From contig JADLFU010000043.1 of assembly GCA_020849655.1 (NCBI GenBank), forward strand, positions 1-42,236: a DNA stretch of 42,236 nt, written 5' to 3'. A program made the position numbers and the translations under genes. This document shows positions 1 to 42,236 of the stretch, one piece after another. Numbering within the stretch: position 1 is the stretch's first letter; the number at the start of each line of letters is the position of its first letter. The notes beneath the pieces were generated by a model. That model was not told the DNA's origin. It made no database searches and saw nothing but the letters and a program-made list of their open reading frames with translations. The stretch is from Polyangiaceae bacterium (lineage in GTDB: Bacteria > Myxococcota_A > Polyangia > Polyangiales > Polyangiaceae).

Positions 1-416
1 ACCTCATCTGGTCCAAAATGAACGCCCTCGTGAGGGCCGCCCTGAAGGAGAAGCTCATGAACAAGCGCTACGACGTCGAGAGCGATCTCTCCAGGTACTG
101 GAAGCAGGTCGGACGGGAGGAGGGGCGCCAGGCCGGGCGCGAGGAAGGGCGCGAGGAAGGACTCGAGCGAGGACTCGAGCGAGGCCGTGAGGAAGGCCGT
201 GAGGAAGGCCTCGAGCGAGGCCGCGAGGTCGGGCGCGAGGAGGGGCTGGCGCGCTCGGTGCTGCTGATCCTCGAGGCGCGCGGGCTCGCGGTCTCGGCCA
301 CGACACGGCGCCGTGTGCTCGCCATGCGCGAGGCCGCGGCGCTCGACGAAATGGTGCGTCGCGCTGCGGTCGTCGCCCGCGCGTCCGCGCTCTTCCCGGC
401 GCCGCGCTCGCGCTGA
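1..416 (+). CDS. C-terminal part of an Rpn/PD-(D/E)XK-like family protein (5' truncated)
   Basis: The frame is open to the left edge (first full codon at base 3), so only the C-terminal part is visible. An in-frame ATG at 18 is probably internal. After about 30 residues that include an RYDVESDLSRYW segment comes a highly charged repeat of Gly-Arg-Glu-Glu and Gly-Leu-Glu-Arg units, predicted to be helical. It is followed by a conserved-looking tail (LILEARGLAVS, then RVLAMREAAALDEMVRRA). This layout is common in myxobacterial proteins annotated as Rpn-family or DUF4351-like, which carry an N-terminal PD-(D/E)XK nuclease-like domain. That nuclease domain would lie outside the window, so catalytic competence cannot be judged. 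The family assignment rests on recalled resemblance of the tail and repeat. Confidence 0.6.
   Translation, partial: LIWSKMNALVRAALKEKLMNKRYDVESDLSRYWKQVGREEGRQAGREEGREEGLERGLERGREEGREEGLERGREVGREEGLARSVLLILEARGLAVSATTRRRVLAMREAAALDEMVRRAAVVARASALFPAPRSR
109..246 (+). repeat. In-frame tandem repeat coding Gly-Arg-Glu-Glu / Gly-Leu-Glu-Arg units
   Basis: Imperfect 12-base units of the type GGGCGCGAGGAA and GGACTCGAGCGA are repeated about a dozen times in frame. They encode four-residue units. Some neighbouring units are identical at the DNA level (for example the two GGACTCGAGCGA copies near 160-183), which indicates expansion by slippage or unequal exchange without loss of frame. Confidence 0.8.
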
Positions 417-451
417 CTGGAGCCTGACGAGGCTGACCGACCGCCCCTGCG

Positions 452-2518
452 CTACTCCGCGTAGAGCCAGTAGTGCAGGCTGCCGAAGCGGCCATCGACG
501 GCGGTGACGTCGACGATCGCGGGCGAGCCCCGGGGCGGCACGGCGACGCGACGCTCGGTCCACACGCCGGGCGGGATGGAGAGGCGCTCGATGCTCGTGC
601 CGTCGACGTCGACGGTGACCGTCGCGCCCTCCTCGCTCGACCACCTCGCGACGAGCACGGTGGCTCGACTGTCCGGGAATTTCAGGCGAAATCGATCGCG
701 CACGCGACCCGACCGCCCGCCGTCGGCGCGCACGCGGCCGTCGTCGTCGTCGTGCGTCGCGACGCGGCAGTTGGCGTCGGTGCCGCCGCCGATGAGCAGG
801 TCGTAGGCGTGGGCGACCTCGCTCTCGAGATCGGCGACGTCGAGCACGTCGACGAGCGCGCCCGCGGGCGGCTCGAGCGGGAGCTCGCCCGTGTGCAGCC
901 TGTCCCAGCGCGCCTCGTAGGCGACCATCGTCGGGCCGCCGAGGATCGACTGCTCGCGCACCGTCGCGCGCGTCAGCTCTTTGCCGAGCACCGGGTCGAC
1001 CGCCATCCAGTGCGGGTACACGATGAAGTGCGTCGGCAGCCGCTCCGGGCGCTCGCGATGCAGCCGCTCGTAGTGCTCGAACCGCGCGCCCGCGCCCGCG
1101 ACCCAGTAGCGCGCCTCCTCGGGCGTCGTCAGGCCGACGACGTCGAACGTCTTCTTGCCGCTGAAGTACGCGATCGCGCCCGTGTCGTTGAGGCCGATGC
1201 GCGCGCCGTCGGGCAGCCACTCTCGCGCCCACCGACCGAGCAAGACCTGCTGGTTGTGGATGGCGTACGAGCTCTGCGACACGTCGTCGATCGACCACGG
1301 CAGGTGGTGCGCGAGCATCCCCGCGAGCGCGCCCGCGGCCACCGAGCCTCCCTGCGCGAAGCGCGGACGGAACGCCGCCAGCAGATCGCCCACCGCGCGC
1401 CCGAGGCACCCGAGGCCGACGCACCACGCGAACGCGAACGGCCAGAGGTAGCGCAGGCGGTTCCACAAGAACGAGAGGTACGTCGTCGGGACCAGCATCC
1501 CGACCGCGAGCAAGCAGACGACCAACGCGCGGTAGCCGCGACCCGAGCGCGCGCCCGCGTACGGGATGGCCACGAGCGCCGCGAGCATCACCGGCTGCGA
1601 CCCCGCGGGCAGGAAGATCGCGCTCCACTCGCGGCCATCCATCAGCGTGCGGAAGAACAGCTCGATGTTCGCGCGGACGGCGCCGACGAGCGCGGGGCCG
1701 ACGTAGTACGGGTTGCCGACGAGCCACTTCACCTGCGTGGTCGTCGTCGAGAAATGTCCCGTCAGCGCGCGGTTGATGAGCGGCGGGACGAGGGGCCCGA
1801 CGAGCGCGCAGGCCGCGAGCAAGCGCGCCGGGAGCTTGCCGGGGAGCGCCGGCGGGAAGAGCGCGAGCGTCAGCAGCACGAGCCCCGACGCGAGCGTCCC
1901 CTCGGGGCGCACGAGCGGCCCTATCAGGGACAGCACGAGCAGCGCGCGCGCGCGTCGCCACGTCCGCGCTGCCGGCGCCGCCTCCGCGTGCTCCGCGCAG
2001 GCCCGCGCCGTCCGCGCGAGCACGTACGCGAGCAGCGTCACCTCCATCCCGCTCGCCGCGAACCACGTGTACCCGCCGAACCCGAGCGTCGCCGCGCCCG
2101 CCGCGTACGCGCACGCATCGCCCGCGAGCCTGCGCGTCAGCTGCGTCGTCTCCCACGCGAGCAGGCCGAGGAACGCGAACCCGAGCCCCCACGCCGCCCA
2201 GATGATCGCGGTGTCGCGCAGCCCCGCCGCGTAGAACGGCGCGAGCAGGGCAGGCCAGAGCAGGCTCGTCGCGCCGGAGGTGTAGCCCTCGCCCGGCTGG
2301 AACGCGAAGAAGCGCCCCTCTGCGAGCGACCGGGCGTACTGGAAGTGGATGTACGCGTCGTCGAGCGGGACGGCGGGCTCGCCCGACTTCGCGAGGATGT
2401 TGCGGGTGGTCACCCGCGCGAGCCACGCGGTCGCGACCACGACGGGGACGAAGGGCAGGAGACGCGCGAGGCGCTCGTCCAGCCTTGCGGCGGCGCGCGG
2501 CGGGGGCGGATCGGTCAC
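452..2518 (-). CDS. GT-C type polytopic membrane glycosyltransferase
   Basis: The 688-residue protein has a short cytoplasmic N terminus, about ten hydrophobic segments spread over residues 20-430, and a soluble C-terminal part of about 250 residues. Right after the first membrane helix is PLDDAYIHFQYARSLAEG (Asp53-Asp54). This matches the acidic first-loop motif of GT-C enzymes that use polyprenyl-phosphate-linked sugars. GYTSGATSLLWP follows, as in the DDAYITFRYA...GYSSPLW class. The family transfers a sugar on the outer face of the cytoplasmic membrane; donor and acceptor cannot be inferred. The C terminus is beta-rich and could be a carbohydrate-binding module. The gene stands alone, convergent with the Rpn-like gene and divergent from the receiver gene. 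Confidence 0.75.
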   Translation of the reverse strand: MTDPPPPRAAARLDERLARLLPFVPVVVATAWLARVTTRNILAKSGEPAVPLDDAYIHFQYARSLAEGRFFAFQPGEGYTSGATSLLWPALLAPFYAAGLRDTAIIWAAWGLGFAFLGLLAWETTQLTRRLAGDACAYAAGAATLGFGGYTWFAASGMEVTLLAYVLARTARACAEHAEAAPAARTWRRARALLVLSLIGPLVRPEGTLASGLVLLTLALFPPALPGKLPARLLAACALVGPLVPPLINRALTGHFSTTTTQVKWLVGNPYYVGPALVGAVRANIELFFRTLMDGREWSAIFLPAGSQPVMLAALVAIPYAGARSGRGYRALVVCLLAVGMLVPTTYLSFLWNRLRYLWPFAFAWCVGLGCLGRAVGDLLAAFRPRFAQGGSVAAGALAGMLAHHLPWSIDDVSQSSYAIHNQQVLLGRWAREWLPDGARIGLNDTGAIAYFSGKKTFDVVGLTTPEEARYWVAGAGARFEHYERLHRERPERLPTHFIVYPHWMAVDPVLGKELTRATVREQSILGGPTMVAYEARWDRLHTGELPLEPPAGALVDVLDVADLESEVAHAYDLLIGGGTDANCRVATHDDDDGRVRADGGRSGRVRDRFRLKFPDSRATVLVARWSSEEGATVTVDVDGTSIERLSIPPGVWTERRVAVPPRGSPAIVDVTAVDGRFGSLHYWLYAE

Positions 2519-2576
2519 GCGGCCGCGTGGCCTCGCACGGATTCGCGCGGGGTGGCAAGCCCGGCGGGCACAAAGG

Positions 2577-2606
2577 TTGACAGGCCACGCTCGCGCACGC
2601 GATCAT
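2577..2606 (+). promoter_or_regulatory. Candidate sigma70-type promoter for the receiver gene
   Basis: A perfect TTGACA at 2577-2582 is followed after 18 bases by GATCAT at 2601-2606 (four of six matches to TATAAT). It lies in the 141-base divergent gap and would give a leader of about 45 bases before the GTG at 2660. The -35 box is convincing; the -10 box is only fair. Confidence 0.4.
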
Positions 2607-2659
2607 CGCTGCCGCGTTTCGCTGGGTCTTCCGGCGTCTCTGCGCGAGGAGGCTTCCCG

Positions 2660-3514
2660 GTGACCACGACCCTGCTTGCCGTCGACGACAGCGTCTCGAT
2701 GCGCAAAGTGTTTGAGATTACCTTCGCGGGCGAGGAGTTCCGCGTCGTGTCGGCCGACGGCGCCGACGCGGCCCTGGCGAAGGCAAAATCCGAGAAACCC
2801 AACATTGCGCTGGTCGACGTCGGCCTGCCGGGCACCGACGGCTACGCGGTCTGCCGCAGCCTGAAGTCGGAGCTGCCGGGCATCCTCGTCGTGCTGCTCT
2901 CGTCGAAGCAGACGCCGTACGACGCCGCGAAGGGCACCGCGTGCGGGGCCGACGACCACGCCGACAAGCCCTTCGACACGCAGGCCATGATCGACCGCGT
3001 GAAGAAGGTGTCGACCGCGAAGGCGGCGATGCCCGACACCGCGGCGCCGCCGCCGATCGTCCCGCCGCCGCGCGCGCCGCTCCCGTCCGCGCCCAGCGTC
3101 GGCGGCACCATCCCGGGCACGCAGGCGCCAGGCGGCCCACCGGCGCCCGCGCCTCGCCCGATGGCGGCCTCCGCCCCGACGGTGCAGCGCCCCGCCGCGC
3201 CCGCCGCGCCGAAGCCGGCCGTGGCCCCGACCCCGCCCAAGCCCGCGGCCGCGCCCGCCGCGCCGAAGCCAGCCGCACCTGCCGCGCCCGTCGCCGCCGC
3301 GCCGCCGCCTGCCGCCGCGCCATCGCCGGTCGCCGCCGCGGTGAACGGCGCGATGACGCCGGCGCTGTCGAACCTCGGCCTCACCCCGGCGCAGGCCGAC
3401 GCGGTGCTCGCGCTCTCGCGAGAGGTCGTCGAGCGCGTCGTGTGGGAGGTCGTCCCCGTGCTCGCCGAGACGCTCATCAAGGAAGAGATCTCGCGCCTCA
3501 CGAAGGAAGGCTGA
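2660..3514 (+). CDS. Receiver-domain protein with Ala/Pro linker and conserved C-terminal helix
   Basis: The GTG start is set by AGGAGG at 2647-2652, seven bases upstream, and by the receiver beginning at once (TLLAVDDSVSMRKVF). The frame is open far upstream, but that extension is antisense to the glycosyltransferase and has no domain. Residues 1-115 form a CheY-like receiver with Asp9/Asp10, phospho-acceptor Asp53 and Lys103. A low-complexity Ala/Pro/Lys linker spans about residues 118-225. The last 50 residues form an amphipathic helix (LSREVVERVVWEVVPVLAE, then LIKEEISRL), of the kind seen at the end of other deltaproteobacterial and myxobacterial response regulators. There is no DNA-binding or enzymatic output domain, so output is probably by protein-protein contact or localisation. 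The phosphofructokinase gene starts 25 bases downstream, possibly in the same transcript. Confidence 0.88.
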   Translation: MTTTLLAVDDSVSMRKVFEITFAGEEFRVVSADGADAALAKAKSEKPNIALVDVGLPGTDGYAVCRSLKSELPGILVVLLSSKQTPYDAAKGTACGADDHADKPFDTQAMIDRVKKVSTAKAAMPDTAAPPPIVPPPRAPLPSAPSVGGTIPGTQAPGGPPAPAPRPMAASAPTVQRPAAPAAPKPAVAPTPPKPAAAPAAPKPAAPAAPVAAAPPPAAAPSPVAAAVNGAMTPALSNLGLTPAQADAVLALSREVVERVVWEVVPVLAETLIKEEISRLTKEG

Positions 3515-3539
3515 CCCCATCGACGAGCCCAGGGCGCGG

Positions 3540-4814
3540 GTGGTGCCAGGGAGGCTCGCGCTGCTCGTCGGCGGCGGCCCGGCGCCCGGCATCAACAGCG
3601 TGATCGGCGCCGCGACCATCCGCGCGTGCCTCTCCGGGTTCGAGGTCATCGGCGTCACCGACGGGTTCCGCCACCTCCTGCGCGGCGACTCCACGGCGTG
3701 GGTGCCGCTCGGCATCCCCGAGACGGGACGCATCCATTTTCGGGGCGGCAGCCACCTCGGCATCTCGCGCGACGGCCCTGGCGGCGACACCGCGAAGGTC
3801 GACCGCATCGTCGCCGGGCTCCGCGCGATGGACGTCGACAAGCTCGTCGTGATCGGCGGCGACGGCACCGGCTCCGCGGCGGCCGCGATCCACGCGCGCT
3901 CGGGCGGCGCGGTGCGCACGATCCACGTGCCGAAGACGATCGACAACGATCTCGATCTGCCCGACGACGCGCCGACCTTCGGTTACCAGTCGGCGCGCCA
4001 CCACGGCGTCGAGATCGCGCGGTCGCTGATGGTCGACGCGAAGACGACGTCGCGCTGGTTCTTCGCGGTGACGATGGGGCGCAAGGCCGGGCACCTCGCG
4101 CTCGGCATCGGCAAGTCGGTCGGCGCGACGCTGACGCTCATCCCCGAGGAGTTCGCGGGCACGCGCGTCACGCTGAACCTGCTCGTCGACGTGCTCGCCG
4201 GCGCGGTGCTGAAGCGCCTCGCGCACGGGCGACGCGACGGCATCGCCGTGCTCGCCGAGGGGCTCGTCACGCTGCTCGACCCGGAGGAGCTCGCGTGCAT
4301 CGGCGCGGTCTCGCGCGACGCGTACGGGCGCGTGCACCTCGGCGAGGTGCCGCTCGGTGATCTGCTGAAGCGCCGGGTCGAAGCGCGCCTCGCGAGCTTC
4401 GGCGTCACGACGCCCATCGTCTCGAAGACGTTCGGCTACGAGCTGCGCTGCGTCGACCCGGTGCCGTTCGACATGGAGCTGACGCGCGACCTCGGCTACG
4501 GCGCGGTCAAGCTCCTCACCGACGGCGTGGACGGCGCGACCGTCTCCTTGCAGCGCGGGCGCGTCACCGCCATCCCGTACTCCGAGATGATCGACCCCGA
4601 GACGCGCCGCATGCGCCTGCGCGTGGTCGACGTCACGAGCCACCGCTACCTCATCGCGCGCACGTACATGATCCGGCTGCGCCCCGAGGATTTCACCGAC
4701 AGGGCGGAGCTCGCGCGGCTCGCGCGCGCCGCGAACACCACGCCGGACGTCGTCACGCGGCAGCTCGAGCACGTCACGCGCGCCCACCCGCGCGTCCCCA
4801 GCCTCCTCACATGA
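3540..4814 (+). CDS. 6-phosphofructokinase family protein
   Basis: The 424-residue protein has the phosphofructokinase fold: GGGPAPGINSVI at residues 11-22, GGDGTG near 104, PKTIDNDLDLP near 130, FGYQSARHHGVEIA, MGRKAGHLALGIG and IPEEF. It phosphorylates fructose 6-phosphate at the first committed step of glycolysis. The glycine after GGD is typical of ATP-dependent enzymes, as PPi enzymes have GGDDT. The Lys in PKTIDND is usual in PPi-dependent and in plant-type or group III ATP-dependent enzymes. I therefore favour ATP as donor within the long-chain PPi-like clade, without certainty. The start is one of two consecutive GTG codons (3540 or 3543). The 3' end overlaps the convergent acetyltransferase gene by 8 bases. 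Confidence 0.87.
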   Translation: MVPGRLALLVGGGPAPGINSVIGAATIRACLSGFEVIGVTDGFRHLLRGDSTAWVPLGIPETGRIHFRGGSHLGISRDGPGGDTAKVDRIVAGLRAMDVDKLVVIGGDGTGSAAAAIHARSGGAVRTIHVPKTIDNDLDLPDDAPTFGYQSARHHGVEIARSLMVDAKTTSRWFFAVTMGRKAGHLALGIGKSVGATLTLIPEEFAGTRVTLNLLVDVLAGAVLKRLAHGRRDGIAVLAEGLVTLLDPEELACIGAVSRDAYGRVHLGEVPLGDLLKRRVEARLASFGVTTPIVSKTFGYELRCVDPVPFDMELTRDLGYGAVKLLTDGVDGATVSLQRGRVTAIPYSEMIDPETRRMRLRVVDVTSHRYLIARTYMIRLRPEDFTDRAELARLARAANTTPDVVTRQLEHVTRAHPRVPSLLT

Positions 4815-5388
4815 TTTCCTCGGCGGTGATCGCGAAGATGCGGTGGTCCTGCCAGCGCCCGGCGATCTTGAGGTAGCGCCGCGCGAGCCCCTCCTCTCGC
4901 AGGCCCGCCTTCGCGGCGACCCGCAGCGACGGCGTGTTCTCGGGGAGGATGGCCGCCTGGACCCGGTGCAGGCCGAGCGGCCCGAGCGCGAACGCGAGGG
5001 CCGCGCGCACCGCCTCCGTCATCAGCCCGCGCCCGACCACGCGATGATCGATCCAGTAGCCGAGGTGGGCGCTCTCGAACGCGCCTCGCACCACCTCGCC
5101 GAGCGCGACGCGCCCGACGACCGCGCCTGTCGTCACGTCGGTGACGAGCAGCACGTAGCGCCTGTCGTCGCGCCACGCGCGCCGCTGGGCCGTCACCTGC
5201 TGCGTCAGGGACACGAGCGAGGGCGGCTGCGCCGACTCGGGGCTCCACGGGCGCAGGTGGTCGGCGTTCTCGACGAGCGCGCGGCCGAGCGCGGGCACGT
5301 CGCTCGTCCTCGGGGCGCGCAGGAGCAGGCGCGCCGTCGGCAGCGTGGTGGAGAGCGACGGGCGCGCCACGTCCGCGCCCCCCGTCAC
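4807..5388 (-). CDS. GNAT N-acetyltransferase, RimJ/RimL type
   Basis: This 193-residue protein shows the RimJ/RimL pattern. TARLLLRAPRTSDVPAL opens the fold, VVGRVALGEV and AHLGYWIDHRVVGRGLMTEA follow, with VGRGLMTEAV as the acetyl-CoA pyrophosphate loop, and a terminal segment contains NTPSLRVAAKAGLREEG. The family acetylates N-terminal amines of ribosomal proteins or small amines; the substrate here is unknown. The GTG start at 5388 overlaps the stop of the small upstream gene (GTGA), so translation is probably coupled. A second in-frame GTG lies seven codons later (VARPSLSTT). It is the last gene of the operon led by the metal-receptor gene. Confidence 0.85.
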   Translation of the reverse strand: MTGGADVARPSLSTTLPTARLLLRAPRTSDVPALGRALVENADHLRPWSPESAQPPSLVSLTQQVTAQRRAWRDDRRYVLLVTDVTTGAVVGRVALGEVVRGAFESAHLGYWIDHRVVGRGLMTEAVRAALAFALGPLGLHRVQAAILPENTPSLRVAAKAGLREEGLARRYLKIAGRWQDHRIFAITAEEIM

Positions 5389-5645
5389 GCCCGGGCCCGC
5401 GCGACCCCTGCCGGCGTGAGCGCGACCGAGCCGAAGGAGAACTCCGCGTCACCGCCTGGCGTCGTGACCGCGAGCCCCAGGGCGACGAGCTCGTCGACGG
5501 CCAGGCCGAGGCGCGCCGGATCGAGCGGGAGCTCCGTCGTCATCGCGAACAGGCGCTCCATCAGCGCCTCGCCCGAGACGGCGCGCCCCTCGGATCGCGC
5601 GAGCGCGCGCAGCAGCGACGACGCCTCCCGCGACAGCGAGCTCAC
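5385..5645 (-). CDS. Small unrecognised protein, possible winged helix, coupled to proS
   Basis: The 86-residue frame runs from GTG at 5645 to TGA at 5385. Its start overlaps the proS stop (GTGA) and its stop overlaps the acetyltransferase start (GTGA), which argues strongly that it is real. It reads VSSLSREASSLLRALARSEG, then a helix with ALMERLFAMT, then LGLAVDELVALGLAVTT, EFSFGSVALTP and AGVARARA. This order of helix-helix-helix followed by a two-stranded wing (LVALGLAVTTPGGDAEFSFGS) resembles a small winged-helix or MarR-like domain. That reading comes from pattern only. No catalytic residues or membrane segments are seen. It could serve the tRNA synthetase or the acetyltransferase, or merely sit between them. 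Confidence 0.7.
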   Translation of the reverse strand: MSSLSREASSLLRALARSEGRAVSGEALMERLFAMTTELPLDPARLGLAVDELVALGLAVTTPGGDAEFSFGSVALTPAGVARARA

Positions 5646-7396
5646 CCGAGCGCCTCTCGCACCCTGCGCGCGATCTCGTCGGCCGCGGTCGCGATCGGCA
5701 GCGCGTCGAAGGCCTTCGAGCGATCGCTGCGGCGCTTCAGCTCCACGACGCCGGACGCGAGGCCCTTGCCCCCGAGCGTCACGCGGAGCGGCACGCCGAG
5801 CAGATCGGCGTCCTTGAACTTCACGCCCGGGCGCTCGTCGCGGTCGTCCCACAGCACCTCGACGCCCTTCGCCACCAGCTCGGCCTCGAGCGTCCGGCCC
5901 GCCGCGAGAATCGCCTCGTCCATCCCGAGCGTGACCAGGTGCACGTGGTAGGGCGCGATCGGCATCGGCCAGCTGATGCCGTCCTCGTCGTGGTGCTGCT
6001 CGACCGCCGTCGCGACGAGGCGCGAGACGCCGATGCCGTAGCAGCCCATCACGATCGGGTGCGCGAGGCCGTCCTCGCCGAGGTAGGTCGCCCCCATCTT
6101 CGCGCTGTAGTGCGTGCCGAGGATGAAGATGTGGCCCGCCTCGATGCCGCGGTAGATCTTCAGCCTGCCAGCGCCGTCGGGCGACGCGTCTCCGTCGACG
6201 ACGTTGCGCACGTCGGCTACCTCGCCGTCGTAGTCGCGCCCGTGCTCGACGTTGACGAGGTGGTGGTCCGTCTCGTTCGCGCCGGTGACGCCGCGCGCGA
6301 CGACCGCCGCGTCGCGGTCGACGATGATCTTGCCCTTGAACCCGACGGGGCCCGCGAACCCCACGCGCGCGCCCGTCGCGTCCTCGACGGCCTGCGGGTT
6401 CGCGAGGAACACCTCGGCCGCGCCGAGCGCCCGCGCGAGCTTGATCTCGTTGACCTCGTGATCGCCGCGCACGACGACCATCACCGTCTCGACCCCGCCG
6501 TGGCGCTCGGGATCGGCGGACGCCTCGGCGCGCACGGCGAGGTACACGAGCGACTTCAAGAATCGCGACGGCTCCGTCTTCAAGAACCGCGCGATATCCT
6601 CGATCGTGCCGTGCCCCGGCGTGTGCACCCGCTCCCGCGCGAGCGGCGCCTCCCGCGCGGGCGGCGAGGCGCGCGGATCGGCCGCCGCGGCGACCTCGAG
6701 GTTCGCCGCGTAGTCGGAGCCGTCGCTCACCGCGATCGCGTCCTCGCCGCTCTGCGTGAGCACCTGGAACTCCGCGCTCGTCGAGCCTCCCATCGCGCCG
6801 CTGTCCGCGCTCACCATGCGGTAGTCGAGCCCGAGCCGCGTGAAGATGCGGTTGTACGCGACGCGCATCTTCTCGTAGCTCGCCTTCGCGCCCGCCTCGT
6901 CGACGTCGAACGAGTACGCGTCCTTCATCAGGAACTCGCGGCACCGCAGCAGGCCCGCGCGCGGCCGCGCCTCGTCGCGGAACTTGGTCTGCACCTGGTA
7001 CAGGTTCAGCGGCAGCTCGCGGTAGCTCTTCACCTCGCGGCGCACGAGATCGGTGATGATCTCCTCGTGGGTCGGGCCGAGGTGGTACTCGGCGCCCTTG
7101 CGATCCTTCAGCCGCAGCAGCGTGTCGCCGAAGCCGGTGTAGCGGCCCGTCTCCTGGAAGTACTCGGCCGGGAGCAGCGCGGGCAAGAGCACCTCGAGCG
7201 CGCCCGCCGCGCTCATCTCCGCGCGTACGATCCCCTCGATCTTGCGCAGCACGCGCAGCCCGAGCGGCAGGTAGTCGTAGATGCCGGCGCCCACCTTCCG
7301 GATCATCCCCGCGCGGGTCAGGAGGACGTGGCTCGTGCCCGACGCGTCGGCGGGGGCTTCCTTCGAGGTGCGGATGAGGGCCTGGGTGAAGCGCAC
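5642..7396 (-). CDS. proS: Prolyl-tRNA synthetase (bacterial type with editing domain)
   Basis: This enzyme charges tRNA-Pro with proline. The GTG start at 7396 is chosen because VRFTQALIRTSKEAPADA aligns with the usual bacterial ProS N terminus; the open frame extends 33 residues further without homology. The protein is 584 residues, normal for the type with the inserted editing domain. Visible parts are LGPTHEEIITDLVRREVKSY with FRDEARPRAGLLRCREFLMK (motif 2), the editing insertion at about residues 220-400, GCYGIGVSRLVATAVEQHHD (motif 3), and an anticodon-binding domain with DDRDERPGVKFKDADLLGVP. It follows the phosphoesterase gene by 32 bases and is coupled by GTGA to the small gene downstream. 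No obvious Shine-Dalgarno precedes the GTG. Confidence 0.97.
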   Translation of the reverse strand: MRFTQALIRTSKEAPADASGTSHVLLTRAGMIRKVGAGIYDYLPLGLRVLRKIEGIVRAEMSAAGALEVLLPALLPAEYFQETGRYTGFGDTLLRLKDRKGAEYHLGPTHEEIITDLVRREVKSYRELPLNLYQVQTKFRDEARPRAGLLRCREFLMKDAYSFDVDEAGAKASYEKMRVAYNRIFTRLGLDYRMVSADSGAMGGSTSAEFQVLTQSGEDAIAVSDGSDYAANLEVAAAADPRASPPAREAPLARERVHTPGHGTIEDIARFLKTEPSRFLKSLVYLAVRAEASADPERHGGVETVMVVVRGDHEVNEIKLARALGAAEVFLANPQAVEDATGARVGFAGPVGFKGKIIVDRDAAVVARGVTGANETDHHLVNVEHGRDYDGEVADVRNVVDGDASPDGAGRLKIYRGIEAGHIFILGTHYSAKMGATYLGEDGLAHPIVMGCYGIGVSRLVATAVEQHHDEDGISWPMPIAPYHVHLVTLGMDEAILAAGRTLEAELVAKGVEVLWDDRDERPGVKFKDADLLGVPLRVTLGGKGLASGVVELKRRSDRSKAFDALPIATAADEIARRVREALG

Positions 7397-7428
7397 GGCC
7401 CCGCATAGCACGAGGCACCCGGCGCGCG

Positions 7429-8559
7429 TCAGCCGGCCACGAGCGTGATCTCGGAGATCTCGGGCGGCGCGCCGACGCGCATCGGCGGGCCCCACGTGCC
7501 GGTGCCGCGCGACACCCAGACCTGCGTCTCACCGAACGCCGCTAGCCCCTCCACGACCGGCTGATCGAGCGCCACGAGCAGCCCCCACGGGAAGATCTGC
7601 CCGCCGTGGGTGTGCCCCGAGAGCTGCAGCCCGACCCCGTGGCGCGCCGCGTCCCGCACGCTCTTCGGCTGGTGCGCGAGCAGGACGACCTCGCGCGCCG
7701 GGTCTCGGCCCGCGAGCGCCCGCGCGACGTCGTGCGTGCCCGAGCGGAAATCGTCGACGCCCGCGAGATCGAAGCCGTCGTCGCCGCCGATGCGCACGCG
7801 CTCGTTGCGCAGGACGACGATCCCGAGGCCGCGGAGGTGCGCGACCCACGCCTCGACCCCGCTGTAAGCCTCGTGATTCCCCGTCACGAAGTACACGCCG
7901 TGGCGCGCGCGCAGGCCAGCGAGCGGCGCGACCTCGGCCGCGAGCCGCTCGACCGAGCCGTCCACCAGATCGCCGGTGATGACGACGACGTCGGGCGCGA
8001 GCGCGTTCGCCTCGGCGACGACGCGCGCGACGAAGCCTGCCTGCACGAGCGGACCGACGTGGACGTCGGTCAGCTGCACGATCCGCGTCCCGCTCATCGA
8101 GGGAGAGAGCCGCCGCAGCGACACGCGCACGCGCCGCACCACGGGCGACAGCGCCTCGGCGACGCCCCACGCGCCGAGCCCGCCCGCGACGAGCGACGCC
8201 GACGCGGCCGACACGCGGCCGAGGAACCGCCTGCGCTCCTCCGACGCCGGCCCCTCGACGGCGCGCAGGAGCAGGCGCAGCAGATCGGTCGTCGCGAGCG
8301 AGAGAGAGAGCAAGAACCCGAGCCCCATCCAGCCGAAGCCGACGACGAAGAGCGCGCGCCCCGACGGCGCGAGCGCGCGGCCGAGCGCGAGGCAGAGCGG
8401 CATCGAGAGCGCGAGCGCCGCGAGGCCGACGGTGACGGCCCACCTCGCGCGCCCCCGCCGCCCGGGCTGCACCACGAGGCGCCGGTACAGGTAGAGGTGC
8501 GAGAGCGCGATCACCGAGGTCATCACGCCGACGAACACGGCGACGCGGGCCCAGCTCAC
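7429..8559 (-). CDS. Membrane-anchored metallophosphoesterase (YkuE-like)
   Basis: The start is the GTG at 8559 (VSWARVAVFVGVMTS), which overlaps the upstream stop as GTGA. The open frame continues upstream without sense. The 376-residue protein has three or four N-terminal membrane helices (about residues 5-145). After them comes a calcineurin-like phosphoesterase domain with every metal-binding block: LTDVHVG, ITGDLVDG, VTGNHEAYSG, LLAHQPK and LSGHTHGGQIFPWG. Such enzymes use two metal ions to hydrolyse phosphoesters. The YkuE class acts on lipids such as UDP-diacylglucosamine or on unknown membrane substrates, so I do not assign one. It is the second gene of a five-gene operon. Confidence 0.9.
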   Translation of the reverse strand: MSWARVAVFVGVMTSVIALSHLYLYRRLVVQPGRRGRARWAVTVGLAALALSMPLCLALGRALAPSGRALFVVGFGWMGLGFLLSLSLATTDLLRLLLRAVEGPASEERRRFLGRVSAASASLVAGGLGAWGVAEALSPVVRRVRVSLRRLSPSMSGTRIVQLTDVHVGPLVQAGFVARVVAEANALAPDVVVITGDLVDGSVERLAAEVAPLAGLRARHGVYFVTGNHEAYSGVEAWVAHLRGLGIVVLRNERVRIGGDDGFDLAGVDDFRSGTHDVARALAGRDPAREVVLLAHQPKSVRDAARHGVGLQLSGHTHGGQIFPWGLLVALDQPVVEGLAAFGETQVWVSRGTGTWGPPMRVGAPPEISEITLVAG

Positions 8560-9452
8560 CCTCGCGCGCCCCGCCAGCGCTCGACGAGGGCGCGGACACG
8601 CGGCAGGCCGTCGAGCGCCTGCGCCCCGGGCCACGACAGATCTCGGCCCGCGCACGCGATCACGCGGCCGTCACGCGCCGCCGGCACGTCGAGCGCGCGG
8701 AACACCTCCGCGTCGCGCGCGTCGAACGGGTGAGGCTCGTCCGGCAGCAGGATGATCTCCGGCGCCCGCGCGACCACCTCGTCGAGCGTCACGCGCGGGT
8801 ACCTCGTGTCCCGCTGCCCCAGCTGCTCGGGCGTCTTCGGGGGCGCGCGCCCGAGGTCGGCGGCGAGCGGGTACCTGCGCCGACGATCGGCGAAGACGTT
8901 CTGCAGACCCACGAGATCGAGGAGATCCGAGAGGAACGTGTCGCCGTGGATCGTCATCAGCGGGTCCATCCAGATCGGGACGAACACCCGCAGCGGCGTC
9001 GTCGTCGCGCGCGCGGCCTCGGCCTCGCGCAGGGCGTGGTACCCCGCGCGCAGGCGCGCCTTCACGTCGGCCTGATCGCCGGTGCCGAGGATCCGGGCGA
9101 GGCGCCCGAGGTGCGCGAGCCCGTCGGCGACGCGCCGGGGGAACGACACGAACACCTTCACGCCCGCCGCGACGATCCGCTCGAGATCGCCCTTGGAGTT
9201 CTCCTCCTTGTTCGCGAGCACGAGGTCGGGCTCGAGCGCCAGCACGTCGTCGACGCGCGGATCCTTCGTGCCGCCGACGGCCAGCGCGGCGAGCCCCTCG
9301 GGGTGCACGCAGTAGTCGGTGCGGCCGACCAGGCGCTCGCCCGCGCCGAGCGCGACCACGTTGAACGTCTCGCTCGGCACGAGCGACACGATCCGCCGCG
9401 GCGCGCGGCCGAGCACGAGCTCCCGGTCGAGATCGTCGAACACCTTCAGCAT
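8556..9452 (-). CDS. Cobalamin/iron-receptor-like protein (BtuF fold) without a signal peptide
   Basis: The 298-residue protein has the helical-backbone metal receptor fold of periplasmic vitamin B12 or siderophore-binding proteins: RIVSLVPSETFNVVALGAG, RLVGRTDYCVHPEG, DDVLALEPDLVLANKEEN, then DTFLSDLLDLVGLQNVFAD and LDEVVARAPEIILLPDEPHP. ATG at 9452 is preferred because AGGTGG lies five bases upstream; GTG at 9461 falls inside that site. The N terminus (MLKVFDDLDREL) goes straight into the domain with no signal peptide or lipobox, so the protein should be cytoplasmic. No transporter genes adjoin it. It leads the operon and is coupled (GTGA) to the phosphoesterase gene. A role in cobalt or corrinoid handling is only a guess. 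Confidence 0.82.
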   Translation of the reverse strand: MLKVFDDLDRELVLGRAPRRIVSLVPSETFNVVALGAGERLVGRTDYCVHPEGLAALAVGGTKDPRVDDVLALEPDLVLANKEENSKGDLERIVAAGVKVFVSFPRRVADGLAHLGRLARILGTGDQADVKARLRAGYHALREAEAARATTTPLRVFVPIWMDPLMTIHGDTFLSDLLDLVGLQNVFADRRRRYPLAADLGRAPPKTPEQLGQRDTRYPRVTLDEVVARAPEIILLPDEPHPFDARDAEVFRALDVPAARDGRVIACAGRDLSWPGAQALDGLPRVRALVERWRGARG

Positions 9453-9498
9453 CGCGCCCACCTAGCACGGGCCCTCGCGACGCGGTCGCGCCGATCCA

Positions 9499-9528
9499 TT
9501 GCAGGCCCGACCCCGAATTTGCTAGGCT
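9499..9528 (+). promoter_or_regulatory. Candidate sigma70-type promoter for the FHA gene
   Basis: TTGCAG at 9499-9504 and TAGGCT at 9523-9528 are separated by 18 bases, with TGC immediately before the -10 box. They sit in the 100-base divergent gap. A start about seven bases later would leave a leader of roughly 18 bases before the ATG at 9553. Confidence 0.45.
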
Positions 9529-9552
9529 TTGGGGCCGGCCGTCCGGCACCCC

Positions 9553-11202
9553 ATGTGGAAGCTCACGATCGAGGATGACGAGGGCAAGCAGACCCTCCTG
9601 CCGCTCGCGCGCGACGAGTACTCCCTCGGTCGTGACGAGGGGAACACCATCCGGCTCACCGAGCGAAACATCTCGCGCAAGCACGCGACGCTCCGCAAGG
9701 CCGGGGTGCGCTGGTCGATCGAGGATCACGCGAGCTACAACGGCTCGTACATCAACGGCCAGCGCGTCGCGGGCGAGGCCGATCTCGCGAACGCCGACGT
9801 CGTGCAGATCGGCGACTACCGCTTCTTCGTCACCGACGACGCCGCCGACTCGGCGGGCGCGGCGCCGGCGGCGAGCGAGCGGTGCGACCGCATCCTGCTG
9901 CTGAGCGCGCCCGAGCCCGGACGGGAGTTCCCGCTGGTCGGCGCCGAGATCTACACGATCGGCCGCGAGGCCGACTGCGCCGTCTCGGTCAACCACCCGT
10001 CCGTCAGCCGCGTGCACGCCGAGATCCGCGCGCTCGGCGCCGGGAGGTTCGAGATGCTCGACCGCGGCAGCTCGAACGGCGTGCGGGTCAACGGCGTCGA
10101 GCTGCGGCGCGCGCTGCTCGAGGGCGGCGATCTCATCGAGCTCGGCGACGTGAAGCTGCGCTTCCTCGAGAAGGGCCAGGTCGTCCGCCTCGGCGCCGAC
10201 GTCTCGCAGCAGATCGCCGTCACCGCGGCGCGCGAGGCGTCCCTCCCGCCGGGGATGAAGAAGTCGAAGACCACCGTCTACGTCGGCGTCGGCCTGGCGG
10301 TGGTCGCGCTGCTGGGCGGCGTGGGGGTCCTCGCGTCTCGCGGCGGTGAGCCCGAGTCCGGCGGCGCCGCGGCGACCGCCGACGATCCCGGCAAGCGCGC
10401 GCTCGACCTCGCGAAGAAGGCGGTCAAGAGCGGCGACTACGACGGCGCGGTCGCCGAGCTCGCCAAGATCCCCGAGGGGAACCCCGCTCGCCACGATCCG
10501 GAGTTCGCCGAGATCCACGGGCTCTGGGCCGACGCGCTCATCAAGCGCGCGACCACCGAGGACTCCGACCCGCTCACGCGCAAGGAGCTGCTCACCAAGG
10601 TCGCGCAGAGCATGAGCGTCGACGCCGGGCGACGCAGCCGCGCCGCCGACGAGCTCGCGAAGCTGACGGCCGGCGGCACGGCGGTCGACGCGCTCCCGAC
10701 GGCGAAGGTCGACAAGCCCGCGGCGCCCGACGCCTCCGCCAAGCCCGCGACGACCGCGACGACGGCTCCAGGCGCGACCGCGGCGGCCCCCGGCACGGCC
10801 GAGCCGCCCGGCCCGACCGGCGCCGAGCCTGTCGCCGCCGCGCCGAAGAAGAAGGACGACAAGGAGAAGAAGGACGCCCCCGCCGCGACCGGCACCGCCG
10901 ATCCCACGTCCGCCGACGGCGCCGCGAAGGTGCGCAAGCAGCTCGAGGGCAAGGTCTTCAGCGGGCGCGGCACGCCCGAGGAGATCAAGATGCTGCGCGC
11001 CATCTGCCGCCACCAGGGCGACCGCGCCTGCGCCGACCGCGCCCGCGCCATGATGGATAAATTAGATCGGGCGCTCTTCAGCCCTTCGCGAGCAGGCGCA
11101 GCGCCTCGCGGACGGCGTCCGACAGCGAGAGGGCGTCGAGCTGGTCGTCGAGCTCGGCGGCGGCGCGCTCGGCCTCGGCGGGCTTGTAGCCCATCCGCGT
11201 GA
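9553..11202 (+). CDS. Double FHA-domain membrane protein
   Basis: ATG at 9553 gives MWKLTIEDDEGKQTLLPLA, the normal first strand of an FHA domain; eight residues could be added upstream. FHA domain 1 lies at about residues 1-85 (YSLGRDEGNTIRL, ISRKHATL, SYNGSYING). FHA domain 2 lies at about 115-205 (YTIGREADCAVSV, PSVSRVHAEI, SSNGVRVNG). Both keep the Gly-Arg, Ser-x-x-His and Asn-Gly residues that bind phosphothreonine. A single membrane helix follows at about 239-261 (VYVGVGLAVVALLGGVGVLA), then a helical repeat-like stretch (ALDLAKKAVKSGDYDGAVAE) and an Ala/Pro/Thr/Lys linker. It probably docks Ser/Thr-kinase-phosphorylated partners at the membrane. The last 42 residues are Arg/Ala-rich and antisense to ruvA, so the original stop was probably near 11060. 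Confidence 0.88.
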   Translation: MWKLTIEDDEGKQTLLPLARDEYSLGRDEGNTIRLTERNISRKHATLRKAGVRWSIEDHASYNGSYINGQRVAGEADLANADVVQIGDYRFFVTDDAADSAGAAPAASERCDRILLLSAPEPGREFPLVGAEIYTIGREADCAVSVNHPSVSRVHAEIRALGAGRFEMLDRGSSNGVRVNGVELRRALLEGGDLIELGDVKLRFLEKGQVVRLGADVSQQIAVTAAREASLPPGMKKSKTTVYVGVGLAVVALLGGVGVLASRGGEPESGGAAATADDPGKRALDLAKKAVKSGDYDGAVAELAKIPEGNPARHDPEFAEIHGLWADALIKRATTEDSDPLTRKELLTKVAQSMSVDAGRRSRAADELAKLTAGGTAVDALPTAKVDKPAAPDASAKPATTATTAPGATAAAPGTAEPPGPTGAEPVAAAPKKKDDKEKKDAPAATGTADPTSADGAAKVRKQLEGKVFSGRGTPEEIKMLRAICRHQGDRACADRARAMMDKLDRALFSPSRAGAAPRGRRPTARGRRAGRRARRRRARPRRACSPSA

Positions 11203-11707
11203 GCGCGGAGACGAGGAGCCCGCGCGTGTCGGGCGCGTCACCCGCGGCGGCTGGCGCGCGGGCGGCGTCGAGCAGAGGAGAGGGCCCGGCCGGGGCAGAG
11301 GGGAGCTTGTCGCGCAGCTCGAGCAGCAGCCGCTCGGCGGTCTTCTTGCCGATGCCGCTGACCGCGGTGAGCCGCGCCATCTCCTTGCGCGCGATGACGC
11401 GGGCGAGCTCGCCGCCCGGCAGCGCCGAGAGCACCGAGAGCGCGGTGCGGGGCCCGACGCCGGAGACCGAGATGACGGCGCGAAACACGTCGCGGTCGTG
11501 GCGCGTCGCGAACCCGAACAGCTCGAGCGCGTCCTCGCGGACGTTGGTGTGGATGTAGAGAGTGTGCGGGCCGGACGGCGAGCTCGCACGCAGGCGCCCC
11601 GCGGTGCCGAGCGGCGCGGCGACCTCGTAGCCGACGCCGGCGACGTCGAGCACCAGCGTGCCGTCGGCCTCCTCCTCGGCGAGGGCCCCGACGAGCCTCC
11701 CGATCAA
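11078..11707 (-). CDS. ruvA: Holliday junction branch migration protein RuvA
   Basis: RuvA tetramers bind four-way junctions and recruit the RuvB helicase. The start is TTG at 11707 (read as Met, followed by IGRLVGALAEEE), which matches the invariant MIGRL start and overlaps the upstream stop as TTGA. The 209-residue protein shows the N-terminal OB fold (residues 1-65), two helix-hairpin-helix motifs (VSGVGPRTALSVLSAL and VSGIGKKTAERLLLELRDKL), an acid-poor Pro/Ala linker, and domain III (LLVSALTRMGYKPAEAERAA). ruvB and ruvC are not in the window. The 3' end is overlapped by 125 bases by the convergent FHA frame. Confidence 0.96.
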   Translation of the reverse strand: MIGRLVGALAEEEADGTLVLDVAGVGYEVAAPLGTAGRLRASSPSGPHTLYIHTNVREDALELFGFATRHDRDVFRAVISVSGVGPRTALSVLSALPGGELARVIARKEMARLTAVSGIGKKTAERLLLELRDKLPSAPAGPSPLLDAARAPAAAGDAPDTRGLLVSALTRMGYKPAEAERAAAELDDQLDALSLSDAVREALRLLAKG

Positions 11708-12225
11708 TCGACCAGCGCGCCCTTCTCGATCCAGGCGCGGATGGCGTCGCGCGCGCCCTGCTCGAGCGCGACGTCCGCCCGAGGCATCGGCGAGAGGCAG
11801 GCCGAGCACGGGCCCTTCTTGTCGGGGCAGAGCTCGCCCGTGACCTCGGGGAGCGCGTCGCACGCGCGGCCCTTGAAGCCGTCGGCGTAGGCCTCGAGCT
11901 TCTGCATGAGGAAGCTGTCGTCGGGCTTGCCCGGCACGACGCGCATGATGCCATCGTTCGGGAACGCGCGCGCCGGGGACAGCAGCATCGCCCGGATCTG
12001 CTCGTTGGAGTAGTTGTCCTCGAAGGACATCCCCCCCGCGACCGCCTTGCCCATGTCGCTGTGGCACGGCATGAACACGCAGGAGGGCTTCAGCGTCTCC
12101 TTGCGGATCGCGGTCAGCGTCGTGCCGTACACCTTCTGGGGCGGCGTGGTCGCGCCGCCGCCGCTGTCGTCGCCGCCGCAAGCGGAGAGCGCGAGCAACC
12201 CGAGGACGGCGACCCTGCCGCTCAC
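11704..12225 (-). CDS. CX4CH lipoprotein, possible c-type cytochrome (second of a pair)
   Basis: GTG at 12225 overlaps the preceding stop (GTGA) and opens a short signal peptide ending in the lipobox LSAC (Cys16); the longer frame has no signal sequence. The mature protein of about 158 residues is exported and lipid-anchored. It carries CVFMPCH (residues 49-55), a Cys-X4-Cys-His heme-attachment-like motif, and near the end CLSPMPRADVAL followed by RDAIRAWIEKGA. That closing Met-Pro...Ile-x-x-Trp-Ile-x-x-Gly-Ala pattern is typical of planctomycete/myxobacterial cytochrome-c-like domains, with Met as sixth ligand. The alternative is a disulphide-bonded lipoprotein without heme. Its stop overlaps the ruvA start, so ruvA is probably translated from this message. 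Confidence 0.72.
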   Translation of the reverse strand: MSGRVAVLGLLALSACGGDDSGGGATTPPQKVYGTTLTAIRKETLKPSCVFMPCHSDMGKAVAGGMSFEDNYSNEQIRAMLLSPARAFPNDGIMRVVPGKPDDSFLMQKLEAYADGFKGRACDALPEVTGELCPDKKGPCSACLSPMPRADVALEQGARDAIRAWIEKGALVD

Positions 12226-12734
12226 GGCTTCGCCCCGTCCGCGATCCATTTCTCGATCGCGGCGATCTCGTTCGCGCAGAGCGCCGCGTTCGGCGGGCTC
12301 GGCATCCGGTTGCCGCAGTACGGGGGCTTCGTCTTGTCCTTCTCTGGGGGGCACGGGAACCCGGTGAAGTCTCCCTTCAGCTTCGCGAGCAGGAAGCTCT
12401 TCGACGGATCGCCGGGGACGACGCGCGTCGAGCCGTCGCCTCGGTCGGTCGCCTTCGTGAGCTCCGCGAGCACGGCCGCGTCCGGCTGCCCGGTGAGGTG
12501 GAGGGTGTTCTCGGGGGTTCGATCGACGCCGTGGCAGTTCGAGCCGCCGCAGCTCTCCGTCGACGAGAAGATGTTCGCGTTCAGGCTGGCGAGCGTCGGC
12601 TCGACCGTGGTGCAGGCGCGGCCCGTGCCGGCCGGGGTCGTGCCGCCGCTCGAGTCACCCCCGCCGCAGGCCGCGACGAGCGCGAGGAGGGAGGTGGAGG
12701 CGAGCAGGGAGGCGAGTGTGCGGGGTCTTTCCAT
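12222..12734 (-). CDS. CX4CH lipoprotein, possible c-type cytochrome (first of a pair)
   Basis: The 170-residue protein has a good lipoprotein signal ending in LVAAC (Cys23), followed by a Gly/Ser/Thr tether. CGGSNCH (residues 62-68) is a Cys-X4-Cys-His motif like that of the downstream paralogue. Spacing to RVVPGDPSKSFLLAKL and to CGNRMPSPPNAAL with EIAAIEKWIADGA is also shared. The downstream protein has RVVPGKPDDSFLMQKL at the same place, so the two arose by duplication. The likely role is periplasmic electron transfer or redox chemistry at a membrane surface; partner enzymes are not in the window. The gene is first of the three-gene set with the second lipoprotein and ruvA, and divergent from sodB. 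Confidence 0.75.
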   Translation of the reverse strand: MERPRTLASLLASTSLLALVAACGGGDSSGGTTPAGTGRACTTVEPTLASLNANIFSSTESCGGSNCHGVDRTPENTLHLTGQPDAAVLAELTKATDRGDGSTRVVPGDPSKSFLLAKLKGDFTGFPCPPEKDKTKPPYCGNRMPSPPNAALCANEIAAIEKWIADGAKP

Positions 12735-12848
12735 GGCGCGGATATTAGATCATTGCGGAACGTCAATTCGTCGCTAACGTGCGCGCCCCGCATCATTTTT
12801 TGTGCTGACGCGCGCCCCGGCGCCCACACCGAAGAGGATCCCCCCCCC
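12735..12848. promoter_or_regulatory. AT-rich divergent promoter region between the lipoprotein and sodB genes
   Basis: This 114-base gap is unusually AT-rich for the window. On the plus strand TTGCGG (12753-12758) and TAACGT (12775-12780) are 16 bases apart and could drive sodB. On the minus strand TAATAT (complement of 12742-12747) is a strong -10-like box close to the lipoprotein start. TTGACG on that strand (complement of 12761-12766) is only 13 bases away, too close to pair with it normally. A T6 run sits at 12796-12801. A C9 tract (12840-12848) separates the AAGAGGA site from the sodB ATG. Confidence 0.45.
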
Positions 12849-13430
12849 ATGGCCTTCGAGCTCCCTGCCCTCCCGTACGACAAGAACGCGCTCGCGCCCC
12901 ACCTCACCGCCGAGACGCTCGAGTTCCACCACGGCAAGCACCACAACGCGTACGTGGTGAACCTCAACAAGCTCCTCGACGGCAAGCCAGAGGCGTCGCA
13001 GTCGCTCGAGCAGATCATCCTCTCCTCCGACGGCGGCGTGTTCAACAACGCCGCCCAGATCTGGAACCACACGTTCTACTGGAGCTCGATGAAGCCGAAC
13101 GGCGGCGGCGCCCCCACGGGCGACCTCGCGGCCGCGATCGACCGCGACTTCGGGTCGCTCGACAAGCTGAAGGAGGAGCTCTCCGCCGCCGCCGCGACGC
13201 AGTTCGGCTCGGGCTGGGCGTGGCTCGTCGAGGAGGGCGGCAAGCTGAAGGTGACGAAGACCGGCAACGCCGACCTGCCGATGAAGCACGGCCAGAAGGC
13301 GCTGCTCACGATCGACGTGTGGGAGCACGCCTACTACATCGATTTCCGCAACCTGCGCCCGAAGTACATCGAGACGTACCTCAACCACCTCGTCAACTGG
13401 GACTTCGCCCTCGCGAACCTGAAGAAGTGA
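12849..13430 (+). CDS. sodB: Iron superoxide dismutase
   Basis: The enzyme converts superoxide to oxygen and peroxide in the cytoplasm. ATG at 12849 gives the canonical MAFELPALPYDKNALAPHLT start, and the protein is 193 residues, as usual. Metal ligands are visible: His27 (FHHGKHHNAYV), His74 (IWNHTFYW), Asp156 and His160 (DVWEHAYYIDF). Gln70 in AAQIWNH and FGSGWAWLV mark the iron type rather than the manganese type. The Shine-Dalgarno candidate AAGAGGA (12832-12838) is separated from the ATG by T plus nine consecutive C, an unusually long gap of ten bases. Confidence 0.97.
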   Translation: MAFELPALPYDKNALAPHLTAETLEFHHGKHHNAYVVNLNKLLDGKPEASQSLEQIILSSDGGVFNNAAQIWNHTFYWSSMKPNGGGAPTGDLAAAIDRDFGSLDKLKEELSAAAATQFGSGWAWLVEEGGKLKVTKTGNADLPMKHGQKALLTIDVWEHAYYIDFRNLRPKYIETYLNHLVNWDFALANLKK

Positions 13431-13458
13431 GCGCGGGCGCGTGTGATAAGGCGGCGAC

Positions 13459-14226
13459 ATGTCGCTGACCCTCACGCGCTCGTCGCTCGCGGCGCTGAAC
13501 CAGCGGTTCCGCGGCGCGCCCCCGCTCGACGTCCTCGGCTTCGTGCACGAGACGTTCGGCGAGCGCGCCGCGCTGTTGTCGAGCATGCAGCGCGCGGGGT
13601 GCGCGCTCGCGCACATGGCCGATCGCGCGGGCCTGCCGTTCGACGTGCTGTTCGTCGACACGGGGCTGCTCCACGCGCACACGCTCGCGACGCGTGACGC
13701 GCTCGTCGCGGCGCACCCGCGCCTGCGCGTCGTCACGCTCACGCCCGCGCAGTCGGTGGAGGCGCAGACGCGCGAGCACGGCGTGCTGTACCTGTCGAAG
13801 GCGGGGCAGGAGCGCTGCTGCGAGCTGCGCAAGAGCGCGCCGCTCCGCGCGACCCGGGGACGCTACGACGCGCTCGTCGGCGCGCTGCGCAGGAGCGAGG
13901 GCGGGCGTCGTGGTGAGGTCGAGACCTTCGATCTGGACCCCGAGCAGCAGGCGCTCCGCGTGCACCCGCTCGCCCACACGTCCGACGACGAGCTCGACGC
14001 GTACATCGCCGCGCACGACGTCGTGTCGAACCCGCTGCACGCGCTCGGGTTCCCCACGATCGGGTGCTTCCCCTGCACGACCCCGGTGCGCCCCGACGAG
14101 GACGCGCGCGCAGGCCGGTGGAGGCACCTCGCCGAGGTCACGTACTGCGGCATCAACCCGACCGACGGCGGCGGCGGCGACCCCACGATCACGCTCGACG
14201 ATCGCTACCGAGCGGCGCTGTCGTGA
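13459..14226 (+). CDS. cysH: APS/PAPS reductase family protein (assimilatory sulfate reduction)
   Basis: The family reduces adenylyl sulfate (APS) or PAPS to sulfite with thioredoxin as electron donor. The 255-residue protein has the substrate loop LLSSMQRAGC, FVDTGLLHAHTLATRDAL, and YLSKAGQERCCELRK with Cys120-Cys121, then TIGCFPCTTPV with Cys203 and Cys206. The paired Cys-Cys...Cys-x-x-Cys arrangement ligates a [4Fe-4S] cluster and marks the APS-using type. The usual C-terminal ECGLH, whose Cys forms the S-sulfo intermediate, appears here as TYCGIN (Cys230), followed by a Gly-rich tail. The Cys-Gly is kept but its neighbours differ. No other sulfur-assimilation genes adjoin it. It starts 28 bases after sodB. 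Confidence 0.88.
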   Translation: MSLTLTRSSLAALNQRFRGAPPLDVLGFVHETFGERAALLSSMQRAGCALAHMADRAGLPFDVLFVDTGLLHAHTLATRDALVAAHPRLRVVTLTPAQSVEAQTREHGVLYLSKAGQERCCELRKSAPLRATRGRYDALVGALRRSEGGRRGEVETFDLDPEQQALRVHPLAHTSDDELDAYIAAHDVVSNPLHALGFPTIGCFPCTTPVRPDEDARAGRWRHLAEVTYCGINPTDGGGGDPTITLDDRYRAALS

Positions 14227-14248
14227 GCCGCGTCGATCACCTTCACGA

Positions 14249-14277
14249 GCGCTGACCGCCAGGCGAGCCGTCAGCGC
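14249..14277. terminator. Candidate bidirectional hairpin between cysH and the nucleotidyltransferase remnant
   Basis: GCGCTGAC at 14249-14256 is the exact inverted complement of GTCAGCGC at 14270-14277. The 13-base loop can itself pair through CGCC/GGCG. It lies exactly between the convergent gene ends (stop codons at 14224-14226 and 14271-14273). There is no T run on either side, so function is inferred from position and symmetry. Confidence 0.4.
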
Positions 14278-14709
14278 GCGGCGAGGCGCTGGAGCTCGTC
14301 CACGTCGAGCAGATCCTTCGGGCGGGCCGCGGCGCGCTTGTTCGCGATCAACGCGTCGCGGCCGAGCACCCACGCGTCGACGCCCCCCACGCGCACGAGC
14401 ACGCGGGTGCGCCACTGAGCAGACCGATCCGCCGGGGCGGCAGGCCGATCTCGTAGACGCGCTCGGGGCGCTCGAGGTCGACCGAGCTGACGCCGTGGGC
14501 GGCGACCGGCGCGCCGAACGCGACGAGCGCGGCGAAGACGCGACGCGAATTGTCCTCGGTCGGGCGCACGAGGAGATCGATGTCGCCGGTCGCCCGCACC
14601 ACGCCGTGAGCCGCGAGGGCGTGCGCGCCGACGACGACGAACTCGGCCTCCTCGTGTGGAGCGCGGCCAGCATGTCGACGAAGTCGTCGTTGAGCTCAGC
14701 GGCCGCCAC
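14271..14709 (-). pseudogene. Nucleotidyltransferase-like gene broken by two frameshifts
   Basis: Reading across three frames gives one coherent protein of the AbiEii/MNT-like nucleotidyltransferase class. The start region has GTG at 14709 (AAAELNDDFVDMLAALHT). A one-base loss near 14657-14664 shifts it to EEAEFVVVGAHALAAHGVV and VRATGDIDLLVRPTEDN, which holds the GDIDLLV catalytic acidic motif. After PRRIGLL near 14414, a second break with about ten residues lost shifts it to WRTRVLVRVGGVDAWVLGRD, then ALIANKRAAARPKDLLDVDE and LQRLAAR. The intact family runs about 150-160 residues. With both breaks no single frame encodes the domain, so the gene looks inactive unless the sequence has errors. 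It overlaps the small upstream gene by 14 bases. Confidence 0.75.
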
Positions 14710-14941
14710 GCGCGCCCCGGAGGATGCGCCCGGGCATGTTCGCGCGGTCGTACTCGGGCATCGGACGACCGCTCGACGCCCACGCGTCGAGCGTCACGCG
14801 CCAGACCATCGCCACGCGAGCGGACGCGTCCTGCGCCTCGACGGAGGGAGACGCCTCGTCCCGGAGCGCCACCCTCGCGATCGGCAGCGTCGCGCGCGCG
14901 GCCGCACGCGCGCGGCGAGCGTCGTCGTCCCCGTGCGCCAT
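14696..14941 (-). CDS. Small protein paired with the nucleotidyltransferase gene
   Basis: The 81-residue frame starts at ATG 14941 with MAHGDDDARRARAAARATLP and ends VTLDAWASSGRPMPEYDRAN, MPGRILRGARGGR. The closing pattern (VWRVTLDAWASSGRPMPEYDR followed by MPGRI) is one I associate with short proteins encoded directly upstream of DUF6036/AbiEii-like nucleotidyltransferases in myxobacteria; I recall no demonstrated function. It overlaps the nucleotidyltransferase remnant by 14 bases, as a two-gene unit. No motif, signal or membrane segment is seen. It may be an antitoxin-like or accessory subunit left behind after its partner decayed, but that is inference from arrangement. Confidence 0.6.
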   Translation of the reverse strand: MAHGDDDARRARAAARATLPIARVALRDEASPSVEAQDASARVAMVWRVTLDAWASSGRPMPEYDRANMPGRILRGARGGR

Positions 14942-15240
14942 GGGCCAAGGCTATCACGCACCGCGCGCGTCACGCCCTCGGTGACGCATGGCGGCAGCAC
15001 GCCACGCGATGGCCGCCCGACGAGCGCGCGTGTACGTGGACCCGTCTCCTCTCGAAAGGATCGATCCGTGCGCCCCTGCCTTTCTCCCACCCCCAGCGCG
15101 GCCGCCCCGTCCGCGCCGTCACCCGATGGGCCGAGGCGCTCTCCCCGCGCCGCCTCACGCGTGCAGTCGTACGGCGAGCGAGCGAGACTCCCGTGGGCGG
15201 TGCGGAGCGTCGCGGCGTCTCCCACCGGGGAGGCGCGCCC
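14942..15240. other. Non-coding gap upstream of tldD
   Basis: This 299-base divergent gap holds no frame with recognisable protein features. The only clear signal is GGGGAGG at 15227-15233, a good Shine-Dalgarno seven bases before the tldD GTG. Open frames crossing it are Arg/Pro/Ala-rich by-products of GC content. Confidence 0.5.
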
Positions 15241-16674
15241 GTGACCGATCTCTCGGCCCAGCTCGCGCGCGTCGCGCCTCGGGGCGTGGCGTGGGCGGGG
15301 CTGCGTGAGGTGCGCGAGGTGACGCGCGCCGCGATGGTCCGAGACGGCCTGCCCGAGCGCGCGGCGACGCGCGAGTCGCACGGCGTGCTGTGCGAGGTGC
15401 TGGTGGACGGCGCGTTCGGCTACGCGGCGACGGGCGCGCGCGACGACGCGGGCCTTCGTCTGGCGATGGAGCGGGCGCTCTCCCACGCGCGGGCGTCCGC
15501 GCCGCTCGCGGTGCACCGCTTCGACGAGCGCGCGAGGCCCCCGTCGCGCGGCGTGTACCGCTCGCCCTCCGTGCGCTCGCGCGCGCTCGAGGGTGGCGTG
15601 TTCGACTGGCTGGTCGGGCTCTCCCGGCGGCTGAAGGCGGGCGCCGAGATCGGCCGCACGACGGCGGCGGTGTTCGCGGTCGACGTGACGTCGCGGCAGG
15701 TCTCGACGAGCGGCGCCGACGTGACGCAGGAGACCTTCCACCTCTCGACCGATCTGTCCGCGACCGCGGTGCGCGGCGCCGTCGTGCAGCGCCGCACCGA
15801 CGCGGGTCCGCTCGGGCGCAGCCACCAGCTCGGCGCGGAGGCGCTCGGCGATCCCGCGTTCGAGGAGCGCGCGGCGCGCGTCGGCGAGGAGGCGCTGCTG
15901 CTGCTCGACGCCGACGAGTGCCCGACCGACACCCGCACGCTGCTGCTCGCGCCCGACCAGATGATGCTCCAGATCCACGAGAGCATCGGGCACCCGCTCG
16001 AGCTCGACCGCATCCTCGGCGACGAGCGCAACTACGCGGGGTCGAGCTTCGTCCGGCTCGTCGACGTCGGCGCGCTCCAGTACGGCTCCCCGCTGCTCAC
16101 GGTGACGTTCGATCCGACGCTGCCCGCGGAGAACGCGAGCTACGGGTTCGACGACGTGGGCGCGCCGGCGACGCGCGAGGTCATCATCGACCGGGGCCGC
16201 CTCGTGCGCCTGCTCGGGGGCGTCGAGAGCCAGCTGCGCGCGGGCGTCGCGGGCGTCGCGTCGCAGCGCGCGTCGTCGTGGAACCGCGCCGCCATCGATC
16301 GCATGGCGAACCTGAACCTCGAGCCCGGCGCGTCGACCGCGCGCGAGCTCGTCGCCGGCACCCGGCGCGGCGTGTACATGGAGGCGAACCGCTCGTGGTC
16401 GATCGACGATCGCCGCGAGAACTTCCAGTTCGGCTGCGAGCTCGGGCGCCTCGTCGTCGACGGCGAGCTCGGCCCCATCGTGCGCAACCCGAACTACCGC
16501 GGCCGCGCGCTCGACTTCTGGCGCGGCCTCTCCGGCGTGGGCGATCGCAGCACGTTCGAGATATTTGGTACTCCTACCTGTGGCAAGGGCGAGCCGAACC
16601 AGGCCATCCGCGTCGGGCACGCGTCGCCGCTCTGCCGGTTCGAGGGGGTCAGCGTGTTCGGAGGCGCGTCGTGA
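15241..16674 (+). CDS. tldD: TldD metalloprotease subunit
   Basis: TldD is the zinc-bearing subunit of the TldD-TldE cytoplasmic protease, which degrades or trims peptides in its barrel; in other bacteria it processes ribosomally made peptides and CcdA. GTG at 15241 is set by GGGGAGG seven bases upstream. The 477-residue protein has the metal motif HESIGHPLELDRILGDERN (His246, Glu247, His250). It is followed by TLPAENASYGFDDVGAPATR, SWNRAAIDRMANLNLEPG and near the end GTPTCGKGEPNQAIRVGHA, whose Cys-containing loop is typical of TldD. The stop overlaps the tldE start as GTGA, giving coupled synthesis of the two subunits. Confidence 0.93.
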   Translation: MTDLSAQLARVAPRGVAWAGLREVREVTRAAMVRDGLPERAATRESHGVLCEVLVDGAFGYAATGARDDAGLRLAMERALSHARASAPLAVHRFDERARPPSRGVYRSPSVRSRALEGGVFDWLVGLSRRLKAGAEIGRTTAAVFAVDVTSRQVSTSGADVTQETFHLSTDLSATAVRGAVVQRRTDAGPLGRSHQLGAEALGDPAFEERAARVGEEALLLLDADECPTDTRTLLLAPDQMMLQIHESIGHPLELDRILGDERNYAGSSFVRLVDVGALQYGSPLLTVTFDPTLPAENASYGFDDVGAPATREVIIDRGRLVRLLGGVESQLRAGVAGVASQRASSWNRAAIDRMANLNLEPGASTARELVAGTRRGVYMEANRSWSIDDRRENFQFGCELGRLVVDGELGPIVRNPNYRGRALDFWRGLSGVGDRSTFEIFGTPTCGKGEPNQAIRVGHASPLCRFEGVSVFGGAS

Positions 16675-18005
16675 CGCTGGAGGCGCGCGTGCGCGCGCTC
16701 GCGGCCACGCTGTTCTCGGGGCTGCCCGCGGGGCAGTCGTTGACGGCGGAGCTGAAGGCGGAGTCGAGCGATTTCGTCCGCGTGGCGCGCACGCGCGTGC
16801 GCCAGGCGGGCCACGTCGACGAGGCGGAGCTGTCGCTGCGCCTCGTCGCGCGGAGGGGGGACGCGCTCCACGAGGCGACTCGATCGTTCACGCTCGGCGG
16901 GGAGGCGTCCGCCGATCTCGCGCAGGCGCGGCGGGCGCTCGACGCGCTCGCCGACGAGGTGCGCGCGCTGCCGGCGAGCCCCTTCGCCGAGGAGGCGGCG
17001 CCGCGCGGGAGCTCGCGGCGGGCCGTCGTGGAGGCGCCCGCGTCGTCGGACAAGGGCGCGCTGCTCGACGCGGCGTCCGGGCTCGATCTCTCCGGCCACG
17101 TCGCGGAGGGGACCATCACGCGCGCGGTGCTGTCCTCCGCCGGCACCGAGCACTGGTTCGAGACGGCGCGCGCGGTGATCGACGCGTCGGCGTACGCCGA
17201 GAACGGCAAGGCCGTGAAGCTCCAGCTCGCGGGCGAGGCGCTCGATCCTGGCGAGTGGACGCGCCTGCTCGACGACGCGCGCTCGCAGCTGACCATCCTC
17301 GCCCGCCCGCCGGCGCGGATCGAGCCGGGCGCGCGGCGCGCGTACCTCGGGCCGATGGCCGTCGCGGAGCTCGTCGAGATGATGTCGTGGGGGTGCGTCG
17401 GCGAGGCGGCCATCCAGCAGGGCGACAGCCCGCTGCGGCGCGCTCGCGCGCTCGCGCGCCCGTTCTCCCCGCTGTTCTCTCTCTCGGAGGATTTCACCCG
17501 CGGCGACGTCCCGGCCTTCACCGGCGAGGGCGATCTCGCGCCCGACGCGGTGCCGATCGTCACGGCGGGGCACCTCGTCGGATCGCTCGTCAGCGCGCGG
17601 ACGGCGCGCGAGTACGGCGTCCGCGCCAACGGCGCAGAGCAAGGGGAGGCGATGCGCGCGCCGTCGATCGCGCCCGGCGACCTCGCCCAGGGCCGCGCGC
17701 TCCCTGCGCTCGGCGACGGCCTGTACATACCGAACCTCCACTACCTCAACTGGAGCGACCAGCCCGGCGGACGCATCACCGGGATGACCCGCTACGCGAC
17801 GATGCTGGTGCGCGGCGGCGAGGCGGTCGCGCCGATCGCCGATCTGCGGTTCGACGACACGATCTTCCGCGTGTTCGGCGCGTCGCTCGCGGCGCTCGAC
17901 GATCGCGCGTCGCTGGTCCCGGCGACGTTGACGTACGAGTTCCGGTCGCTCGGCGGCGCGCGCGTGCCCGGCGTGCTCCTCTCCGAGCTGTCGTTCGCGT
18001 CGTGA
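16671..18005 (+). CDS. pmbA: TldE/PmbA subunit of the TldD-TldE protease
   Basis: TldE is the partner of TldD; it shares the fold but lacks the HExxxH zinc site, and none is present here. The start is GTG at 16671 within the tldD stop; the longer open frame upstream is antisense-like noise inside tldD. Family features in the 444-residue protein include HWFETARAVIDASAYAEN, LGPMAVAELVEMMSWGCVGE, FSLSEDFTRGDVPAFTGEGD, and GDGLYIPNLHYLNWSDQPGG followed by RITGMTRYATMLVRGG, the usual closing region. It is coupled (GTGA) to the membrane protein gene downstream. Confidence 0.9.
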   Translation: MTLEARVRALAATLFSGLPAGQSLTAELKAESSDFVRVARTRVRQAGHVDEAELSLRLVARRGDALHEATRSFTLGGEASADLAQARRALDALADEVRALPASPFAEEAAPRGSSRRAVVEAPASSDKGALLDAASGLDLSGHVAEGTITRAVLSSAGTEHWFETARAVIDASAYAENGKAVKLQLAGEALDPGEWTRLLDDARSQLTILARPPARIEPGARRAYLGPMAVAELVEMMSWGCVGEAAIQQGDSPLRRARALARPFSPLFSLSEDFTRGDVPAFTGEGDLAPDAVPIVTAGHLVGSLVSARTAREYGVRANGAEQGEAMRAPSIAPGDLAQGRALPALGDGLYIPNLHYLNWSDQPGGRITGMTRYATMLVRGGEAVAPIADLRFDDTIFRVFGASLAALDDRASLVPATLTYEFRSLGGARVPGVLLSELSFAS

Positions 18006-19420
18006 CGCGGCGGCGGCCGTCGTGGCGCGTCGACGCGGCCGCCTCGCTCGCGCTCTGGATCGCCTCCGCCGCGCTGTTGCTCCGCGCGGCCCGCTCGCTC
18101 GGCCTCTGCGAGGGCGAGGCCGCGGCCGTCGAGCGCTGGCTCGCGGCGCCGGGCCCGAAGCTCCCCCTCGCCGATCGGCTCACCGCGGCGCGCCTGCCTG
18201 TCGTCGCGACGAGCGCGCTCCTGCCGGTCGCGGCGTACTGGCTGCTGCGAGGCGCGTTCGCGTGGCCGATCGCGGCGTCGGGCGCGTTGCTGTCGGTCCT
18301 CGCGCCTCGCGCGACGATCGATCTCGTCTCGCTCGTGGGGGACGGCCCGGTCGCCGCGTGGCTGGCCGTCGCCGTCGCGCTCCACGTGCGGTCGGAGGCG
18401 CGCGGCGCGTCGCCGTGGCTCGGCGCGCTCGCCGCCGTCGCGCTCGGCGCGGCCGCGTCGTGCTCGCTCGCCGCGCTCTGGGCGCTGCCGGTGCTCGTGC
18501 TCGACCACCTCGTGCGCGCGTGGCCCGCGCCCCGCGACGCGCTCGCGCGCGGCTGGGCGTCGATCCCCTCGTCGGTCGCGCTCGCGCCGCTCGTCGGCCT
18601 CGCGGTCCTCGTCGCGGCGGATCGCGCGCTGTCCGCCCACCCCTTCGATCGCGCGCGCGAGCTGCTCGTCGCGGCGGGCTCGCCCGAGATCGCGCGGGGA
18701 ACCTGGCTCGGCGAGCGCCCGCTGCCGGACACGATCCCGCGCGGCCATGTCGCGGCGACGCTGCTGCTCGCGCTGCCGTCGGCGACGTCGGTGCTCGCGA
18801 TCGTGGGGGCGCTCTCGCTCGCGCGGCGCGGGCCGCGCCACCCGGTCCTCGTCACCTCGGTGATCGCCGCCGCGGTCTTCGTCGGATACCCGCTCGCCGT
18901 GCCGCCGGCGCTCGGCAGGTTCCCGGGGCGCGCGGCGCTCGCGCTGCCGTTCGTCGCGGTGGCGGCGACGTTCGGCGCGGCGATGGTGGGGCGAGCGGCG
19001 GCTCGGCGGCTGGGCGCGACGTGGCCTCCGCTCGCGCTCGCGGTGTCGCTCGCCCTCGCGCCGGTGTTCGGAGCGCCGGCGTCGCTGTCGGCGTGCTTCC
19101 CCGCGCTCGCAGGCGGCGCGGCGGCCGCGCGGAGGGGCGAGCGGGTGCCCTTCGTGGACGGGACGGAGATCGGCGCGATGCTCCCGGCGATCGACGCCCT
19201 CGGCCTCCCTGACGCGACGGCGTACGCGCCGTCGGTGTCGAGCGCCGACTGGGACGCCTACCGACGGCTCGGCCGGCTCCGCACCCGCGTCCACGCCGTC
19301 GGCAGCCTGCCGCTCGCGCGCCTCTCGATCGACGACGGGCGGCTGACGCGCGGCCGCGCGGTGGCGACGCTGCGGCGCGACGGCGAGATCGTCGCGGCCC
19401 TGCGCGTCCACGACCGCTGA
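18002..19420 (+). CDS. Polytopic membrane protein, possible GT-C-like, coupled to tldE
   Basis: GTG at 18002 overlaps the tldE stop as GTGA. The 472-residue protein has about nine to ten hydrophobic segments between residues 10 and 370 (for example ASLALWIASAALLLRAARSL and LLSVLAPRATIDLVSLVGDG) and a soluble tail of about 100 residues. The layout resembles glycosyltransferase-39-like GT-C proteins: a first loop with acidic residues (GLCEGEAAAVERWLA), a serial helix bundle and an outer domain. No DD or DE motif as clear as in other GT-C enzymes is present, so the assignment stays open. Coupling to tldD-tldE suggests co-expression, though none of its features points to peptide processing. Confidence 0.65.
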   Translation: MTRRRPSWRVDAAASLALWIASAALLLRAARSLGLCEGEAAAVERWLAAPGPKLPLADRLTAARLPVVATSALLPVAAYWLLRGAFAWPIAASGALLSVLAPRATIDLVSLVGDGPVAAWLAVAVALHVRSEARGASPWLGALAAVALGAAASCSLAALWALPVLVLDHLVRAWPAPRDALARGWASIPSSVALAPLVGLAVLVAADRALSAHPFDRARELLVAAGSPEIARGTWLGERPLPDTIPRGHVAATLLLALPSATSVLAIVGALSLARRGPRHPVLVTSVIAAAVFVGYPLAVPPALGRFPGRAALALPFVAVAATFGAAMVGRAAARRLGATWPPLALAVSLALAPVFGAPASLSACFPALAGGAAAARRGERVPFVDGTEIGAMLPAIDALGLPDATAYAPSVSSADWDAYRRLGRLRTRVHAVGSLPLARLSIDDGRLTRGRAVATLRRDGEIVAALRVHDR

Positions 19421-19427
19421 CGCGGGA

Positions 19428-20081
19428 TCAGACGCCGGCCTGATGGAGCGCGTAGATCGCGCCCCAGCTCATCGCGAGGAGCAGCGCGAAGAAGGCGAAC
19501 GTGGCGGCCTCGACCCGCTTCAGCGCGCGGCTCGTGGTCGCGAGCCCCCAGCCCATCGCGAAGCTCTGCAGGCCGTTCGCCAAGTGGTACGCGACGCCCA
19601 GCGTGCCGAGCAGGTAGACGACGAGCGTCGGCCCGTGGAACCGCATCTCGTGGGCGATGTCGGCGAACGGCTCCGGGCGCCCCTCGAGGAACCGCGGCTT
19701 GATGAACGCGAGGAAGATGTGCGCGCCGAGGAACAGGAGGACGCCGACCGCGCTCAGCCGCTGGAGCAGGTACCGCAGGTTGCCGAAGAACGTGTACCGA
19801 TCGTTGTTCGGCCTCGACGTCGTCAGGCGCTTGAGGCCCCAGAGCGTGTGGATGCCGAGCGGCAGCAGCACGACGACCATCGTCGCGAGCGTCGTCACCG
19901 GGTGCCTCGTGCCGGTGACCGCCTCCTCCCACGCGCTCGCGCCGCCGAACGCCGCGAGGTTCGACCACAGGTGCCACACCGTCCACACCCCGAGCGGCGC
20001 GATCGCGAGGACGGACGCGATCTTGTGCTGGAAGAAGTCGCGACGGTGAGCGGAGGTCTCGGGCTGGGCGGCGGTCGACAT
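19428..20081 (-). CDS. sdhC: Succinate dehydrogenase / fumarate reductase cytochrome b subunit
   Basis: SdhC anchors complex II in the membrane and carries heme b and the quinone site. ATG at 20081 (MSTAAQPETS) is preferred; the longer frame adds 21 residues without matching the family. The 217-residue, five-helix protein matches the Bacillus-type b558 family: FFQHKIASVLAIAPLGVWTV with WHLWSNL, LPLGIHTLWGLKRL, LLFLGAHIFLAFIKPRF, VAYHLANGLQSFAMGWG and ATFAFFALLLAMSWGAIYAL. Several His residues sit in helices as heme ligand candidates. It is a lone gene here: sdhA and sdhB are not adjacent, the downstream neighbour is a convergent membrane protein, and gyrB diverges from it. Confidence 0.9.
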   Translation of the reverse strand: MSTAAQPETSAHRRDFFQHKIASVLAIAPLGVWTVWHLWSNLAAFGGASAWEEAVTGTRHPVTTLATMVVVLLPLGIHTLWGLKRLTTSRPNNDRYTFFGNLRYLLQRLSAVGVLLFLGAHIFLAFIKPRFLEGRPEPFADIAHEMRFHGPTLVVYLLGTLGVAYHLANGLQSFAMGWGLATTSRALKRVEAATFAFFALLLAMSWGAIYALHQAGV

Positions 20082-22638
<2,557 letters not shown>

Positions 22639-22639
<1 letters not shown>

Positions 22640-23334
22640 TGCGCGCCCGCTCCTCCTCCGCGCTGCTCCTCGCCGTCCTCGCGTCGCTCTCGGCCTGCCG
22701 CGGCTCGGGCGACGTCGACGGCGCGCCGACCGCCACGACCGACGCCGCGAAGCCCGCCGCGGGCAAGCCGTCGATGTCCGACCCCGCGTCGGCCACGAAG
22801 CAGGCGCCCGAGTCCTTCAAGGCGCGCTTCTCGACGACGAAGGGCGACTTCGTGCTGCAGGTGCGCCGCGAGTGGTCGCCCGGCGGCGCGGACCGCTTCT
22901 ACAACCTCGTGTCGTCGGGCTTCTATGACGGCGTGAAGTTCTTCCGCGTCGTCGACGGCTTCATGGTGCAGTTCGGCGTGCACGGCAGCCCCGAGGTGTC
23001 GTCGAGGTGGGCGCGCGCGCGCATCGCCGACGATCCGCCGAAGCAGTCGAACAAGCGCGGCTTCGCCTCGTTCGCGATGGCGGGCCCTGGCTCGCGCACG
23101 ACGCAGATCTTCATCAATTTCGCCGACAATTCACGCCTCGACGCGATGGGCTTCGCGCCGTTCGCCGAGGTCGTGAGCGGCATGGACGTCGTCGACAAGC
23201 TCTACAAGGGCTACGGCGAGGGCGCGCCCGGGGGCAACGGGCCGTCGCAGGGCCGCATCCAGGCGGAGGGCAACGCGTACCTCGAGCGCGATTTCCCCCT
23301 GCTCGACGCGGTGAAGACGGCGCGCGTCGAGTAG
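22639..23334 (+). CDS. Lipoprotein peptidyl-prolyl cis-trans isomerase (cyclophilin type)
   Basis: ATG at 22639 sits in TGATG with the gyrB stop. The first 20 residues form a lipoprotein signal ending LSAC (Cys20), followed by an Ala/Pro/Thr/Lys tether of about 40 residues, so the enzyme is exported and lipid-anchored. The cyclophilin domain spans about residues 60-225: FSTTKGDFVLQVRREWSPGG, RFYNLVSSGFYDGVKFFRVV, DGFMVQFGVHG, FASFAMAGPGSRTTQIFINF and LDAMGFAPFAEVVSGMDVVD. Active-site Arg (KFFRVV) and the QIFIN segment are present, so it is probably active in proline isomerisation during folding of envelope proteins. Its tight linkage to gyrB looks like positional co-transcription rather than shared function. 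Confidence 0.9.
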
Positions 23335-23372
23335 CGCCCGCGGCCGCGAGCCATGTGATCCGAGCCCGGCGC

Positions 23373-26300
23373 TCACCGGGTCCCGAGCACCTCGCGGATG
23401 ACCTTCGCCGTCGGCGTCTTGCCCCTCGCGACCACCGCGGGCGATCCCGTCGCGACGATCCGACCGCCGCCGGGGCCGCCGTCGGGGCCGAGCTCGACGA
23501 CGTGATCGGCCGACGCGAGCACGCGGGGGTGGTGCTCGATGACGACGAGCGTGTCGCCGCGATCGACGAGCCGCGCGAGCACCTCGATCAGCTTCGCCAC
23601 GTCGCCGAGGTGCAGGCCCGTGGTCGGCTCGTCGAGCACGTAGAGCGTCGGCTCGTGGCGCGCGCCCGCGGTGAGCTCCGCCGCCAGCTTCAGGCGCTGC
23701 GCCTCGCCGCCCGAGAGCGTGTGCGAGCCCTGCCCGAGCTGCAGGTAGCCGACGCCGAGCTCGTCGAGCAGCGCGAGCGGGCGCGCGATCTTCGGGTGCG
23801 CGTGAAAGTGCGCGGCGGCCTCCGCCGCCGAGAGCCGCAGGACGTCGCCCACCGAGAGGCCGAGGTAGCGCGCCTCGAGCGTGCGCGGCTCGAACCGCGC
23901 GCCGCCGCACGCCTCGCACGGCGTCACCACGTCCGGCAGGAACGACATCTCGTGGGTCACCGAGCCCTGCCCGTCGCACGCCTCGCACCGGCCGCCTGCG
24001 GGCGTGTTGAAGGAGAAGCGGCTCGGCGCGAACCCGGCGACCTTCGCGTCGGGTGTGCCCGCGTAGAGCGCGCGCACGAGATCCCACACGCCGAGGAACG
24101 TCGCCGGCACGCTCCGCGGCGTCCGCCCGATCGGCGACTGGTCGACCGCGAGCGCGCGGCGCAGCTCGCCGAGCCCGCCGAGCTCGTCGAACGGCAGCGG
24201 CGGCGCGTCGTTGACCAGCCCGAGGGCGGAGCGCACCGCGGGCAACAGCACCCGCCGGACGAGCGTGCTCTTGCCGGATCCCGACACGCCGCCCACCACC
24301 ACCAGCCGCCCGCGCGGGATCTCGAGTGTTAGATTGGTCAGGTTGTGTCCGCGCGCGCCGGTGAGCACCAGGGCGCCCTCGGCGGGGCCGCGCGGGGGTC
24401 GCGGCGGGGCGAACGGCGCCCGCAGCGCGACGGCCGTCGGCGAGTCGCCGCGGAGCACCTCGGCCGGTCGCCCCTCCGCCATCACGCGCCCGCCGCCGCG
24501 CCCGCCCGTCGGCCCGAGATCGAGGAGGTGGTCGGCCGCCGTGATCGTGGCCTCGTCGTGCTCGACGACGACCACCGTCGAGCCGAGCGCCACGAGGCGC
24601 CGCAGGTTGTCGAGCAGGCGCCCTGTGTCCCGCGGGTGCAGGCCGATCGTCGGCTCGTCGAGCACATAGAGCGCGCCCGTGAGCCCGGCGCCGAGCTGCG
24701 CGGCGAGGCGCAGGCGCTGCATCTCGCCGCCCGAGAGCGTCGCGGCGGGGCGGTCGAGCGACAGGTAGCCGAGCCCCACGTCGTCGAGGAACGCGAGGCG
24801 CCTCGCCAGCTCGCGGTGCGCGCCCTCGGCGATGAGCGCCCTGTCGCCGCCGAACGTCCAGCCCTCGACGAGGCGCTTCGCGGCGGAGACGGGTCGACCG
24901 AGCAGCTCGTGGTAGCGCAGCCCGTGCAGCCTCACGCCGCGCGGGAGCGGCGCGAGGCGGCTGCCCTCACACGCGCGGCACGCGGCGCCGCGGTCGTCGA
25001 CGCCGCCGCCGAGGCAGACGGCGCACTGACCCTGCCTCGTGTTGAAGGAGAACCACCGCGGGTCGAGCTCGTCGACGCCGGCGCCGCAGCGCGCGCACGA
25101 GCGCCCCGTCGACAGCAGCTCCTCCTTGCCGCGCGGCGTGACCAGGAGGAGCGCGCCGCCGCCCAGCGACAGGCCGAGCGAGAGGCGAGCGCGCGGCTCC
25201 TCGGACGGCGGGGCGCGCTCGACGATGACGATCGAGATCGTGTGCTCGACGGCCTTCTTCAGCCGCGGCGGCCGGTCGGTCGACACCCGCTCGCCGTCGC
25301 AGATCGCGTGCGCGAACCCCGCCCGTGCGGCCCGCGTGAACACGTCGAGGTGGGTGCCCTTCTGCGCGCGGACGGCGGGTGCGAGGAGCGAGACGGCGTC
25401 GCGGCGCGCGGCGAGCCTGTCGAGGATGGCGGCCTCGGCGAGCGGCGCGACGGGCCCGTCGCACGCGGGACAGTGCACGTCTCCCACCTTCGCGTAGAGC
25501 AGGCGGAGGTAGTGCGCGACCTCGGTGACGGTCGCGACCGTGCTGTTCGCGCCTGCGCGCGCCGTCCGCTGCTCGAGCGCGACGCAAGGCGGGACGCCGA
25601 CGACGCGATCGACGTCCGCGCGCGGCAGCATCGGCAGGAACTGCCGCGCGTACGGGGTGAGCGTCTCGAGGAAGCGCCGCTGCCCCTCCGCGAACACGAC
25701 GTCGAACGCGAGCGTGCTCTTGCCCGAGCCGCTCGGCCCCGTCACGACCGTGAGCGCGTCGAGGGGCAGCGCGCAAGAGACGCCCTGCAGGTTGTGCTCG
25801 CGCGCGCGCTCGACGACGAGCTGCTTCGGCGGCGGGGCGGGGCGCGGGGGGCGCCCAGTCACGCGGCGCGGGCGCGCGCCGAGCGCCTCGGCCGTCTTGC
25901 CGACGCCGCGCGCGACGACCTCGTCGGGCGGGCCCGCGGCCACCAGCAGGCCGCCGTGACGGCCCGCGCCTGGCCCGAGGTCGATCAGCCAGTCCGCTGC
26001 GCGGAGCATCGCGAGATCGTGGTCGACGAGGAGCACGCTCGCGCCCGCGTCTCGCAGCGCGAAGAGCGCGGAGAGCACGCGCCCGACGTCCTCCGCGTGC
26101 AGCCCGGCGGACGGCTCGTCGATCACGAACAGCGCGCCCTGGGCCCGCGCACCGAGCGCGCGCGCGAGCTTCAGCCGCTGCGCCTCGCCGCCCGACAGCG
26201 TCGAGAGCGGCTGCCCGCGCGGCAGGTAGCCGAGCCCGAGCGCCTCGAGCGGTCGCAGCGCGCGCAGGAGCGGCGCGTCGCCCGGGTGCGCCGCGAGCAC

Positions 26301-28616
26301 CTCCGTCACGGTCATCGCCAGCGTCTCCGCGACGTCGCGGCCGTCGAGCTTCACCGCGAGCACCTCGGGCGAGAACCTGCGCCCGCGGCACGACGCGCAG
26401 GGCAACGTGACGTCGGCGAGGAACTGCATCTCGATCGTCTCCGAGCCCTCGCCCGAGCACGCCTCGCAGCGCCCGGCGGCCACGTTGAACGAGAAATGCG
26501 CCGGCGTGATCCCCTCGCGGCGCGCCGCCTCGGTCGCCGCGAAGAGCGCGCGGAACCTGTCCCAGGCCTTCGTGTAGGTCGCCGCGTTGCCGCGCGAGGT
26601 GCGCCCGAGCGGCGACTGATCGACGAGCACCGCGTCGCTGAGCGCCTCGACCCCGTGCATCGCCGCGTGCTCGCCCGGCTGCGGCACGTCGGGGAGCTGG
26701 AGCCGCCTCGCGACGCCGCGGTAGACCACGTCCTCCGCGAGCGTGCTCTTGCCCGAGCCGCTCGGACCGGTGATCGCGCAGACGACGGCGAGCGGCACGT
26801 CGACGTCGACGCCGCGGAGGTTGTTCGCGCGGGCGCCGAGGACGCGGAGGAACCCGCGCGGCGGGCGGCGCGACGACGGCGGGATCGCCGCGCCCGCGAG
26901 CGCGCGTCCCGTCGGGAGATCGCGCCTGGCGGCGAGCTCGCGCGCGGCGCCGTCGAACAGCACCCGACCGCCGTCCGCGCCCGCGCCCGGCCCGAGCTCG
27001 ACGACGCGGTGCGCGACGCGGACGATGTCAGGATCGTGCTCCACGCACACGACCGCGTTGCCCCGCGCCGCGAGCCGCTCGAGCGCCCGCGCGAGCGGCG
27101 GCACGTCGCACGCGTGCAGCCCGACGGTGGGCTCGTCGAGCACGAACAGCGCCCCCGTCAGCGAGGTGCCGAGCGCCGCCGTGAGCGACACGCGCTGCGC
27201 CTCGCCGCCCGAGAGCGTGCGCGCCGCGCGGTCGAGCGTCAGGTCCGCGAGCCCGACCTCCTCGAGGTACGCGAGCCGACCGTCGAGCTCGCGCCGCGCG
27301 AGCTCCCCCTGGCCCGTCTCGCACGTGAGCGCCCCGAGCCACGCGCGCGCCTCGCCGATCTCGAGCGCGTGCACGTCGGCGAGCGAGCGCTCGCGCACGC
27401 GGTACGAGAGCGCCTCCGGGTTGAGCCGGCGGCCCTCGCACGCGCCGCAGCGATCGTACGAGCGGAACCTCGAGAGCAGCACGCGGACGTGCATCTTGTA
27501 CGTGCGGCCCTCCAGCCACGTGAACCACGCGCGCACGCCGGGGTACTTGCCCTTGCTCCACGTGCCCTCGCCCTCGATGACCGCCGCGCGCTCCACCTCG
27601 GTGAGCTCGCCCCACGGCTTCGTCATCGAGATGCCGCGCCGCTCGCAGAACCTCGCGAGCACCGCGCGCTCGTGCTTCGACGACGAGCCCGTCCACGGTC
27701 GGATGGCGCCCCGCGACAGCGACAGCTCCGGGCTCGGGAACACCTTGTCCCAGTCGACGCCGATCACGCGGCCGAACCCCTTGCACGCCGCGCACGCGCC
27801 GATCGGCGACTGGTACGAGAAGAGCGACGGCCTCGGCTCGGCGAGCGGGCGCGCGCAGCCGGGGCACGAGAGGCCGCGCCGAGCACGCGTGGCAGCGCCG
27901 GTCGCGACGTCGACGACCTTCGCCACGCCGTCGCCGCGCCGCCACGCCTCCTCGAGCGCCGCCGCGAGCCTCGCGGTGCCGCGGGCGACGTCGACCCGAT
28001 CGACGATGACGTCGGCCTCGGCGCGCCCGGTCAGCACCTCGCTCGGGCGCACCTCGTCGAGATCGCGCGCCTCGCCCGCGAGCCACAGCCGGCGGTAGCC
28101 GTCGCAGAGCAGCGAGTCGCGGAGCGCGAGGTAGTCGGCCGATCCCCCGACCGCCACCGGGTACGTCACGACGGCGCGCGGCGACGACAGCGACGCCCGC
28201 AGCTCGTCCGCGACCTGCGACGGATCGCGGAGGCGCCCCGTCTGACCGCACGCGGGGCACACGGGCCGAGACTCCCGCGCGAACAGGGCCGCGAGGTACG
28301 GCTCGAGATCGGCCATCGTCGCCACCGTCGAGCGCGAGCTCTTCACGGGGGCGCGCCGATCGACCGCGACGCCCGCGGGCACCGGCTCGAGCTCGTCGAC
28401 CGGCGGGCGCTCCAGGCGCTCGAGGAATTGCCTGACGTAGGGGCTGAAGCTCTCGATGAACCGCCGCTGCCCCTCGGCGTACAGCGTGTCCATCGCGAGC
28501 GAGGATTTGCCCGCGCCCGACGGGCCTGTGACGACGACGAGCTCGCCGGGATCGATCGTCAGCGAGGCGCCCTTCAGGTTGTGCGTCCGGGCGCCTCGGA
28601 GCCGTGTGCGGAGCAT
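23373..28616 (-). CDS. uvrA: Tandem (double-length) UvrA, excinuclease ABC subunit A
   Basis: UvrA finds bulky DNA lesions and loads UvrB. At 1747 residues the protein is two UvrA units joined head to tail, about residues 1-880 and 881-1747; normal UvrA is about 940. Four complete ABC cassettes are visible. Walker A motifs lie near residues 32 (GPSGAGKSS), 617 and 962 (GPSGSGKST), and 1442 (GVSGSGKST). Signatures are LSGGEAQRV, LSGGEAQRL, LSGGEMQRL and LSGGEAQRL, with four LDEP/IDEP Walker B boxes. Each half keeps its zinc-finger pairs (for example CEACSGEG with CASCRGRR, and CEACDGQG with CEACGGAR). Chlamydial UvrA is similarly doubled. It ends the minus-strand gene run, 16 bases after the histidine kinase. 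Confidence 0.94.
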   Translation of the reverse strand: MLRTRLRGARTHNLKGASLTIDPGELVVVTGPSGAGKSSLAMDTLYAEGQRRFIESFSPYVRQFLERLERPPVDELEPVPAGVAVDRRAPVKSSRSTVATMADLEPYLAALFARESRPVCPACGQTGRLRDPSQVADELRASLSSPRAVVTYPVAVGGSADYLALRDSLLCDGYRRLWLAGEARDLDEVRPSEVLTGRAEADVIVDRVDVARGTARLAAALEEAWRRGDGVAKVVDVATGAATRARRGLSCPGCARPLAEPRPSLFSYQSPIGACAACKGFGRVIGVDWDKVFPSPELSLSRGAIRPWTGSSSKHERAVLARFCERRGISMTKPWGELTEVERAAVIEGEGTWSKGKYPGVRAWFTWLEGRTYKMHVRVLLSRFRSYDRCGACEGRRLNPEALSYRVRERSLADVHALEIGEARAWLGALTCETGQGELARRELDGRLAYLEEVGLADLTLDRAARTLSGGEAQRVSLTAALGTSLTGALFVLDEPTVGLHACDVPPLARALERLAARGNAVVCVEHDPDIVRVAHRVVELGPGAGADGGRVLFDGAARELAARRDLPTGRALAGAAIPPSSRRPPRGFLRVLGARANNLRGVDVDVPLAVVCAITGPSGSGKSTLAEDVVYRGVARRLQLPDVPQPGEHAAMHGVEALSDAVLVDQSPLGRTSRGNAATYTKAWDRFRALFAATEAARREGITPAHFSFNVAAGRCEACSGEGSETIEMQFLADVTLPCASCRGRRFSPEVLAVKLDGRDVAETLAMTVTEVLAAHPGDAPLLRALRPLEALGLGYLPRGQPLSTLSGGEAQRLKLARALGARAQGALFVIDEPSAGLHAEDVGRVLSALFALRDAGASVLLVDHDLAMLRAADWLIDLGPGAGRHGGLLVAAGPPDEVVARGVGKTAEALGARPRRVTGRPPRPAPPPKQLVVERAREHNLQGVSCALPLDALTVVTGPSGSGKSTLAFDVVFAEGQRRFLETLTPYARQFLPMLPRADVDRVVGVPPCVALEQRTARAGANSTVATVTEVAHYLRLLYAKVGDVHCPACDGPVAPLAEAAILDRLAARRDAVSLLAPAVRAQKGTHLDVFTRAARAGFAHAICDGERVSTDRPPRLKKAVEHTISIVIVERAPPSEEPRARLSLGLSLGGGALLLVTPRGKEELLSTGRSCARCGAGVDELDPRWFSFNTRQGQCAVCLGGGVDDRGAACRACEGSRLAPLPRGVRLHGLRYHELLGRPVSAAKRLVEGWTFGGDRALIAEGAHRELARRLAFLDDVGLGYLSLDRPAATLSGGEMQRLRLAAQLGAGLTGALYVLDEPTIGLHPRDTGRLLDNLRRLVALGSTVVVVEHDEATITAADHLLDLGPTGGRGGGRVMAEGRPAEVLRGDSPTAVALRAPFAPPRPPRGPAEGALVLTGARGHNLTNLTLEIPRGRLVVVGGVSGSGKSTLVRRVLLPAVRSALGLVNDAPPLPFDELGGLGELRRALAVDQSPIGRTPRSVPATFLGVWDLVRALYAGTPDAKVAGFAPSRFSFNTPAGGRCEACDGQGSVTHEMSFLPDVVTPCEACGGARFEPRTLEARYLGLSVGDVLRLSAAEAAAHFHAHPKIARPLALLDELGVGYLQLGQGSHTLSGGEAQRLKLAAELTAGARHEPTLYVLDEPTTGLHLGDVAKLIEVLARLVDRGDTLVVIEHHPRVLASADHVVELGPDGGPGGGRIVATGSPAVVARGKTPTAKVIREVLGTR

Positions 28617-28632
28617 GTCGCCCGCCCGTGTA

Positions 28633-30744
28633 TCACCGCGCGCCAGGCGCCGCAGAGCCGCGCGCGCGCGCCCGCAAGGCCGACAGCGCGCGCCCGTGCT
28701 CGAAGCTGAGCCGCGCGAACGTCCGCGCGGCGATCTCGCGCCGCCCTGCCTGCGCGAGCTGCTCGATCTCTCGCGCGCACTCGGCCACCGTCGCGAGGCC
28801 GAGCTGCCCCGCGCTCGATCGCAGGGAGTGCGCCGCGCGCGCGACCGCCGCGTCGTCGCCGTCCGCCAGGCCCTTCCTGAGCTTCGTGATGAGCGCGGCG
28901 GACGAGGTCGCGTACTCGTCCGCGAGCTCGAGCCTCGAGCCCGGCGGCAGCGCGCGCGACAGCGAGTCGAACACCGTCGGGTCGAGCGACGCGTCGTCGG
29001 GCGGCCCGGCGGGCGCCGCGCGCGCGAGGCACTGCGCGAGCTCGTCGAGATCGAGGGGCTTCGCGAGGAAGTCGTCCATCCCCGCGGCGACGCACGCCGC
29101 GCGGTCGCGCTGCAGCGCGCTCGCCGTCATCGCGATCACGAGCGGCCGGGCGCCGAGGCGCGCGCGGATGGCCTCGGTCGTCGCGAGCCCGCCCATCCCC
29201 GGCATCTGCACGTCCATCAGGACGACGTCGAACGACGCCCGCTCGAGCCGCGAGAGCGCCTCCTCGCCCGACCCGGCGACGTCGCACGCGTAGCCGAGGC
29301 GCGCCAGCATGCCCGCCGCCACGCGCTGGTTCACCGCGTTGTCCTCGACCACGAGCAGGCGCATCGGCAGCCTCGACGCGAGATCTCGCCCGCCGGGTGG
29401 GTGACGCGACGACGATCCGCGCGGCCGCTCGGGCGCAGACGGATCGAGCGCGGCGAGCAGCTGCGCGCGCCGGACGGGCTTCGTCAGCACCTCGTCGGCG
29501 GCGTCGAAGAACTCGCCGAACTCCGAGGCCGAGAGCATCAAGACACGCCGGGAGGCCGGCAGCCCGAGCGCGTCGGCGCGGGTGTCCTCGCCGCGCAGGC
29601 GCCCCACGAGGAGCACGTCGACGACGCGCTCCCTCGCCACGGCGCGCGCGTCGTCGACGGTCGTCACGCTGGTGACCTCGTGGCCGTGATCGCCGAGCGT
29701 GTCGGCGATCGCGCGTCCGAGCTCCGCGGAGCGATCGACGACGAGCACGCTCTGGCGCCCGCCCGCGGCCGGGCGGCGGACGTCGGCCGAGGATGGATCG
29801 GGCTCGAGCGGGATGACGACGCGGAACGCGGCGCCCCGCGCGCGCGTGGGGTCGAGCGAGACGCCGCCGCCCATCCTCCGCGCGAGCCTGTCGCAGACGA
29901 CGAGGCCGAGCCCCGTCCCGCCCGCGCGCTTGCCGAGCGCGAGCTGGCCGAAGGGCCGGAAGAGCTTCACCACGTCGTCGGGCGCGACGCCCGGCCCCGT
30001 GTCGGCGACCGTGAACACGAGGCCGTCTCCCTCTGCGTAGGAGACGTCGACGACGACCTCGCCGTCCGTCGTGAACTTCACCGCGTTGCCGAGGAGGTTC
30101 ACGACGATCTGGCGGAGCCGCCCGGCGTCGCCCGTGAGGCGCGCGGGGACGCTCGGGCGCACGCGCACGACGAGCTCGAGCCCGCGCTCGTCCGCCGCCT
30201 TCGCGAACAGCTCCGCTGCGCTCTCGAACAGCGCGCCGGCGTCGAAGCCCGCGCGCTCGATCGAGATGTCGCGATCCTCGACCTCCGCGAACGACAGCAT
30301 GTCATTCACGACCGTGAGCAGCGCGGTCGCGCTGCCGCGGATGGTCTCGGTCAGATCGCGCTGGCGCGCGTCGAGCCGCGTGTCGAGCAAGAGCCCGGTC
30401 AGCCCGAGCACGCCGTTCATCGGGGTGCGGATCTCGTGGCTCAGCGCGGCGAACAGCTGGCGCTGGCCGTGCGCCGCCCGCTCGTGCGCGCCGATCAGCT
30501 CGACGATCCGCTCGCCGCCCGAGAGCGGGCTCACCCGCAGGCGCGTCGGCTCGCCGGTCTTCAGCCGCACGTCGAGCTCACCCGCGCCGCGCGCGACGAG
30601 CGCCGCGACCTCGGCCTCCTCGACGAAGGCGGCCGCAGCGGACGCGACGTCGGGGAAGCTGTCCGAGCGCTCGATCAGCGCGCCGCCCGGCGTGACGACG
30701 GCGACCTCGCCCGCGAGGAGCCGCAGCGCCTCGAACCGCGTCAC
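28633..30744 (-). CDS. Hybrid sensor histidine kinase with two receiver domains and an Hpt domain
   Basis: GTG at 30744 overlaps the dehydrogenase stop as GTGA. The 703-residue protein has no membrane segment. A weak PAS-like region (about 1-85) precedes HisKA (SHEIRTPMNG, His103) and HATPase_c (NLLGNAVKFTTDG, VADTGPGVAPDD, GGTGLGLVVCDRLARRMGG). Receiver 1 (about 331-435) keeps VVDRS and Lys422 but has Gly381 where the phospho-Asp belongs. Receiver 2 (about 461-575) is complete (VVEDNAVNQRVA, Asp511 in LMDVQMPGMGG, LAKPL). An Hpt domain ends the protein (AAHSLRSSAGQLG, His639). The route is thus His103 to Asp511 to His639 and on to an unknown response regulator; receiver 1 is probably regulatory. 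Stimulus unknown, presumably cytoplasmic. Confidence 0.92.
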   Translation of the reverse strand: MTRFEALRLLAGEVAVVTPGGALIERSDSFPDVASAAAAFVEEAEVAALVARGAGELDVRLKTGEPTRLRVSPLSGGERIVELIGAHERAAHGQRQLFAALSHEIRTPMNGVLGLTGLLLDTRLDARQRDLTETIRGSATALLTVVNDMLSFAEVEDRDISIERAGFDAGALFESAAELFAKAADERGLELVVRVRPSVPARLTGDAGRLRQIVVNLLGNAVKFTTDGEVVVDVSYAEGDGLVFTVADTGPGVAPDDVVKLFRPFGQLALGKRAGGTGLGLVVCDRLARRMGGGVSLDPTRARGAAFRVVIPLEPDPSSADVRRPAAGGRQSVLVVDRSAELGRAIADTLGDHGHEVTSVTTVDDARAVARERVVDVLLVGRLRGEDTRADALGLPASRRVLMLSASEFGEFFDAADEVLTKPVRRAQLLAALDPSAPERPRGSSSRHPPGGRDLASRLPMRLLVVEDNAVNQRVAAGMLARLGYACDVAGSGEEALSRLERASFDVVLMDVQMPGMGGLATTEAIRARLGARPLVIAMTASALQRDRAACVAAGMDDFLAKPLDLDELAQCLARAAPAGPPDDASLDPTVFDSLSRALPPGSRLELADEYATSSAALITKLRKGLADGDDAAVARAAHSLRSSAGQLGLATVAECAREIEQLAQAGRREIAARTFARLSFEHGRALSALRARARGSAAPGAR

Positions 30745-31625
30745 CCGTCGCTCGGCTCGGCGCCCGCGTCCGTCCAGCGATAGAACCCGTGGCCGGTCTT
30801 CTTGCCGAGGCGCCCCGCGCGCACCATCTGGCGCAGGAGCGCGGGCGGCCGGAACACCTCGCCGAGCTCCTCGTGCAGGTGCTCGAGGATCGCGAGCCGC
30901 ACGTCGAGCCCGACGAGATCACCGAGCTTCAGCGGGCCCATCGGGTGGCGGTACCCGAGCTCCATCGCGCGGTCGATGTCGGCCACCTTCCCCACGCCCT
31001 GCTCGAGCATGCGGATCGCCTCCGCGCCGATGCAGACGCCGAGGCGGCTGGTCGCGAAGCCGGGGAAGTCTCTGATGACGATCGGCGTCTTGCCGATCGC
31101 CGCGGCGAACGCGAGCGCGCGATCGATCGTCTCGTCCGACGTGCCGACGCCGCGCACGAGCTCGAGCAGCTCCATCACCGGCGGCGGGTTGAAGAAGTGC
31201 GCGCCGATCGTGCGCTCGGGGGCGCCCACGCGCCGGCCGAGCTCGGTGATCGAGAGGCTCGACGTGTTCGACGCGAAGAGAGCGCGCGCGTCGGCGTGCC
31301 GCGCGGCGCGTGACAGGAGATCGACCTTCAGCTCCATCTTCTCGGGCGCCGCCTCGACGACGATCGTCGCGCCTGCGCACGCGGCGTCGGCGTCCACCGC
31401 GAGCAGCCGCCCGAGCGTCGCCGCCGCCGCGTCGGCGGAGAGCTTCCCCTTGCCGACCAGCCTGGCGAGCGTCTGCTCCACCTTCGCGCGGCCCGCGGCG
31501 GCGACCGGGACGTCGACGTCCGCGAGGCGCGTCTCGAACCCCGCCTGCGCGCACACCTGCGCGATCCCGTGGCCCATCGTGCCTGCGCCCAGCACCGCGA
31601 CGACGTGCGCCTCTCTCTCAGCCAT
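30741..31625 (-). CDS. 3-hydroxyacyl-CoA (3-hydroxybutyryl-CoA) dehydrogenase
   Basis: The enzyme oxidises (3S)-hydroxyacyl-CoA to 3-ketoacyl-CoA with NAD+, in fatty-acid degradation or, in reverse, butyrate-type synthesis. ATG at 31625 gives MAEREAHVVAVLGAGTMGHG, with the Rossmann NAD site right at the start; the long upstream frame is shadow. The 294-residue length is that of single-function PaaH/Hbd enzymes. Also seen are EAAPEKMELKVDLL, ASNTSSLSITELGRR, IGAHFFNPPPVMELLELVRG (catalytic His in GAHFFNP), DFPGFATSRLG and GYRHPMGPLKLGDLVGLDV, with the closing GKKTGHGFYRW. It is followed directly (GTGA) by the histidine kinase gene and preceded by an 86-base gap. Confidence 0.94.
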   Translation of the reverse strand: MAEREAHVVAVLGAGTMGHGIAQVCAQAGFETRLADVDVPVAAAGRAKVEQTLARLVGKGKLSADAAAATLGRLLAVDADAACAGATIVVEAAPEKMELKVDLLSRAARHADARALFASNTSSLSITELGRRVGAPERTIGAHFFNPPPVMELLELVRGVGTSDETIDRALAFAAAIGKTPIVIRDFPGFATSRLGVCIGAEAIRMLEQGVGKVADIDRAMELGYRHPMGPLKLGDLVGLDVRLAILEHLHEELGEVFRPPALLRQMVRAGRLGKKTGHGFYRWTDAGAEPSDG

Positions 31626-31711
31626 GCCGATCGCGTCTAGCGCCGCGGCTTCGAGGTCGCGAGGGGTGTGTGACGGGGCGAGGCGAATTGTGGCGCGGGG
31701 CGCGGCGGATG

Positions 31712-33094
31712 TCAGGCGCGCTCGGCGAGCACGATGCAGCGCGGCGACTCCGCGCCGAAGAACACGCCCGGCGTCGCCAGGTGGCCGGTGACCTCGAGCA
31801 CGCGGAACCCCGCGTCGCGCAGCAGCTTGCCGAGCTCGTGCAGCCCCCAGAGGCGCATCGAGTATTCGAGCTCGCGCGTGCGGCCGTCGTCGAGCATCAC
31901 CGTGCGCTTCACGCGGAGGCGGCTCGTCAGGAAGTCGACGTTCATCTCGTCCATGCAGACGCAGCCCTCGCCCTCGAACCACACCATGCTCGGCTGGTTC
32001 ACGGCGACGTGGTCGCGGTTCGGCAGATCGAGCAGCACGACCCCGCCCGGGCGCAGCGCGCGGTGCACGCGCTGCAGCACGCCGAAGTTCTTGTCGTCCT
32101 CGAAGTACCCGAGGCTCGAGCCCCAGCAGTAGACGCCGTCGAACATGCTGTCGAAGGCCATCTCGCGCATGTCGCCGTGCAGGAAGTTGATCTTCTGGTT
32201 CGCGTCCATCGCCTCGTCGGAGGCGCGCGCGAGCATCGCGAGGGACAGATCGTAGCCGATGACCTTGTAGCCGCGGCGCGTGAGCTCGACGGCGTGACGC
32301 CCCTGGCCGCAGGCGAGGTCGAGGATGACCGCCCCGCGCTGCAGGCCGAGGCGATCCTCGATGAACACGGCCTCGCGCAGCGTGTGGTGCTCCGGCGGGC
32401 GGTCCATCGTCCGCAGGAAATCGTCGTCGAAGATCTCCTCGAACCACGGGCGCTTGCGCTCGGCGCGCGGCTCCTGGATCGAGATCGGCGCGCTCGTGAC
32501 GACCGGCGGCGGCGGCGGCGGCGCGGCGGCGGGCGGCGTGGAGACCTTGACCGGCGGCGGCAGCCCGGGCGGCTCCTCGGTGGCGGTGATGTAGATCTCC
32601 TCGAGATCGGTCGCGCTGATCCGCTCTCCCTCGTCGATCACCACCGGCGGCGGCGCGAGCGCGGCGGGCGGCGCCGGCGGCGGGCGGCTGATCGGCGCGT
32701 CGGGCCGCGTGACCTGCGGCGCGCGCGGCGGCGGCGGCGGCGGGACGTCGGGGCGCGAGACGGAAGGCGGGCGCGGCGGGGGGAGCGGCTCGATCTCCTC
32801 GACCTCGTGGATCTCCGTCGTCGGCGCGGGCTCGGCCACCAGCGGGGCCATCGGCGTCCAGCCGGGATCGTGCGCCTGGTGCACGCCGGGCGCGGGCGGG
32901 AGCTGCGAGCGAGGGTCGGGCGGCGCCTCGAGCGAGATCATGCGCATCGGCGCCATCGCGGGCGCCTCGGGCACGGCGTCCTCCGGGATCCGCGGCACCG
33001 CGCGCGCCCGACGCTCCGAGCCCGCCTGGGACGGCGCCTGGTCGGCGGGGCGCGCGGAGTCACCAGTCGAGTCGGGGCCGCCGCTGTCGTTCAC
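31712..33094 (-). CDS. SAM-dependent methyltransferase with a long Pro-rich N-terminal region
   Basis: The C-terminal half (about residues 225-460) is a class I methyltransferase: ILDLACGQGRHAVELTRRGY (SAM-binding motif I), VIGYDLSLAMLARA, INFLHGDMREMAF, FDGVYCWGSSLGYFEDDKNF, and RALRPGGVVLLDLPNRD. The substrate is unknown. The first 220 residues are rich in Pro, Ala and Glu, contain runs of up to seven Pro, and have no domain; they look disordered and could bind partners. GTG at 33094 (VNDSGGPDSTGD) is the preferred start, but no clear Shine-Dalgarno precedes it, and the frame stays open upstream with no better signal. The gene lies 35 bases after the peptidase gene. Confidence 0.8.
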   Translation of the reverse strand: MNDSGGPDSTGDSARPADQAPSQAGSERRARAVPRIPEDAVPEAPAMAPMRMISLEAPPDPRSQLPPAPGVHQAHDPGWTPMAPLVAEPAPTTEIHEVEEIEPLPPPRPPSVSRPDVPPPPPPRAPQVTRPDAPISRPPPAPPAALAPPPVVIDEGERISATDLEEIYITATEEPPGLPPPVKVSTPPAAAPPPPPPVVTSAPISIQEPRAERKRPWFEEIFDDDFLRTMDRPPEHHTLREAVFIEDRLGLQRGAVILDLACGQGRHAVELTRRGYKVIGYDLSLAMLARASDEAMDANQKINFLHGDMREMAFDSMFDGVYCWGSSLGYFEDDKNFGVLQRVHRALRPGGVVLLDLPNRDHVAVNQPSMVWFEGEGCVCMDEMNVDFLTSRLRVKRTVMLDDGRTRELEYSMRLWGLHELGKLLRDAGFRVLEVTGHLATPGVFFGAESPRCIVLAERA

Positions 33095-33129
33095 GCGAGG
33101 CGAATGGTAGGCTGCCGCTTCCGGAACGG

Positions 33130-34632
33130 TCAACGTCGCTGCATTTGGTGCGCCGCGTCGCAGAGCGCTCGGGCGATCGGATCGGAGGGCCGCTCCTCGC
33201 CGCACGCGACCTGCACCGAGTACGGATCGAGGCGCCTGCCGCCGGCGCCCGAGTCGGTCGGCTCCGGCTCGCCCCGCTCACGCGCGACCGTCGAGCGGAG
33301 CGCGAGGTGAGGCCCGCTCGCGCCGTCGACCTGCTCGAGCGAGGTCACCAGCGCGGCCGCCGCGTCTCGCTGGCCCTCCGCGCGCAGCGCCTCCGCCAGC
33401 TTCGCGCGGGCGCTCGGATCGCGCGGCCGCTTCGCCGTGACGCGCTCGAGGTGAGGAATGGCCGCCCTCGCGTGGCCCCGCGCGAGCAAGAGCTCGCCGA
33501 GCCGCGCGGCGCGCGCGACCTCGCGGTCGTCGGGGCGGGCACCGCCGAGCGTCCTCGGCGCTGGGAGGCTCGACTCCGCGAGCGCGCGCTGGAACTCCGC
33601 GCTCCACGCCGCGAGCCCGCGCCCCGTCGATTCGAGGAGCGCGGCCGACGCCGACGGGTCTCCGACGGGGCGGTCGCCCACCGCGGCGAACAGCTTCGCG
33701 AGCGCGTCGTCGCCGCGCTGCTTGACGAGGTAGCGGACGAACGCGTGCACCTCCGCGTACGCGATCATCGCCTGCTCTCCCGAGGGGAGCATCGCGATCG
33801 ACGGGCCGAGCTTGTCGAGCGGCAGCGCGAGGCCCCGCTCGAAGCCCGCCTTCGCGACGGCCTCGGGCGCGGGATCGTCATCGAAGGGCCAGCGCGGCCT
33901 CCAGCGGGACTCCTCCCGCTTGGCGACGCCCTCCTGCAGCCAGAGCGGCGCGAGATCGCGCGAGGCGCGCGTGACGGCGAGGTGGGTGAGCTCGTGCGCC
34001 AGCGTGTCGGCCCACCCGTAGCCGTGCGCCATCGCGCGAGGCGACAGCATGATGACCTTGCCCCACTTCGCGACCGCGACGGTGCCGGTGGTGGCGGCGG
34101 CGGCCTCGGGCAGGCCGGTCATCAGCGCGAGGCCGTACTGATCGCGCACGAGCTCGATGCGCAGCGGCCGCGGCAGCGCGACGCCGAGATCGCGCTCGAG
34201 CGACGCGCGCGCGGCGTCCGCGGCGTCCACGAGGTACGGCACGAGCGGCGCGTCGGCGTCGTCGACCAGCCGGACCCAGACGCCGCGGGCCTCGTCCTTC
34301 ACGGTCACCGCGCCCGCCGTCACGCGCGCGCAGCCCCGCGCGACCTCGTCGACGCCGCCGAGATCCGAGTCGCTCGCGCCCGCGTGCCGCGCGAGCAGGG
34401 TCGCGGCGAGATCGCAGTCGCCCTCGTAGATGGCGAGCAGCGCCCGCGCGCGCGCGACGTCGCGGCGCTCGTCGGAGAGCCCGTCGAGGGCCCGCCTCGC
34501 GTCGTCGAGATCGAGCCGGGCGAGCGCGGCGCGCGCCCGCGGGGCCTCCCCGAGCGGAACCGCCGGGAGCTCCGCCCGCGCGGGCAGCGCCAACAGCGCG
34601 AGCGCCGCCAGTGCCCTATGAACAATCCTCAT
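33130..34632 (-). CDS. Exported gluzincin-like peptidase (peptidase MA type) with TPR-like tail
   Basis: The 500-residue protein starts with a Sec signal (VHRALAALALLALPARA) and is predicted periplasmic. Residues about 25-100 look like short helical repeats. The catalytic domain has WADTLAHELTHLAVTRASRD, with the HExxH zinc motif, and PLWLQEGVAKREE, whose Glu is the expected third ligand 20-30 residues later. This is the layout of peptidase_MA_2 proteins. A C-terminal TPR-like stretch follows (RLGELLLARGHARAAIPHLE, KRPRDPSARAKLAEALRAEG). ATG at 34632 overlaps the stop of the DUF4175-like gene (ATGA), implying coupled production. The substrate is unknown; envelope protein turnover is a reasonable guess. 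Confidence 0.8.
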   Translation of the reverse strand: MRIVHRALAALALLALPARAELPAVPLGEAPRARAALARLDLDDARRALDGLSDERRDVARARALLAIYEGDCDLAATLLARHAGASDSDLGGVDEVARGCARVTAGAVTVKDEARGVWVRLVDDADAPLVPYLVDAADAARASLERDLGVALPRPLRIELVRDQYGLALMTGLPEAAAATTGTVAVAKWGKVIMLSPRAMAHGYGWADTLAHELTHLAVTRASRDLAPLWLQEGVAKREESRWRPRWPFDDDPAPEAVAKAGFERGLALPLDKLGPSIAMLPSGEQAMIAYAEVHAFVRYLVKQRGDDALAKLFAAVGDRPVGDPSASAALLESTGRGLAAWSAEFQRALAESSLPAPRTLGGARPDDREVARAARLGELLLARGHARAAIPHLERVTAKRPRDPSARAKLAEALRAEGQRDAAAALVTSLEQVDGASGPHLALRSTVARERGEPEPTDSGAGGRRLDPYSVQVACGEERPSDPIARALCDAAHQMQRR

Positions 34633-37631
34633 TTCAGCAGCCTCTCGGTGTAGCGGCGGACGGCGTCGCGCACCTCGGGCGAGACGCCCCGGCGCATCCC
34701 CTCCTGCACGCGGCGGCGGAGCTCCTCGGGGCCCTTGTGCGCGTCCTTCGCGGGGACGTCGCCGTGCTGCGAGGGCTCGCCGCCGTCGCCCTCCTCCTTG
34801 CCGTCACGCTTCGACTTCGCGCCCTTCTGCTCGCCGCCCTTCGGCTGCTGGCCGCCGTCGTCGCCGTCGTCGCTCCCGCTGTCGCGCGCCTGCTCGAGCA
34901 GGCGCTGGGCCTGATCCTGGGCGTCGCGCCCGCGCTGCAGATCGCCGGACTTCAGGGCCTTCTCGGCGTCACGCATCCGCGCCTCCGCCTCCTTCAGCGA
35001 GCGGGCCGTGGCGTCCGATCGGGCGCCGGGCGCGCGCCCGAGCTCACCGACGCGGTCCGCGATCTGGCCCTCGCGCCCGGCGGACTCCTTCAGCTGCCCG
35101 CGCTCCTCGAGCTTCTTCTTGACCTTGGCCTCGAGCTCCTCGACCCAGCGCTGGTGCGGCGCGAGCTTGTCTCGGCCGTCGGCGGCGCCGCGCGCGGCGG
35201 CCTGGCGGCGCGCGCGATCGAGCAGGCTGGCGGCGTCGTCTCCGCCGCGATCCTGGGGCTCCTTGCCGGCCTCTCCGAGCTCTCGTCCCGCGCGCCTGCC
35301 CGCGTCGCGCGCGCCCTGCAGCTCGCCGCGCTCGAGGGCCTCGGCCATGTCGAGCAGGCCCTGGCGACCCTTCTCGAGCGGCGCGTCCGGATCGCCGTCG
35401 GCGGACCCGAGGCGACTCGCGATCTCGCGCAGCTCGGTCGCGCGGCGCTTCGCCTCGTCCAGCAGCTCGTCGCCGCCGGCCTCCTTCGCAGCGTCGCGGA
35501 GCGCGCGCTCGACGCTCTCCTGGTTCTCGCCGTGCTCGCGCGCCAGCTCCTCGAGGGCCCTCTGCTCCTGGTCGAAGGACTCCTCGTCGTCGGCCGGTGA
35601 CTCGTCGCCTGGCTGCGGCTCGCCGCCGCTCCCGTCGCCGCCGCCGCCGCCCCCGCCGCTGCCGCCTCGAAACGAGGGGTGGGGGCGCGCGAGCCTCGCC
35701 GCGAGATCGCGCGCGGCGAGCTCCGCGTGCGCGAGATCCCCGGTGCTCCGCGCCCGCACGATGCGCCGCTGTCCGTTCTCGATGATCTCGCCGAGATCGT
35801 TGCCGAGCACCCAGAGCTGGCGGATGGCCGCGCCGCTCGGCCCGAGCGCGGCCACGCCCGCGTCCGCCCGCGCGAGCGAGCGCGCCTTGTCGACGTCGCG
35901 CGCCGCGGAGAGGAGCGCGTCCCCGACGTCGGTCGCCAGCCGCGAGACGCGCTTCGCGAGCCTCGCCGCGTCCTTCGTCGCGATCGTCGTCGCCGCGCGA
36001 TCGAGCGCGATGGCGGCGCGCTCGACGGCCGCGATCGCCTGCTTCGTGTCGGATGACGGGCCCTCCGCGGCGCGCAGGCGCGCGAGCTGCCCGGCGACGA
36101 ACGCGCGCGTCTTCGGCGAGAACCGCACGGGGCCGAAGCTGCGCGCCATGATCTCGTCGATCTTCGCGCGCGCCGCGGCGAGCTTCGCGCGGACGTCCGC
36201 GGTCGAGGGCGGCGGCGCGGCGGTCGACAGCTCGGCCAGCAGATCGACCAGCGTGTCGCGCGCCTCGAACAGCGCCCGCGCGCGCTCGGCCTCGAGCTCC
36301 CCGATCGCCGGCGGCACGAGCGTGATGGCGTCGCTCTTGCCCCACTTCGGCCCGGTGATGGGATCGTTGTCGCGCGCCTCGACGGTGACCTCGATCGGCA
36401 GGTAGCTCGCCCGCACGAAGCGGTCGTCCGCGCGCAGCGTGTAGCCGCCGCGGTCGGCGCGCGTGTCGCCCTCCGGGCGCGAGAGGGTACGTCGCTCCTC
36501 CTTGCCGCCCGCGCGCAGGACGAGATCGACCTGCCGCAGGCCGTGATCGTCCTCCGCCTCGTAGGCGACGCGCGTCTCCGGCTGCTCGACGAGCTTCGCG
36601 GTGCTGGGCGCGCCGTCGAGCCTCACCCGCGGCGGCAGATCGGGGACGGCCGTCACCGCGATCGCGCCGTCCTGCAGCACCAGCGTCTCGCCGAGGCGCG
36701 CGGCCACGCGCAGCAACACCGTGCCGGAGAGCGCCCAGCGCGCGGTGACGCCGCCCGCGCCGTCGTCGGCGAACGCGATCTCGTGGCCGGCGAGATCGGT
36801 GAGCACGAGCGCGCGACCCCGCAGCGCGGGCGTGCCGTGCACCGAGAGCGCGGAGCCCACCGGCGCCTCGAGGCCCGCCGCCGCGGAGGCGACGTACTCC
36901 TTGCGGCGGAGGTACTCGGGCGGCCTCACCGTGACGCGCACGTCCTCGAGGTAGGTCAGCGTGAGGGGCGCCTGGCCCCGCCGCGCGGCGGCGACGAGCA
37001 GCCCCTCGACGACGCGCGACGGGCTGGCGATGAAGCCCGCCGTCGCCGGGAGGAAGAGCGCGAGCGCCGCCCACGCGAGCGCGCGCGAGCGCCGCCGCGC
37101 GAACAGCGCCACGGCGTCGACCGACACGCGCGCGAGCGAGCGGGTGGCGTGCGCCTCGGCGAGCTCGCGGGAGCCCACGCCGTCGTCCTGCTTGGCGCGC
37201 TCGAGCAGCCCGAGCGCTCGCAAGGCCCGCGCCGCGCCGTCGGGATCCGCGCGGGCCACCATCGCCGAGAGCCAGCGCTCGAGGCTCGCGGCCCGCCGCC
37301 TGTCGCGCGCCGCGACCACCACGCCGACGATGAGCACGACCGCGACCCCGGCGATCGCCGCCGCGCGCGGCCCCGGCGTGCCGAGGCGCGCGAGCCACGC
37401 GCCCGCGACCACCGCGGCGAGGAGCGCGGCGAGCGACAGGCGGCGCGCAGGCGCGGTGAGCGCGGAGACGAAGGGCTCCCGCAGCCGCGCGAGCTCCCGC
37501 CGTCGGGACAGGCGCGGCGGCGGCTTCGGGGGCGGGAAGGACGGGGCCAACGCGCTCGGGCTTATCACGAAGCCTCGACGTCGGAGCGCCACGCGCGCTC
37601 GCGCCGCCGGTGGCCGGCCCGGCTCGGTCAC
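34629..37631 (-). CDS. DUF4175-like large membrane protein with coiled-coil C terminus
   Basis: The 1000-residue protein has N-terminal membrane helices (near residues 66-84, 90-108 and 185-200), then an exported beta-rich part (about 220-440, including YLEDVRVTVRPPEYLRRKEY and YEAEDDHGLRQVDLVLRAGG). A long helical, charged region follows. It has a Gly-rich hinge near residue 655 and many Gln/Glu/Arg-rich heptad-like helices such as ALERGELQGARDAGRRAGRE and DAEKALKSGDLQRGRDAQDQ. This layout matches DUF4175/TIGR02302-like proteins of unknown function. GTG at 37631 is taken as the start without clear Shine-Dalgarno support; GTG at 37568 (VISPSALAP) is the alternative. It follows the zinc-ribbon gene by 31 bases and is coupled to the peptidase gene. 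Confidence 0.75.
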   Translation of the reverse strand: MTEPGRPPAARARVALRRRGFVISPSALAPSFPPPKPPPRLSRRRELARLREPFVSALTAPARRLSLAALLAAVVAGAWLARLGTPGPRAAAIAGVAVVLIVGVVVAARDRRRAASLERWLSAMVARADPDGAARALRALGLLERAKQDDGVGSRELAEAHATRSLARVSVDAVALFARRRSRALAWAALALFLPATAGFIASPSRVVEGLLVAAARRGQAPLTLTYLEDVRVTVRPPEYLRRKEYVASAAAGLEAPVGSALSVHGTPALRGRALVLTDLAGHEIAFADDGAGGVTARWALSGTVLLRVAARLGETLVLQDGAIAVTAVPDLPPRVRLDGAPSTAKLVEQPETRVAYEAEDDHGLRQVDLVLRAGGKEERRTLSRPEGDTRADRGGYTLRADDRFVRASYLPIEVTVEARDNDPITGPKWGKSDAITLVPPAIGELEAERARALFEARDTLVDLLAELSTAAPPPSTADVRAKLAAARAKIDEIMARSFGPVRFSPKTRAFVAGQLARLRAAEGPSSDTKQAIAAVERAAIALDRAATTIATKDAARLAKRVSRLATDVGDALLSAARDVDKARSLARADAGVAALGPSGAAIRQLWVLGNDLGEIIENGQRRIVRARSTGDLAHAELAARDLAARLARPHPSFRGGSGGGGGGGDGSGGEPQPGDESPADDEESFDQEQRALEELAREHGENQESVERALRDAAKEAGGDELLDEAKRRATELREIASRLGSADGDPDAPLEKGRQGLLDMAEALERGELQGARDAGRRAGRELGEAGKEPQDRGGDDAASLLDRARRQAAARGAADGRDKLAPHQRWVEELEAKVKKKLEERGQLKESAGREGQIADRVGELGRAPGARSDATARSLKEAEARMRDAEKALKSGDLQRGRDAQDQAQRLLEQARDSGSDDGDDGGQQPKGGEQKGAKSKRDGKEEGDGGEPSQHGDVPAKDAHKGPEELRRRVQEGMRRGVSPEVRDAVRRYTERLLK

Positions 37632-37662
37632 GAGGGGGGTTGTTCGCCCGCGGACTCACCCG

Positions 37663-38862
37663 TCACCGGGTCGACGGCAGGGCGAGGGGGAGGTCGACGA
37701 CGGGACGAGGCCGCGCGGGAGGGTCGGGGCGCCGCAGCGCGAGGGCCCCGGCGAGGGCGATCCCGACCAACCCGAGGCCGACGACAGCGGCGACGACGGC
37801 GGCGCGCACGGAGCGATCGCGCGCGGCGAGCGCGCGGTCGAGGCGGTCCGCGTCCGTGGCGGTCCCTCCTCCGGCGGCGGCGGGGGCGCCCACGACGTTC
37901 TGAGCGTCGCAGTAGGCGCAGGTCGCCACCACCTCGGAGACCGCGCTGCGAGGGAGCGGCGCCCCGCAGGAGCGGCAAGCAGGCCCGTGACCATCGGGCC
38001 TGGCGGCGAACCCGAGGCACACGACCGACAGCGCGCGGCGGTTCGCGATGACCACGCGCAGCGCGAGCGCTCCGGCGATGAAGAGGGCGAGGGAGACCAT
38101 CACTGTCGGCCCGAAGCCGGTCGAGCCCGCGGCGATCGGGAGCCAGCCAAGACCCAGCACGGACAGCGCTGCCAACAGCCCGTTCACGCGCTGCGACGAG
38201 GGCTGGTGGAAGAGCGCGGCGACGGCTCGCAGCGTGGCGGCGCGCGAGGCCTCCCGGCCGCGAGCGGCGGCGAACCTCGCGCGGACTGCGGGTGGGATGG
38301 GAACATCGGCGCCGCAGGCGTCGCACGACACCTCCGCCGCGTCCGCGATGGCGGCAGGCGCTCCGCACGAGGGACACGTCACCAGCGACGGCACCGGCGG
38401 CGCGGGCGCCGACCGCGCCGACCCGCTCGCAGCGAGGCGCCGCTGCGACCTCAGCACGTCCCCGAGCGCGTCGAGCGAGCCCCGCTCGATCTCGTTGTTC
38501 GCGTGGGCGAGATCGAGCTTCACGCCGTCGCCGAGATCGAGGTGCAGTCGGCCTCGTCGAACGGAGACCTCGGCGATCATCGGCCACCGGACGCGCACCC
38601 CGTGGTGCGGCCCGCCGTCGACCTGCATCTCTTCAGGGAGCAGCCGCACATCGCTGGCGCGCTCGCTCCCCAGCATGGCCCGGAGAATCACTGCGATGAT
38701 TGGCAAGAAATAGACGTAGAAGAACGAGAAGACGAGCGTCTCGTCGCCCGCGCGTGTCCACTCACCAAAGAGCCCCAGGCCGATCACGAGCGTGATCGTG
38801 CCCAGCACCACGCGCGAGAGCGCGGTGGCGCCAGTCTGGAGCGGTAGCTTGGTCAGATCCAT
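37663..38862 (-). CDS. Zinc-ribbon membrane protein of unknown function
   Basis: ATG at 38862 (MDLTKLPLQTGATALSRVVL) is taken as the start; 46 further upstream residues in frame are Arg/Ala-rich. The 399-residue protein has two N-terminal membrane helices (about residues 15-65), a soluble segment with a beta-strand pattern (EEMQVDGGPHHGVRVRWPMI), and a first zinc ribbon (CPSCGAPAAIADAAEVSCDA then CGADV). Two further membrane helices come at about residues 260-310. A second ribbon (CRSCGAPLPRSAVSEVVATC then AYC) and a last membrane helix near the C terminus follow. The paired Cys-x-x-Cys motifs imply two structural zinc sites. I do not recognise the family. It heads the seven-gene minus-strand run. 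Confidence 0.7.
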   Translation of the reverse strand: MDLTKLPLQTGATALSRVVLGTITLVIGLGLFGEWTRAGDETLVFSFFYVYFLPIIAVILRAMLGSERASDVRLLPEEMQVDGGPHHGVRVRWPMIAEVSVRRGRLHLDLGDGVKLDLAHANNEIERGSLDALGDVLRSQRRLAASGSARSAPAPPVPSLVTCPSCGAPAAIADAAEVSCDACGADVPIPPAVRARFAAARGREASRAATLRAVAALFHQPSSQRVNGLLAALSVLGLGWLPIAAGSTGFGPTVMVSLALFIAGALALRVVIANRRALSVVCLGFAARPDGHGPACRSCGAPLPRSAVSEVVATCAYCDAQNVVGAPAAAGGGTATDADRLDRALAARDRSVRAAVVAAVVGLGLVGIALAGALALRRPDPPARPRPVVDLPLALPSTR

Positions 38863-39295
38863 CGCTTCAGCCTGCCCCGTGGACGGTCCGACTTGCAACA
38901 GGGAGCCAGCGGCGCTCGGCGAGCGCTCCTCCCCGGCGCGCCTGAGCGCACGCTGGGCCGCCGCCTGCGAGCGCCTCGCGTCTCTCTTGCGCGCCGCCAC
39001 ACGCGCACTCTCCAGCTCCGGCGTCGTCTGCGCGCTACGCGCTTTTCACGATCCTCACCACCTCCGACACGTCTCCCGCGCGATCGGCGGCGGCCTGCCC
39101 GCGTGCGGCGCATCCGCCAGCGCAGCCGACACGCTCGCCGCTGCCACCGCCAGCGCGCGCCTGCGTACAGCCCGTGCCAGGGTCGATGCCGATGCGCGAT
39201 CGCTTCACCCTCGTGTCCGCGCTCACGTCGCTGGGGCGCGGGTGCGTGAAGTTCGTGGGCGTGGCGTGTTGACGGGGGAGCGACGAAGGGGTAGG
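38863..39295. other. 433-base divergent intergenic region
   Basis: No convincing gene is seen. A 63-residue minus-strand frame (39035-39226) has four Cys but no start signal or family resemblance. Plus-strand frames are Arg-rich noise. The right end carries the candidate promoter of the metalloprotease gene. On the minus strand TTGCAA (near 38893) could be a -35 element for the zinc-ribbon gene, but no good -10 follows. Confidence 0.4.
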
Positions 39296-39297
39296 GT
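39269..39297 (+). promoter_or_regulatory. Candidate promoter of the metalloprotease gene
   Basis: TTGACG (39269-39274, five of six matches) and TAGGGT (39292-39297) are 17 bases apart. Transcription would start near 39304, leaving the GTG at 39296 outside the message and the ATG at 39306 at or next to its 5' end. If a more distant promoter is used instead, AGGGTG (39294-39299) could act as Shine-Dalgarno for that ATG. Confidence 0.4.
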
Positions 39298-41743
39298 GCC
39301 TGGTGATGCAAAAGCAAGCCTCGGCTCGGCTCGGCTCGGCTCGGCTGTTTGCGCACTGCTGGTGACGGGCGTGGCCCTGGCGGTTCTCTGCGCCGGGACG
39401 AGCTGCAGTCCTCCGCCTCTCGGGAACATCCCGGGCACTGGCTCGAAGAGCGAAGCGATGAGCCGCGTGGGGATCGAGCGCGTCGTGCCGCTACGCTTCG
39501 TGCTGGTGCAGGAGTCGGCCGTCTCGGCAGACAAGGTCACCTGGCAGAACCTCATCGCCAGCGTGCAGATGGCCAACGAGACCTTTCGTAACGCGGGGAT
39601 CCAGTTCCGGATCTCGTCTGCGACTCGCCAGGTCATGCCCGCGTTCGGTCACGACATCGCCACGCCTGCGGTGGTCACTTGGAGTTCCGTGGAGGCAGAG
39701 TTGAACGCTGCCTTCCCTGCGTGGTGGGACCCAGCTGGGCTCCCGGCTGCCAGCGAGGCACAGCCAAAGAGCGTGTGGCTCTACTACGCCTCCACGCGCT
39801 TCAGCGACCCCTCCGAACTCGTGATCTACGTGGTGGGAGCGAACGGATGCTGCCACTCCTCCGCGGTGCCGTACCACGCGCGCGGTGCGATCATGATCGG
39901 CGGCGGGATGGGCACGCACTCCAAGCTCGGTCATGAGCTGGGGCACACGTTCGGGCTGATGCACTCCATGGGGGGGGGGATGGCCCGACGCGCTCCAGTG
40001 CGACCCCTCCGCAAGCGTCGACTGCAACATCTACGGCGCCCCCGGCACCTTCACGGGGGTGAACACGCTCGCGGACGACTGGGACCAGGTGTATCTGCCT
40101 GGTTCCTCGGCGGCGTCGCCCCACCAGGTCTTCACGAGCCGCGCTGCGGCCACGGCAGCAGGGCTCGCCAATCTGCGGTACATCCACACAGGCAGCAACT
40201 GCGCGACCAGCTGGATGGGAGACGGATCCCTCTCCTGCACGCTGCTCGGCAACCCGGCGACTTACAGCGAGGTGTGGAGCTCGACGAACCCGGCGGCGTT
40301 GCCCAAGCTTCGGGGCTTTGCGTTTCCGTCCGCGGGCGGCAAGCTCGGCGGCAACGGCCACTCCAACCTCGAACCGCCCACGCTGGGCTGGCCGGTGAGC
40401 CTCGCGGATGGCCAGGTCGACCAGATCCGCAAAACACTGCGGTACGATCAGAAGATCCAGGCGGGCGCGGAGCCGCGTCTGGCGGCGTTGGGCAACGGGG
40501 GGGGCGGCCCTTCCTCGGGGGGATGCAGCGAAAGCAGCCGTTCGAGAAGCTCGACCTAGACGGCGACGGAAAGCGTGATCTGGCGGTCTGGTACCCGCCT
40601 CCCACCACCACAGGCACGGGAACTTTTCGGGTCTTTCTCAGCGGCACGGCCTACGCCGCCGAGAGCTCCGTCGCGTTCGGGACGCTGGGCGACATCCCCA
40701 TCCCCGCGGACTACAATGGCGATGGCGTCACCGACTACGCTGTCTTCCGGCCACCTGCGGGCGTGGGCAACGACGGCAGCGCCGCGTCGTGGGTGCGGTG
40801 CGTCTCGTCCACCGGCCCCGTTGCGCACAACTGTGCGGTACCGTTGACGACCGCCTGGGGAAATCGTGGTGATGTCCCATTCCCGGGAGTCAACTTCGAT
40901 GGTCTCGCCTCCACGGGCGAGGTGGCCGTGTATCGGCCTGGTACGGGTCAATTCTCCGCGTACAACCTCGCGACGGGTGCGTCCAGGATCGTCTCCGCCG
41001 GGAGCGGGATGCCGTTCGTCGGCCTGTACGACGACGATGAGCAGACGGACGTCGGTGTCTTCTATCCGCAGTTTGCGCTCTTTGCTCTCCAGCTCTCGAC
41101 AGCGGGGTACGCCAGTTACACGGCCGTCGATTTCTGTGATTTCTGGAACCCCAGCTACTACTGCAAGTACGCGCCGAAGATGGCAGGAACGAGCGCGGAT
41201 CGCGGCGGCGCCATCCCGCTGACAGGGAGGGTCCAGATGCGCAGCATCGGCGGTACCGCCAAGGCGCGAAACGCGCTGGGTCTGTGGGACCCGAGCGACG
41301 GCACGTGGAACATCCGCTGGGCGCCCATCACCTCCACGATGACCAGCGCGTACACCTGGGGCGACCTCGGCGACATCGTCGTCGCTGATGCTGTGGGGCG
41401 AAGAGAGCAGGACGGCCTGGCGCAAGTTGGCAAGCGGAGCGAGGTGGTCATCTTCCGGTCGGAGTCGTCCGCTCCCGGCCCCGGGGGCCCCGGGTACTTC
41501 TGGCGATGCCCCTTCACGAGCGGTGGGCTGTACTGCGACGGCGGTACCGAGCAGTCCATCGCCGTCCCGCAGGGCCAGAAGCGGACCGAGGCGTTCGCGC
41601 TGCAGGACATGGTGGGCGACGGCAAGCCAGAGCTGTGTACCCTGCACGCCGACCCGATGACTGTGCGGTGCGTGACCTCGGACAGCGGCACCACGACGGC
41701 CATCACGGTGACGTTTTCGCAGAGCGGAGGAGTGTTCCTATGA
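39296..41743 (+). CDS. Secreted metzincin-type metalloprotease with FG-GAP-like repeats; frame displaced at poly-G tracts
   Basis: From GTG 39296 the frame gives a signal sequence (VCALLVTGVALAVLCAGTSC, weak lipobox). A protease domain follows, with KLGHELGHTFGLMHSMGG: His213, Glu214, His217 and His223 form the metzincin HExxHxxGxxH site. After a G10 tract (39970-39979) the same frame becomes Arg-rich nonsense, while the +1 frame continues sensibly (WPDALQCDPSASVDCNIYGA, then ADDWDQVYLPG and YIHTGSNCATSWMGDGSLSC). Near a G8 tract (40497-40504) sense returns to the first frame: LDLDGDGKRDLAVWYP, PADYNGDGVTDYAVFRP and further FG-GAP/VCBS-type calcium-binding repeats to the end. G9 at both tracts would give one continuous protein of about 815 residues. 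Its stop overlaps the next start (ATGA). Confidence 0.75.
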   Translation: MPGDAKASLGSARLGSAVCALLVTGVALAVLCAGTSCSPPPLGNIPGTGSKSEAMSRVGIERVVPLRFVLVQESAVSADKVTWQNLIASVQMANETFRNAGIQFRISSATRQVMPAFGHDIATPAVVTWSSVEAELNAAFPAWWDPAGLPAASEAQPKSVWLYYASTRFSDPSELVIYVVGANGCCHSSAVPYHARGAIMIGGGMGTHSKLGHELGHTFGLMHSMGGGMARRAPVRPLRKRRLQHLRRPRHLHGGEHARGRLGPGVSAWFLGGVAPPGLHEPRCGHGSRARQSAVHPHRQQLRDQLDGRRIPLLHAARQPGDLQRGVELDEPGGVAQASGLCVSVRGRQARRQRPLQPRTAHAGLAGEPRGWPGRPDPQNTAVRSEDPGGRGAASGGVGQRGGRPFLGGMQRKQPFEKLDLDGDGKRDLAVWYPPPTTTGTGTFRVFLSGTAYAAESSVAFGTLGDIPIPADYNGDGVTDYAVFRPPAGVGNDGSAASWVRCVSSTGPVAHNCAVPLTTAWGNRGDVPFPGVNFDGLASTGEVAVYRPGTGQFSAYNLATGASRIVSAGSGMPFVGLYDDDEQTDVGVFYPQFALFALQLSTAGYASYTAVDFCDFWNPSYYCKYAPKMAGTSADRGGAIPLTGRVQMRSIGGTAKARNALGLWDPSDGTWNIRWAPITSTMTSAYTWGDLGDIVVADAVGRREQDGLAQVGKRSEVVIFRSESSAPGPGGPGYFWRCPFTSGGLYCDGGTEQSIAVPQGQKRTEAFALQDMVGDGKPELCTLHADPMTVRCVTSDSGTTTAITVTFSQSGGVFL
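39320..39346 (+). repeat. Pentanucleotide repeat (CTCGG)5 at the start of the metalloprotease gene
   Basis: Five perfect CTCGG copies plus CT lie between the possible starts (GTG 39296, ATG 39306) and the hydrophobic core of the signal peptide. The unit is not a multiple of three, so gain or loss of a copy changes which start is in frame with the protease. Confidence 0.9.
39970..39979 (+). repeat. G10 homopolymer in the metalloprotease gene
   Basis: Ten consecutive G follow the metzincin zinc motif (the first G belongs to the ATG codon for Met225). Removing one G puts the downstream coding sequence (WPDALQCDPSASVDC) in frame with the upstream protease domain. Confidence 0.9.
40497..40504 (+). 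repeat. G8 homopolymer in the metalloprotease gene (G6 at 40517-40522)
   Basis: Eight consecutive G, with a further G6 tract at 40517-40522, lie where the coding frame must return to the first frame before a TAG at 40557-40559. Adding one G in either tract restores the reading frame (through GNGGGRPFLGG or GGGGPSSGG, respectively). Confidence 0.88.
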
Positions 41744-42236
41744 AGAACCTGGGTCGCGGAGGGCGGTCGTGGGTCGTGGCGCTCGCGGGCGTCGCCGGCT
41801 GTGGGCAGCCGAAGGCGCAGCCGGATCCGAGCGTCGTCGTCCCGGGCGGCGGTGCGGGGACGACCGCGGGCGGATCGTCGGGTGGTGGCACGGCTGCAGG
41901 CGCAGCGACCGCAGGGGGTTCGGCTGGTTCGGTCGCTGGAGGCGCCAGCGCAGGCACGGGCGGCCGCGCGGGGTTCGGTGGCGGCGGCGCCGCAGGGAGC
42001 GCTGGAGCCGGCGGCGACCCTGCCGGGAAGGGCGGTGGCGGCAGCGCAGGTTCATCGGGTGCCGGAGAGGGCGGCGCGGCCGGCAAGACGACGACTTGCC
42101 CGAAGGGACCCGGCCCCGCGATGGTGCTCATCGACGTGCCGGGCGCGGCGGCGTACTGCATCGACAGCACGGAGGTGACGCAGGCAGAGTACGCGGCGTT
42201 CCTGGCCAACCAACCCGACGTCGCGAAGCAGTCGAG
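41740..42236 (+). CDS. FGE/SUMF1-like lipoprotein with Gly-rich linker (3' truncated)
   Basis: ATG at 41740 overlaps the protease stop (ATGA) and has GGAGGAG (41726-41732) seven bases upstream. A short signal peptide ends AGVAGC, after which a Gly/Ala/Ser linker of about 90 residues acts as a spacer. The visible end, PAMVLIDVPGAAAYCIDSTE followed by VTQAEYAAFLANQ, is the opening of a formylglycine-generating-enzyme/SUMF1-like domain (family of SUMF1, EgtB-type and PvdO-like proteins). The catalytic Cys residues lie beyond the right edge, so activity is unknown; many myxobacterial homologues are exported and of unknown function. Coupling to the metalloprotease suggests the two surface proteins are made together. 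Confidence 0.85.
   Translation, partial: MKNLGRGGRSWVVALAGVAGCGQPKAQPDPSVVVPGGGAGTTAGGSSGGGTAAGAATAGGSAGSVAGGASAGTGGRAGFGGGGAAGSAGAGGDPAGKGGGGSAGSSGAGEGGAAGKTTTCPKGPGPAMVLIDVPGAAAYCIDSTEVTQAEYAAFLANQPDVAKQS

Follow-up and report, generated by a model that had tools for sequence, protein, structure and literature searches.

Start-proximal repeats as candidate frame switches in a dispersed family of predicted lipoprotein metzincins from Polyangiaceae

Near the end of contig C43 of a Polyangiaceae genome (G000; 6.56 Mb in 307 contigs), a protease gene contains two runs of guanine at which the reading frame appears to be displaced and then restored. The locus raises the question of whether these runs are a switch, an accident or an error of assembly, and whether a switch, if there is one, lies elsewhere in the gene. 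The window analysed is the whole stretch of 42,236 nucleotides from this contig, and all of its features described here are on the forward strand. The first run, G10, is located at 39970–39979 and the second, G8, at 40497–40504, with a G6 run at 40517–40522 downstream of it, all three where a first-pass annotation had placed them. Read literally, the ORF at 38792–41743 is open throughout and encodes 983 amino acids. The long open literal frame is unremarkable, since 7.5% of codon shuffles also yield one of such length.

The genome carries a second, intact copy of the gene on contig C299, which is 84% identical to the window copy over 2,988 aligned columns and is open for 834 codons from its ATG. 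The C299 protein aligns with the window in three pieces (39308–39985, 39942–40532 and 40406–41740) with two frame changes between them, in the frames that had been proposed from the window sequence alone. At the first tract C299 has 9 bases (GGGGGGAGG) versus 10 in the window, a displacement of +1, and at the second site, near G8, C299 has one base more than the window, which corresponds to a displacement of −1. Comparison with C299 also bears out the suggestion that tracts of G9 at both sites would join the whole protein. The return to the first frame had been assigned to either G8 or G6, and of these G8 fits best and is where the first frame most likely resumes. When the G8 site is restored, the window reads LGNGGGRPFLGGMQR, matching LGYSGGRPLLGGMQR in C299, and RP is common in the family; G6 is ruled out as the second shift site because the G8-restored frame keeps the RP..LGG match to C299.

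The segment between the two tracts (39981–40496) encodes, in the shifted frame, the rest of the catalytic domain including the Met-turn region, with 83% amino acid identity to C299. A model of codon usage, for which the remainder of the window served as training set, passes from frame +1 to +2 and back to +1, switching at both tracts, and finds all four flanks of G10 and G8 strongly coding. Substitutions relative to C299 in 39981–40499 are distributed 16/12/46 over the three codon positions of the shifted frame, and dN/dS for the middle segment is 0.156 in the shifted frame versus 2.4 in the literal frame, in which C299 carries a stop codon. The profile built from the wider family finds the same three pieces in the window, with the middle match at 39954–40478. 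Because substitution pattern, dN/dS, codon usage and family profile agree, the three-frame protein is, on this comparative evidence, the inherited one and the 175 literal residues are not. The first-pass annotation had called these residues nonsense and had named an alignment of homologues as the test that could refute it; both C299 and the family profile favour the shifted frame over the Arg-rich one. The case is also a warning that annotation done automatically will take wrong frames for correct ones in such genes.

What the two runs themselves represent is a different matter. Neither site is a homopolymer in C299 (GGGGGGAGG; TCGGGGGGC), and no comparable tract just after the zinc motif is seen in the sequence shown for other family members, so that the earlier suggestion of G runs toggling the region behind the zinc site is left unsupported. 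In favour of an evolved internal switch, the genome contains only six G/C runs of at least 10 inside contigs, and one of them is here. Nevertheless, in the 84% copy the run is broken or reduced in length, no counterpart is seen at this place in other members, the literal frame is not conserved and is closed by a stop in C299, and the more likely position for a switch is near the start, where the family has a tract; an evolved switch at G10 and G8 is accordingly rated very unlikely. Slippage can occur at runs of 8–10 identical bases, and as the two displacements fall on G runs of this length, transcriptional or ribosomal slippage might correct the frame in part of the products. The tracts are, however, not conserved in C299, and such correction is considered extremely improbable.

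Because neither run is a homopolymer in C299, G10 and G8 are read as incidental rather than as an evolved switch: they would be either real one-base slippages at chance G runs in a silent copy or assembly errors, with real slippage and error about evenly balanced. That both internal tracts are truly G9, with G10 and G8 existing only in the assembly, is given somewhat less than an even chance. It would account for a literal frame without evolutionary support and for a protein that is joined by G9 at both sites, and one-base errors are frequent at long G runs. In addition, the family is multicopy, short-read assembly can mix copies, and many copies are located at contig ends, several being cut by them. 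On the other hand, the codon-usage model finds the frame unchanged across other G/C runs of 8–9 with coding sequence on both sides, so that there is no sign of general miscalling at such a length; error keeps a fair probability, since a run of ten exceeds that length and the gene has several copies. Contig C171 opens with a run of 42 C (positions 1–42), which is probably a poly-G read artefact and suggests a short-read assembly. Such a run is typical of two-colour short reads; as their consensus tends to be correct for 8–10 G, it counts against error. If real, the displacements would be too recent to have marked the substitution pattern of the window copy, and would be secondary events and no conserved switch.

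The protein that emerges from the restored frame is predicted to be a secreted, surface-held protease. In the protease frame, the sequence reads as a hydrophobic, lipoprotein-type signal-peptide core at 39347–39406 (VCALLVTGVALAVLCAGTSC), and the paralogues have similar hydrophobic stretches that end in a lipobox-like Cys. The zinc motif HELGHTFGLMH, of the metzincin form HExxHxxGxxH, is encoded at 39932–39964, and the H, E, G, H, G and H columns are invariant in the family alignment. Most members have a Met-turn of the form N-x-M-S-Y; the Met is absent from C299 (NGHSLLE) and from the shifted frame of the window (NGHSNLE). Among the Pfam M12B and M43 profiles, the window protein and C299 score below every peptidase cut-off, while the G014 member is above the Reprolysin_5 cut-off. 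A search of NCBIfam with the protease gave no match, and similarity to solved structures is weak and confined to the surroundings of the zinc motif (best E 0.002). After the second shift, the first frame encodes an FG-GAP-like region that extends to the end of the gene (40541–41743; PF13517, 28.4 bits, above cut-off), with a dN/dS of 0.093 between window and C299 over 40541–41047. The protease stop codon overlaps (ATGA) the start of a lipoprotein gene with an FGE-sulfatase domain at 41740–42236, which is cut by the contig end. The C299 copy of this downstream gene matches PF03781 with 43.3 bits, and a similar FGE-sulfatase-type lipoprotein neighbour also follows the protease copies on C299 and C215. 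The GC content is 74% in positions 1–38000 of the window and 67% in the protease gene (39300–41743), and the C299 copy is likewise at 67%.

A more plausible site of switching is located at the 5' end of the gene. The ATG at 39306–39308, preceded by a GTG at 39303–39305, aligns with the start codon of C299, and between this ATG and the signal-peptide core lies a simple sequence repeat of five CTCGG units followed by CT (39320–39346, the units themselves occupying 39320–39344), which is proposed to be a phase-variation tract. It is the only perfect pentanucleotide array in the 42-kb window. C299 has 17 CTCGG units at the same place versus 5 in the window, and arrays of at least five CTCGG units occur at only these two places in the 6.56 Mb. 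In the window, reading from the ATG at 39306 does not lead into the protease frame but to a stop after 19 codons (MQKQASARLGSARLFAHCW*); in C299 the ATG is in frame. An in-frame GTG at 39296–39298, where C299 has GTT, is a possible alternative start in the window, and because it could serve as such the assignment of the window copy to the OFF state is provisional. Values of dN/dS of 0.09–0.40 between the copies on C43 and C299 reveal purifying selection between the two. (CTCGG)5 occupies the position at which most members of the repeat-bearing groups carry a frame-shifting repeat, and it appears to be a better switch candidate in this gene than G10 and G8.

The explanation that fits best, and which is judged probable from the comparison of sequences, is that a family of secreted lipoprotein metzincins is present in at least ten dispersed copies, the window gene among them, with G10 and G8 as secondary events. 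Each copy would carry near its start a simple sequence repeat with a unit length indivisible by three, and slipped-strand changes in repeat number would move the start codon into the frame of the signal peptide and protease or out of it. Each cell would then express a changing subset of the family, and in the window copy (CTCGG)5 would place the conserved ATG out of frame, that is, OFF. The tracts with their positions and frames, the intact frames behind them and the purifying selection between the two copies are observed; we infer that tract length changes in living cells, that expression follows it and that the products act as proteases.

Members of the protease family are present in 17 of the 108 genomes searched from the bacterial family; most copies in the genus of the window and in some neighbouring genera have a start-proximal tract, and these tracts are diverse. 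In the window genome, at least five GACGA units in tandem occur at 11 places, seven of which are the 5' ends of paralogues (C6 with 15 units, C79 with 10, C145 with 7, C174 with 7, C193 with 13, C261 with 12 and C271 with 5) and four belong to a second secreted family; the reversed pattern, used as a control, gave 0 matches. On C79 and C193 the repeat lies between the ATG and the signal core, and on C215 a C14 homopolymer occupies the same position. The seven GACGA copies are at different genomic places, as their upstream homology is mostly limited to the last 60–170 nt. Elsewhere, in three members of G034 (a, b and c) the predicted lipid-attachment Cys is closely followed by G12, C13 and G14, respectively, two members of G025 have C12, G001, of the same genus as the window genome, has G8 inside the signal peptide, and G055 has (GCTCG)5. 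No tract was found in more distant members (G014, G017, G020, G039, G140 and others). A (GACGA)n array in G026 does not lie within an obvious secreted gene and was not counted as support. The units CTCGG, GACGA and TCGTC contain no stop in any of the three frames and encode Arg in each, which would suit the N-terminal region of a signal peptide at any unit count. In two truncated members, on C248 (L085) and on contig C1 of G055 (L170), C-terminal sequence directly follows the N-terminal part. In a homologue on contig C55 of G017 (L158/L169), the frame is broken in mid-gene at a place other than a homopolymer. The tree of the catalytic half has little resolution for the most part, and tract type scatters over it with 9 changes against a minimum of 4. 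This scatter fits repeated turnover of tracts without proving it, and the tree does not settle the order of gains.

Among the 17 members with a readable predicted start, five are in frame (C299, C79, C193, G055a and G055b) and 12 are out of frame (C43, C145, C174, C271, C215, C248, G001, G025a, G025c and G034a–c), a proportion close to the one third that would be expected if unit number drifts. Unit numbers among the pentanucleotide copies range from 5 to 17. Chance placement was estimated from at most 11 tracts per class in 6.56 Mb and ten 5' regions of 150 bp, giving about 0.001–0.003 expected per class versus 1, 2 and 7 observed, figures in which duplicated copies of one repeat are non-independent; for G034, at most 22 G12 hits give an expectation of at most 0.0017 versus 3 found. 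Because duplication makes copies non-independent, more weight falls on the presence of no fewer than three unrelated repeat types (CTCGG, GACGA and homopolymer) at one and the same position in distant members.

The same counts could also be read as decay, the start-proximal repeats being neutral and the out-of-frame copies pseudogenes on their way out. The truncated copies on C248 and G055:C1 and the mid-gene break in G017 are what decay would produce, and the window copy has two further frame breaks, G10 and G8, owing to which the coding region behind its tract is not intact as assembled. However, six out-of-frame members (C215, G001, G025a and G034a–c) keep open frames of 719–811 codons that are homologous over their full length, and one and the same place carries repeats unrelated in sequence in members with an identity of only about 30–37%. 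Long open frames persist after loss of function in a GC-rich genome, and recent decay of OFF copies keeps some residual probability, but decay as the general explanation is considered unlikely.

The layout of the second secreted family likewise speaks against decay and for switching by start-proximal repeats. Here (TCGTC)n stands directly after the ATG or a few codons later, at four loci in the window genome (C95, L132; C113, L133; C139, L134; C226, L137) and two in G001 (C76, L144; C83, L145). With 5–23 units, one of the six starts is in frame (C83 of G001) and five are out of frame; the copies in the sister species have 23 and 8 TCGTC units. The product of C95 is about 820 amino acids long, with a weak thrombospondin type 3 hit. 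In other genera (CTCGG)n also heads other predicted secreted proteins (G019:C132, L146; G025:C332, L147; G025:C417, L150), and in at least the first two of these it puts the nearest ATG out of frame.

Taken together, it seems fairly likely that some Polyangiaceae carry an opa-like repertoire of secreted proteins, made up of dispersed families of predicted lipoprotein proteases together with the second secreted family, whose starts would be switched by slippage repeats of unrelated sequence, gained at one and the same position. If true, this would give Myxococcota their first described case of repeat-driven phase variation, as far as the open-access literature shows; no report of it in myxobacteria was found there. 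It would also imply that the strategy is not tied to host immunity, since the organism is a large-genome, presumably free-living relative of predatory myxobacteria, in which switching may protect against phages or predators, or may play a part in social interactions or in those with prey.

Phase variation itself is known from the same phylum, in the yellow and tan forms of Myxococcus xanthus, where it concerns pigment and swarming (PMC3986340). The text of that paper, when searched, mentions neither slippage nor repeats, and its subject, unlike the present one, is not a repeat-headed multigene family. The proteins share HExxHxxGxxH and, in most members, N-x-M-S-Y with metzincins such as the M12B reprolysins and M43 pappalysins, but the window protein and C299 differ from these in the missing Met-turn Met, in scores below the peptidase cut-offs and in their FG-GAP-like C-terminal half. 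In gonococcal pilC1 and pilC2, whether translation is on or off depends on a poly-G tract in the part encoding the signal peptide (PMC13190605), comparable with the G8–G14 and C9–C14 tracts of G001, G034, G025 and C215, although protein and function are unrelated and several sequence-unrelated repeat types occur here within one family. The differences from neisserial opa are similar in kind. The product is a predicted lipoprotein metzincin with HExxHxxGxxH and an FG-GAP-like region, and no Opa outer membrane protein; the units are CTCGG, GACGA and homopolymers rather than CTCTT; the repeat stands before or after the hydrophobic core; and the organism belongs to the Polyangiaceae, in which switching is predicted from sequence. 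As in opa, the genes form a dispersed multigene family of secreted surface proteins with a 5' pentanucleotide repeat in the signal-sequence region, and the number of units decides for each copy whether it is in frame. The opa genes, too, have frameshifts beyond the coding repeat, some possibly due to sequencing error (PMC13183285), an ambiguity shared by G10 and G8 of the window. In layout and logic, without homology of the proteins, the Polyangiaceae family resembles opa in its pentanucleotide repeats and pilC in its poly-G tracts.
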